64,000 nucleotides of DNA from Echinostoma caproni (lineage: Eukaryota; Platyhelminthes; Trematoda; Plagiorchiida; Echinostomatidae): contig UZAN01039456.1 of the NCBI GenBank assembly GCA_900618425.1, forward strand, positions 43,733 to 107,732, given 5' to 3'. The notes beneath the pieces are model-generated. The model had not been told where the DNA came from, searched no databases, and saw nothing but the letters and a program-made list of their open reading frames with translations. Positions 1 to 64,000 of the stretch are shown here, in pieces; position 1 is the stretch's first letter; every line of letters starts with the position of its first letter. The position numbers and the translations under genes are program-made.

Positions 1-327
1 CTTCTTGCCATCGCTTTCTCTCAAATAAATACTGGATGTTGATCACTTTTATGCTGAACATGTATCGTTTTCGAGCAGCTTTTCACGTTCACTGTTTCTC
101 CCATTTTATCGAGCAGTCAAAATTGATAGGCGTTTGCGTCAAAATGGGTCGAGAAAGGCACAACCTTATGAATATTTGTCCGTGACAGGTTCTGTTTGAA
201 AACAACGTATACTTGATTTGAATCGAGGAGCAATATATGGAGCATTTATGTTCATCCTACCGTCCAATGGTCAGTAATGAATCTGCCGTTCAGCGGAGAT
301 GCAAGTGGACTTTGGATCTTCAGTGTA

Positions 328-358
<31 letters not shown>

Positions 359-540
359 ACACTAAATACATACATATATGTCTGAAAGATTCCCATCACA
401 GCATTTAGAAGAAACACAGTTCGACGAAACAATTGTTTTTCAGTAATTACTTCTCAAGCCGTTTACAGATAACATAGGTAACTTCAGAAAACAAATCACG
501 TAGTCAGACATCATCACTCATGGGTAAGAGTTTGTCATAG
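1..540. other. Non-coding stretch with TA microsatellite
   Basis: No convincing coding frame is visible. A TA-rich simple repeat occupies roughly 328-358, with an interrupting GT step. The rest is AT-rich unique-looking sequence leading into the Penelope-like relic. Confidence 0.5.
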
Positions 541-574
541 TCAACTGGCATTTGTCACTGACACGAGGGTAATT

Positions 575-1194
575 TTTCTCTGAGGAGGTGTTAGATGATG
601 AGCGTGAGAATGGATACCCGGATCGTTTCATCGAAAGGAATCTGATTGAAAAAATACCGAAACATCTCATGCAAACTGTGAGAAAGAAAGATTCGTTCAT
701 CAGTTTGCCATTCAAAGGCGATACCGTGAGTGAGATCCTACTTCGACAACTGAACAGAGAGATTGACAACGCCTTCAAAGCTGCGGTGCGTGTTTTGTGG
801 CTCTCCAATGATCCACATTCAAAATAAAGATAAACTGTCGATGCTGACCTCATCAATGGTTGCACACTCTTCCAAATGCGTATGTGGTGCATCTTATGTT
901 GGTCGAACGGCACGACAGTTATCTACCCGGATCAAAGAGCACCACCCACGTTGGTTAAGACTAGGACAGACCAGATCAATGAACAGCTTCATCCTAGCCC
1001 ATTTAGTCGACACTGGACATCAAGTAAATCCGGACGTCGCCTTCCGACCTGTTTATCGTGTCCCCCACACTAAGTGCAAGAACGTTCAACTGCGCACCCT
1101 AGCAATAATCGAAGCGATCGGGATAAGAAAGTTGACCCCTGACCTTTGTGTCCAAAAGCGTTTGGTTCAGTCCTCCAACTTCCATGACCCGTGA
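575..1194 (+). mobile_element. Penelope-like element 3' relic (RT tail plus GIY-YIG endonuclease)
   Basis: Two overlapping plus-strand frames (about 582-827 and 763-1194) give one protein broken by a frameshift near 780-825. The first frame ends in the basic connector that follows the reverse transcriptase in Penelope-like elements (GYPDRFIERNL, LNREIDNAFKAAVRVLW). The second carries a GIY-YIG endonuclease core, with a Cys-containing lead-in CVCGASYVGRTARQLSTR followed by IKEHH, and later an Ala-Glu-type helix around LAIIEAIGI. The GIY-YIG fusion to an RT is diagnostic of the Penelope class. The RT palm is absent and the frame is broken, so this is a dead 5'-truncated copy. I infer that its 3' UTR runs on past 1194, but I could not place the element end. 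Confidence 0.75.
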
Positions 1195-3800
1195 TCGAGC
1201 AGGCCCGAGTGTGTCCGCCGTAAGTTAGTTAAACCAATCAATTGTCAAGTTCCAGTTGATTATGACAACTGTGATCTGTGATCTGTTTTCTAATGTTACC
1301 TATGTTACCTATGTATATATATACCATTGGGCGGTGTATCGGTTCATGGAAATCAATTTGTGAAGGATCTCGCACTAGTTAAAAACGACAACTATTCAGT
1401 GTCAAATTGAAATGGAGTTGGCGACAAAAGATAATTTGATGCCAAATTTATCAACCGGTTGGATCAAATCGTCCCATAGATCACACACGCACACACACTC
1501 ACCTACATTGACGTCTGACAAATTCACATCACTGTCCAAACCAATATGCATGTCTGACAAGTGGACTCACCATTCAATGTACCGCAGACGCTTCTGACAG
1601 GTCACACGTTTTTTTATCATCCTGTTAATTTTCACCCGGTTCTTGACCTGGTCTTGTCAAAAGTCTGTCCCGCTGTCCCGTCATCTATTCATTGATCGTC
1701 TTATTATTATACAAGTCAATCAAAAATAACATGAATTACAAGGGACAATGGTGGGGGCGGAGAGGAAGCAGACATTCCCATCCAATCAGACAATAGACGA
1801 CAGACTCCAGGGGGGAGGGAGGGGCAAATGACATTTACACGAGTCTGGTTCACAAACCGTGACCACAGCTACAGAACTCCGCCCCTTCGAGTGAACAGTC
1901 TGGTTAATATGAGCTGACCCATTTGGTCTCTAGCGTCAGTCCAGTTACTTTCACTGTCTCATTCCCGACCTAAAAACCTGAGCCATTGATCTTCTGCACC
2001 GCGTTCTGACTATTCAAATCCATTTGCTAATCAAAAAGGTGGGACGACGTGTGGATGATAATTGATGAGAGAATATTCAACATATTTAACGAAATATAAA
2101 TAGTATTCTAATTGAATATGAGAAGTGGCAAATTCCATGAGCCACTGAATTTGACCAGGGAGGAAACGGTGATCCTCGCATTGTTGCCCGTTTGCTAAGC
2201 TGGACGCTTTAGTTGCCAATGTGTCCACCCCAGTTGATGTGACATTATCGGTATACAAGTGAAGTCAATTCAAGAATGCACTTTGTTCATCCATTGTGGA
2301 TAGCAATTTCAGTGATAGAGTTTTATCATCTTTGTTTAAGCGTACACGCAAGTAGAGTAGACTTAAAGGTTTGACATTCAGTAAATAGGCAATAATGGTA
2401 GAAAACTGGGTAGTGAAAATAGAAACTGCAGAATAAATTACATGAGATTATATCCCAGTTCATTTAATAGTCATACTCTGGGAAGCAATAAATGTGAAAT
2501 AAAAGGTACAAGAGAATTGTGAAAAGCCATGTTGCGAATGTATAAAGGTTGAAACTCATTGCGGGTAACAGAATTGGAGGTGGAGCGAGTGAAGGTTGGG
2601 GGTAGAGGACTGAGTCGCACAGGCTGTCACATAACTTATAGTGCTGTTGAGTAGGCCAGTCTGCGGGCGCCAGGTAAAGAACAGCTTCATACCTGGGGAT
2701 GCTTCTCGGAGAAATCTTTAGACAACAGACAGGGGGAGAGAAGAGGACAACAGTTGATTCAATGACATAAAACGGCGTGATAACAACTTTGGTAAATACA
2801 CTCACCGGCACCCTCGTATTCGGAAGACTTTGGGTGTAAACTAGCAAATTTCTGACCATAAGATATGTTTGTTGCATTTGGTAGGACTATTTGAGGTCAG
2901 CAGACAAAAATCATCCGAAGTTTGAAACTCTGTGACATTTCAACATTTTACTTGTTAACTATGATGCAGGAAACAGGTGATCCGGAATTTGTAGATGGTC
3001 TACGGTCAGTGGAAAACTAAACTTCAGTGCATTTGGTTGGGTTCAAGAAAAGGGGAACACTAATGATTTGGGCATAAACTAAGATTGCATGGAAGAGTTT
3101 TGAAGATTTGTATTTGCCAACATCAACGATTGGTTTGGAACGCCGAACAACACCGATTATCTGATGAACATTGTTGATGCATTAGCAACGGCATATCAAT
3201 GAATACCAAAAAGCAAGTGCATATTCAATTTTTATTTAAGGTAAATTTTTATTGTCCTTTCATTTCTTCAGTATTTGATGAACCTTACCTTTCGCACAAT
3301 TTCTCATGTATTTCAATGGATCTGGAAACATTGGTATTTATATATTCAGCCATCTAAGGATTATATAAGACTTCATCTTAACTAGATCTTTGCACACAGT
3401 GGTTATCCGGAACGCTTGGTTAACAAAATGATGTTTTAAAGAGGACCAAGGCTAACAAAAAGGCAGCATGCATTTCTTTCCCGTTTGAGGTGACACACCA
3501 AGTGATGTACTTCAAAGGGGATTACCCAACTCCATTGATAAGATTTTCTGTACCTCAGTGAGTTTGTGACTGAAGGACAAATTGACTGAATCGGTGGTTT
3601 CATTCTATTTACATGTTTCTGTGAAACAACTTACAAAGACCGCACACACAGATTATTCTCTAAACGGATTGGTGAACACTGCTTTCTGTGATTAAACACC
3701 GAAACGATCGGGTCGTTCACCAATGCAGTTGGTTTCAAACATAGCTGAAATTATTCATACTGTAAACATGACCGAGGCACTCCGTCCCTCGTATAAAGTT
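1195..3800. other. No recognisable gene
   Basis: A CA-rich patch lies near 1488-1505. The longest open frame is a 137-codon minus-strand ORF at 2464-2877 with a hydrophobic C-terminus, no recognisable domain and no supporting splice or promoter signal. I see nothing else supportable. Confidence 0.4.
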
Positions 3801-4530
3801 AATGGTCGATTACCTAGACATGTTAGCTGCCGATGCTACCCAGACTCAAAGCTGTGAGGATTCGTTTACGCCCCCCTTCCACCATCTCCCATGTGCGTGC
3901 CCAAAAACAACTCTTGCAGAGGCTGAAGCTCGCGCGGCTCAATCTGTACATACCCCCCCCCCCTACATTCCGAATAATCTTGATGGTGGAACGAGTGATA
4001 AAACGAATATACAAACACTGTGATTCAGAGAGCGGATCTCATTATGAAATCAATCTTATTTTCAGAAATCCTCAAGGCCATTGGTGAACTGTAACAAAAT
4101 TGGTAGGAGATAAATCGGGTTATTGAGAACGAACCAAGCAATCTGTAACAGTTGGTCAGTGGTTTAATGAAAGAGTCTTGATCAGTGAACAAACAACTAC
4201 CCAGTCTGTTCGTATCTTCTATTGTTACACTATAAACTCCACTCATCCGCTCCCAGACGTCCTGTTCATTTTGTTGAATGCCGTGGGAATCCATCAACTG
4301 CTATCTCATACTTCTCAGATCAAATGGTTAGAACACTCATTAACCCAAACCATACAGTACTTGTTTGTCCACGAAGAACTCAGTTCATTCCGACTGTAGG
4401 GTGCTCGGATAGAGTCATCCAATGGGTGATGTGTGACGGCAGAAGAACCAGTAACTTTGTGAGGTTCCAAGTAGATGGTGATAGCTGGGGTTCACCTGAG
4501 GTTACGGGGGATTCACTTGAAATTGAATAG
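3801..4530 (+). other. Cluster of short overlapping open frames, function unknown
   Basis: Two plus-strand frames of 84 and 102 codons (3833-4087 and 4222-4530) lie close together and are slightly more protein-like than their surroundings; the second ends in an acidic tail around GDSLEIE. Neither resembles a family I know, and no good splice donor joins them. They could be remnants of a repeat or chance frames. Confidence 0.15.
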
Positions 4531-7500
4531 GCATATTATTTCGTAGTGTGGATTTTTTTACAATGCAATTTTATTCCTTTCTGGATGTGTATATTGTGGT
4601 TCATTGATATCATCAAGAAATATTGAAAACGAGCTTGTTCGCCACACTGCTTTGGATTATGCAAGGTTTCATCCCAATCCAACGGCAACCGATTCTTCAA
4701 ATTCAGTTCTATTCTGATATTTTCACTTCTGAACCCCAGAAGTATTATACTTTCTTGAAAGTTTCCAGAATAGGACTGATAGTGTATGCAGTATCGTTTG
4801 CGTTAAAAACAGCGGTCTTTACAACACTCTAAATTCACTTTGAAATGGAAGGAGAAATACATCTCGATGGTTCCTCCAGCTTTGCAAAAACGTGCAGTTC
4901 TTAGTATCAACCCAGGATATTAGTCCGTGCTACAACTAAAACGACATCCAGAAATCGGTCTTTCTTCCTTCAAACTGGCAGCCATATCGTTTACCTTTTC
5001 ACAAATGTTCTCTATTACGAGAAATTTGATAAGATCGGTGGAGAAGATGACTGTGTTTCTAAGTAAGAAGGGTTACTCAATCGTATCGTCCCTGGTATCA
5101 TCCTAGTGATCACAATTTTGATAATATTTCTCTCAAAGCAGCCCACCATGTGAAAGATCTCCGCGTGAGGCTTTATTTTTTAAAATAAAAATCTACAAGA
5201 GACAAAGGTGGTCTGTGATGAATTTTTCGATTTTCCATTGATCATTAGATTGGTTTGGAATTACTTTTGGGTAGATAGTAAATAAGGTTTGTTCAGATGT
5301 CTTTTTCAAGGATGGTCAATCATTCCTCTTAGTCCGACAGCAAATGAAGGATCTACAGTATACTATCTGTTAACTTAAGTCCGAACAATCCCATCAAGCC
5401 GTGTCTACCATGCAGATTTGGGTCTTCTTGCCAAGTTGAACATGCTAGTCCATATTTTGCACTAGCATTTCACTCACTGTTACTTATGAATAAGGTTTGG
5501 ATAAAGGTTGTTGATCTGGAATGACCATTGTTTAGACGCCATCTCCATGTGCAATTCTCAGTTCATCCTGTTAAATGTACACACGTGAAGCAACTAGAGT
5601 GTGCGGCTGACTGGATGAGCTGAAGATCATGAGTCTGAAGGATGTTCAGTTCTAACCAATAACACAGCACAGCATACTTTTGAAAGATTGTTTCAAGAGG
5701 AAAACGTCCGATCGTGAGTGTTTCCGGACACTGGGGTATGAAAAATCACGTACAAATGTAGACAACTAATGAGTTGATTCTTGGGATGAAAATCACGTGA
5801 TGCTGGAACATGGGTGGTGGTTTGATTAAAACTGAGAAAATTTCATTGGAAAACTACTGACTGCGTGGTAAACACACGGTTTTTACTTTATCCTGTAAGG
5901 TAAAACAGTTTGGCTCTAATACCACTAATGTGATGAAACATAACAGGCTTATTATCTTCCATGTTGGCTAGAGACTATACTTCCGAAGTTTTTATGTACC
6001 TGATGTGAGAAAACGTCGGTACCAGTTAAGAGGTTTGAACACCCAAACCTAAATATTTCAGGAAATGAAACTTGAAAGGTTCTTTGAGATGACAGTCAGT
6101 TTGCAAACTTCTCGCTATGTCCATTTGCTTCTATCAGTTGCCTAATGTGAAACAATGTGGGCACTAAGTGTGCTGTGGTAAATCACCAGCTCATAGGACG
6201 TACGTTGTACATCGGCGTACACAACTTATGTTCTGCGCTCACCCAGGGCCTTTCATCTTAACACAACTAGATTCCAAAAAATCGTACTTGAGCGAGGTAT
6301 AAACAGTGTGGTCCAAATAATCAGCTAACATTTTTCACTATGAGACATATAGTAAGATTTCAACTCAGGTCGCATTCTGGCGTATAACCAATATCAGCCC
6401 ATCCGCATCGGGCCGCAAACGATTGGTCCTTCCATGGATAATTCGAGTATTGATCAATCTAGGATTTTTCTCTCTGCTTCATACTTGCTTCGGAAAACGA
6501 TGCCTCGCAGGTTCAAACAGCCCGCCCAAGTTCACTGACGCGCGTTTTCTGTCTGGCCGACAATAATTAGATAGGGGGTTCCAGATTTAACAAGATACTT
6601 CCATTATTATTTAGATATTTGAAACAAAAATAAATTTAGGTTGATAAAAAAGCGTGCTTTGTTTTGGAATGTTTTCGAAATTCCTAGGTAACCTGATGCG
6701 AAATATAACTATTTGAAATATGAATTAATCTGAAATATCGGTCCAATAACAGAATAAGATCATAAGGCGAGAAAAGAGAGAACAATTACTGTGACCCTAA
6801 ATGTCTGAAACTTGCAATGAGCAGTTGAAACGCGAACAATATTTTTCCAATCGCGGCTTGAGGAAATCGATAAAAATCTCACGTCTTCACGCACCTGTTC
6901 TCACAAAAAAACGCATGCACGCAAGCATGAACAGATGAAAATAAGCCCCCTAGTGTTACCAGTACACATTCAAGAACCGCAAATATCTCCTTGAAGACAT
7001 AAAGGAATGAACAAATTTCCAAATACTGAAACACTCAGAATTATAATCTATTTTTGCATAACCGTGTTTTGGACGGTTGATCGAGACCATGCAGTGCGTG
7101 AAAAAAGTATACGTGATGTGAAAATCTGTGAGAGAGCGCTTAGTTGTGAGTGCGAACAAAGACAGAGCTGTTTTTTATCGTGTACAATAAAGACCGATCA
7201 CTGCTGACCGATTGCGCTAATGTCGAAGCTGGCGGCCATTCAATATTAATCAACTGAAGATCGATAGGATTTCTCCAATCTTAGGAGGAGTATCGACAGC
7301 TATGTATATATTTTTGGCTTTCTTTGTAATGACAACGGTCAAAGTCGATATCTAACAAAAATGGTATTGTCTTGAATAGCAGTGGACCACGAGGCTCCCA
7401 ATACGGTGTCTATGATTTGTGTTCTATCCGAATGAGCAAGGGGTTTTACAAACGATGCTGTTTGGTTAGGCAGTCAAGTTCATCTTAAATGTGCATTTAT

Positions 7501-10200
7501 GGTTGCTACTTTTTTGAATCCACTAATTGCACATGCTGTGAGCTGTACACATGATAATTTGTTCGCTAACCGATCACGCTCCATGTATCTCACTTATACC
7601 ACATATATATCACAGTACCCAATGATGTGAAGTTGCAGCATGCAATGAGAAGTTTATCAGTAGTATGGTGATAGTATATATTGACTTTCAGTTACCCGAA
7701 CAGTTAATAGAACAATTGACCATTTTCACACAGGGTTTATTCGGATTTTAAGACAAATTAGAACGTTGTAACTGATGCCAAACTGCTGTCTATTTCACGT
7801 CGGTTTGCCGTTAAATGTATGAGCATACACGTGAAATTGGAATGCTAAGCACACAACATAATGATATGATGCTTTTCATCGATCCACTAACCAATTACTA
7901 TACTTATGTACACAACCTTGCTCACAGGGTATGTGAAATCAATATCCCAAATTGAGTTTCAACAAACAGACCAATTACATCTGGGGAGACAAATCACACA
8001 AGAAGATCATTTTTCTTCGGTGAACGAGGTCGGTATTGACAAACGTGGTGATCCAACGTGATAGCGGGCGCCATAAGAAGCAAGTGCAACTAAGAAACGC
8101 GGTAAAACATTGAAAAAACAAAGCGTTATCGTAATTTAATCATATAAGAATGCTTAAACCGATAGACTGTGGTTCATTCTTGAAACCTTTAGTGATACTG
8201 TTCGTTAAAAACACCAGATCGCAGTGAGTGAATCTAATGAAACGTGTTACCAGCGTGGTCAGGTATTCAGTAAAAGAAAAGAGATATTGCTGCTGGATCA
8301 CAAAGTAAAACTTGGTCGCTCTGAAATAGTGAAGGAGTATAAAACAAACCCAGGAGTCATTTCTTTCGTTTAAACCGCATGTTTGCATATCTCAACCCAC
8401 ATGGAATTCATGCAACAGTGTACACACACGAAATACTAATGAAGAGCGATACTCCAAATGTGAAGAACCAGGGAGACTATGAGGAAATAATGGGAATCAG
8501 TGACATGAAATTATATAACAAAACTCGTTACAAGCACGACCTTGCGAATGTTTTACTGAACATGTTACTGACGAATATCTTGCTTGTCTATCTCAGACGG
8601 GCTCCGGTAATTTCGTAAATTGTAACTTAATATAAAAATCCTCTCAATATAGCGCCAGTATGTTTTTAACTTGTGCAAGGAGGAATATTATTCTGTTTTT
8701 CATTCATATGTTTTCCGGATAGACGCGTAAGACACCGGGCCATAAGTGTCCTTGTGTATGCATTTATGAATTTTATGATATCATTGTACACATATTTGTC
8801 TGCTCACTCTTCATGGAATATTTCATCGCAACAGGATTTCTGTCTTAATCCCATTAAAATGCAGACCCTGTAGAACGCATCTGACAGTCTGCATTACTCA
8901 GACAATATAATTTGTTTTACTAAAACCAAATCATTTCGAACAAAAAAACAAACAAAAACGGCCTATCCACACATGGCCAGACGACCTCACGTGATCGAGC
9001 CTAGTTCGGAATGTCAAATCAAAACCACATGATTATGGTGTATAAACATTCAACTAAACTGATTACTATTTTACAGTTTCTCCTGCCCACCGATTTTCAC
9101 TATGAATCCTGACTTTTGTTGCTATCCCGTGAGCTTACAATAATGCGAAGGGTCCGGAGTTCAAAGTCCGAACGGGAGGATGACCTCTAATACGACCGAA
9201 CCTCAAGTCTAGGGCTTCCGTGTGTATGATTGACTAGATAAACTAGGGATTGCGCATGAGGTGAAGTCCTAAGGATAGTAAGTTCGAATCAACCTTCACT
9301 GAAATGTGAGCTCCCGTGGTTGCAAAAGTTATACTCAATGAAACACAACATAATTTCAAGGATTCCACATCACTACTCACTAGTAATTGCGGGTTAAATG
9401 TGAATAATGTAGACGCTTTAGCATAAATGATCAATATTTCTTGGTTTTAATTGCATTTTCAAAATATACACTAGCATCTGCTTTTGCTTTTGTATGCTAG
9501 CTACGAAAAAATTGCACAGACGCACATTAGAATCAAATGTTTTTTTGGTTCAAGCCGATATTGAAGCACACTACTGGAGCGTAAAGAAAATGGGTACGCA
9601 CTAGTACGAACATTCTTACAGAACACGTGTATGATTAGGAACGCGGTTATAAATGTAATGTGAAAAGTGCCTAAAATCAATTACCATCCTGAGGTATTTT
9701 TGAGTTTTTGGGAATTATTGGGAAAATTTGAAGTGAGTACGCCTAATCTGAATTTAAATTTGTACACTAATCTCGTCACTCGTCTATCCCGTGCTCAGAT
9801 TGTCCTGCATCTCAGTTGACCATTTTTATCACAATTGTCATTGAAGTTTGTTTCTTAGTTAACTGTTGAAAATCCGTCATATTCTGTGCTTTTCGTTGAT
9901 TCCAAAAGTCATCTCAACCTATTCCACCCGGTATATTCACTATGAATATCTTGCTTATTCTTCAGCCCTGGATTCTATACGCTGTTTTCTTTTACTCGTT
10001 AAGCAGCAGTTGCTTGATTGCTAATGTTTCTTCTTGAATGGCTTCAAGACTACGTTTTGTAACGATATCACTTTGTGAAATAAGAAAGAAGGCTCTCTGT
10101 GGTGGCAATCCATAGTTTGATTGCAATTATAGTAGCCCTTTGATTGGCCGCTTCCCTCTTCCTAAAATTTGTATCATTTTGTATCCAATAAAAAGAATTA
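4531..10200. other. Gene desert with scattered simple and SINE-like sequence
   Basis: About 5.7 kb of AT-rich sequence with only short frames of 60-82 codons that resemble nothing. Around 9280-9295 a B-box-like AGTTCGAATC occurs within a possible decayed tRNA-derived SINE. I see no gene. Confidence 0.4.
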
Positions 10201-10203
10201 AAA

Positions 10204-10999
10204 ATGAAACAAAAATTATTCACCCCATATTTTTACTACTTACCTCAGTGTTTTAACCTGATATTTCGTCTGTACAACATTTGGATTATACTGATGACAT
10301 CGCTATTTCCATTTCCATGTCTAACCAGTCAGAGCTGGCAGTACATAACACCAGCGTACTTCCCTTTGTTACTGATTTCAACTTATCCGGTCTTGATCTT
10401 AACCCTAAACATGAATTGAATGCGATTTTACTTTGAAACGTTTCCTACGTCCCTCCGACAGTGTACCGATTAAGGGAAAACCGATGAACACAGTCAGCCA
10501 TGTGAAATTCTTTAGTTTCATGCTTGAAAATGACCGTCGCTGATGCTTACATATCCATACTGCTAATCACAATCTATAGGTATCTTCTTTGCGAAAAGAA
10601 AATTGCGTCATCCATGCTCCTATCAGTTGCTGATAAGATCTTTGGGCCAACAATATGTTCACCCCTTTCTTCTTTTCTCTGTAATTTTTCCCTGTTTTGA
10701 TGAAGACCGACTTTAGGCTGTTAGGGTATGACCTCACAATAACCAGTCTTTTATCTGTTCTGATAACCAACATCTGTGACGCTCATACATGTTTGAAGCT
10801 TGCAGATAAAATTCTGTCTGATCACATTCGTCCATTACATACGGATTTGTGTGCATGTAAATGTCATCCCTCAGCCCACTCTGAATACAGGCTTATTCCA
10901 CTGCGCATATCTGTGTACAAATTCTCGTTGATACTACATCTGGCCCGGACACTTACTGACTTAGTGAAAGTTCGTCGTGAATTTTATAGTCTTTATTAG
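10204..10999 (+). mobile_element. Decayed non-LTR retrotransposon (LINE) fragment
   Basis: Read in all three plus frames, the segment contains a reverse transcriptase palm remnant near 10280-10320 (YTDDIAISIS, equivalent to the YADD box). Downstream at about 10560-10690 is a region resembling a post-RT thumb. A C-terminal frame at 10697-10999 ends in VYKFSLILHLARTLTDL, the kind of sequence that closes the ORF2 of jockey/RTE-like LINEs. Several frameshifts and stops separate these blocks, and no endonuclease is present. The exact clade cannot be settled by eye. Confidence 0.55.
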
Positions 11000-11569
11000 G
11001 AAATTACATTTTTTTGTGCTCTATATCCCGGTTTTTATACTTTTTGTCAATGTTCATAAGTTGCTAAAGCTTCAGTGCAAATCCAAAATCCAAATTACAC
11101 CAGAATATGCTCCTTGGAAACGCTGTGGGTTAATCCAAATTGATTGTCGTTGAAGAAGAAGAAAGGATTACGGGTTTACTTGTCTGTGCTTGAGTGTGTA
11201 TGTATACATTTGTGTGCTGATGCGACCCAGACAGAGATTTGATGATTGCAGTATAAAAGCGGATGGATGCCATTTGACTCATAACTCTCAAATCGCATTC
11301 AACAGTACACCGAAATAAACCATTTGGTTTCTTCACAAAACTGGCGGAAAACATTATTTTACCTATCAAAATCCATACTTGAGCATATCTACTATTCAGA
11401 ATGAGTGGGGATCATGATTAGTCGGGTATCTGTTAGAGAACTGGAAGCCATGAGTCCAAGTCCAAAGTAACTTATTTTCTCGCAAGAGACTCTAAAACCA
11501 CACGCTTGAAACTCTCCCTCACCAGTTTAAACAAACTCAGGTCGATCAAGAATATCAATTAAATTTTTT

Positions 11570-12031
11570 TCAGATTTTTGCCATCAAAAACGGATTTCGA
11601 ACAATTAAGCTTAAAACGCATAACCCGGTTTTCGGTGTTCCGCATAGAGGTAGTGGTTGAAAATACTGTGTGCGAATAATGTGGAAAGAACGAGTGACTT
11701 GTTTTGTCAGCTTCATCTTTGAAACGATTGATAGCTTCATCTGGATGCGCTCAACTATTGCAACGATGAATTGTACAACAGGACCCAGTGCTGTCCAGTA
11801 CACACGCCGCGAAACATCTTCTATAGATAGCCAACGAGGGTAGAGAAATTCCAACCCACACCTTCGATTCAGTTGAGGAAATACCAGAAATTCACACTCC
11901 CGACGGTGCACTCTGTTTCGGCGTCGATTGGTCATTTTGTAACGGACCAATGGGAGAGCAGTGGTTGTGATAATTTTGGGGATTGGTTCGTACATAATGA
12001 ACTGTATCCCCAGTTTTTTTATTAACATCAC
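11570..12031 (-). CDS. Hypothetical 153-residue ORF
   Basis: An uninterrupted minus-strand frame of 153 codons. The predicted product is basic, with a cluster TNRRRNRVHRRE near residues 34-45 and a mixed hydrophobic centre. I recognise no domain, no signal peptide, and no promoter or polyadenylation signal. It is long for sequence this AT-rich but could be a chance frame or a transposon remnant. Confidence 0.15.
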   Translation of the reverse strand: MMLIKKLGIQFIMYEPIPKIITTTALPLVRYKMTNRRRNRVHRRECEFLVFPQLNRRCGLEFLYPRWLSIEDVSRRVYWTALGPVVQFIVAIVERIQMKLSIVSKMKLTKQVTRSFHIIRTQYFQPLPLCGTPKTGLCVLSLIVRNPFLMAKI

Positions 12032-12299
12032 TCATTACGCATAAATTGATTTTTCAACAATTAAAATATAAATCCACGATTGTTGGGTACTTCTAAACTG
12101 CCGCGTGTTCACGAAGAATATATATTTTTCCATAGCGTAAAATATAACCACACCCTGTCTCACAGGTGGGCGGAGTTCCGACCAAGCAAAGCAATTTACT
12201 TTCTTTTAATACACACCTTTTTTGTCTCTGATGAATGGCAGACGGAGTGAACCCCATAGTTGCGTATACCTGCTAATCATCGAGGGAAATCAGCATCTA

Positions 12300-12420
12300 A
12301 GCTCCGGGACATGGGGTGGCGAACCGCATAAAGTTCCACTAGGATAGGCGTTGCACGGAATCGAACGACAGTAAAGTAGCCTACCACCAAAGTTGGGTGG
12401 TAGTGGTGTAATTCTAACAT
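12300..12420 (-). repeat. Possible SINE-like tRNA-derived segment
   Basis: On the minus strand a B-box-like CGTTCGATTCCG lies about 20 bases downstream of an A-box-like GGTGGTAGGC. The segment is GC-richer than its flanks. No cloverleaf can be drawn confidently, so a decayed tRNA-derived SINE is the best guess. Confidence 0.25.
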
Positions 12421-13294
12421 CGGAAAACAGGGTCCAAAGCACGGCGCTAACAACCCAAGCTGTCCCAATGAAGTTTCCACTGAAAACAACTGAGATATAA
12501 TCGCATTCTGGTGAACTTTGCAAGCGCGTCTGTGTTAACACAATAACTATTGTCCTTGGGGACTCAGCAATAAAAATTAATCAATTAAAGTTGGCGAGTA
12601 AAAGTTTCAACAAAACACTACGAAAAATAAATTTACAATGCAGAAGTGTTTTGCGAGAGCACTCCCAACCGTGATCAAACATATCATCGAACTGAAGAGA
12701 TGAATAGTTATGCAACCACAAACAGGGTCACTATCATAGGAAACTAACGTTTTCAACCAAAGATAGTTGTTTATACCTAGCATAGTTCAATGATGAGAGA
12801 AAACGTAACCGTTTAGGCTCGTGTCAGTAAATCAGGCCGTATGCGGTCATTTCACTTTCGTTGAAAATGTCAAACATTGCTTTCCATTGCCCTTGATAAA
12901 TGACCAGGAAACAACCGCTTCTTAATGAACTACTAGCAAGTTTACAAGTAGCATAGAATAATATTTATTTTTTCACCTCCATTCATGGAACATGCGGAAT
13001 GAAATGTGGTTTCGTTAGGAAGATGAAATTGAACTATTTCTCATTTCGAAAATAGAGTGTGAAGTCATAAATAGTTCAGGCAGAATGATTTCACCTTAAT
13101 TCAACCTGAAAGCTTTATCCGTCCCAGTTGCACTACGAATCACGGTTTGTGAATCCACTGCTGTCGAAATACTCAAATGATGCTACACGGAATTAGGCGT
13201 AGAACTGCGCACCGATTCGCGCTTGACCACTCGTAAAATGCCTGATAATGGACTCGTAAAACAAGCCAAAGAAACAAGTTTGATTGCTACTCTG

Positions 13295-13499
13295 TTTTAT
13301 GAATAGGAAAACACAATGTAACGCGGAATATAGTAATGACTCAAGGCTCAATGTACAAACTTACCACTTCGATCTATCTATTCCTCGCCGCATTGTATTA
13401 AAGATCAACCAATGTCAACGTCCACAAGCCCGAAAGTTTATACGTACAATTAAAGTTGATCAAACATGTCGTTTAGCTCCGGTGATCCACCTGAATGAG
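13295..13499 (+). other. Orphan candidate exon with strong splice donor
   Basis: An open plus-strand frame runs from 13284. An AG acceptor-like site ends at about 13309 (ttatgaatag) and a consensus donor GAG|GTAAGT falls at 13499/13500. The encoded peptide has a protein-like composition, including FDLSIPRRIVLKINQ and RLAPVIHLNE, but no family I recognise. It lies 200 bases upstream of the orphan ORF at 13707. A phase-compatible junction to that ORF was not found: joining it to an AG at 13801 shifts the frame. It may belong to another transcript or be a relic. Confidence 0.3.
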
Positions 13500-13706
13500 G
13501 TAAGTCACGAAGTTCTTTTCGTACTCACGGTGTAAATTAGGAATCTGTCGGAGTTGATAACTTAGTTCAACACGTTTCATATTTGACAACTCATTTATTT
13601 AAGAGTTTATTACAGGTATGAGTATTTACTCTATTTATGAAACAGTGTAATCTGTCAGCCATTATTGGGTCACAGATGGTCGGGTACTTGGGCATGTGAG
13701 ATTTAA

Positions 13707-15071
13707 ATGTGCACAGTACAAACAGCGGCTAAGTTGTCACGTGATAACTCTGTTCACGTGACTCAAAGTCAACAGTTTAACCTTGTTCAATTTAAATTCA
13801 GCGGCGGATCCGCGAACTTCATGTCTATCGTTAGATGTGTGAATCTATTTACTGCATTATGTTCGATCATTGCTATTTGTCTCCAGCTGTCTGGACTAAT
13901 TGTGTTAGCAAACACAAACAACAGCAATATCACAACCCCCACCACAACCAGCAACAACACCAACACCAACATTAATATCAACAAAAGAAGTACACACACT
14001 TCCAAACCATGTTGCATGCGTGGACGGAATATTTGTGAAGGACCAAAGATAACTATAGTTGGAGAATCAACCGCCTGTGATGCGTTTGTTAAAAATCTAT
14101 CGGCTGTAGATTATCTGGAATTCCGTGTTGATAAGCATCATCCTCTAACAGAGAATCAGTACACAATTCTCATAATTGATATAGACTTTCCGATACCTCA
14201 AAATCAGTTTGAAAACGCCTCAATTATTTATGCAGCTGTCAACGTTCCCGGGAACTGTCTGAAAAACTCTCGTGGCTGTCGGCCTAAAATCTTCCACTGG
14301 TATCGAATAGAATGTGAGAATCAGTATGACCATATTGATCGACTGCATTTGTTGCTTCTGCAACAATTCATTGAGCTGGGTGTGAATCAGTTAAGACACC
14401 TAACTCGCGGTTCCTTCCCTTATACGGAATTGTACAAAGGCACATTTTGGTACACGAAACCGATTCGATGCCATCGTTATTTGTGGCATCGGTGCTTACA
14501 TCATCCCCATTACGACCAATATATGAGTTCCACTTTTAGCGGTCGATTTGTCCAAATTCCAGATTACGATGATAACGATGCGAATCAATTAAACGATAAA
14601 CTTCTGGAGAAATTTAAAAGTGTAGTTATTACAAGTAGGATGATTGAATATGAGAAAAATACATGCTTTCTGAGGCAAATTATAGACAATTTGCCGTTAG
14701 AAACATCGCTGGAAGACTCATTTGACTTTGATATCGAAAAATGTTTAAATAAAAGCATGATATGGAAAGAAATCTATGCGCGACTACAGAACCGGACTAT
14801 TTCGACCTCAATAAAACGCATGCTTAAGAAGTGGTACATCTCTGCTATGCAGCAATATGTTCATTGGAGAATGTTTCAAAAATTTACCACAGCATACGGA
14901 TCGATTGCAGAGGAGGATGAATCTCATAGTATGGACATTCGATACCAAAAAGAGTCACAGCTGACCAGACGAATGATAGCTCGTTTAGAGCTCTTGTTCA
15001 GAGTGTTTTGGGAATTAAATTCTCCTTGGTTTCCCCCGCTGAATCATTTTCGTGAAATAGGTTTCTTCTGA
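13707..15071 (+). CDS. Orphan single-exon secretory or type II membrane protein
   Basis: This is the longest open frame in the window: 454 codons from the first ATG, or 416 from the ATG at 13821, which I prefer. That internal Met (residue 39) is followed at once by a hydrophobic segment, LFTALCSIIAICLQLSGLIV (residues 48-66), typical of a signal anchor or uncleaved signal peptide. The 38 residues before it look like translated 5' UTR. Then come an Asn/Thr-rich low-complexity stalk (about 69-98), a Cys-containing ectodomain (CC at 102-103 and further Cys), a strand followed by a DID motif in ILIIDIDFPIP, a His/Tyr/Trp-rich stretch (HRYLWHRCLHHPHYDQY), and a basic helical C-terminus. Several N-glycosylation sequons are present (NIT, NLS, NAS, NKS, NRT). 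I do not recognise the family. Signal anchor, stalk and DxD-like motif together recall Golgi glycosyltransferases, but no known transferase signature is visible, so no function is assigned. The absence of introns in such a genome suggests a retrogene or a fast-evolving lineage-specific gene. Confidence 0.7.
   Translation: MCTVQTAAKLSRDNSVHVTQSQQFNLVQFKFSGGSANFMSIVRCVNLFTALCSIIAICLQLSGLIVLANTNNSNITTPTTTSNNTNTNININKRSTHTSKPCCMRGRNICEGPKITIVGESTACDAFVKNLSAVDYLEFRVDKHHPLTENQYTILIIDIDFPIPQNQFENASIIYAAVNVPGNCLKNSRGCRPKIFHWYRIECENQYDHIDRLHLLLLQQFIELGVNQLRHLTRGSFPYTELYKGTFWYTKPIRCHRYLWHRCLHHPHYDQYMSSTFSGRFVQIPDYDDNDANQLNDKLLEKFKSVVITSRMIEYEKNTCFLRQIIDNLPLETSLEDSFDFDIEKCLNKSMIWKEIYARLQNRTISTSIKRMLKKWYISAMQQYVHWRMFQKFTTAYGSIAEEDESHSMDIRYQKESQLTRRMIARLELLFRVFWELNSPWFPPLNHFREIGFF
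13738..13760. promoter_or_regulatory. Paired CACGTG palindromes upstream of probable start
   Basis: Two CACGTG hexamers (13738-13743 and 13755-13760) sit 17 bases apart and about 60-80 bases upstream of the ATG at 13821. CACGTG is the classic E-box core for bHLH factors. If they are regulatory they would favour 13821 as the true start, because otherwise they lie inside the coding frame. The function is inferred. Confidence 0.25.
13909..13995 (+). repeat. Low-complexity AAC/ACC tract inside the orphan CDS
   Basis: A run of degenerate AAC, ACC and ATC codons encodes the Asn/Thr-rich stalk after the membrane segment. It looks like an expanded trinucleotide repeat and probably varies in length between individuals or species. 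Confidence 0.6.
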
Positions 15072-18000
15072 ACAAGCTTTTTGTTTTATGGTCGGATGGT
15101 TTGAATTCTCCAAAGTTCAGATTATTAGAAGTTGAAATTGAACTGTCGGAAACTTCATTTATGATAGTTTGTTAAAACAGATGCGTCTTCTGACGTGCTA
15201 CCGTAATCCATAATAATCATCTGTGTGTATGAGAAGGATTGACTGCGTTTGGGAACAAACTCAAGTGAGATTCTCGCTCATTCGATAAACACCTCACCGT
15301 ATATATATATATATATATATACCTTTTTGAATGCGCTTATTAGCTACGGATTATACTATGTTTAATATAGACAATCGACCCTTATGAGCTCAAACGAGTT
15401 GAATCCATGTGCTTCGCATCACCCTCGAAGTTGTGGCACTAGCTCACTCCTTCCCCTGCGAGCGTACACACCTCAGAATTGGTTCAGGAAACCAACCGTG
15501 CGAAGCGAAGTAACTCCCAGTAACAATGATCCGATAACATTATGCGCACATACAGTGATCCATTTCACCCAATCTGATGTTAGACTTTTCCATCCACCGA
15601 GGTTTTATATTCACAAAAATTATGAAAGAATGATTAGTTGATAGTTACATGAAAGTGCTGGAGAATTATGATGATGATGGTGATGAGATGATGATGACGA
15701 TAATAATAATTATGAATTGTTAAAGACTGTTGTTCACTTGGAATTATGTTCTAAAAATCAACTGGTACCCTTAAAAGCGAAACGCATTACTTGATTCATC
15801 GTGTGGAAGCTCAGTTATCCTCTGAATCATTATGCAGGAATGGTTTGGTCTTTTTTGTCCCTTCTCAGTGTCTACATCTATTACATCTTTATTTTACATA
15901 AATGTCACAGATCAACTTCGTAATCAGCATTACTTCTTTTTCTTGATCGCAAAAAGATGCACCCCAGGTTTTACCTTCTTTTTCATCAACTTAAAATTGC
16001 TTCAGATTTTAGGAATGACTTTCTATTCTTGCAAGCGTACGCAAATAGATGGGCGTTCTTTTGGATGTCCTTTAATCTTCAACAACCGGTACTGAGAAAC
16101 TTTAGCCAGGCTACTCCGTCATGGTGATGATCGTAACCGATAGTTGACGTCACTGAGTACTATGATTGAGTGTCGCGAACAGTGGCTCTCGTGCATTTTC
16201 TCATTATCCTTGCAACCTTAATCAGCCAGAATTCCCTATTTTTTCTTTGACTGCTTCCAGCGTTCAAATCTTCCTTCTGCACACTTATCGAAATGGGTAA
16301 TCTCAAGACAGAATCGAATAGTGCCGCACAACTATGTGTGGTTAATGATTGTAAATTGAATTGATCCCAATATCCAACACATTTTAACACCTGTGTGAGT
16401 AGTATGTTACTTAGGTGTGCAGGCGTACGGTAATGGTCATTGATGAAACAGGACTAACAAAATGAACTGGCTTCTGCTGCAAACTCAGTGATCAACTCTT
16501 TCGCTTCGGGACAAACGCTACATAAAATACACCGCTTCACTTAGAATTCTCACAGGCCGCTTGATTGAACACGGTTCGGATGACTGACGCTAAAGAAAAG
16601 CTGTCCATTTTGCAAACATCCACAGAAGACTGAAACTTCAGTGGGCATTCTGACGGTGTTTTTGGGATAACAGATGTGATGGTCAATGATCCGAATGGTT
16701 GAAGTGAGGTTTTGTACTGAGGCGCCGTGATGGAACAGTTTACATACGGCGATCATGATGAATATGCTTGGATGATGGCACAGCCTATTCCGTTGTATAA
16801 AACGATATTTTTCGTATGTGTGTAATGAATAAAAATCAAAGGCTATGCGCATGGCAATACTATATCCTTTTTATGTGTGGGTGTTTCGAAATTGTGCACT
16901 CTGACCTTAGTAAAAGAACGTATGTTCCTTGATGGCAGGGGAGATCTAAATTTCGGTTTAAGAAATTTTCCCACGGATTATGTCCATCCCTTACAGCATC
17001 TACTGCGAAAATCTGATACATTGCTATCTTGTGGCAAGACCGTTCACTCTGAAGTGGGACCGCAGAGGGATTAATAGCCCGGCTGCAACCATAATGATGC
17101 TCCGGGGGCTCCCAGCTCACCTAGAATTCAAACAGATCAAAAAGAGAAGCGCAACTCGCTTTAGAATAATATGCTAGCAGTGTATTATTATTATTATTAT
17201 TATTATATTTCACAACCGTCTGAGGCCAGACTGTGTGCCAAACAAATCATGGCACAATAATCTTTATAAAAGAATTGCACACAGCTCAACTAGTTAAACG
17301 CCGACATCCCGAGCGCACTACGTTTGTGCACCCCAATCAGCTAGCTGTCTTGCGAGTCAGAATTTGATTAACTGAAAGCCGGTTTTTTATTCTTTAAGAT
17401 AATTTATCCTGAAAACCTTGTGGTATTCCAATCACGAGCAAGCAGTGGACCGAAGTGTTTGTTGTAAGGGTTACTATATATATATATATTTATATATATA
17501 TAACTGTCTATGGGATTTGATTAAGATGAATAGCAAGCTTAGCTAATGGTTTGAAGAGGAATAATTTTAGATAACCCATGATTTGACTTGTATACATCAA
17601 ATTCTTGACTAGTTCAACATGTAACCTGGGTTGTTTTCTCTGTCATAGTCTGAAATGCTGAACTATTTTATCATTGATTGACATTCTTTAACACAGGTGA
17701 ATGTTGTTGTAGTAGTCGGGTTCGCAGTGAAATCTTCGGAAGTTTATCTAATTTCGCTGAATGTATCCGCACTTTACTCCATAGAATAGGTCTATAGCTT
17801 TTACAAACGGCCCCTAACTAGATAAAATAGCTAAATATATCAGTGTATCCCCATAAGACTTTAAACAGAATGCAGTGGAGAATTGAAGGATCACAGTGCA
17901 AAACAATAATTTTATTCGTCGCTAGTATTGTTGTTCAATGGATACATTGCTGGTTATTTAATCCCATTCGACACCCACGATTAAGCTCCTTGTCAAATAT

Positions 18001-18700
18001 ATCTTTTAATGCTCAAAACTGCCTGTTAGGTGCACATTAACTGGTTAAAGTGAAGGTAATCACGACCTCAGTAAAATTTGGTGCCCCAACTGTTTCAGGC
18101 CGTAGACTGAAACAGCCCATCTAACGGTTCATGTCCAAAAGTATGTCTGATTATGGTTTGCTGTTCATCGTTCTATCTCATTGCGACTCACACTTCCCAA
18201 CCCCCGACCGAGGTCAGTTACTGTAGCGTTTGCTTAATCTGGTATAAAGCTACATCTGTCTAAGCAGAGCTTGTCTACTGTGCAAGGTGTAGGATAAGAG
18301 AAATATCGCAGTCTAATCAAACGAAAACTGTTATCTCTGCTTCAAAGGTATAGCAAGTACTTCGATTAACCAATCCAGCCCACCATGACAGGTTACAGTT
18401 ACTCGTTCGATCAGGCAACTTGCGTCCGGTGGCGATTTATCATCCTACTTGATAAGGGACAACCATGTAGCATCACATGAACTTAACGTCAGTTAATTAG
18501 CCTATCTGTGTATACGCGTTCATATGCGAGTCAAGTTCACGAATGAACGATCAGTTTAATCCAAATGACATGATTCAAAGCGCGCATAAAGAAGCAGAGA
18601 GCAAAATGTAAGTCATTTTACTTCCTTTTTTAATTATTAAATATACAAATGTACAGTCGATATTCAGGAAGGGGGGAGCTGCGGACACACAAAGGCTGCC
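15072..18700. other. Non-coding stretch with microsatellites
   Basis: It contains an AT dinucleotide tract at about 15300-15321, a GAT/ATA-rich tract at about 15668-15712, a TTA trinucleotide tract at about 17184-17206 and a second TA tract at about 17473-17502. Short frames of 65-100 codons occur but none is recognisable. No polyadenylation signal AATAAA is evident just after the stop at 15071. Confidence 0.45.
17210..17290. repeat. Copy 1 of a dispersed repeat (with 49395-49435)
   Basis: The segment around CCAAACAAATCA followed by CAATAATCTTTAT recurs in similar form near 49403-49433, next to TA-rich sequence. This suggests two ends of the same dispersed repeat family. Its class is unknown. 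Confidence 0.3.
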
Positions 18701-18732
18701 CGGGGAAAATAAAGAAGTAGGAAAGAAGGGTG

Positions 18733-18800
18733 GCGGTGGAGCGGTTCGAACCCGGGACTTCCGGGTCACAACTTGGTGACCTAACCACATGGTTTCCGGA
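18733..18800 (-). repeat. tRNA-derived SINE-like head
   Basis: On the minus strand an A-box-like GTGGTTAGGTCACCAAG is followed about 20 bases later by CGGGTTCGAACCG, a good B box. The segment is markedly GC-richer than its flanks. A full cloverleaf with a paired acceptor stem is not apparent, so a SINE is more likely than a functional tRNA gene. Confidence 0.45.
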
Positions 18801-18901
18801 ATTAGTTGGTTCCTGTTGTTTAACCGCAATGAACTGTCTGTCAAACACATTAGGGGTACATTGAATGCACCAGAGCAGTCGGAAACCTAGATATTCGGAA
18901 T

Positions 18902-19108
18902 GTGGCACTAATACCAAATGCAGACATTGGCATTAATCCGAAATCGAAATCGCAGAGAAAACCATTGGGTAAGTTAGTGGATACAGTCAAGGATAAGTGC
19001 ACACTCGGCAATCACGACATGGATAACTCACCCTTTTCCCAGTTGGAGCCATCTACACTATTGTGTGAGCATCACAATACCAAAATAAAAAGACCGAAGT
19101 CAATGTAA
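18902..19108 (+). other. Short lysine-rich open frame, unknown
   Basis: A 68-codon plus-strand frame with a Lys-rich, protein-like composition (NPKSKSQRKPLGKLVDTVKD) ends just before AT-rich sequence. It could be an orphan terminal exon. Nothing recognisable, and no firm acceptor was identified. Confidence 0.15.
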
Positions 19109-19381
19109 GAATCGTTTGATTGCAAATGATTATGTAGATTTTTCATGGCATATGCCTAGCCTATTTTCTATTTTTTTTTCTCAAATTTTCACACCCATCC
19201 ATGACTGGCGATTAACTAGACAGATGCCTTGGGGATGAGGTCTTAAGTAATTCACTAATTCGGTGACCAAAAACCGACAGCATTGATCGATTGAGCCAAA
19301 TAACAATACACCAAACTGGTTGACTGACCGATTGGTTGTCTGACTGACAGCAGCTCACTGATTTGCTGGTCTGTCGGTTGA

Positions 19382-19386
19382 CTAAC
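19382..19386. repeat. Left target-site duplication of solo LTR (CTAAC)
   Basis: CTAAC immediately precedes the LTR start TGTGGTGATC and is repeated exactly after the LTR end at 19903-19907. A 5-bp duplication is what Gypsy-type integrases usually leave. Confidence 0.7.
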
Positions 19387-19837
19387 TGTGGTGATCCATC
19401 CCTATCAGGTGACGCTTACCCTGACGCGGCGCGTTACCATTTTCGGACCCCTCCGATCCATCAACTTTCAAAGGTGACGTCAATGAAACGAGTACGTGCC
19501 ACCGCTTCTGACTACACATCATAGGCAGATCGTGCCAGCCAATCGGAGACAGTGCAGTCCAGACAAAAGCAAAATGATACAAGCGATTGGGATAGATCTT
19601 CTTTTGTACATATTATTTAATGGCCCTCATTTTTTCCAATAAGCGAACTACGAACCACCATTCCTGTGGCCTTTTCCTCGCGTCTCCGTTACGTAGTGTA
19701 TTGTATGCTAGTGCCATTGCGGTCCAGTGCTTACGTGACCCAGTCCGTGATTGCTAGTCCTTGACTCGTGTTCCTGAATTCATATTGCGTGGTTTGAGTT
19801 GCGAATCCAGTGCGTATTACTCCTCCTCCTCCTCCTC

Positions 19838-19870
<33 letters not shown>

Positions 19871-19902
19871 GTACTACTACTACTACTACTACGATCATCA
19901 CA
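19387..19902 (+). mobile_element. Solo LTR, Gypsy-type (516 bp)
   Basis: The segment starts with TGTGGTGATC and ends with GATCATCACA. These ends are inverted repeats matching at 9 of 10 positions, with the canonical TG...CA termini, and CTAAC flanks both sides. The interior has a GC-rich first third (about 19400-19480), an AT-rich middle (about 19590-19645) and a terminal microsatellite of CCT then CTA units (about 19820-19890). No gag, protease or RT frame adjoins either side, so this is a solo LTR left by recombination. Its opening resembles the LTRs I remember from trematode CsRn1-like Gypsy elements; that family assignment is from memory and untested. The exact duplication and near-perfect ends suggest fairly recent insertion. 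Confidence 0.75.
19818..19892. repeat. CCT/CTA trinucleotide microsatellite
   Basis: Tandem CCT units pass directly into CTA units with one CTAGTA interruption. The tract lies wholly within the 3' part of the solo LTR. Confidence 0.8.
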
Positions 19903-19907
19903 CTAAC
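19903..19907. repeat. Right target-site duplication of solo LTR (CTAAC)
   Basis: Exact match to 19382-19386, directly abutting the LTR end. Confidence 0.7.
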
Positions 19908-19917
19908 TGACGGAGTA

Positions 19918-19982
19918 ACTGATTGAATAACTGAATAATTGATTGACTGATGGATTGATTGATCGATTGATTGATTGATTGG
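19918..19982. repeat. Degenerate GATT/GACT tetranucleotide tract
   Basis: Imperfect tandem GATT, GACT and GAAT units follow the solo LTR and are independent of its duplication. Confidence 0.6.
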
Positions 19983-20790
19983 TCAGATTGATGCTTGGAA
20001 GAGAGATCAATCAAATAAATAAGAATTTATGTACTTCCCTCCAATCAGACACTCTATATTCGTGTACTCGGAAAGCCAAACCTCACTAAGTGGGGTAGAA
20101 AAACCATCTTGATCGAACTGATTTTCATTATGCTAAATTATTTGAACGCGCACTGCGGAAAAGTGCATCCCACATTTAAGTCTACAACGCGCACCATATA
20201 GACGACGAAAACCATCCGAACCTTGTGCATATCTCAGGCGGTTTAGTCGAACAACAGTCCATAGATATGTGCCAACTTCGAGGCAAATTAGGAGTTTAGC
20301 TGTTGACGTGGAATCGAAAAAAGAAGCACTAAGTCCGCACAACACATACAACTCAATACCGTGCTAACGGAACCAATAGATCGAGTAGTAACTACCAATT
20401 TAATAAATCAGTATTTTCATAACGTATCTCTCTCTCTCTCGAGGCTGCTTTTTGGTGAACATGCGACTGTAGATTAATCATTAAGACATAACAGCTGTCC
20501 AATTCCTCGTTGGCCTTCATTTGTTCCATTTTTCCCAAATGGTACTTATCCCCGTGGAAATAAATTTTTCTTGACAGATACTGATTGCGATGTAAACCAT
20601 TAATTCGTATGTTTCTAATGACAAGGGGTCGAATAAACATTTTCAATCCTTGGGATCAATCGGACGCCCAATTAAGCGAGTAGAATCACACGCTGAGACA
20701 ACGAAAAGGTCGTGATCATACAAAAATGCAGAAAGGGGAAAATATTTCTCTTTCGTTCCGTCTCAGATTATTCAGAAAAATGTTTTTTAA
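19983..20790. other. Region downstream of the cathepsin-like gene
   Basis: This minus-strand 3' flank of the pseudo-cathepsin gene holds a TC dinucleotide tract near 20427-20441 and two short minus ORFs of 72 and 84 codons that I do not recognise. No clear AATAAA on the minus strand was found close to the stop, so the 3' UTR end is undetermined. Confidence 0.4.
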
Positions 20791-20794
20791 AAAG

Positions 20795-21017
20795 TTATTG
20801 GATATTCTTCAGAATTGGTAAACTCGCGTAGTTGGCTATTCCACACATGTTGAAGAAGCCTCTAGCAATCTTTACGTATCCTTCTTCGCCATAATCGGGA
20901 CCGAGTGAAGTTTTTGCCAACCAGTAATCGTGGAATGCAGCCCATTTATAGCCCACGAGCAAAATCGATAGATTGGGTGAATCACGTTTGCATTTGAAGC
21001 TGTAATAAATTCCGCCA
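20795..21017 (-). other. Exon 4: C-terminal domain with lost His and Asn
   Basis: The acceptor TTTTTGCAG|TGG at 21018/21017 completes a Gly codon in phase 2 and gives GGGIYYSFKC. Leu277 is encoded by CTA at 20969-20971 where His is expected, and Thr297 by ACT at 20909-20911 where Asn is expected. The Trp of NSWG is Leu and the Gly of VGYG is Lys. The terminal block IARGFFNMCGIANYASLPIL is well conserved. Confidence 0.88.
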
Positions 21018-24000
21018 CTGCAAAAACACAGGGACAAAGAGAGAGTGAGAGACAGATAGAAAGAGGGAGATATGTTAGAGATACCTAATGAAAATCCGTT
21101 GTGGCGAGAAAACAAACAATAACGTGCCATTGGTTTCGTTTCATGACTCATGTAGCCGTAACTTTAATTTACTGAGCCAGCAAATGCCTGTCGTATGACT
21201 TGTGTTTTGAATAAAACATCAGAGACCTTTGAATATGAACCATCTGCAATAAAACACATGTATCTCCTTAAGGTGAACCTTTTCCTTTGTTTAAAAAAAG
21301 AAGATGGATGTATTCAATATATGTTTTTTAACACGATAAACTTCATAACTGGCATTCAGCCAAATTTGACATGGTTTTTAGCATCTAACCCGCAAAACAC
21401 TCCTTCAAACCATCTCGTGATTTTCTTTAATATATATCTATACATATGATAACCGGATACGTATGCCTGGAGCATAGCAAGAATATCAAAACCTGTTGCA
21501 CTTGCGTGAGAATTTTGTCTAGTTGTCCAGATATTAATTATTGCAACATATATCTATCTTACAGTTCCGTAATGTATTGTATCGCTCCCAGAATAGATCA
21601 TATTACGCACACCGATTGATGCGTACGAGAATGAAGCCGGTGGTCATGGCGACTGAGTGTCGTTAATCACCATCAGCCGTAATAATCCGTACATCGCGTG
21701 TATAAATTTCGCTACGTTTGACTCAGTTCTACGCTGTGGTTTGTGTCCCTGTCAATTCCTTGATTTGATCCTCCTTGAGGATGGATTAACTGTACCGTTG
21801 ATCAAACAAATACCGAAAGAAAACATCGTCTCTTCACCACCACCTGGGGACATTATATCCTAGTGAGAATGGACGAACCCCTTTCGAAAATCGACCTCGA
21901 TCGGCTGGGTAAGGAATCGAACCATGTTAATATTGATTGAAAAATCGATCGTCATTCTCAGACATGGATGTTGGAATGACTCATTGCATGGGTGGATTCA
22001 TTCTAGGCCCTCAATAACCTAGTGAGTAGATTCCATTGAGGCCGAGGTGCATTGGAATGACCGTTTCCTTTGAACCAAACGCACATGTCTACCTGTGTGA
22101 CATTAAAAGACAATTGACAAGATATTTAACAATTTTACAAGGATATAGCGGTAGAATCAACGATATTTCCCCTGAATGGCAAATTAAAATTTGAACTCAT
22201 TCACCAGCGAACAGAAATTACATTTTTCTCTATACTTCCGGATTGAGCATTGCATTCTATTCACGATGCCAATGTGAACGACCTGTCACCTACAGCTTCG
22301 CGATTTGTTATCAACTTTGTCACATAGAACCTCAAGCCCGTAACATCATTTCTGATCCTCATCGCATCTTTTTACAGCCCGAATACATATGTGCGATCCC
22401 CATAGTTCAGTGAGTGAGACAATTGGCCTATACGGTCAGTGACAGGTGATGACATGCTTCGGTTTTTTTTCCTGAATTTCGGTGCATCTATGCATAATAG
22501 TATACCCTTTTGATATTGCTTTCTGAACCCGTTCTTTGAATTGATAAACCATCACTTTGACACTTTGGATCCGCTCCCTTTCAGCGCACCTCATTGGTCA
22601 ATTGAGCACACGTTTTTCTACCCCCTAATTGACCATCTGTCTTCCCACGCTCTTTCTGTGCTGAAATGATCTGTCTTGCATCCTATCGAGCTCGTTGACG
22701 GACGTCAATTCCGTGAAGCCGTGCTATTTGCGCGAGATTGCTAAGCTGTATGTATTCGCGCAATTACCAAAGCTTACAACAGTAACTGCAACCAAGGACG
22801 AGTTTGGTGCTTGCACGGTATTCCGAGCGATGTAATATTCATTACGTGACAAGAGTATCACAAAATGCACAAAATGCAAACGCCGGTAATCTCTCGTCTG
22901 GTTGAGGGATTCCAAGTGGCGCAAACGGCGGTAAATGATCCAATCAGATCACAAAGAGGTTTAGAGGAAATTTAATAGTTTATATTCACGGATGAGGGAT
23001 ACGGCAATGTGAAACGATGGAGCAACCGCACTGTAGTTGCTGCGGCATTGACGATAGCTAAATTTCCCAAACTGACCACAGTCACTATGACCTCGGCTGA
23101 AGGGAAAAGGTGAACAGTTAAAGGGGTGTGAAATCACTGAATCATGCATGCCTTACTCACTATGGTCATGTTTGCTGATTGAGTAGCGATCGGTGTGATC
23201 ATGACTTCGTCCGCTTAGATCTTAGCAGTAGCTTGTTTGAACAGTAGAGGAAGACGTATGAGGGTGTGATGTAAAACCAATGCTGTTTGTCTCCTTGCAA
23301 TTTTTTCATCATACAACTGTACGAACAAAGGAGTGCGCAGGCGAATCGTTTAGGTTTTCGGGGAGGGGCATGATTAGGGTGTGACTGTGAGACAACTGGA
23401 CTAATGACAATGAATATTAAAGAATTATTAAAAAAGGAACCAAAGTTCACCACAATGATATCGATCGTAGTTTCTCTAACTACGATCAAGAACGAGTGTG
23501 GTGCTTTATCTGTACTCCGAGTGATACGCTTTTCATTGCATGGATCATAGACCTATGCGAATAGTAATGTTTCTGAGAGGCTGCTGTTGGTGATATTGAG
23601 GTGAACTTTGGTGACTGAGCCGTTTTACATCAATGGCCTAACAACCACAACCAGTTATACTGTAGTTCACCCATCCGTGGCTCCATAATCAATGGTACTG
23701 AACAAAACAGATGGCAGTCGATTCGTTCGATAAAAAGAAATATATAGTTAAAAGTGGATGCATGGTGTCAAACAAAGAAGAGCTGCATAGAGAATGTCAA
23801 AAATTACATATTACAGTGGACATTTATCACAAGCTCAAGGTCATTATGAGGATTGAGCTAAAAAGTAGTGACTACTGTGGGGACACTAAGAATCAACTGT
23901 AGTAATCTTTCGGCAGAAATGCAAGATAATTCGACGGAAACCAACATCAGTATTTTCTATATTGGATTTCGTTCACAAAGACAGTTACAGCCAGCCAAGT

Positions 24001-27000
24001 AGACCAGCTAATACATGGCATGATGTTCACATCACTACAATACCTAAAGAACACAAAGCGGTGGTTTCGGTCACATGTAAACATCTGTCTACTGCAAATG
24101 CGGCTGCCTGTCTTATGCAGTCCATTTTATCCATGGTTGACCAAAACACATGACTGTTCACGTTTGCTTTTGGGGCTATACAAAGCCTTTGACTCCGTTG
24201 ATAGAAGCACCTTACAAGAATAAAATCTTCTGCTATATATGTTAAACTGAATGCATGACGATTGTACTGACTGACGCCTTCCCAAATGTATTCGATCTTC
24301 CACGGTCAGCGTACATACACGAAGGCATTTTTACGTCTAAGTACTTCTATGACGTAATGGTAGTGCATCCAAAAATACCTCATAAATCAACAGCCTCCAA
24401 TCAACCACCAGCTCTTTTTCTGAGCCGTTCGCTGGCGTTAACCTCTCCCTAAGCTCAACCAAATGCACCGAAATTTCGTTTTCCATTATTCGTAGGTCAT
24501 TCACATCTTCGGGATCACCTGGCTCCAGCATCTTGCATAGCAACTCAAACACTGAAAGGTCACAGCACTTAGAATACCCTGGTTGTTTTCTATCTGCTGA
24601 CCTCCAAATTATCTTCTATCACCCACAATAAATTTAATCCTTTACATATTTGCATCACAACTTATTTGATAAATTGTTATTATTCAAAGCCAGTGGTCAA
24701 TATACATTGGTGCCTGTCGAACATTAGGCCTAATTCACCCGGCTAACGTTATGCAGTGAGAAAGTGCTGTGTTATGAGTATATACGACTTCAGCGATCAA
24801 GACCATTCAATTCGGTGTCCAAACCCAGAAAAGTAGATTTTCGAAAAATCTTCCAAGAATTTTCCTACCGTTGCGAATAAAGACTAAGAACAATCTCAAG
24901 GCAACGCAATTTTTATTACTTAGCAGATTATTTTTCAAACTACTGTTTATGCATTGGGATCGCATGATGGATCCGGAGTCGCAAACCACTGAATAAACCA
25001 ATATATATACATATATATTTATAATCTGGTTTTTCGGCAAGCGGAGTGCACATGTCACGACCGGAAAGTGCTCCTGATTTGTCAGATGCGTATTTTTATG
25101 CACTTTCGTAGTTCAACTATGCATGTTTTAACTCGGTGTATCCTCCTCTATTTGTGCGTAGAACGCTCCCGGTCAGTTAGCTGATATTTATAGGGGAAAT
25201 TTGTGGTGCCGGGTTTGGGAGACAAAGAGCAGACATCTGTATTTGACAGATTACCTTTGGGTCACTTCTTATGAAATAACCACGTTGCATGTCTGCAAAG
25301 TTCACGTTGGTGTTCGCGTTGGAAGTTCGGAAGCAAACGTTTGATTATCAGTCGAGTTGAAAATTGATATGTTTTGTTTGGCTCGAGGTTACATATATTA
25401 AATTCTTTAAAATAATTATTAGTCAGTAGAAGCTGCACGTTTGAGGGCTTTATGGTTGATAGCTTTTCACTTACATTCAGCCAGCAGGAACAGAATGTCA
25501 ACTTGTAGTTCGCAGACAAACGTTTGATCTGGTTTTCCATATTGTTCTGTTGCGAGATAAGCTCGTGGTTTCTTATTTCCTCAGTTATTTCTGTGGGATT
25601 CCGACTTCCCATTATGTATCATAATGTAAGACGGAGCTATTCACGTTGTTGTCCACGAATCTGTTGTTCTTTCTTGTTCTATCATAGTCATGGTTTGTTC
25701 AATAATGTTCTGAGTAAAACCCTTTCATCATCTTGATAAAATATAAGGCTGGGATATTTTTCTTGTTTTATAAACCCAGACAATTAAGTTTACCGACCGT
25801 CAACTGTCACAATCTGGAGACATGTAGAAAATCATTTAAGTCCGTTTAGTTTTTTTCTAATATTGCGCTTAAGCTTACCCGTAAAGCATAAAGTCCTCAT
25901 CTGCATCTATTTCCGCAACTGTTGGACCGTGCAAACCGACCAATGCCTTCAGTTCTTCTTCACTGCCCGAATAAACACCGTAGAATAGTTTGACCATGGC
26001 CAAACCTTTGGCTTCATCCGCTTCACATTTACCATCCTAGGGAAAGTTTAAAAAGAGATTGTAAATGAAAAAGCATCACCGTCTGATATAGTTTGTATCC
26101 TACTTTGCCAACATGCGCAATGTGATCACTTGTTAATCAGTTGTTTCATAATCGGTCAAGTTTCAACGGACAGTCCGATTTTATTTGCAAAATATCATGC
26201 TGCGGTGCTCAAGTACGGATTTGTATGCTTTAGGTGGTCTCATGAAACATGACACATTTGAAAGAATTCAATCAAATCAGATACAATTGAGTATGCAAAA
26301 TGAAGTGTTGTGCACAGTGCAATACGCCTTGTAATTGGTGTTACTTACTTCTGCTTCATCCACCATGGTACTTTTTTACTTACTTGGAAATATACATTTA
26401 AATGAGTCTTAATCTAACAGTCTTTGGCTGCCTATCCATAAACCGGATAGTAAAATTGTGTATAAATGTGGCAAAAATCCAGAAACACGCCACACACCCC
26501 AAATCAAACGTAATTTTACATAATAAGCGGTACTAAGATTGGGTAATACACTATAACACTCTGAGTGATGTTTTTGATTTTCTTTAAGCAGTAAGTGTTT
26601 AAACTTAAACTATACAAGTAATAATCGAAATCCTGTATCATGACTGTCACGTTGCCGATCTCATACACATCTATCGGTAGCTGTAGATGAGATGCATTTA
26701 TTCCGATTTTTATCTCCAATTGCAATTTTGTTAGTTCTCCGGTATCGCCGTTTGAATTTGCGCGACCTTCAGTGAGGCGATAAAATTTTTAGTAGTTCAA
26801 AAGTTACAGTTCAAAATAGAAAAACTATTCAATGCAAACCAGTTTGGAAGTTCATTCTTTCTAATATTTGATTTTTGTTTCATAAAGATTTTAATTCTGG
26901 TCAACACACGTATTCTAAATAAGTTATATTTTTTCATTCAGTTCACAGTAAATAAGCGGATTAATACATTTTTTTAGATTAACTAAATTGGCAAGGTATG

Positions 27001-30000
27001 TGGCTACGGAGTATTCCGGTAACATTAGACATAGTGAAAGAGCTACAAATATATTCTAAAAAGCTTAAACGTTGACCTTCGAAAGTTAACCTTGAGGTGC
27101 GCAATTCGTTGAACAAACGTTTCTCTAGTGTCACCATGCTCAAACCGGATGAAACATCTAAAACCTTTTGGCATATAGTTGAATCCGAGAAGCAACTTAT
27201 TCGTGAGGCGTATAAATCTGACAACTCAGTTCCTGACTTGCGCAAGTGGTTTGTTGAGACCATAAGCAACCGTCGTCGAAATCGAGAAATCCAAAACACT
27301 TTATTGGCATTCGATCAATAGAAGCAAAAACAAAAGGGAATATTAGTACAGATGTGGGGCAATACCGTATGCCATCTTTGGAATGAAGCTCCAAACACTA
27401 TGCGGTGGGAGGAACAAAAGCCATGAAAGCCAAGGTGCTGCAGGAGTTTGATCAATATCTGTATGATTACTTGTATCTTTTCATCCTAACTCTGTGTCCC
27501 GTTTGCTGTTCACAATTCTAGTTAAATGATGCTACTGACGAACGTGTCAGAGATATAGAAATCCATATGTCTCTCATAATATTGTCTATCAAACCAAAAC
27601 TGTTTAGTAGTACAATCAGTAAGATACTTTTTCTGTAATCTTCTCGTTTTAAGATAAACACATCCATAAGTTGCCCCTATTTTTCATCGGAACTGTTTCA
27701 TGAATAGTTCCAGGTGATTTCAACCACAACTCATCTCTGTCACTTCCTTTCTCGCCTACTTTATATGCGAATAACTCCTTTGTGAGAGTAACGCACGTGT
27801 ACGGTTTTTAGCCGGCAAGGTCGGTGAACAGTGTATATCAGTTCGGACCAGATACCATTATCGTGGACGCCCAAGTTTGGATATTTATCACTTGAATGGA
27901 ATGTACACGAGTCTATCTCTGAACAACGTGAGTGTGTCAGTTTTATCGATCAATTTTTTTCGACATAAATGAATCAAAATTTATTTGAAACTAAATGTTA
28001 GGACTAAATTCAGTCTATGCACATTATGTTCGTCCACCGAAATATCATTTAACTGAAATTAGTCTCAAACGTGGCCACGGCTTATTTAAAAAATCCAAGA
28101 GATTTTGATTTTTCAATCTATTTTCCGACTGATCTTCTGTGGATATTTTTTCTGAATCTTTCTTGAATAGTTCAAACATTGTATTTTCAACGAAACATGA
28201 TAGATTCACCCCGAACAACTATTGTAAATAGAGAAAATCCCTTGCCTGGAACGGAACGCATCCATGTTCCAAAGGATACCAACCATGATTGAATTTCAAA
28301 CCAAACAAATCAATTTTTGCTGCAATTGGCGATTTCGTGTTAAACACTCTTGTTGTAAATCTCATTTTACAGTAAAATGTAGCAAGCACATGAAGATGTA
28401 AGGAATTGAGCACAACGAACCTCTCCAGAATTCGGGTGATGCTAATTTCCCCTCCTCAATGCCCACTAATTTCGATATGTATCTATTTCAAACCAGTTCT
28501 CATCCACCTAAAATCAAACCATTTTTCAGTTAACCTTCTCTGATTGCCAAGCTTCATCAGTTCTTGTTCTAATGTTTCCCAAATGTTTTCTTATTCGTTT
28601 TTCACAACTATTTTATCCATATCCTAGATACTTGCTCAATAAGTAATTGTGGTGCAACGTTCCGAATAGATCCAACACAAGGTACTTTGAACCAAAGGAA
28701 ATAAACCTACTGTTTTTAAATAAATATAAACTCCAGAGTGCCGGATTAGAGACTNNNNNNACTTGACACGCTTCTGTTGTTTTCCTTGAACAGCCATGTT
28801 TGTCAATTATTTATCAGTATCTTCTTGTCATTTATCAATCCCCCAGTCTGATCCGTTGTAAGCTATCTATCGTAGAAGGGTCATTTTACAATGCCACACT
28901 TTCTTCTGAATCTTGGAACGCTTTTTTCGCCTGACCAAACGTCGTCTGACCCCACTTTCAATGGGTGCATACTTGTCTTTCATAACATCCCTTCACACAC
29001 ATGATTTATCTGCTNGTTATTGTTTAATAATTTAAAAACCTCTATATCTAGTATCGATCTTTCCATTTTCCCGCTTTTCTGCTATCGATAAACGATGTTT
29101 GCGCGGGACATTAAAGGAGGCGTGGAAAAATAAGATAATTCTTGTCAGACTTACTTCTCTGTTGTACTCATATTATGTTTGTTTTAATTGAATATACGAG
29201 CCAGGAACAACGATAATCAATCTCATCCTGAAGCAATAGTCTGTCAGTTTGTTCAAATGTACGCCCTAAATTAGTGAGCTGATGACCAAAATAATTTATG
29301 AAGTATTTCACTTTCGATTATTCTTTGACTTTACTAACAGAACAGAAGATGAGACCACCGACGCTTCACAAATGTGGAAACCGATTTCCATCCAAAACTT
29401 GAATTGATCATTTTGAGTTGGTGCTATTGCTTCAGGACTTCGCTACCTCTCCCCGTATGAAGAAAAATTCATTTTGAGCCGGAAACAGAAAACTGGTTAA
29501 TAACAACTTTAAAGTTATCAAGAGTGAACCCAGCGTGATTGTTTCTCTCTCTCTATATATAAATATATATATATATTTATAGAGAGAGAGACTACACTCA
29601 GCTCATTCCTTTTTAAGGGATCTGAGCGTTTTTTGGAGGCACACAGTGAAAGCTTGTCAGCTCCTTAATATAAAAGCAATATAAACACACACATTAAATC
29701 GTTATTATATTATAAAATACGCATTATCACTAAAACGTAAACAGCACACTTACTTTCCCTGTGTACGGGTAACTTTCTTCACTCTCAATTGGGTTCTTAT
29801 TTAAATACCGGTAAGCGTTCTCCGCACTTCCTCCATTGCATCCATGATTGTGATATGGTGTGGAGCAGTCAATCAGTTGTTGTGCGGAAATAGTGATAAG
29901 TTTTTTACTTGCCAAAGCGTACTGACATTCAATGGCCCCGGCCGTGGCAAATGCCCAGCTGGATTGACACTTGCCCTACACATTCGGTACGGGAAGAGGG

Positions 30001-30493
30001 AACACGCCAAGAATAATTGTTTAAAATTGAAAGCGGGTTGATTGGTTGATGATTTGCAATTCAAATTTTTTTAATCATCTGTACAGCTCACCTGTGTCTT
30101 CACTCCGGTTACACACTTCTCGTGAACCCAATCCATGGCGTCTGGCGGTAACTTTCCGACCGTTTTAAACGGAATTTGCACTGGATCAGAGGGGATTTGT
30201 TCGGGTCTCCTCGAGTAAAGATACGTTTGATTGAACTCAGCCCATGTCATATCCGCAAACTGGTTCAACCGTAAGTAGTAACTCTCCAGTCCTTGCTCGT
30301 ATCGTTTGTTATGCTTCGCCACACGTCTTGCGTTTGCCAACCAAACATTCTTTCTTTGAAAATCATGATCTTCGTTATTGTATGTCTTGCCGTATTTCAA
30401 TTTCCATTCCTCCCAAGACCTTGGGCCGCCCAGATAATCTGTGGCGAGAGTAGTGTGCAGCAAGAGTAAAACAATAGCACTGTGCAGCAACAT
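20795..30493 (-). CDS. Cathepsin L-like cysteine peptidase homologue, catalytically dead (4 exons)
   Basis: Exons 30493-30092, 29975-29754, 26036-25879 and 21017-20795 total 1005 nt and encode 334 residues plus a stop, the usual length for prepro-cathepsin L. Residues 1-17 are a signal peptide. An I29 prodomain follows, with a degenerate ERFNIN helix (R-K-N-V-W, N, V, HN at about 47-62) and LNQFAD at 76-81; the usual Gly of the GxNxFxD motif is Arg. The mature start is near LPPDAMDW (115-122). Gln134, the oxyanion-hole residue, is kept, but the active-site motif reads GKCQSSWAF, putting Ser140 in place of the nucleophile Cys25. The catalytic His is Leu277 (PNLSILLVGY) and the catalytic Asn is Thr297 (KTSLG for KNSWG). 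Disulfide cysteines remain in GKC, IDC, HGCNGG, DGKCE, FKC and NMCGIA. Family knowledge says such a protein cannot hydrolyse peptides by the papain mechanism. I infer a secreted pseudoprotease, perhaps a decoy, inhibitor trap or binding protein. Intact frame, splice sites and disulfides argue against a pseudogene. Confidence 0.88.
22750..22865. repeat. Diverged local repeat, unit A
   Basis: The segment around ACCAAAGCTTACAACAGTAA and GACGAGTTTGGTGCTTGCAC, then ATTCCGAGCGATG, resembles 23440-23560 in the same order. A shorter related block lies at 23058-23095. The repeats are old and their class is unknown. Confidence 0.35.
23440..23560. repeat. Diverged local repeat, unit C, with small hairpin
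   Basis: It parallels 22750-22865 (AACGAGTGTGGTGCTTTATC, then ACTCCGAGTGATAC). An 8-bp inverted repeat GATCGTAG/CTACGATC at 23463-23470 and 23480-23487 is specific to this copy. Confidence 0.35.
24100..24225 (+). mobile_element. RTE-like reverse transcriptase scrap
   Basis: The plus frame near 24164-24220 reads LLGLYKAFDSVDRSTLQE, matching RT motif A of LINEs (F-D-x-KAFDSVDR-x-LW). The neighbouring frame is broken and nothing else of the element is clear. It lies inside intron 3 of the cathepsin-like gene, in the opposite orientation. Confidence 0.5.
24379..24551 (-). other. Orphan candidate exon in intron 3
   Basis: The minus strand has an acceptor-like GACCTTTCAG, an open frame of 57 codons (FELLCKMLEPGDPEDVNDL, then ELRERLTPANGSEKELVVDW) and a GAG|GTATTT donor-like end. 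The acidic/amphipathic composition looks like real protein. It does not fit the cathepsin frame, which is complete without it. A nested gene, a captured pseudogene piece or transposon ORF are all possible. I recognise no family. Confidence 0.25.
25475..25612 (-). other. Orphan candidate first exon in intron 3
   Basis: A minus-strand ATG at 25612 opens 46 codons of hydrophilic, Asn/Gln/Glu-rich sequence (MGSRNPTEITEEIRNHELIS) and ends at AAT|GTAAGT, a consensus donor, in phase 0. The frame stays open for another 70 codons past the donor. No family is recognised. It does not join in phase to the candidate exon at 24379-24551. Confidence 0.25.
25879..26036 (-). other. Exon 3: central R-domain strand region
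   Basis: The acceptor CCTAG|GAT at 26037/26036 starts DGKCEADEAKGLAM in frame with exon 2. The exon continues through YSGSEEELKALVGLHGPT to DEDFMLYG and stops at GG|GTAAGC in phase 2. It matches the canonical cathepsin L block SGSE-ELK-LV-GP-DFM-Y. This exon is too short to stand out as an ORF and was found by extending the family alignment. Confidence 0.85.
27089..27321 (+). other. Short charged open frame in intron 2, unknown
   Basis: The plus frame preceded by an AG (CCTTGAG|GTGCG) encodes about 75 residues rich in Lys, Arg, Glu and Asp (KPDETSKTFWHIVESEKQL, then SNRRRNREIQNTLLAFDQ). The opposite strand is also open for 106 codons. The plus reading looks more protein-like. It could be an exon or an element remnant; the family is unknown. 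Confidence 0.2.
27812..27927 (+). other. Orphan candidate exon in intron 2
   Basis: The plus strand shows a pyrimidine-poor but plausible acceptor GGTTTTTAG, an open frame (GKVGEQCISVRTRYHYRGRP, then SLDIYHLNGMYTSLSLNN) and a GTGAGTG donor at 27928. It runs opposite to the cathepsin-like gene. The family is not recognised. Confidence 0.2.
29541..29593. repeat. CT/TA/GA near-perfect palindrome
   Basis: A CT tract, then TATATATAAATATATAT, then TTTATA and a GA tract form a self-complementary segment of about 53 bases inside intron 2. A long hairpin or cruciform is expected from the sequence. Confidence 0.75.
29754..29975 (-). other. Exon 2: active-site Ser region and GCNGG loop
   Basis: The acceptor TGTAG|GGC at 29976/29975 restores GKCQSSWAF in frame. 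The exon encodes 74 residues, including IECQYALASKK, the IDCS and HGCNGGSAENAYRYL blocks, and YPYTGK. It ends at AAA|GTAAGT in phase 0. Ser140 is encoded by AGC at 29958-29960, one base from the Cys codon TGC. Confidence 0.88.
30092..30493 (-). other. Exon 1: signal peptide, prodomain, start of mature domain
   Basis: The ATG complement lies at 30491-30493. The exon encodes 134 residues and ends at CAG|GTGAGC in phase 0, immediately after the oxyanion-hole Gln of VKTQ. A prodomain sequon NQT lies at residues 88-90. Intron 1 is short, 116 bp (29976-30091). Confidence 0.88.
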
Positions 30494-30555
30494 AGTGCTC
30501 CGTAGGTTACACAGGTCACAGCACGTAACAAATCTAACGCTCCTTAAATGCTAAA

Positions 30556-30570
30556 ACATATTTATATGAT
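30556..30570 (-). promoter_or_regulatory. TATA box of the cathepsin-like gene
   Basis: The minus strand reads CATATAAATATG, with the TATAAATA core at 30559-30566, about 65-75 bases upstream of the ATG at 30493. A start of transcription about 30 bases downstream would leave a 5' UTR of roughly 40 nt, a normal arrangement. Confidence 0.5.
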
Positions 30571-30599
30571 TATCTCGATTCTTTGATGCCATCAGGTTG

Positions 30600-31510
30600 G
30601 GGGTATGTGAAGTTCATTTGCAGAGGTTTGTTCATACTGTCATTTTATGCGCGAGTGTCAATAGTCCAATAACGGTGAGATCAAGGTTCGAATTCCATCT
30701 ATATATTATCACCATTCGTCAAACTCGACTGTGTTACTGGACTTTGTTTCCTTTTGGTGCTTCCATATTAAATGCTACCTATTTCACGGGAGTGGCTTAA
30801 ATTTGACATTGATTCGACCTTCAATTCAGTAAGTATCGTCGATCGCTAAGGCCTTTCTTGTCTGATCATTTAGTAGTATAATTTAATGTCTCGGATCCTT
30901 ATCAAAGTGTAATGTGCAATGTTTTTTCTGGAAAAAAGCAAACTGCTAAATGTTCATGATTTGAGTCTCGCTCAAGAGGAACGATCAAAACATAACAATT
31001 CCTAATGCGGGAATAGCAGACCCGACCTTTCTCATGTTGGTACTCACGGTGACACCAACGCATGCACATCAGTGATGGCCTTGTGTCCAATTTTGCTCCT
31101 AGATGATTTATTCGGTGGTTGAGTGAAAGGAATGCGCACACTTTATGACCCGTCATTTCATGTGTGTGAGTGAAGTTTAAATAATGCAACGTGCAATATT
31201 GAAATCAAGTTGCGGTTTTGCTCTGTACAGAATACTGTGTGCCCCGGGTTGTTTTCACTTTCATGGGGTCTAAAACGAATGTGACCCACACACCAAAAAT
31301 TCGTTTAAATTTATGACGAACATGGTTACAGAAGTGTTATAGTTTCCGAAAACCTTCGTATGCTCCACTGATAAAAGAGCAAAGATCAACATCGCCGATT
31401 ACCCTTCATGATAATATCAAAGTAACTTGGCGTTTCTCGATTCAATAAGAATATGGTTTTTCGTAGCACAATGCTAATACGGTGCCGAACGTCGCACAAA
31501 TCAAAGCTGA
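30600..31510. other. Upstream flank of the cathepsin-like gene
   Basis: No recognisable gene. A B-box-like GGTTCGAATTCC near 30684-30695 hints at a decayed SINE. The 95-codon minus ORF at 30902-31189 is unremarkable. Confidence 0.35.
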
Positions 31511-31517
31511 TTACTTT

Positions 31518-31757
31518 ATTTTCAATACATCAAGACCGAATGATGTGAGGAGTGTATCAAAAAATCGATGTGCCATGTGTTGTGTCTATTGTGAATGTTA
31601 TAATATTAGCAACATAGCGATGTCGATAGAGAATTATGTTCCTCGATGTTTCGGTTACTGCGGATAACGTTTTTCAATATTCACAATAAACACAACACAT
31701 GGCGCATCGATTTTTCGATGCACTCCTAACATCATTTGGTTATGTTGTACTGAAAAT
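31518..31757. repeat. Long inverted repeat at the 5' end of a Penelope-like element
   Basis: Arms of about 78 bases (31518-31595 and 31680-31757) are reverse complements with scattered mismatches; the best block is around AAAATCGATG..CATGTGTTGTGT and its mirror. They flank an 84-base spacer. The spacer together with the inner arm (31588-31658) is in turn matched in inverted form at 34332-34399. This is the kind of complex terminal repeat seen in Penelope-like elements. Confidence 0.75.
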
Positions 31758-31799
31758 GATCACCAATCGGATTACTCTGAGGAAACAGCTTGCTAACTG

Positions 31800-34157
31800 G
31801 ATCAATCATCGTTGACTCAATCAACGTTGTCTACGATATAATGCGATTCCCGAATCCCTCCGCATCATTCCTCCGGATATATCTGTCCGCTCCCAAAGGG
31901 CTGCTTCGAAAGCTTCACGCACATTCCTACGACAACGGATTCACGACTGTGCTGTAATTATACACCCACTGTGTTTCAGAATTCGAAATCTGAATGAATA
32001 TTTAAATAATTTACTGCTAACTCCCATTCTCCTTGATGTTACAAAAATAATCGAACAAAGAAGGGCACACGCCTTCGAATCATGCCAATCACGACAAAAA
32101 ACGAAAGTTTTCAAAACTGGTGATAGAAACAGTAACCAAAAAAAACAAACACCCGACAATAACTTGTTATCGATCCGAAAAAGATCGCTAGAAACCTATC
32201 AATCAGAGTTCTGACGCCAATAGAATCACAACTACTCCAGAGGGGTCTCAATTTCAACCTCCACAGAAAATCCTTGACGGTGCAAGAATTTATCCTCGCT
32301 TTAGAACTGGCCTTATTCAAAATTCCAGAAAACAACGCCAACCAAGCACGTTTGGGGATATGTAACATTCTCAAGAACTAACAACCGATTGCTCCCAACG
32401 TCACATCAGATGAAGGAAAAGCATTGGCAACCTTAAAACGATATTCTTCAATTCACATCACAAAAGCCGACNCGACAAGAGAAACGTCACGGTCATCCTA
32501 GATATAGCAGATTACGAATCAAAAGTTTTGGAACACCATAAAAATGGACCGTATGAAAGAATTGAAGACAAAACGGTGAATGTCATTTTCAACAAAACAC
32601 AAGCGTGTTCAGGCACATACCTATCAAGCTTGAAAGACAAATATGGTAAACCGTTTTGGGTTTTCATTGGCACAGACAGGGAAGATTTACGGTCTACCAA
32701 AAATACATAAACCGGACATACCCATTCGCCCCATTCTAGACTACATACAATGTGGAACTCATAAATTAACGAAATACCTCCGTGATCTGTTAAAACCGTA
32801 TCAAAAAATAGTGGTAAGTCACAGCATTGATGCATTTGAGTTTTCTTGTATTTTGTAAAACACTAAACTTGAAAGTGACGAGGTTGTCGTCAGGTTTGAT
32901 GTAGTTTCTCTTTACACAACTGTTCCCATAAAAGAAAGTTTAGATTTCCTACATTCTTTGCTGACATCTGATGCCACACAAGGACAGCGAACTTCTTTAA
33001 CCCCATCAGAAATTATTACTGGTGTAGAAATTTGTCTAATGCCAACTTTATTTACTTTCAAACAAAATTTAATCGGAAAATCAGTGGTGTTGTTATGGGA
33101 TCTCCCATCTATCCCATTGTAGCCAACCTCTTTTTCATTCAGTCGAATCAAAGGCACTCCCCAGTTTGATATACCATCACGCTTATAAGTAGGGTATGTA
33201 GACGATATTTTTGTCTGTATTAAGTCAAAACACACACATGCGTTTCTTAATTGTCTAAACAAACGGCGCAGTTCCATCAATTTCACAATGGAGTCAGAGG
33301 ATGTGAGCAGTGTCATCAGTTTTCTAGACTGTCACCTCAGGGTGAACAACTCAAGCAAATTTACCACCAACGTTCACAGAAAATCGATACATTCGGATAA
33401 ACTTTTACATCTTGAATCAGCTCATCCGAAATGTGTAAAACGAACTCTTATCTCCTTTCTGGCTGACAGAGTCAAAAAGCTATGTAATGAAGACAATAAC
33501 CGACAAATGGAAAGGAAACGCCTCAAAAAAGTGCTAGAATAAATATTTATTCACCACTTCTGGTAAGACGCCCGCTAGAAGCGAACGCACCAGTGATACA
33601 ACCTAATAACAAAAAGGACCGTGTGGCCTCTGTAGGCATTCCATATAGATTAGGCACTTCAGAAGCAATCAGAAAGATTCTCGGTGATTTCAACATATAC
33701 ACATTCTTTCGGGTTGACAACACTGAAACGCCATCTCATGAAATCCAAAGATCCGGTCGAACTGAAAAATGAAAACAACTGCACTTACCAAATCATTTGT
33801 AAAGAATTCCCCTCAGAATACATTGGTCAAACCAGTAGACAACGTAAGACAACAATAATAGAACATAAGAGAAAAGAAAAACATCGGCCTACGGACAAAG
33901 CAACTCTGGCAAAACTAGAACGAGACTCAGCGATCGCTCTTCACGCCATGGCCGAAGGTCACACCATTGACTACGACAACCCGAAAAAACTCCAACTGGA
34001 ATTTCGAAGATGCACCGAAAGCTTGTATGCCGAGGCTTTGGCCATTAACACCTACTCTGCATGTGTCAACAGAAACGACGGAATCGAGAGCCCCAGCATT
34101 TGGACTACCCTAACGTCCCTAACACGTAATCACGATAAAGGTCACAGTGCCACTTGA
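31800..34157 (+). mobile_element. Degenerate Penelope-like element: RT and GIY-YIG endonuclease
   Basis: Read across frames, the segment gives an N-terminal region (IPESLRIIPPDISVRSQRA, about 31846-31910), a pre-RT block (ITKAD..T, then IADYESKVLEHHK near 32450-32545), RT motifs (YGLPKIHKPDIPIRPIL at 32690-32740; VRFDVVSLYTTVPIKESL near 32895-32950; GSPIS-PIVANLFF near 33100-33140; YVDDIFVCIK near 33197-33230) and a C-terminal GIY-YIG domain (YQIICKEFPSEYIGQTSR at about 33790-33840, then IIEHKRKEKH). The RT catalytic DD is still readable, but several stops and frameshifts (for example near 32380, 32850, 33120 and 33540) make it inactive. This order defines the class. It differs in family from the relic at 575-1194. 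Confidence 0.88.
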
Positions 34158-34400
34158 CCCCATCTGATAATGGGAGTTAGTATGACAGACAACGAATCAT
34201 TCAGCCCACCACACATACACACACATACAAACATACACACGTACATACATACGATTAAATATCCATTGACTTCTGATCCTTTCCTCTGAATTACCTGATT
34301 GTAAGCCTGCCTTGAGAAAGGTCACCCACGGTAGCCGAAACGTCTGCGAGTATAATTCTCTATCGACATCACTGTTATTAACATTATAACATTCACAAGA
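34158..34400 (+). repeat. 3' terminal region of the Penelope-like element
   Basis: A CA/CATA-rich stretch (34199-34255) is followed by 34309-34399. Positions 34332-34399 are an inverted copy of 31588-31658 near the 5' end. It includes CCGAAACGTC after a stem-like GGTCACCCACGGTAGCC, recalling the GAAA core strand of the hammerhead ribozymes reported in Penelope-like elements. The partner CUGANGA box is not intact here (CTTGAGAAAG), so a working ribozyme is not claimed. Confidence 0.55.
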
Positions 34401-35027
34401 AAGCTGATTAACTTCACATTCGAAGATGATAAGTGGTTTATAGAATCCTAAACAAAACGTCCACCAACAGAATGACCAAGAGTGGAAATATGAGAAAACC
34501 ACGTATAGTGAATTTGCTCTCGTGTGATGGAAGCAAATGAAAGCCAATTCATCCATCGAGGAGCGGATAAAAATAAGCTTCTGTCAGTGGGAATTAATGA
34601 GTGTCAATAGAAGTTGCGTGTCCAGAAAAGTGGCAATTTGGACACACATGAATGAGATTGAATTGTTTAATTAGTCTCAAATAAAATTGTGTTTTGCTGT
34701 TGTCGCTGTAGTTGTTGTTGTTGAAATGCTCGTTTTTATGACTTAACTGCACTATGACGTTTCCTTTGAACTGGGGTTATCATCATGAAAACGATCTTAA
34801 ATCAAATTGCCAGTATTAACTGCATTGGTTCAATATCGCCAATCTCGTTGCTGATGATGTGTCGTACTGAGTAATTTATTTACAATCTTGTAGTTGACAG
34901 TCAATGATGCTCTCTCATTTCTCTCACTTCAGCATTCACCAGTTCTTCATCAAGCAAAAATCCATCACATGATTTTACAAAATGTACGGAGGAACTATTT
35001 CTCATGATCCACAAACGGCAAAACCCC
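34400..35027. other. No recognisable gene
   Basis: A GTT-rich trinucleotide patch lies near 34700-34722. Nothing else is supportable. Confidence 0.4.
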
Positions 35028-35115
35028 CAGCCTAAATATGAGCCGCGCCCACGCACGTATGCAGCCTACGTTTCTGTACAGCGTGCCCTCTATCGGCTGA
35101 GCTAACTTGTCTCGC
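35028..35115 (-). repeat. tRNA-derived SINE-like head or tRNA relic
   Basis: The minus strand reads GTTAGCTCAGCCGATAGAGG, an excellent tRNA D-arm/A-box sequence, preceded by an 8-9 base segment typical of an acceptor stem. The expected B box about 35 bases downstream is decayed, so this is a SINE head or a dead tRNA copy. Confidence 0.45.
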
Positions 35116-35229
35116 AGAGGCGAGATCACCAAGTGCACAAACGATGCATCAAACACGGTAAAAGAATAAGTGACCAAATGTTTCAAAGAGTAAAAATGTC
35201 CAAACTACGTAACCAAATCTGACCTCTAA

Positions 35230-35340
35230 CAAGTGAAACCAATTGGAACTCAGATACCCAAACTTTATGGTCTCCAAAAAGTTCATAATTCCGGGGCGAC
35301 ATTATGACCGACGGGAGAGGTGAGAAACTCCACTTTTCCT
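35230..35340 (+). mobile_element. Penelope-like RT scrap
   Basis: The plus frame near 35258-35310 reads PKLYGLQKVHNSGATL, a decayed form of the conserved PLE motif YGLPK-HK-G-PLRPI. The frame breaks straight afterwards. A GIY-YIG domain was not found downstream. Confidence 0.45.
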
Positions 35341-37365
35341 TCCGTTGCTGGTAAAAATGCTGAAACTGAACAGAATGAAAAACTGCGTCAGCACAATGCT
35401 TGTTTGCAAGCTGGTTATATATATATATATATGACGTTTTGTCCCAATCAGGTATAAGCGCAATTTAGCTCAATCTCTGACATTTCGAGCCCGTTAGATC
35501 TGCTCAGTGAAGTTACTGGAGGAAGAGAGAAGAAAATTAAAATCTACACTCAAGAATGATGGAGATTTTCATCATGGAAAGCCTTATGATTGGAAAAATA
35601 ACTGTTCTCTCAAAAAGCATTCAAGGAAAATTCTAGGGGTAATCTGTTGAGAAGATGATTGCCTAGAGCAATCACATGAATGTATCAAGCTCCCACTCTG
35701 CGTGCCACGTTTCCAATCCGTCCAAAACTCTGCCAAACATTAAACAGAATTTGTCTTTTCCGCATCCATGATTACGTTTTCCTTCATCTGCACACTACCA
35801 GTAGGCTATGTTGAACAACGAAACGGTTTCACAAAGGATTTCAAAAGAACACTAACAGATTTGGCTATGTATGGTTTGCCAAAAGACAATGACCAGCGCG
35901 ATTATGACCCAAGATCGGCAACGATGCGTTGAACGTCAACTACGAGGTGCCTCGTAGCAAGTCAAGGTAAGTTCGGCAGCATCATATGGCACCAGCAGAA
36001 GTAATCATGATCGAAACTCCGCAATCACCATCATTCATCTAGAAAAACATAGATGCCGCACTCCTGTTTGAATAAACAAGTCAAAAACATGTTTTTGCAC
36101 AATGTATCCATGGTCATTTCGCTGCATCTGTACACGTGCATACTGCAGTCAAAGTCATTTTATATAGTCAGTGAGATAACTACCGTGAGATGAAAACATG
36201 ATTGCTAATTACAACGCATAACACGACACAGTAACACAAAGAACGGGAGAGAGCAGGTAGTTCCCCCTGTTCCGCCCGATCCTACGTTGCTAGCCGACCC
36301 ACGTCCTCAATCATGCCGTAAACACGTAACGCGACGTGACAAGTTACTTGTGGAAGAGACACTGGAAGTTTTCAGAAGTTCCCTTTGGATCCCTTCCTCC
36401 ACCCCGTTCCATGTGCTCCTCGAGAAGTGGACAATCGATGTTGTTGTTTTTGTGCACACAAAAATATATATATAGATCAATTTAAACAAAGGCTCCTTTA
36501 GTTTAGTTTTCCATAACACCACCGTTTTTTCAATCCCTGAGTACTGCTGAAAAATGGCATTGTGCGCAATAATCTCACAAGCAATATTACTTTTATGGTT
36601 CTCCATCCCTGGGATGACAGATACTCTTTAGTTTTGGCCCACAAAGGTGGCTGCAGCCTTTATATTAATGTTACCTATGGCATACGTACATTCTCACGGG
36701 TGTCGTCAGGTTGTTAATAAAATATGTAGTGAGTAATGGAGGATTTAACTCAATTTCAGGTGTGAATTATTCGTGTATATAGCAAATGAGGAGTGAACTG
36801 AAAAGTTGCACCAGTTGTCCAGTGCTTACTAGCTTTTCAATTCATGCTTCATTTACTATATACACGACGAATTGCCATTTGAACATGTGCAGTGTTATTC
36901 CGAATCAAACCCATTGAGTGTGATAGGCTCTCCGAATCTTTTTCAACGTGTTTCTAGCATTTTTCATCCCACATTTCATCTCTTTCCCCTGCAGGTTTTG
37001 TGCATGCCTTTCACGCTTTTTTGTTGTACTGGTCGAAGAAAAGTCCTTCTCAGGACTTTTGAACAGCGTTGGATTTTCTTCGTTCTACAGCGATTGGTTT
37101 GGGAAATCTTTCAAATGATATTTAAACATTTTGCTTTATAGAGCCACATATCAGCCTATCCCTAGATGCCAGTCCAAAACAATGTTACCGGGTATTCAAG
37201 CAGTTCGCTATCAACCACGCAGTTTTTTTCACAACATTGTATCATCCATGAAAACAGTGGGAGCAATTGACGAGCAAACACTTTTAAGGATTTTACTACT
37301 ACTCTTGTCGTTCACAATCAAAGCCACCGCAATATCGTAGTTTTTCCAAGCGAGAGAAATTTTCG
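35341..37365. other. No recognisable gene
   Basis: It contains a TA tract at 35416-35432 and several frames of 60-99 codons (for example 36307-36606 minus and 36872-37141 plus) that match nothing I know. The stretch at 35690-35900 might be further PLE debris, but this is not convincing. Confidence 0.35.
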
Positions 37366-37371
37366 CTGATC

Positions 37372-38000
37372 GGTCAAAGTCAAAGTCAAAATATTATAAT
37401 GGGAATTACCTACAAGTTGCGCTTCTCTTGTCCCCACAAAATATTTACACATTTGAATCGTTTCACGCCGAAAAATATATCAAATAGAGTTCCAGGTAGG
37501 AGATAAAAANAAAAAAAATTGCAGGTGTCAGTGAATTTGTGTTTGCTTTTAATGGTGTAGGAGTGTGAGGTGTACCAAGGTTTCGTCGAGTCTCTGACTG
37601 AAAGATTCAATTGCACAAATTGCACAAACGACGTGAGCTGGAAGGGCATTCCAACTACTCTGACGGCAAGAGATTGGTACCGGCATTTCAGTTGATCTGT
37701 CTCTAACGCAGGCAGTCTATTTAGCGAAAAAATGTTGTCAAGGTATATATAAATAAGAATAGCTGGTCGACAAGTAAATAATTCTTTGCAGCGCTCTGCC
37801 TCCCTGCTTGGAATGAACAAGGATTTATCAATCAAGACTGTTGGTATCGGAATTTCAGGAAAGAGTATAGGTAAAACACCAAGACGGACTGGCAAAGCCA
37901 ACTTATCTCCCAAGTGATTTGTGTGTGACATTTGTTGCTTATTATGTTTGACGGACAACACGGAACACAATCTCCAGAGCCAGTTAGCAATTTATCATAT
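37372..38000 (-). mobile_element. 5'-truncated CR1-like LINE tail
   Basis: The element's 3' end is a TTTGAC repeat (plus strand GTCAAAGTCAAAGTCAAA at 37377-37394) followed by a segment similar to 59495-59590, the 3' end of the longer CR1-like copy. Further in, the minus frame at 37576-37700 gives SLAVRVVG and the remnant of the RV-WN-LP-VV block that closes CR1-like ORF2; the long copy has SLAFRVCITWNSLPPHVV at the same place. It is 5'-truncated and frameshifted. An N lies at 37510. The upstream end is uncertain. Confidence 0.6.
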
Positions 38001-38700
38001 ATGGATCCATCGTTAATCATTTCCCGCAGAGTATAATGGCAGGACTGTGCAGACCGAAATACAACCACCACCAGAACCACCTCGGAAATGTAATAATGGA
38101 TGACGTAGGACGACGCGGACTTAGCAGGTTGTACACCCAGATTCTCGAAGAAAAAGAAAACTGAGGAAGCTACTCGTGATTACACGATGAACGGCTGCAT
38201 TCAGAACGCGTTTGGCCTTAGCACCAAAGTAAGTCAAAACCTTTATTAATTTGCTGTTTATATGTACATTAGTTGCAATAAACCACGTTATTCATAGTAA
38301 GCGGTAGGAAAAAAACCTATTCGATGGAATTTTAAACAATAAAGAGAAAATATCAGAATACCACAACTTCCTGTATGCAATCAGATTCTTCGGGAGCCTT
38401 TTATATGGGCAAAAGATTCCGCGTGCGATTTCAGTGACAACTAGCGTAGTAGAGATACTCACCATGAGTTGTATTTCTGAAGTGAACCTTTTTGGACTCA
38501 GCCGTCTCTCAACACGGAGAGGGTTTTTAACATATATATTCAGCATCGTGGATTGATGAGTTTTTCGGATTTTCCAACTGGAGTACTGCCTGTGAGCAAC
38601 AAGCCTACTTTTTCTGCTTTTCACGATCACATGAACTCGTATCCTCTTAAATCGAATGGGGATGCAATCACTTTCACAAGGACGTAATGTATTGTAATTG
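38001..38700. other. No recognisable gene
   Basis: Short minus frames only. A possible donor AAA|GTAAGT lies near 38227, but no exon could be supported. Confidence 0.3.
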
Positions 38701-38702
38701 TA

Positions 38703-39017
38703 TTGTATTATTATAATCTTTGTCGTATTGTTATAACTCCCCATTTCATCTTCTCCGGGTCCCCGAAACGTCTCCTCCAATACCACCTGCACAAGACCCG
38801 TGAGATGCGCTCGGAGGTGCGTCAACTCACCCTGGTCCGACCGTATCCCCGCCGGCTGCTCGACGTCCTCGAACTCCTCCGGGAATGTCCACACGTTTCC
38901 ATCCTCAAAAGCTGCAGGTTACTGAAATTTGATCCTGGTGACAGCATCAATGTTGATGACTCCCCGAAGCAGAACCGGGGGAGGAGAGTTAGTTATGCAC
39001 AGAACAGCATCGGATAG
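38703..39017 (+). CDS. Unrecognised ORF in a GC-rich island
   Basis: The central 38745-38930 is CpG- and GC-rich against AT-rich flanks. The plus frame (104 codons) reads as a plausible basic protein, KRLLQYHLHKTREMRSEVRQ and then LLDVLELLRECPHVSILKSC. The minus strand is open over the same bases with an acidic product (EEFEDVEQPAGIRSDQGEL). Only one can be the real frame, and I cannot say which. A host exon or a transposon gag-like piece are both possible. No family is recognised. Confidence 0.25.
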   Translation: MYYYNLCRIVITPHFIFSGSPKRLLQYHLHKTREMRSEVRQLTLVRPYPRRLLDVLELLRECPHVSILKSCRLLKFDPGDSINVDDSPKQNRGRRVSYAQNSIG

Positions 39018-42000
39018 GGTTAAATAAGATTACATAGAACGAGACGTCTCACTGGAACAGGTCATCATAATACGAACAAGCACTTAGGATAACTGACTTC
39101 AGATGTGCATTTTCCTTAGTTACAATTTTGAACATACTAATTCGCTCAAGGTCTTGCCCATTCTTACCACTTGTGAGAAACCATCAACCCCATTCATTCT
39201 GTGCTATCCAACCAACTACTGACAAATGTGAGTAGCACCCAGAGCACTCCTTCCCGTGAAAATGAACTCTACGCACATAGAGCAATGACATCTTTCTTCT
39301 GAAAAGTTGGACCAATCTGCCTCTCGTCGAAAATGTTGGTTGATTTGTTGCGTGAATTTCGAAGATGTGAGCAGGAATTTGGTTTGCGACGACTCTTTGG
39401 CGTATGGCTATGTTCTTCGTACCAGCAGTCAAGTTTACTTTGATGTGCACGCTCATTGTTGTTTAGCTCCTGAAACATGTTCACTGGATTCTTCTTTTTC
39501 CGTATTCCACGTGAACTTCACCCTCTAGGTAGTTACTACTTCGAAACAGGGTCGGCGACACGGCCGCCGACAGGTTGCTTGTATTTGCTTCCGACACTTT
39601 CAGAAGTGCATGTGGTTTACGTTTCGCTTGCATTCTCAACTTGTTCAGCGTTTCGCCTCAAATCTGACAAAATTTCGCTTATTGGTAGTACCCAACAACA
39701 ATATAACCAACACTCAGAACAATCTGTCAAGCTGAACGTTCCAGCATGATTGAGGAACGTTTAACAGTTAATCAGTCGTAGTGTGCAAGTTCCATGGAAT
39801 TCGGCAATTCAACCCATTAATCTTGGTAGTCATGATATTAAACGTTGAAAGTGAACTTGCCACTCCCTTGCATAACCACCACTACCAACATTCCACATTC
39901 TGACTATTTTGAAGTGTGTGATGTCCCTGGATGGCTTCTCCGACGAAAATTATGGTTAAATAGCTTCGATCCGGACAAATCTTATATGACTGTTGATAAT
40001 CCGTATTTTGGTATTATGGTAGTCAAGTTTGTTTGAACAAAGGACTGAAACATCTGAAAAATTATGTTTTGGTTGTTTTAAACAATTCTGTGTATAAAAT
40101 GGTTCTCAAAACTCGTCGTAATCAGATGACGGAAACCGGATTGTTGTTTAAAGTGGATAAAATACAATAAACGTAACTCGCCAGGTGAACCAAAAAGAAT
40201 TTTGCATGAGCAGTGACTAATTGCAAGCTTTTCACCGTCATGGTACTACAGATCAAGGTTATTTAACATTACGGCTATGGAGACTCCAACCAGTCAGCTG
40301 ATTTTAAAGTATTTCTATGTTGTGCAGACTTTGAGTGTAAAGACATTTTTTTCAATCTGTTTTCAGAGTATTGTCTTGATTTCAGAAAGGCACCAGGGAG
40401 CAACTAGATTTTAAAAGGTAAACGTTGTCACACTTAAGATGGGAGCAATGTAGTAATGAATTTTTATAATTTTGTACATCCGGAAGGCCTTGCCGGACTG
40501 CTGAGATTTGCTTGTTTGAGATAACGACGAGAGTATGTGCAAATTGGGCTGCGCAGAACGAAGGGTTTCATCTGAAACGGAAAATTATACTTTCGACAAA
40601 CGCTTAGGATGATTGGTGGAACTATCGGACCGTCTGTTTGCATCTTCTGGAATACACTGATTCACTTCGGAAGGTCCTGTTCCTTTTGGTAATGTGAGAA
40701 ACCAAGAATCACTTGCTCTTGCGTGCGCGCGTGAGTACTAGGAGCAGTACGTCTGTTTGATCACTTGTTGCCAAGATACTTCCAAAACAAGTGAAAGGAG
40801 TGACTCAATTAGATTCTTTTGGGGATCTTAAGAAAAACCAGTCACACTGCGATTTCGTTTCCTCAACTCACGACTCACTGCAGTTCCTTGAAAACGAACA
40901 ATCACGGGGGTAATCTGATGTGACCACCAACAATCTACCTAAGTTTAGGTCAAAATGAAATGGACAATTTGCGATAAAGATACATACATCAAGATGTACC
41001 ATCCTAAACCTCAAGGTTTCATTTTTCCTAACTTTTTGGACGCAAATAATAGAAATCTGAATAGTAAATTATATGGCATCACTTTTGACCTCATCTATTT
41101 AACTTAATTTCGTGGATATCTGCCCCGTTCAAATCAATACTTTACCAAAGTTAACTTCCATGCACATCTTCATTCATTCTAAAGAAATCATCACAATTAA
41201 TTCCAATCTAATTGGTCAGCCAACTGTTTACGGTGAATCGATCAGATGCAAAAACAATTCTGTGCGAAAACCAAGTGCTCTTTCTTGATTTTATTATACA
41301 CGTGATGAAACACAATTTTTTGGGCCAAGATAAGCTGGTGATCAATAGTCTTTCATGCGGCACAAGGAAGTGGAGAGAGTGTCAGTGGTTATTTGGTTCT
41401 AATACATAACCTTTGGGACGATAATTTTATGACTTTTCTTGCAATGTCTCGACACATTCGTTATGTGTAAGAGTAATAGGAACTTGAAATACAACGGCTA
41501 TCAGAGCAAATCGCTCAGAACGTTTAGAGATATTTTAGCGGGTTTCGGTGCAGTATTTTTTAGCCTTGACGAATATTCTGGTTCTTGTAACAATATTTTC
41601 CCAACTGATTTTAAATAACTTATTTTTATTTAAAAGTGGATGTTCCGGTGATCCTGGTTTCTGTTGAATTACCATAACATAAGCATAGTTCAACAAGCCG
41701 CAAAATCTTCCGGTTTCATAATCTGAAGTTTCTTCTCGCGTATCATTAAGATTACACACGCAGTTCAATAATGAGTTCTGTTATGATACTATGCTAACGT
41801 GATACGGTTCTTATACATGTTTAGAAATGTAAATAATTTGGTAGATGTGTTTTCGAAATTAATTCAAATATTTATTGAACGCGTCAGATTGAGGGTCTGG
41901 TAAAACCAGACAGTTCCACACAGAATCATTCGATACAAACCACCGTGGATGATCATAGATAATAAGAGCTGCGTTTGACCACCACGGTTCAAGATGACGA

Positions 42001-43430
42001 TAACTTCCGAGTGATCCACTGTGTGCTAGTTAACTCCTATAACCGCTGTCAGTTTTAGTATATGATTGCAGATAATGAACTAGAGATCTCTCATTTATTC
42101 AATACATTTCACGATTTCAATCGAAAAGGCCGTCAAACGGTCATAAAATTAGTTTAGACCGAGTGCAACAACTGAGAATCACTCTGGAATCAGAAGGGAT
42201 TAACCTTGAGGTTTTGAAGTTACAATCCTTATGTGCCTCATTCCTTCTTCTATTCTTTCAATACATTTCGAAGGGTGTGAGAACTTCCACTTATTCAAAT
42301 AGAGATATGCGCAAGAACTAAAGCGAAGTCGAAAGAAGATAACCAAGTGACTACAATGGGAGATATGGTTTCAGAGTAGAGTCAATTAAATCAAACATGA
42401 GTGTGATCAAACCATACAACAATAATACAAAGCCGGTTGTACCAACTACTCAAACAAGCGAGAGTTTGATCCTATTGGGGACGACAGCGAATTCGGAGCG
42501 CCCAGGCGGAAAAGTGGCAAACAAAGTCAGTGGGTGGGAAATGCTCAAAAATGAGAGAGCAAAAGTCGAGTAGGATCTGGTAGAGGTATGAACAATGAAG
42601 TGATCACCGGCTCAATGCTATCGGTTCAAAGAAAAATTTAATAAACACTGACATACAGAGGTGATGGACTTCGGACAGGCCATGACTAACCGGAACTCGA
42701 CGGACAACGAGGAAAGCTGTTCACACAAAAAACATTTCTAATGTCAAATGTATGACGGATTAGCATAGGGTAGAACAACGAACCGATGAATATGTATGCA
42801 GGGGTGGATGGTGATGTGAGGATAAATAGGAGATGGTCCAAGATCAACCGGGACAATGTACGGATAAAAGCGCATGTTAGTACAAATAAGGCTAAAAGTT
42901 TGGAATATATGAACAATATCAAAAATCCGGCCTTTGGTGAAGAGCTGATCCAGCTAACTCAAACAGGAACGCGAAGGAAATTAATGTAATTTGGCTTGTC
43001 AAGATTGAGTTAAATGACCGAAAGATGTAAGTTCAAGTGAGGACATTGACATTGACATTCCGTGGGTCTGACACACTCTGCGTCCCATTCACGCGTTCTC
43101 CCATGTTGATCATCACCTATTTCGTGAAGGGCTCAATACATTCGACACCTAGGAACAAATACAAATTTCAGTATGAAATTTTCCAGCTTGCCAAATATTA
43201 ACATTCTTTTTACACTGTTTGCCTCTTTCTCTGTTATGTGTTGTAACCCGAGTGAGCTAAGTGAATACCCTTGTTCCATTCAAATCACATATCCCTCGTA
43301 GACCCAGTCTCGTGAAACGAGCTCAATGTTTTCTGGAATTTATGTCAGGAAAGAAATTACGTGCACATTGCAGGGGGTCAGGTCTTTTTAAGCTACACGT
43401 AATCCAGAATTTGTTCACATTTGTTCACTG
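39018..43430. other. Long gene-poor stretch
   Basis: Frames up to 90 codons (39184-39456 minus, 39477-39749 plus) overlap on both strands near 39.2-39.7 kb without recognisable content. From 39.8 to 43.4 kb nothing gene-like is seen. Confidence 0.4.
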
Positions 43431-43530
43431 GTTTGCCTACTGACTAATTTTCAGTAGTTAGTTCATTATGTTAATACATGTTTGTTTTTCGAACTGTGCC
43501 GACTCATCACAACGTAGAATCCAAATGATG
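43431..43530 (+). repeat. Direct repeat copy 1 with imperfect palindrome
   Basis: It starts TTTGCCTACTGACTAATTTT and continues with CAGTAGTTAGTTCATTATG and, further on, CATCACAACG. It is alignable with 46766-46862. The palindrome CTACTGACTA/TCAGTAG is at 43437-43457. Confidence 0.6.
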
Positions 43531-44039
43531 AAAAGCACTGAGCGCGAAATTGTCGGTTATTGCGGTTTTAGGATGAATACTCGAGTCAAGAGTCAGTATG
43601 AAAGTGGAGTCATCGTGAGTGCAATGATTTGATGCGATAAATGACTATTTAGAAGGGATATCAGACGCTTTGGAGTAATTATGCCGGCAAATACTTCAGT
43701 GACATTACAGTATTTACCTGACCGTTTATGTTCAATAGTCTTCGTCAGTTAGACAGTGGATAAATTTGACACTAACTAACGGGACTAGTATCATAAGGGT
43801 CTGAAAAGTTATTCTGTTCGTCAGAGAGACTACTGAATTGCTGTTTGATTGCTATGGCTTTATGAAACTTATAGAATATGAATAATAAATGGTTGCTGAA
43901 TTCTAGCATAGTACAGAACTTGGTCCATCATAATTCCCTGTCAGTTAGCTAAATGTAAATAATTTTTCTCTCATAAGTCAAACTTAATTGCTACTAAACC
44001 TTGTTTGCATTGTCTCGTAATGTAATGTTGGTTCAGGTT

Positions 44040-45660
44040 CAGTTCACTTTAGTCCGGTTTCAGTTTTTTGACTACGGTGTGCTAGAGAGTCTAGCTTTTT
44101 GCAACCCTCAGCTCCACTAGTCCCCGGGTGATGAGAGAAACAGAATATATGCTACTTTTCATATTGGTGGTGAAGACCACGTCCTTATTTTCGCCAGCTG
44201 GATCAGGATAGCGGGTCCTATTCAAGCATCGTCTGAAGGCAGATTCTTAAAGTTTGAAGGAAGAGTGGAAAGAGAAAAAAATTGGCAGCATGAGTTATCT
44301 TGCTTCATCTGTGAACTTTTTATCCTAGGTTAAGTTTCATCGCTGCTTATATTCTCTTACCCATATGGCCACCTCCTTTCATAATCGGTTTCAGTCTTTT
44401 ACTATCCTCATTGCAGTGAGTTCCGCTGAACTCACCCCCATACCCTCCATTTTTCCAGGTTGATGTTAGTTCCTCGGAGGCTTGTGCCTGTACTGCGTCT
44501 TACTGAAGCTTCTCCTCCCGTTCCTAGATTACTTCAGGTTGTTGAAGACCTCATTTAAGTCCTCTTTTGCTCCGTATTCTCTCCAGGGAGAATTTTTACA
44601 GCACTTGCAGTACTGTCTCATACTCTTTTGTCCTTCGTTCCGGAAGCCACCTCATAAAATACCTCCATAACTGCTCTGTAACTGTAGGCTTGAACACAGT
44701 ATTCAAGTTGAGGGTGATGAAAGACCTTAGAGAATGACTAGAGAACCTCCTGTTTTCTGGAGCTTATCACAAGTTTCTGCTAGTTCAGAGCCCTAAGTGG
44801 CTTTCGGGAGGCCAGCCCATACTTGGCAGCCGGTTTGAAATCCACCCACATTCTGATTTCTAAATCACCCTCATATTGAACGAATTAAATGTGCAGCTCT
44901 TGTTTCAGTGGTTCTAGGCCGCGTTGTGATTGGTGCTATCTTGGGTCCACCATTAGCTCACATTTCTCGATAATAAAGAGAAGATTTCACTTCACTGACT
45001 ACCAATGGATTCTGCGGTGGTGTCTTTGCATTGAGTCACTACGCAGGGAACCTACCAGCATGACATCATCTCCCTACCTGTAAAAATGATTTGCTAGTCA
45101 TTTCGTAAGTCGCCTGACAAGGAGACTAAAAGTATTGGCCAAAATGCCGACTGTTTCGGTAGCCCACTCCGTAGTCGGTCTTCTGATAACACAAAGCTCT
45201 GTATTCTCACTCCAAACATCCTGATTTTCAGGCTGCCAATCACTCACTTTCTTAACTGTGTTGACAACTAGAAGCTTTCAAGCTTTTGTATCAGGATTGT
45301 ATATTTTAAACTGTTTAGCGCAAGCTGGACGTTTAAATAGGACAATTTTGTTCGCTGTCCCTTGTCTCAACTCATCAAGGAAAAAGATGAATTTGGACAA
45401 AAATGTTCGTTGACAGCATCCGCCTCTCCTCAAATTTCTTATTACCTTATCTTGAAAGGTGCATTCCACAGACTTGAGGATTACAGATGTAAGACCAACG
45501 TGTCTGCAATTCACACAATCCCTGTGGTCACACTCGTATATTGGTGTGGTGACAGTCATGTGAGGGGTCCATTTTTCGCGGTAGGTTTCAAAAAGACTCC
45601 TTAAAGTAATTATTAGCCAGTGGTTTGGGTATAGTTGGGTGTATCTCATCAAAACCAGCG
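44040..45660 (-). mobile_element. Decayed RTE-like LINE fragment
   Basis: On the minus strand, 45560-45440 reads RHVGLTSVILKSVECTFQDK, resembling the YRGISLTSV-SK-FE block at the start of RTE-type reverse transcriptase. Positions 45072-45043 read GDDVMLVGSL, the DD-containing catalytic motif, followed downstream by KCELMVDP. Stops and frameshifts intervene, and motif A is not readable. Its 3' boundary toward 44.0 kb is a guess. It lies between the two direct repeats at 43.43 and 46.77 kb. Confidence 0.55.
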
Positions 45661-46765
45661 ATCTTTTTATCTATAGTAATTTCTTTGGTGGCGGAATCTA
45701 CACTGCCGGCAAGGATGACAACATCATGATGTCGCCATTGCTGTCGCTGTTATCCCCCTTAGGCACACCCTCGTCTTTTCTGTAGATCTTCCGACAGAAG
45801 TGGCCTTTTCATGGTCTTTTCCTCATGTTCTCTATTCTTACCCTTTGCACTACCTACCAGTTCCCTAAGTGTCACCGACCGCACGCAGTTATATTATATC
45901 ATGAGGTTTGACTTGATTCAATCAGGCAATCGTTCTCCACACCTACCTAGAAATTGATTCCGCACCCTAATTGCAGTTGTCTCTTCCTTTTCTTAAAAAA
46001 ACCTAAGTAAGTTCTTAAAGCCGCCATGCTTAGTCCTTAATTTTCAGCACTTTCATTTCCCTTTTGTTCCACTAAAGTTGCTATCTTCTTGTTCACACTT
46101 TTCTTAATGAAGCCACTTGATCTACGATCATGTGTTTATTAGTTTTGAAATGTCCCCACATTCTATTTGCTTAGCTTACCCCGATATCCATTAATAATTC
46201 TAACGTTCTCTATTTGATACGAATTTTTTACCTATACGGGTGAACAGGTGCGGTAATTTTCTATTATCTCTATTACCTCCATACCTTTCATGTGAAAGTC
46301 ATTCTTGATATACCATGATCGCCGTTTCCTATGGGCAAACCCCGTTGTTATTGGGCACGCGAGTCAACGCTAATTTAAGCATGGAAGGGTTGTTTTCGAG
46401 ACGTCAACCGCTCAGTCAGCTGGTATCCACAATAATAGCGTGATGTTTTATGTGATATACACTTTATCCGTAATAAGTTTAAGTTTTCAAATATGAGAAC
46501 TTACCTCACACTATCCTTAATGCCTCCACGAAGGCAAGATCCTTGTTTTCAGCTTGGGTTGTGATAGAAACACACCAAGGATATTGCGGTTCTTTGACAA
46601 TTGGGTACAACCTTCATTACCTGGACGTTCGCAGAGGCAAACCTATGGGCTTCACGCTTCTTATTATCCTCAGTCATTGTTAACCGTATGTGCAATCTAT
46701 TCTGCTCGAGTGGCAATTACCCGAAAGCAATTCTTTCTTAGGTATCGAATATTTATTCACATCAG
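45661..46765. other. Probable decayed element sequence, no readable motif
   Basis: It continues the compositional style of the RTE-like fragment (possible endonuclease region) but no motif is readable. I see no gene. Confidence 0.25.
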
Positions 46766-46862
46766 TTTTGCCTACTGACTAATAGTCAGTAGTTAGTTGA
46801 ATAATACTTATTTACTTCTACACTTGCACCAGACCATCACAACATACCAACGAAATGATCAT
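46766..46862 (+). repeat. Direct repeat copy 2 with perfect 21-nt palindrome
   Basis: TTTGCCTACTGACTAATAGT, then CAGTAGTTAGTT, and later CCATCACAACATACC, matches copy 1 at 43431-43530. CTACTGACTA-A-TAGTCAGTAG at 46772-46792 is a perfect palindrome around one base. Confidence 0.6.
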
Positions 46863-49800
46863 CCATAATTATCCAAAGCCCACGTAACTTACGCTCGATC
46901 AAAATATTTTTGGCATATGAATGAATGTCATTATTTCTCAGATCTTAGATCTTGTTCAATAAGAAATTGTTAAATATTGTTCGGAGAAAAAAAACCGTAA
47001 AGATTGTGCTTTAATAATTAGACGACTAGATTTATGGCACATCCGAAAAACAAACTTTGAAGCGAACTAACTTTTGTCGCATTCTAGGTAAGGATTTAGT
47101 TGGAATCATTATAAATTTGAAAAATTCCAACCCAATTATAACAACCTTTGTACGGGTTGAATTATGAATTGAAGACTGCTTCTTTTAAATCTATTTCTTG
47201 ATAACCTAAGAGACGAAATTCAAAATATTGGAAGGCCACGTTTAGTATCGTTTCAAGCAGACAGCCATTTCAGCAAGTTTAGATGAAAAAAATCCACTAA
47301 TTTCCATAATTTAGTCAGCCTGGTTTCCGGTGTAACTTTCGTTGCATTATATTGTGATCCGGACCTGCTAACCAGAAGCAGACGAGAATGCTAATGCATA
47401 TCGGTCATTTTGATGATCGAAAAAGAGGCTGTTCATGCTACTGATTTCTTCCTCATAAATGACACGTAACGGGGATCGGATATTCGATTGTGAATGAAGT
47501 ACGTGTGGGTTATTTGTCGGTATTCATTGAGTCAAAAGGATCAGACTTTTTGTTGGTAATTAACTATTTTTGCCGTAATTTAATGCCTGCAACTGTCGTT
47601 TGTATTCGGAAAAAGTCTCTTCCGTCAGGATAACCCACCGAACAGATACAATCAAGCAACTCCGATATAGACCACAGGATGGAGAGTTTTGAAATTCATC
47701 TACATTCGCACACGGAGCTACTTTCATCTAGTTAGTCCCATTCTATACTCAAACAATTTAACGGAATATGCCTGAAGCGAGGGTCCGTGTAAGGAAGTGC
47801 TCTTTTGTAATATCCAAAAGCATACTTTTGGAATGGAAACGAATAGTTTACAAACAAGTTGATCAAAATTAGTCCAAAGAACAGATCTTGGATTTTTCAT
47901 TTGAGAATTCAATGCGTAAATTATGTTTGAACTGTTGAGAACTTCACACGATGTGTAAGGCAACAGTTGAACTCAAAACTTTCGAGTAGTTAAATTCTTT
48001 TGCGCGGTCAATGTATATAATTAGCATGGATTGGAATTATTTCTCCTTACAATTTGACCTTATGTGTACATATGCGGCAACAACTTTAAACTTGACTCTT
48101 TTCCAGGAGTTAGTGAATAACTGCTTGAATTGTGGACAAGTTCAATGGACATAATATAGACTTCTGAATCGATAAATACGTATGGATACATGGGTAACAG
48201 TGAGATTTCTGTGTGGATCCTACAAGCTGCCATAATCTGTTGAGTATGGCTCAGACATATACGGTAAACAAAACCCATTTTCAGCATTCTGATCAGTATC
48301 GTGAAGACCTAGGGCATTTAAGACAGAAAAAGCTTATTCTTACATGCATTCATTCAAATCAAATACCAATTGAAAATATACTAGGCAAGTAAAATAAATT
48401 AACTACAAATTATTCCCGCACTGTTGTGCAACATTTATAAAGCACCGAACCATAGATTCCCCATCATTTGAGCTCACCGAAGAAGAAGATATATCTACTG
48501 ATTCGTCTAAGACATGATTCCCACGACATTACATGCATTGTGGTCATAGTGTCTCCTTGCCAACCACTCAATGACCATGACCACCAAATCACACTTCTTC
48601 AGATCTCCTCTCCAAAGATGAATAATCGATTTCCGCACATAAAAGAGAGAGCATTTTTTAAAATATTTTTTTGACAGTTTCCTCCAAGGACGAGCAAATC
48701 GATAGTCGCCTCTCGTGATTCGATCATTAAAACCTAAACAATAGTGAATTCTGGGTATTCTTTATCATAAATTCCGTGACAGTGAGCTTTGTCGCAACCA
48801 AAAGTAATTCAGAATGTTTCGTTTTAATATTACATTCAACAGCACATAGAATATGGGACAAAATTTCGTGCCACATGTCCACTATTCACGCCTGCATACA
48901 TTGCTCTTTACACTTAGGCGGTATATCACTAATCCTTTGGGGAACCATTGTGTTGACCGTTGTCAACCATTTAATTAAAGTCGGTGACAACTACTGCGGA
49001 TCTCGCCGGGAGATATGCTCACTTTTTAGATCGTTTCTCGACTTTCGAGCTTGTCTTGTTCATCCAGTTTTCGTGTTCGGCTTTGTTCGACTGTTTTCCC
49101 ATCTCAACCACTACTCTCTACCCGTCTTCAGTCGAGACAATTTAGTTTGGCACTACAAATCGGCCAACTTGATTGAAAGGTGCAATTCTATATCCCTGAG
49201 CATTTATTTCATATATTCCTCATTGAATCTCACCCTATTCACTTCCAAACTTGCAGATATTATCGAGATTTTCACCAAAGATTTTCTCAAATAGTTTTGG
49301 TACCAGATAAAGTCTACCGAAAATTCGTGTGCATTTGATTTGTCTTGCGATAAAAAAGCTGCATATTTCGTCCCTGGTTTATATATATATGCTCTAATTG
49401 TATACCAAACAAATCACAGTTCAACAATCTTTATTTATTGACGCTTGGTGAACAGTTCATTGGATAATACGCCTTTTAGACTGGGTCAAAAGTCCAAAGT
49501 GCCCGGTACACCTAGATATCAAATTGAGTAGGTGAATGTTGTCAGAACCAGATAGGTGAGGGTGTAGTTTGTACGGCTCATCTTGTTTGGTTTGCTATTA
49601 GGCTTTTTAGCCAGCTCCCCTAAGTGAACCGACAGTGGATTACCGACTCGGGTATCACCTCGAATTTGACTTTTCATCTTCTCACTACGGCGAAGGCAGT
49701 TAGATAGGTTTCCTCATTGGAAACTATTGGAGATGTTTGAACGAACAGGAATATTATACGGGGTGCAAGGTAAGGGTAACCAGTCCTATTCAAAGACACC

Positions 49801-50250
49801 TACCACCAAATACACTGTGACATTTGGAGAATGGGATCTCAATCAACCTTCCGATTCACTAACATCTTCCCTTAAACCAAAATCCAGTGTATAATAGTCA
49901 TTTAAAATATAAACTAAAAGTTGATATATTTTTATGAAAACTTTTGTACGGCATATTTTTTTCTCTGTTTTTACAAATTCGCTCATGTATAGGGAAAATC
50001 TTTGTGTTAATTCTCATGCACCATTGAACAGATGCAGCTGTGAGTTGTTTACCTCATCGAAAGTGTATTGCCTGGTTCAATTTTGCAACCGCTAAAAAAT
50101 CGCCGAACGATTTCTTCTTTACATCATTTTTGTGTATGGTGTTGTTCTCGCTTCTCTTTACCTTATTATTACATAACATTTTCAGTAAGAGAGCTGCAAT
50201 CCAATAAATACTATCCCGAGGAAATACACTAATGGTTAACTGTGTGATGG
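46863..50250. other. Gene-poor stretch with one longer unknown ORF
   Basis: It holds the 172-codon ORF listed separately, a short TA tract near 49379-49391, and the second copy of the dispersed repeat near 49403-49433. Nothing else is recognisable. Confidence 0.35.
48776..49294 (+). CDS. Hypothetical 172-residue ORF
   Basis: A plus-strand frame that opens with a GTG rather than ATG. Its hydrophobic middle (LGGISLILWGTIVLTVVNHL) and a second apolar part near the C-terminus could be membrane segments. There is no recognised family, promoter or splice signal. Because AT-rich DNA often yields hydrophobic chance frames, I give it little weight. Confidence 0.15.
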   Translation: MTVSFVATKSNSECFVLILHSTAHRIWDKISCHMSTIHACIHCSLHLGGISLILWGTIVLTVVNHLIKVGDNYCGSRREICSLFRSFLDFRACLVHPVFVFGFVRLFSHLNHYSLPVFSRDNLVWHYKSANLIERCNSISLSIYFIYSSLNLTLFTSKLADIIEIFTKDFLK

Positions 50251-50255
50251 TAGTG

Positions 50256-50340
50256 ATGGTAGCTGGGATTCAAACCAGTGGTCTATGGTAGACCAACCTT
50301 AACCATCGTAACCGTCACCACCATGAACTTCAGCCCTACG
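50256..50340 (-). repeat. tRNA-derived SINE-like head
   Basis: The minus strand carries an A-box-like GATGGTTAAGGTTGG and, about 35 bases on, TGGTTTGAATCCCAG, with the B box at 50266-50276. The spacing is that of a tRNA promoter. Confidence 0.5.
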
Positions 50341-50444
50341 AGATTGCTGTCGGTGTATCAAGCAAGAGCCGCCAACCAACCGTATCCAGTATCCATGCCT
50401 GAATGTTTAATCATAATTTTCCAGTTCTCCTGTTTGGCCAGAAT

Positions 50445-52030
50445 TGGCAATCATTTCCAATAAAAATACAGGACCCAAGTTCCCTGAAGTGCTCAATCAG
50501 CAGACTCGTTCTTCCCTAACTACCTCCTTTTGTGTTTCCTTATTCCTCATCATAATGGTCTCTTTTCATGGTAATACATTGAAATATACAGAAATGGACA
50601 AGTACTTTTTTGTTATTTTCATCTCAAAGAACTCAAATATTCGGGATAAAACCGCTCATGCTATACTCGTTCACTTTAAGTCACGTGGTATTTTTGTTTG
50701 TGCTAAACTTTATGATAATGATGTACTTTTCAAAGAACTAAGTAGGCGATTTTTCGTTTAAAGTCCGGCCATTTTGACTTGTGCCAGACAAAAGTAAGTC
50801 AAAATTGTCAATGGTCAATTGATCTCTTTAGGAATCGTTTAAAAAGTACACGAGATTATTTGACACAAATATTGATGAGAGACCAACTGATCACCAAGCC
50901 CAAGCCACTAATCACAACATAACTCTATTTGAAATAGGAATTCAATATGGCTTACTAAGTTCAATTGGGTATGCTTATCCAGTAGTGCATGACGGCTCAG
51001 CTATTTGGGTGGGGAGATATACGGTCTCTGATGACTAATTGGGTCTACCATCATTTCTCTCAGGTTTGATGAACTAACCGACCATAATGGAGGGTGACAT
51101 TTGAGCACATATGAATTGCTAATTCTGGTCAGCCCCGGCAGGAACTAGATCGTACAGTGCTAATACCCACCCACGGTGGTGCTGAGGGCCAAATCCCGGT
51201 TTGGTCGTTGGTTATGCACTACTGATGAGCTCCACAACCTCCTAAAAGAATAGGTGACAAGGTGAATCGATGATGGTGCTTGACATTGACTTGTGAAATC
51301 AATATCCTAAAGTGTTCCAATTGATACATGAAAACAAGTTAAAAATTGTGAAGGAAGTCCTTTTCAATACACAGTATCAGGACTCAGCATTAACGATTTC
51401 ATTAAGCAGGAGACCACTGGATGGCAAAGGACTGTGGTGAGTGATTGTGTGTTCAGACTGTTAGCCAGACCGACAATAAACAGTTAGATCATACGAATTG
51501 AATAGCGGGATAATGTGAAAATGTGTGAAATGCAGGCAATGATAGGCATGTAAATTGGTACCAAATTATGAGCAGAAGTTGAGGGAATGTTAGAGGATCA
51601 ATGAAGATGAAAGGTTCTTTTGAGGTAATGTGCATTCTATGACCATCGTAACACCAGTGTTTCAACTAGTCTGCGTAGCCTAGACACCTGAGGCTTCATT
51701 ATCCTGTGGCATCCAGGTTTGGTTTGATTTCTCAGTATTTTAATGATACTATTCAATACTGTGTTCACTGTGGAGACAATAGCATTATGTAATAATGTGT
51801 TAATTATCAGGTATGCTTGCAATTCAGACACGACAACGCTTGTGTGTCAAATAGAAGAGTATAGAATTCAGAATTGCGCTTTGTTGAACGATAGGAACAC
51901 GAGGTGGATAGCTAGAATGAATGAGATATAAGTGATTAACAAAGATCCTTTTGGTATAACTGCCACAAAGAATCAAAATGCTGCGGATAATGACTGAGCT
52001 GCGACGGAGGGCAATTAAACTTTTCCAATC
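50445..52030. other. No recognisable gene; probable repeats
   Basis: A 105-codon plus frame (50444-50761) and paired short frames near 51.6-52.0 kb match nothing. The segment 51130-51240 has a repeat-like GC-richer composition. Confidence 0.3.
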
Positions 52031-52115
52031 ATTCAATGTGAGCAGTGATGGTCAAGCATTGAATGTCACCTAACTATCGCCCTGGAGGACATTGGTTCGA
52101 ATCCCACCATCGCCG
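52030..52115 (+). repeat. tRNA-derived SINE-like head with perfect B box
   Basis: The plus strand shows GTGATGGTCAAGCATTG as an A-box region, and GGTTCGAATCC, a consensus B box, at 52094-52104. Short complementary ends (GATGG and CCATC) suggest a residual acceptor stem. Confidence 0.5.
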
Positions 52116-52639
52116 CTTGACTTTCCCTCATTCTGTTGTATGACAGCTCCTTGATTGGTCAGTTTATACTTCTGGAAAGCTGTATCATTGCATATTCAGT
52201 AAAATGAAGTAATAACGAAAAGAAAAGCTCGATGCTCGGGGAACAAAAAATGTAGCAGAAAGAACGCTTTCATAAGAAACGGCAAGTAGTTTGACAGGGA
52301 CTCTTTGTAACTAATTGGTGTCACGCGACATTCATCACACTTTAGCAACACGTGTATCAGGTTTGAAATGTTCATATTTACGATTGTTTCTTTGTATCTA
52401 ACAATTAGACAATAGTATTCGATTGCTGTTTTTGGAGACATCATTCTTGGTTCGCTCGATTTAACTTAAATCCCACGTAAACCGATTCAGAACGAAAGAT
52501 TGAAACTGGTGAAACAAATGATCATTATGGATTAGCATGCACCATCATTCGTGCTTATTATTTACGCGCATTTCCTAGTTCATTCACTCATCCATATATA
52601 GGCTGCAGTTTCGTTCTTGTTAGAGCTCATCCGTGGTGC

Positions 52640-52722
52640 ACATCCAACGACTTGTCAGGAATTCGAACTCAAGCTCCCCCGTGTGCGTTTTGCTACTGTA
52701 CCAACTAGCTCACACCGGGGTT
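52640..52722 (-). repeat. tRNA-derived SINE-like head
   Basis: The minus strand reads GTGTGAGCTAGTTGGTACAG (A box) followed by CACACGGGGGAGC and GAGTTCGAATTCC (B box) at tRNA spacing. The TGT anticodon loop is not in a convincing stem, so a SINE is preferred. Confidence 0.5.
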
Positions 52723-55700
52723 GATCAGAAGTGTTTGTTCAGATGATAACTGACTTCACTTGGTGCTACAGCAACGAAGGTGGACACAGTAAGTCACCTG
52801 TTAATTGAGATCGAAAACATTCTTACAAAAAAGGTTGGCGTATGCCATCACAAATAAACCTTATTGCTTACCGTTCCTTGTGAATGGTTGTGGGGGATAA
52901 GTGATATTATGTGAACTGACTGAATTCAAAATAATTCTCAAGCGACCAGGAAACGAGCATCTTGGTTTCAGTTCTATTGTCACATATGTTGCTGTAAAAC
53001 ATGTGGCAGGGAATTTTTATAAACGGTGCTCCGGGGTTTCCAAAATCGTATTTCAAGTCAACACCATCCCTCATTAGTGATTCTCCCAGCTGTACATCCT
53101 TTCAGTCTCTGCACACACCATCACACCAGTTTTATTCACTCCCTACTCAAATATTTCCTAAATGTAGAGTAATGACATTGAATTGCTTTTATGCTCTGGA
53201 CCACTTCTATATTCCCGTTCTAAGCAAACCCATTCAACACGAGATACATTTGGTTCGATACTTATTCATTCAGTTCAGTAGACTCTAACTCGGTTCACTG
53301 TTATTGCATTTGGAACAACAAAATCTGGCAATCAAGCTCCTTTTCAGTTATCTGTAAACATGTCGCGCCATAACAACATAACAAATTAACCGTGTGTGTT
53401 TTTGAAATTGATCACACTGTCAAGTGTTTAAGTGGTTACACATTTGTATAGGAAGATGAAGTGGATGAAGTGAATAGGCCAAGGAATGCTAAATGCCTGC
53501 CCCAAGTTCACCTAGGCACACGGTTAGCATGATACTAGAAACCCGAATGTGTACAGCTATAATAGTGGCCAGGAAGCGATACTCCACTATACGTGAACGC
53601 TGGATTAAACTTCGCAAATGGGTTGAAACACGCTTCACACATCTACAGAGGGATTTGATTAAATGACTCGAGCACAGACTGACTTGTAGTCATCTTAATT
53701 GTTTCAATGCTCAATAAAACCGGGTTGTGCTAACAAATTCCTTGTGAAGCCAACGTACCCGACTCCGCAGAACAATGGTGACTGAGCTACTCTGCCGCGC
53801 GCACGCTCTTTCTCTGTTCCCGAAGTACCAGAAATGAGCATGTTTGTCACTTTGGCTTTTAATACTCTCTCTTTGTGTTACCGTATAAAAGTTATCTGAA
53901 AGTCTGTCGAATTTTTGACTGAATAAGGGTAGCAAATCAACTTGTAAAAGCATGCTTTTATACAGCCAACAATGCGAAGTCAAACAAAGTGGTTAGATCA
54001 CTCCATAATGGACACAAAAGCAATTTAGCATAACAAAGAGATTCATCGCTGTCATGTTTTGACAAATGCCCTCTAATTGTCTTACTAATCTTATTTAATC
54101 GTTCTAAATAAGGTTGTGAGATACATAAAGCGATACTGGGTTTTCAGTCAGGTACGACTTAGGGGTTGATCTCATACGCTGCAAACCCGTGTCTCAGTTG
54201 TATCTACAACAACATCCTTTGGTTCCTCATGTATCACAAACGCAAATTCCACATCAAACTGATATTGCTTGGCCTTATAAATCCATTTACCATTCGAACA
54301 TATTACGGTCACATGTTGTGGGAAAGACACAAAACAATCACCAACTTTATTGGTGCTATTTCGTGGGCTGGCGCAGAACTATAAATTCAGCTACTTAGAG
54401 AGCAATCCAAGGAACGAAGCAACTATGTGGAGTTTTCAACCCACTAACCGACTGGTACAAGATGGAACATGAGGTGTAGGGATGTCACGGAAGAACCGAG
54501 ACCAAGTCGTCCGATTCTGAGATATCACTTGCACCATCCGATCTTTGGTGCCTTCTGTCTCATCCACAAAGCTACTTCCCCCGTTCGACCGGTGAGATCT
54601 CATTAGACCAGAAAAAATTGCGCACATGTATATCAAAAGCATCTTGAGCCGTGTTCAGAATTACCAAATTTCAACAAAATGCAATCTGCTGAGTGGACGG
54701 TTATCAGTTGGCCATCAGTATAAATAAAGCTTAACGTCAACAGATGTCAGAACGGATATGAACATTTTCTGTGACCACAATTAGATATGCCTTAGCTCTC
54801 AGCCGATCAAAGACATGGACGTATATATCAAGTTCGATTTACCAAACGATTCAACAATCGAACTGGCCAATCCACCAATCAGCTTCACCCGGTGATCCTT
54901 GGGCAGTCAGCCACACCGACAGTAATGAAATGAGTAATTACACATGAGCAAACTTAAGATATAGACGATTGACGTCTAAACCAAAAATATAATTGTGGTT
55001 TGAAGGGAAATGCAATGCTCTGGTTTGCCGAAAAAATATTTTGTTCTTCACAGGTTACTATCTCGAATCCGGAGTTGTTCGTTATGTAACAGTCACTATG
55101 TCAACCACCAATCACTCATTCACGTTATTCCCATAATACGAACTGATCGCCTGGAATGAATCTTCTATGTAAATTCACTTCGTTTATTAGCAGAACGTAT
55201 TGACATCTGGCTTCTGTTTTCAACTGGCGGACACTGCAACACTGAAGCTCAAATTCACCTCCTAGGCGATAGACGGTAGCTGTTATCACAGTGTGTGTAT
55301 GAAACAAGATTCCTGTGACTTTATGAATACATTCATCATTTTACATAAGGACCATTTTTTGTAAGTCATTTTATCTTTTTTAATGCTTCATTCTTCACTC
55401 GTTTGCCTTCAAAACGATTCAATCAATATTGTCACCTGATTCCTGACCGAATATCTGGTTTAATTAAATGACCTCATGTTTGTGGTACATTCACTTCTGA
55501 AATACATTTGACAAAAGAACAGTGGTCATTCCGATCAGTCGAGCTTGCGGAGAGCTGAAGACGTGTTAGGTTCACTGAGGATAAATTGTTGACATGGACT
55601 TTGTGACCATTCGGGCGTTTAAAGTGCAAAGAGGTACACGAAGAAACATCATGTGGCATTAGGTTCTAGTTCAAACAAGCGAAACCAGATGTTCCGCCTA

Positions 55701-56870
55701 AGAGAATTTATTTGGTTCTTACCAATCGAATGAAACCGGATACTCTTCGATTTAGAGTCAATACCCCAAACATACAACAATCCTTATCGGTTGTACAATA
55801 CAATCCGATTGGTAGATAGGAGTATTGCATCTGCTAGTTAGGTATCATATCATGTAGCTTGACAAACCAGAATGGCACTGAAAGGAGGTACACGTAAATT
55901 ATAAAACGTTATCTTGCTATTTATTTAAACAAAGTGGTTCATAGAATACAGTCGTTTAGAGAAACTGCGGTACAGGACACCGTTTGCACATAATTGAATT
56001 GTCGACAAAGTCTCAGGTTATCTTATTCGTTCAATTCGATTTACACATTCTCAAGTGTCAAAAACAACAGTGAACTAGTTATTCCCTTTAAATCTATAAA
56101 TATATATTTTAGCGGGTTTTGATCGAACTCGTGAGACGTGACTCTTAACTAAAAAATATGTTTTACCTTCCAATATCATGCCTGTGAACTGACAGTTATG
56201 TGTAAAGAGCATTTTCACTTAACTTTTTCTCCCACTGCAATACTCTTAATACCGTCTATCACTCTTTGCCAACGAACGGCCTTCAATGATCAGACAAAAT
56301 CTGCGATAGCTACATTTCAAAATTCGAAAGAATTTGGTACAGTGCATCACGCGAGTTCATTCTTTCAAATAATTATTGATTAATTAATCAAATAACTATT
56401 TCACGAAGTATTAAGAAAGCGAAATGAAATCATGTATATCTTGCAAATGCCCGTCATTCTTGCAAATAGATTTTAATGATTTTTTCCATCGAGGTTTGGT
56501 TATCTTACAACTTATTTGCCACCAACCGTAGTCAAAATCCGGAACTCGTACGTTGATAACATTCCAGTAGTAGAAGCCGTTATATGAGTAGATACTATAT
56601 AGATAGATTTGTTGTGCGTGAAGTGGGGTATGACCATTCCTGTGTATTAGGCTTAAAAGGTGAGGCATTGAGAGAAAGAGGTCCGTTAAAGGTCACTGTT
56701 TCGTACGAGTTCGATTAATACTTGCAGATATATGCATAGTTTGTTTGCCCAAAAACACATTTGTGTTGGACAAGACTCAACCAGTCGTGTGGTTCCACCT
56801 GAATCCCTCTAGAAGAAATCACAAGATGTACCCCTTTGACGGCGGGCAGTCAGATGCACCAATGATTGAC
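52723..56870. other. Long gene-poor stretch
   Basis: Only short frames of 60-95 codons are seen on both strands. None is recognisable and no long repeat was detected by eye. Confidence 0.4.
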
Positions 56871-56872
56871 TG

Positions 56873-56942
56873 CAGCTGACTGACTGACTGACTGACTGAC
56901 TGACTGACTGACTGACTAACTAACTCACCCACTCACTCACTT
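56873..56942. repeat. GACT tetranucleotide microsatellite
   Basis: About eleven tandem GACT units followed by degenerate TAAC and CACT units. It sits about 65 bases upstream of a SINE-like head. Confidence 0.8.
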
Positions 56943-57004
56943 CAGTTAAATAACTGACTGTCACAGGGTTCAAAATCTGGTGATTCGTATCAGCCACATT
57001 GGAT

Positions 57005-57080
57005 GCAGTTGTCACAAGATTAGCTAAGGGCATTTGATGCGACGAGTCCAAGGTTCAAACTCTAACAGACGTGCAATGCT
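57005..57080 (+). repeat. tRNA-derived SINE-like head
   Basis: The plus strand has AGATTAGCTAAGGGCA (A box) and, about 30 bases on, AAGGTTCAAACTC (B box at 57052-57062). The region downstream to about 57200 may be the SINE body; a 122-codon chance frame overlaps it. Confidence 0.45.
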
Positions 57081-57409
57081 GCCGAGCTCTTTAGGGAGAA
57101 TGAAACTCTATCGAGTGACTGAAGGACTGAGTGAACTGATGACTGTGCCTGAAGAGAAGTGTCTGAGTGTTGATCAGTCAGATTCAATTATGATACTTAA
57201 TGCAAAATATTATTCACAAATAATTGCGAATCATCTGATATATTTTACGCTTACAAACAATAGAAGCACCCATATCAGAATCAGACGTTATCAAAGAACA
57301 GCATTATTCTCAGCTGTGTGCACAATGAGAGTCAATTATCAATTAACATTAGAAACTGGGACGACAAATTTCGCACAGAACCAAGTTTCTTACTCATTCT
57401 GAGAGTAGT

Positions 57410-59490
57410 TTAATTGAGCCCGATCCGGCATAGTTAAACATAAACCAGGCAAAATGCTTGGATGAACGAAACACTGTATTAGCTTTCGGTTGAACAGGAA
57501 ACAGTCCTCTGAAATACAAGTGATCAATAATGCAAGAAACTGAATGGTGGATATACGTGAAGATCAATGGTTGGAGAGAGTGTTTCTATGGGGGAGGGAG
57601 AGGGGGAGAGCGTGGCACAGACGAAATTAATGCAACAAGCAACTGAGTACTGTCTGAACAAAACAAGTCCGTATGTGGACTAGGAATATTGATCTGCACC
57701 CCGGGGAGCGTTGTGATTTCCGTCTCAAATGCATTGGCAGAGAAGAGATGGATAGAAATAAATGAAACCTAGTTTTAGTTTGCGAGAGAAAACTGCAGAA
57801 ACAGACGAATCAGTTCTGAAACTTTACCATGAACAGATATATCAAAATATGGACGGATACTGAGGAACCAACAAAACGTTCAATTATCAAAATGACGTTG
57901 GTTTGTTTTGGATCCCTGAGATGTAAGTGAAACTTGGGCTGAGGAAGTTTGACTTGACAAGAGATTACCGGATGTGCATTATCTGATAAGCCCCAGAAAC
58001 CATGCAATCTGTTGTTTACTTTTGGGCAATTTTGAATAACCCAGTTAAATAACTGTTCTTTACAAAAGGAGATACTGCTCACATGAGTAAAAACCACTAC
58101 ATATCAAAATTAAACGAGATGTGCTGATTTTGGTCAGATAAATACCCGACAGTAGTAGGATGGATAAATATTCACATTTTATGGGTCCGGGAAGATAAAA
58201 GATGTCAGATTTTAACACCGGTCACAATCAAACTAGCAAAAATAAATCGTGTTGTTCAAATGGGGCTTGAAGTACAAAAATATTCTGGAATGACATCGGT
58301 AAATGTTTGTTAAATTGAACTTGTACTTTCATTTAAGTTTACTAATCCACGAGATCATAATTTATTCAAACCGAATCAGAACTGCTTTCCGTCCAGTTCA
58401 ACGATTTCTCCGCTGTCTGGGCAAAATGAACGGATATCGACCAGCCCGAAACTTTTTCACCCTTTGCCTACTATGTTTCAACAAGCTTCAGACATGTCAA
58501 TGGATTATTCATGCTGCGTGATCAGCGCAGTTCCATGACTCAAAAGTGTGGATAATGCTCTTCCGTCATTCACACTGTGCTCCATTTCGATGAAACGGAA
58601 ACATTGTGATAAACCAATCTGCCCGAAACAACGTTTTGATGTGCTCATCCACCCCACGGTTGAACAAAGAAAAATCTGCGCAAACTGATCAAAGAAAACA
58701 AATGCCACTTGCACTGCAATCTCTGCGATGCATAAACGAACCGCAGATCAGAAAAATTTCAAATAAAATCAGTTAGTACTATGTCCAACACCAAGCTGAT
58801 TCAAGCAGGACACGAAAATCCTGTTTCTTTAATTGGAATTAAAAACCCAACCTGAATTCTATGTACACAGAAATGTCATTGACCCAGGGCGTGTCGTCCA
58901 GTGACCTGGGTTCCTCCATTTGTTATATTCCCGAATATACTGCAAACATGTTGATTGGTTCAAAGTGTTTATATTTATCGTCAGGAAGCATTGACGTGTG
59001 TATCATTGGTAACCGTTATCTTATAGCTTTGTTTCACCACGGACCGGTAACTTGTTTGATCTTCATTGCACTTCCTTAGTTTTTTTCTTGGATGCAGATT
59101 AGACTTAGATTTTAGCCCTAGTCACTGTACCACTCATACGGGGGCATTGGAAACTCATTTGATCACTGAGTAAATGGTTGTAGAAAGCAGCGATGAGGAA
59201 ATTTATTTATTCATAAAATCCGATTATTTGTCTGGTAAGCAAATAATAACGAAGAAGTGCAAGTACTTGAAAGCACTTTTGTACCACAAAATCATATGCT
59301 CCTACTTATGGATTATTATGCTCCTCCAGTAAGGTGGCAATAAAACACATTGATAATTGGGAATGTACACTGGTATTATCCCAAAAGGTTGCAAAACCCC
59401 AGTCCATGAGGCAAGATTGCACAAGTTCGATCAAAAGAGTTCCAAGGGAATCACCATCACACTATAGATCACGTGTTCAGCAGAAGCCCA
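57410..59490. other. No recognisable gene
   Basis: A short G-rich tract lies near 57590-57612. Frames of 69-95 codons occur, none recognisable. Confidence 0.4.
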
Positions 59491-59842
59491 GTAATCTGTC
59501 AAAGTCAAAGTCAAAGTTTTATTATGGGAAATACTTACAAGCGGTTGCTTTTCTGGTCCCATAGGATTTGGCACAGATGAATCGGTTCACAGTTCATACG
59601 AAGTAGATGAATGTCACAATTTGTCCTTTTTCCGTGCGCTTCTACGGATGTTGAAATTTAAGACTTTTCAAAACTTCATCTGGTTTGTGCTTGAATGAAT
59701 CAATTGTGGGCACAGAGACAACGTGTGGTGGTAGAGAATTCCAAGTAATACATACTCTGAAGGCCAATGAATGACGCCGGCATTCTAGTCGGCATTTTTG
59801 GAGCACTAATTTGCATGAGTGCCCCCGCAGGTGAGTGTTGGG

Positions 59843-60592
59843 CTACAAAGAAAAAAGTGGACGACATGGATGGTCTGGGTTCTGCATTATTTGGTACACC
59901 AAGATCAAGTCTCCTCGAATGCAGCGATACTGTGTGGAGTACAGTTGCAGTAATTCCAGTCTTTCCGCATAACTCTTGGAATGCAGTCCTTTGACCGTTT
60001 TGGTAGCCATTCTTTGTGGACGTTCCAGAATCTCTTGATCGCGTCGCAGCCATGGATTCCATGCTTGAATGGCGTACTCAGTGTAGGGTCGAATGTAGGC
60101 TAATAACAATCGTGGGAACGGCGTAGGTTCAAATTTGCCAAATACTCGTTTTAGCAAACCAACATGTCTTACAGCGATAGACAATGCCCGGGAGCAGTTT
60201 AAAGAACAGCTTAGGTCGTGTTGAACAATGACACCGAGATCCTTCTCATTCGAGACGTACGGAAGTTGTTGATCTCCTAGAAAATACGGAAACCGAGTTT
60301 TGTGTCGAATGGATACGATCGTACATTTTGATGCATTAAATTTCATTTCATTTTCGATCGACCATTGATAGGCAGCATTAAGTGTTCTTTGGGGTTCCAG
60401 CGAGTCCTCTGGTTTTGTCACCGTTTTCCATATTTTTGCATCGTCCGCAAACATTAATGTACGTGGACCGAGAATGTCCGCTTGGTCTATTATGAAAACA
60501 AGGAAAAGTTGAGGACCCAGCACGGATCCCTGTGGAACTCCTCGTGATATGCTGATGGGATCAGGAAGTGAACCAGAAACCCGAACTTTCAT
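59843..60592 (-). pseudogene. CR1-like reverse transcriptase C-terminal frame (249 codons)
   Basis: This is the longest uninterrupted part of the LINE. It covers RT motifs B (SRGVPQGSVLGPQLF) and C (FADDAKI, with both aspartates intact), then the thumb (EKDLGVIVQHDLS) and post-RT region (SYAERLELLQLYS). It begins after a frame break relative to the motif A frame at 60640-60867 and stops before the terminal WNSLP block, so it is not a complete ORF. Confidence 0.85.
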
Positions 60593-61871
60593 GGTGCGTC
60601 GTCGAAGAAATTCTTCTATTCAGCCCAGTACAAGTCCAACTACAAGTTTTGTAGTTTCCTCAGCAGTATTTTGTGGTTCAGTCGATCGAATGCTTTGGAG
60701 AAGTGGAGGTACACGACGTCCACTGCATCACCGTGATCAGCTGTTTTTGTCCACTCTTCTCGGGCCAGAAGCAGGTTAGTGGTACAAGATCGCCTGCGAC
60801 GAAACCCATGTTGAGCCGGGGATTTTTCCAAGTGATTCATCACATTGTCTGCCGCCATGGATTCCATGACTTTGGATAATACGGGGAGGAGAGTAACGGG
60901 GCGGTAGTCAGCTGGGTCATTACGAAAACCGCCCTTGTATATCGGAGAGATTATCCCTTGTTTTCATGTTTTTGGGAGCGCAGTTTTGTTGAACATTTGT
61001 TGAAATAGTTTGCTTCGTGGTTGGGCTAAGTTACTCGCCAGGTTGATAAGGGTTTGTGGGTGGATATTATCTACCCCTGGAAAGGAGTTCCTTTTCAAAC
61101 ACTGCAGTTTCGATCCAACGATTTCTGGGGGAATATTAATTGTGGAGAGCACTGGTTGTGATCTATCCTCAAGTAACAGAGGCAGTCGTAGTCCGGTGTT
61201 CGCAGGTGCGGTGAACACTTAAGCGTACTGACGTTTTAGCATTTCAGCTGCCTCCTTTGTTGTGACTGAAACACGCTCTGTCACCCTTAACGCTGGAACA
61301 CCAGACTTAACTTTTCTGGTGGCATTTATGTGTTTGTACAACAGCTTAGAATTTGACATGAACTTGCGCATGAGCATTCCTTGGTGTATTAACTTGTCTT
61401 CTCGCACCAACTTGCTGCAATGGTTTCCGAGTTGACAGTAGGTATACCATGTGTTGTGGCAAGGAGATCGTTTATAAGCTCTCCATGAGGTATTCCTCTG
61501 CGAAATCCACTTTTTTTCCGACTTCGAATTGCTGATCTTTGACCAGTTGAGTAGGTGATGCGCTTGGTCTTCGTCGCGCCTTTCACCATTTCCGTCAGGT
61601 GGTTTGTAAATTCTTCCCAGAATACAAGGAGATTACACTGTTTGTTGGAAAATTTCCATTGGAAATCTCTCGCCAAAAAAAGAAGTTTAGTGTAGTCAAC
61701 AAACATACAGGAGCTAACCGTAGAATTGTGCGGTACAGAAGCATAGCGAATGTAGTCAAACGTCAGCACAGCGTGATCACTACATCCTAATGGAGTTGCG
61801 GTGGAAATCGTTTCCCCCATCGGTTCCTCGTTAGCTAACACCAGGTCCGAAACCGATGGTGACTGGTTGGC

Positions 61872-62258
61872 TCAAAACCTCGTGGGCTCCTTCACAAAAC
61901 TGTAAAGTGGATAGGATTCCATGAGCTGTGCAAGTTTCCTCTCAAACGGTTGTAGAGAGGTCGCTGATTTAGCTAGTTTAGGGCAATTGAAGTCTCCCAT
62001 AATGAGAACATGTGTGAACTTCAGTGACAGTATGTGATACATGGTTTGCAATAATGTCTCATTGGCTGAGTCTGTGGATGAGGGAGAGCGGTACACCATA
62101 CCGATCAAGCCGATATCGCGCTGCGACAGTCGCACTTTGCACCATAAAGAGTCAGAAACTGCAGCAGGATAATCAATTACTTCGCGTTGAAGTTTGCTGC
62201 TAAAGTCGAATAACACCCCACCACCCCTTGTAGGTCGATCGCATCTGAGCAGAGTCAT
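61872..62258 (-). pseudogene. CR1-like APE endonuclease frame (128 codons)
   Basis: The frame shows RCDRPTRGGGVLFDF, GLIGMVYRSPSSTD and LIMGDFNCPKL, the metal- and DNA-binding blocks of the APE-type LINE endonuclease. The catalytic SDHAVL block lies in the next frame (61389-61841) after a stop at 61872. Confidence 0.8.
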
Positions 62259-63060
62259 GCCGAGTAAGCTTAACTCTGAATCTAGAATGTCGATTGTCAG
62301 CCAGGTTTCGGTGACTGCAATAATGTCCCATTGACCAGCTTGGCAACGCAGTTCTACCTCTGAAAATTTGCTGAGAAAACCTTTTTTCTAGAAACAATGC
62401 AGTTGGTGGCGAAGCAGAAACTACTCGGGGAGTAGGGGGTTAGTTGAGCCGACCGTATAGTGGTCGGCTAAGGGAAGTTTTTTGGAAGAATAGTTTTCTG
62501 GGACAGATCTGCCAGTTTCGAGAAGGAACACAAAGTCTGTCGGAACCCAGCTTGATTCGAGGTGATATTTTCTGCCTGTGAAACACTTTTGGTCCCTGTG
62601 TTGTACATCGGTCTCAACCTCAGTTCTGCTGGGCCCTTAATCTTGTTGTCGTACCAAAACTGCAAGACAGTCGTAGCCATTTCTGGTGTGCCTAGAGTTA
62701 TTTTCAAAATTCTCGGGCCGTCTCTGCGGTAGTTAGGAGAACTGGGGAGACGGCAAACTGCTGTAGTCGTGATCTGGCGACATCCGATGAGATCTTGAAT
62801 GAACCGCCACTTGTTATAGGCGTCCCTGTTAGTTTGTACTTAAATGGTTTGCCTTCATTGAAGTGTTTGATAAAACACAACCAATCGGGTGGACTGCTTC
62901 GGTATAACCAATTGGCCTCTAAGTTCCCTTTCATTGTAATATGTATATGGGACTGGGTGGGAGTAGTAGACTGCCTAATCCTTGACTCAGCTATGGGTAG
63001 GGGTTGAACGCGGGGTGCCATAGGCAGAAAAGAGTTTTCGGAGTTGTTTTACTGTTGAAT

Positions 63061-63394
63061 CGAAATGGGAGTAAGTTTGAAAACGTTAATGTCTCATTGA
63101 AATTAACATAATGGAAAGGGTAAGATTTAATCTTTGAAAGCGTAAAGTTGCCGCTTCTATAAAAAAGTTTCTTTAAAAGAATACTTTCGCCAATTGAAAA
63201 GAGAACACGGTACAGAAACGTTGTACAGATTATATAGGGATAGATTTCGCTATCTCCTCAAATGATCACTACAGAGTACATGGAATGATACAATAAAATT
63301 AATATATGAGATTAATGGAGGATTTTATTTGTTCATATGAACAATTCGTCGTATAAATGAAGCTTTTTCGACCTGATTGGGTCTCATCAACAGT
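63061..63394. other. No recognisable gene
   Basis: AT-rich sequence flanking the 5' end of the CR1-like LINE. No target-site duplication was identified. Confidence 0.35.
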
Positions 63395-63478
63395 GCGAAT
63401 CCATCGACCTAACTGCACATCGTATCCGGGACTTCAGAGATAGAACACAAGTATGCTACCCACTCGGCCACCGGACAG
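63395..63478 (-). repeat. tRNA-derived SINE-like head
   Basis: The minus strand reads CCGGTGGCCGAGTGGGTAGC, a class-II-tRNA-like A box (GGCCGAGTGG), followed by GAAGTCCCGGATACGATG where a B box would be expected in decayed form. Confidence 0.35.
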
Positions 63479-64000
63479 TTAATCAGACTGTTTTTCATTT
63501 TTCTTATACACGCTATATAGCACAACCCATTTCCGCGAGCTTAATACAGGCTTCGCGCTGTGTGTATCTCAGCTCTAGCCTCCAGGGTTGTGACTTTGTT
63601 GGAATCATTCCAACCCGATTACAGCTACCCAGTGCTTCCTAACATTTCAGTTCACGTCTCAATTACTCTTTTCATGACAAAATTCACCATTTGATCAAAC
63701 GATATTCTCCAATATTACTATGTAACAACACGGAAAGTCAAATCCGTGTAAATAGGAATAATGGTTCATCTGCATGGCGGTGCCTTAGTAGGCACGTGGA
63801 CTGTCAACTACGTTCACCGCTAAATATATCCTAATTTTATTGAGCTTTCTCATACACTCTATAGTGTATACCTGCGAAGATACAGCGAAATCTATCCGTA
63901 TGTAAATGGCGCAACTGTGGCCATTTTTTTGATGATAGACAATCACCTTTGTTGGTTCACTTGATAGTGATCGAGTAGGAAGCAGAGCTTTTCTAGCCTG
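63479..64000. other. No recognisable gene
   Basis: Nothing supportable was seen to the window end. Confidence 0.4.

What the first reader, a model, noticed from the sequence alone, without database searches (positions are those of the whole stretch)
20795..30493. Cathepsin L homologue with the entire catalytic triad replaced but fold residues preserved
Four exons join in phase into an intact 334-residue prepro-cathepsin L. Seen in sequence: nucleophile Cys to Ser140 (AGC), catalytic His to Leu277 (CTA), catalytic Asn to Thr297 (ACT), and Trp of NSWG to Leu. Also seen: retained signal peptide, I29 prodomain, oxyanion Gln134, GCNGG loop and paired disulfide cysteines. Silicatein and mammalian testin keep part of the triad; losing all three while keeping the frame over 9.7 kb points to a selected non-proteolytic role, such as inhibitor sponge, decoy antigen or carrier. 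In flukes, where secreted cathepsins dominate host interaction, this would be a distinctive pseudoenzyme lineage.
Basis: partly seen in the sequence, partly recalled or inferred. Interest (0 to 1): 0.92.

Follow-up and report, generated by a model that had tools for sequence, protein, structure and literature searches.

The report
Dead cathepsin L gene, kept intact
An intestinal fluke carries an intact gene for a secreted protein that looks like a digestive protease but has lost the residues needed to cut other proteins, so it probably does a job other than cutting.

Summary
On the minus strand, four exons with GT-AG borders encode an unbroken 334-residue prepro-cathepsin L with Ser140, Leu277, Thr297 and Leu299 at the nucleophile, base, Asn and Trp positions. 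The identical protein is on record for Echinostoma caproni. Exon 3 matches only itself in the assembly; the exon plan agrees with four unbroken paralogues; 48 of 51 other invariants are kept while 4 of 4 active-site ones are lost. Best reading: a secreted pseudoprotease retained by selection. Expression, proteomics and orthologue dN/dS could not be tested. It is not unique: five of 172 relatives lack the whole triad too (two Schistosoma, one Drosophila, two unnamed rows), and E. caproni has a second intact dead cathepsin L plus one broken by stops. Parasite precedents are in print (SMIPP-Cs with the same Cys-to-Ser and His-to-Leu, TrCB1.6, EnCL2). Against a cystatin sponge, both cleft Trp and Gly138 are gone and the lost His site is an N-glycosylation sequon. 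Whether fluke and schistosome cases share one origin is unresolved.

The parts
30092..30493 (-). Exon 1: signal peptide, I29 prodomain, start of mature domain to Gln134 (phase 0)
30443..30493 (-). Signal peptide, approximate (hydrophobic residues 1-17)
   Evidence: by eye on the sequence; no program used
30092..30094 (-). Codon of the retained oxyanion Gln134
29754..29975 (-). Exon 2 (222 nt, same length in the four paralogues joined): replaced nucleophile, GCNGG loop
29958..29960 (-). Codon of Ser140 at the nucleophile position
25879..26036 (-). Exon 3 (158 nt, same length in the four paralogues joined), ends in phase 2
20795..21017 (-). Exon 4: replaced base, Asn and Trp; stop codon
20966..20974 (-). 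N276-L277-S278: N-glycosylation sequon at the lost His site
20969..20971 (-). Codon of Leu277 at the base position
20909..20911 (-). Codon of Thr297 at the Asn position
20903..20905 (-). Codon of Leu299 at the Trp position

Best explanation
An intron-bearing duplicate of an echinostomatoid secreted cathepsin L that lost all catalysis and was then kept as a papain-fold protein. Shown: intact frame and splice sites, I29 prodomain, disulfide frame and family signature; loss of nucleophile, base, Asn and the neighbouring Trp; exon plan of its paralogues. Inferred: it is secreted like its active siblings, cannot cut peptides or process itself, and either stays a zymogen or is trimmed in trans by sibling cathepsins or legumain (as shown for Trichobilharzia TrCB1.6). 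Its most likely action is binding of a host or parasite protein through the outer surface of the mature domain, as scabies SMIPP-Cs do with fibrin, rather than through the reworked cleft.
For: Frame, splice sites and residues; identical deposited protein; Pfam I29 and C1. Active-site invariants lost 4 of 4 while 48 of 51 others are kept. Exon 2 = 222 nt, exon 3 = 158 nt, phases 0/0/2 in the window gene and in 4 of 4 paralogues joined, with splice sites picked by hand at GT/AG. Groups with Fasciola, Fasciolopsis and Echinostoma cathepsin L (98/85; 87/87). Neutral drift does not easily leave such a frame: random substitutions give a stop after a median of 14 and within 59 in 95% of runs (part 1; indels not modelled), while by my count the four active-site codons alone need at least seven changes in 12 bases (P 4.7e-7, 1.3e-5 and 2.1e-4 for 40, 65 and 100 random changes). 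Omega = 1 on its whole branch is rejected (LR 27.3). A sibling shows open decay: C8500 has Gly at the nucleophile and three stops in exon 1. Parasite precedents: SMIPP-Cs (PMC5956821 passages; PMC7815109 abstract), TrCB1.6 (PMC7054455 passages), SERA5 (PMC4671257 passages).
Against: No transcript, peptide or orthologue seen. One draft assembly. Its end branch is long (1.5 changes per column, median of the set 0.45), which also fits relaxed constraint. Support for its place among echinostomatoid enzymes falls to 79/54 under LG+F+G4 with 30 rows and is weak for prodomain or mature domain alone. Synonymous sites are saturated (branch lengths at the bound), so omega is not reliable; the branch includes the time when the gene was still active; and its omega does not differ significantly from the other branches (LR 3.2). 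No structure model could be made.
Confidence: 0.6

Rival explanations
1. A recently silenced, unexpressed pseudogene that has not yet met a stop codon.
For: Long end branch; no orthologue and no expression evidence; the family does produce broken copies (C8500).
Against: At least seven base changes in the four active-site codons (my count) with no stop or frameshift in 1,005 bases; 4 of 4 active-site invariants hit but 48 of 51 others kept; exons 2 and 3 keep exact length.
Confidence: 0.2
2. A decoy that binds cystatins or other cleft-directed inhibitors and so protects the active cathepsins.
For: Inactive TrCB1.6 of another fluke forms complexes with chicken cystatin (PMC7054455 passages).
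Against: [quoted passage not shown] Here Gly138, Trp299 and Trp303 positions, which I recall as lining the cleft where cystatin loops sit (not from a call), are Gln, Leu and Tyr, and N276-L-S is a sequon there.
Confidence: 0.12
3. Part of one old digenean clade of triad-less cathepsins that also holds the Schistosoma pair P0157/P0158, rather than an independent loss.
For: At the 30 positions where the window gene leaves a 70% consensus of 30 active enzymes, S. japonicum P0158 has the same residue at 7 and S. mekongi P0157 at 6 (133, 140, 144, 165, 169, 299 in both); nine active rows printed share 0-2, C1558 shares 2. AU does not reject one clade: p 0.42, 0.23.
Against: The tree puts each with its own family's active enzymes (window gene 98/85; Schistosoma pair 88/52, inside a schistosome group of 96/91). 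Several shared residues recur in P0156, which the tree places elsewhere, or singly in active enzymes, as convergence would give. Prodomain columns oppose one clade by 8.2 log units, mature columns favour it by 3.4.
Confidence: 0.2
4. A serine-type hydrolase: Ser140 acts as nucleophile, as proposed for Cys-to-Ser cathepsins.
For: Ser at the nucleophile position and an intact oxyanion Gln; a Cys-to-Ser change need not always abolish activity (PMC5840727 passage).
Against: No base: Leu, Thr and Leu stand at the His, Asn and Trp positions.
Confidence: 0.02
5. Assembly or base-calling error.
For: Draft assembly with N bases in intron 2 (28755-28760, 29015).
Against: At least seven errors exactly in four active-site codons would be needed; the exons hold no N; the deposited protein is the same, though it may come from the same assembly.
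Confidence: 0.01

Closest known systems
[quoted passage not shown]
   Same: Papain-family paralogues of active enzymes in a parasite; Cys to Ser in all five, His to Leu in three (PMC5956821 passages); associate with forming fibrin, procoagulant (PMC7815109 abstract).
   Different: SMIPP-Cs are related to mite group-1 allergens, multicopy, and lack a predicted propeptide; this is a fluke cathepsin L with a full prodomain. The state of Asn in SMIPP-Cs was not seen.
Trichobilharzia regenti TrCB1.6
   Same: Inactive paralogue of a fluke cathepsin, highly transcribed; processed in trans; binds chicken cystatin (PMC7054455 passages).
   Different: Cathepsin B; Cys to Gly at the nucleophile, with other changes outside the triad.
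Schistosoma mekongi P0157 and S. japonicum P0158 ('Cathepsin S')
   Same: Fluke cathepsin L-like proteins lacking Cys, His, Asn and Trp (Ser, Glu, Phe, Leu), with other derived residues in common.
   Different: Different residues at the base and Asn positions; sit with schistosome enzymes in the tree.
Eudiplozoon nipponicum EnCL2
   Same: Flatworm cathepsin L with Ser at the nucleophile (PMC5840727 passages).
   Different: Monogenean; only the Cys change in the triad is reported in the passages seen.
Plasmodium falciparum SERA5
   Same: Papain-like domain with Ser at the nucleophile; indispensable but non-enzymatic role (PMC4671257 passages).
   Different: Apicomplexan; the paper marks a His and an Asn at the other triad positions.
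Silicatein; mammalian testin
   Same: Cathepsin L fold; silicatein structures are among the PDB matches.
   Different: Both keep part of the triad (recalled, not tested here).

Membership tests
Cathepsin L family (C1A, L-like) by descent | I29 prodomain plus Peptidase_C1 domain | tested here: met
   58.6 and 203 bits, both above cut-off
Cathepsin L family (C1A, L-like) by descent | Groups with fluke cathepsin L in a tree without the active-site columns | tested here: met
   98/85; 87/87; weaker, 79/54,
Cathepsin L family (C1A, L-like) by descent | Exon plan of the paralogues | tested here: met
   222 and 158 nt exons, phases 0/0/2 in 4 of 4 paralogues joined
Active cathepsin L peptidase | Cys-His-Asn triad | tested here: not met
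   Ser, Leu, Thr
Pseudoprotease (retained inactive paralogue) | Intact frame, catalytic residues lost | tested here: met
Pseudoprotease (retained inactive paralogue) | Expressed, with a non-catalytic role | not testable with these tools
   no reads or peptides held
SMIPP-C | Cys to Ser with His to Leu or Gln | tested here: met
SMIPP-C | No predicted propeptide; multicopy family | tested here: not met
   prodomain present; exon 3 matches only itself in the assembly
Silicatein | Ser-His-Asn triad (recalled) | tested here: not met
   no His, no Asn
TrCB1.6-like cystatin binder | Forms complexes with cystatin after processing | not testable with these tools
   needs protein; cleft changes argue against

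The most novel reading that the evidence does not exclude
Flukes have kept, since before the split of echinostomes and schistosomes, a separate class of secreted cathepsin L-fold proteins without any catalytic residue, with a common rewiring around the old active site (positions 133, 140, 144, 165, 169, 299), serving a non-proteolytic host-facing function; the window gene and the Schistosoma 'Cathepsin S' pair are its two known branches.
Probability: 0.18. Interest if true: 0.72.

Novelty: new member of a known kind. Interest (0 to 1): 0.5.

Why it matters
Secreted cathepsins are main tools of flukes in the host. An intact member with no catalytic residue, beside a second dead member with different replacements in the same worm, would show that part of this arsenal works by binding rather than cutting. 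E. caproni is a laboratory model, so expression, secretion and binding can be tested directly. It also warns that database names such as 'Cathepsin S' or 'Pept_C1 domain-containing protein' in fluke genomes can hide non-enzymes.

Tried and rejected
Searched the window with 11 cathepsin proteins: all hits fall on the four exons and their edges. No tRNA, no Rfam family at gathering score, no NCBIfam match for P0001 or P0158.

Structure prediction could not be run, so nothing is said about the shape of the cleft beyond residues; where residues are placed 'around the active site' this is recalled from the family fold.

Considered and dropped: retrocopy (three introns kept); serine hydrolase (no base); one clade of the window gene with E. 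caproni C1558 (log-likelihood 1.3 lower, AU p 0.36: open, not shown); one clade with P0047 and P0054 (AU p 0.39: open).

Loss of His goes with loss of Trp299 (6 of 6 rows against 6 of 164) and of Asn297 (5 of 6 against 2 of 164). The rows came from searches with this very gene and were not tested as independent lineages; rows with gaps and P0158 were left out (170 of 173 used). Part 2 is not used as evidence.

The homologue searches can miss relatives: Fasciola CL1 scores 288.7 bits, but no Fasciola protein is among the 34; one search listed 120 of 1710. So the absence of an orthologue is weak evidence.

Papers: ten searches. In the listings seen, no title names a triad-less cathepsin L of Echinostoma or Schistosoma; the library is partial and papers beyond the listed rows were not seen. 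The E. caproni secretion paper (PMC4815245 passages) names a cathepsin L spot but not which gene. Passages of PMC7653818, PMC11242924 and PMC6191129 held nothing on inactive cathepsin L. The E. caproni transcriptome paper (Garg 2013) was seen only as a reference.

Correction: an earlier count gave Asp at the base position of C1558; the alignment gives Asn there (Asp is the next residue).
Full report
WHAT IS THERE. The window belongs to the intestinal fluke Echinostoma caproni: the predicted protein is identical over all 334 residues to a deposited, unnamed E. caproni protein on a 173-kb contig, and the window lies in contig C513 of a 426.5-Mb assembly. The gene runs on the minus strand. Its exons are 30493-30092, 29975-29754, 26036-25879 and 21017-20795; all three introns begin GT and end AG; the frame is open from ATG to TAA. 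Pfam gives an I29 prodomain and a Peptidase_C1 domain. Solved relatives include Fasciola cathepsin L1 (288.7 bits, best) and silicatein.

WHAT IS LOST AND KEPT. Against 172 relatives from three searches, 55 columns are at least 90% conserved. The gene leaves 7 of them: the nucleophile (Ser140), base (Leu277), Asn (Thr297), two Trp (Leu299, Tyr303), and positions 163 and 196; 48 are kept, among them Gln134, the six disulfide Cys and the GG of the GCNGG loop. The four active-site columns, chosen because of the finding, are all in the set of 7 (hypergeometric P 1e-4). Twenty-one of the 172 relatives have seven or more departures, so the number alone is not extreme. By my count from the codons, those at 277 and 299 each differ by more than one base from any codon of the usual residue, so these losses are neither single-base errors nor very fresh. 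Two further changes matter for function: Gly138 is Gln, and N276-L277-S278 is a sequon placed at the lost His.

IS IT A PSEUDOGENE? Random substitution of this frame gives a stop after a median of 14 changes and within 59 in 95% of runs (part 1). At least seven changes sit in the 12 active-site bases alone; with 65 random changes over the frame the chance of that is 1.3e-5, with 100 it is 2.1e-4. Exons 2 and 3 are 222 and 158 nt in the window gene and in 4 of 4 paralogues joined, with phases 0, 0 and 2; splice sites were picked by hand at GT/AG. A codon model on six E. caproni genes (306 codons, one topology) rejects omega = 1 on this branch (LR 27.3), but synonymous change is saturated and the branch includes the time before the loss; its omega is not significantly different from that of the others (LR 3.2). 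The end branch is long: 1.5 changes per column against a median of 0.45. Taken together, long neutral decay is unlikely, while relaxed or redirected selection is likely. Expression could not be tested.

THE FAMILY IN THIS WORM. Seven cathepsin L loci in the assembly show both exon 2 and exon 4. Four (C6408, C3713, C3975, C7851) keep Cys, His and Asn. One (C8500) has Gly at the nucleophile and three stops in exon 1. Two are intact but dead: the window gene, and C1558, a 342-residue frame with Glu at the oxyanion position, His at the nucleophile and Asn at the base position, with the usual Asn and Trp kept. Two more loci (C6215, C6654) were seen in part; loci that looked like other C1 groups (for example C4807, C9819) were not counted; the tool's counts are lower bounds. 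The deposited P0047 has no identical match (closest C6408, 68-90% by exon), so the assembly searched may lack some genes. Whether C1558 and the window gene share one loss is open (AU p 0.36).

RELATIVES ELSEWHERE. Of 173 proteins aligned, 6 lack Cys, His and Asn together: the window gene, Drosophila nasuta P0011, Schistosoma P0157 and P0158, and the unnamed rows P0034 and P0156. The six rows without His (Schistosoma counted once; P0165 included, which keeps Asn) have all lost Trp299, 5 of 6 to Leu (rows chosen by similarity to this gene, so not an unbiased sample). The window gene and the Schistosoma pair share derived residues at 133, 140, 144, 165, 169 and 299, mostly around the active site as I recall the fold. 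In the tree, built without the active-site columns, the window gene sits with echinostomatoid cathepsin L (98/85) and the Schistosoma pair with schistosome enzymes (88/52 within 96/91). In one search the window gene stays (87/87) but the pair falls at the midpoint root; with LG+F+G4 the window gene's place has 79/54, and single domains give weak support. One clade for both is not rejected (p 0.42; p 0.23); prodomain columns speak against it by 8.2 log units, mature columns for it by 3.4. I take convergence as likelier. None of the three searches listed a protein above 44% identity other than the gene itself (one search shows 120 of 1710); the Fasciola CL1 chain of the PDB is 46% identical.

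HOW IT PROBABLY WORKS. Secretion is inferred from the signal peptide (by eye) and from the behaviour of fluke cathepsins. With no nucleophile thiol, base or Asn it should not cut or process itself (established chemistry). Trimming in trans is possible, as shown for TrCB1.6 (PMC7054455 passages). Cleft-directed inhibitor capture is less likely here, since the cleft rims are changed and may be glycosylated. The closest tested analogue is the SMIPP-C group, with the same Cys-to-Ser and, in three of five, His-to-Leu (PMC5956821 passages), which associate with forming fibrin and delay fibrinolysis (PMC7815109 abstract). I therefore favour a surface-binding role in the host gut, partner unknown.

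PLACE AMONG KNOWN THINGS. By descent it is a cathepsin L; by its residues it is not a peptidase. It belongs to the known kind of inactive papain-family paralogues of parasites. Complete loss of triad and Trp in a fluke cathepsin L was not named in the listings of the ten paper searches made, in a partial library.

Noticed in passing
G000:C1558 (loci L010, L011): A second intact dead cathepsin L in the same genome, 342 aa, with Glu, His and Asn at the oxyanion, nucleophile and base positions and the usual Asn and Trp kept.
   Followed up: partly
G000:C8500 (locus L016): A cathepsin L copy with Gly at the nucleophile and three in-frame stops in exon 1, a likely true pseudogene.
   Followed up: partly
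P0157, P0158: Schistosoma mekongi and S. japonicum proteins (the latter named 'Cathepsin S') lack all catalytic residues (Ser, Glu, Phe, Leu); 86% alike over 284 columns.
   Followed up: partly
P0011, P0156: Drosophila nasuta 'cathepsin L-like' and an unnamed row also lack the triad and share the K-T-S-L-G stretch with the window gene.
   Followed up: partly
20966-20974: An N-glycosylation sequon lies exactly at the lost catalytic His site.
   Followed up: no
31816-34157 and 754-1194: Open frames that look like Penelope-type element pieces (RT-like and GIY-YIG-like by eye; no Pfam match for the three tested); the first lies about 1.3 kb upstream of the gene.
   Followed up: no
59700-62387: Non-LTR retrotransposon pieces on the minus strand (RVT_1; a weak endonuclease match below cut-off).
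   Followed up: no
13707-15071: Open frame of 454 aa on the plus strand with no Pfam or PDB sequence match.
   Followed up: no
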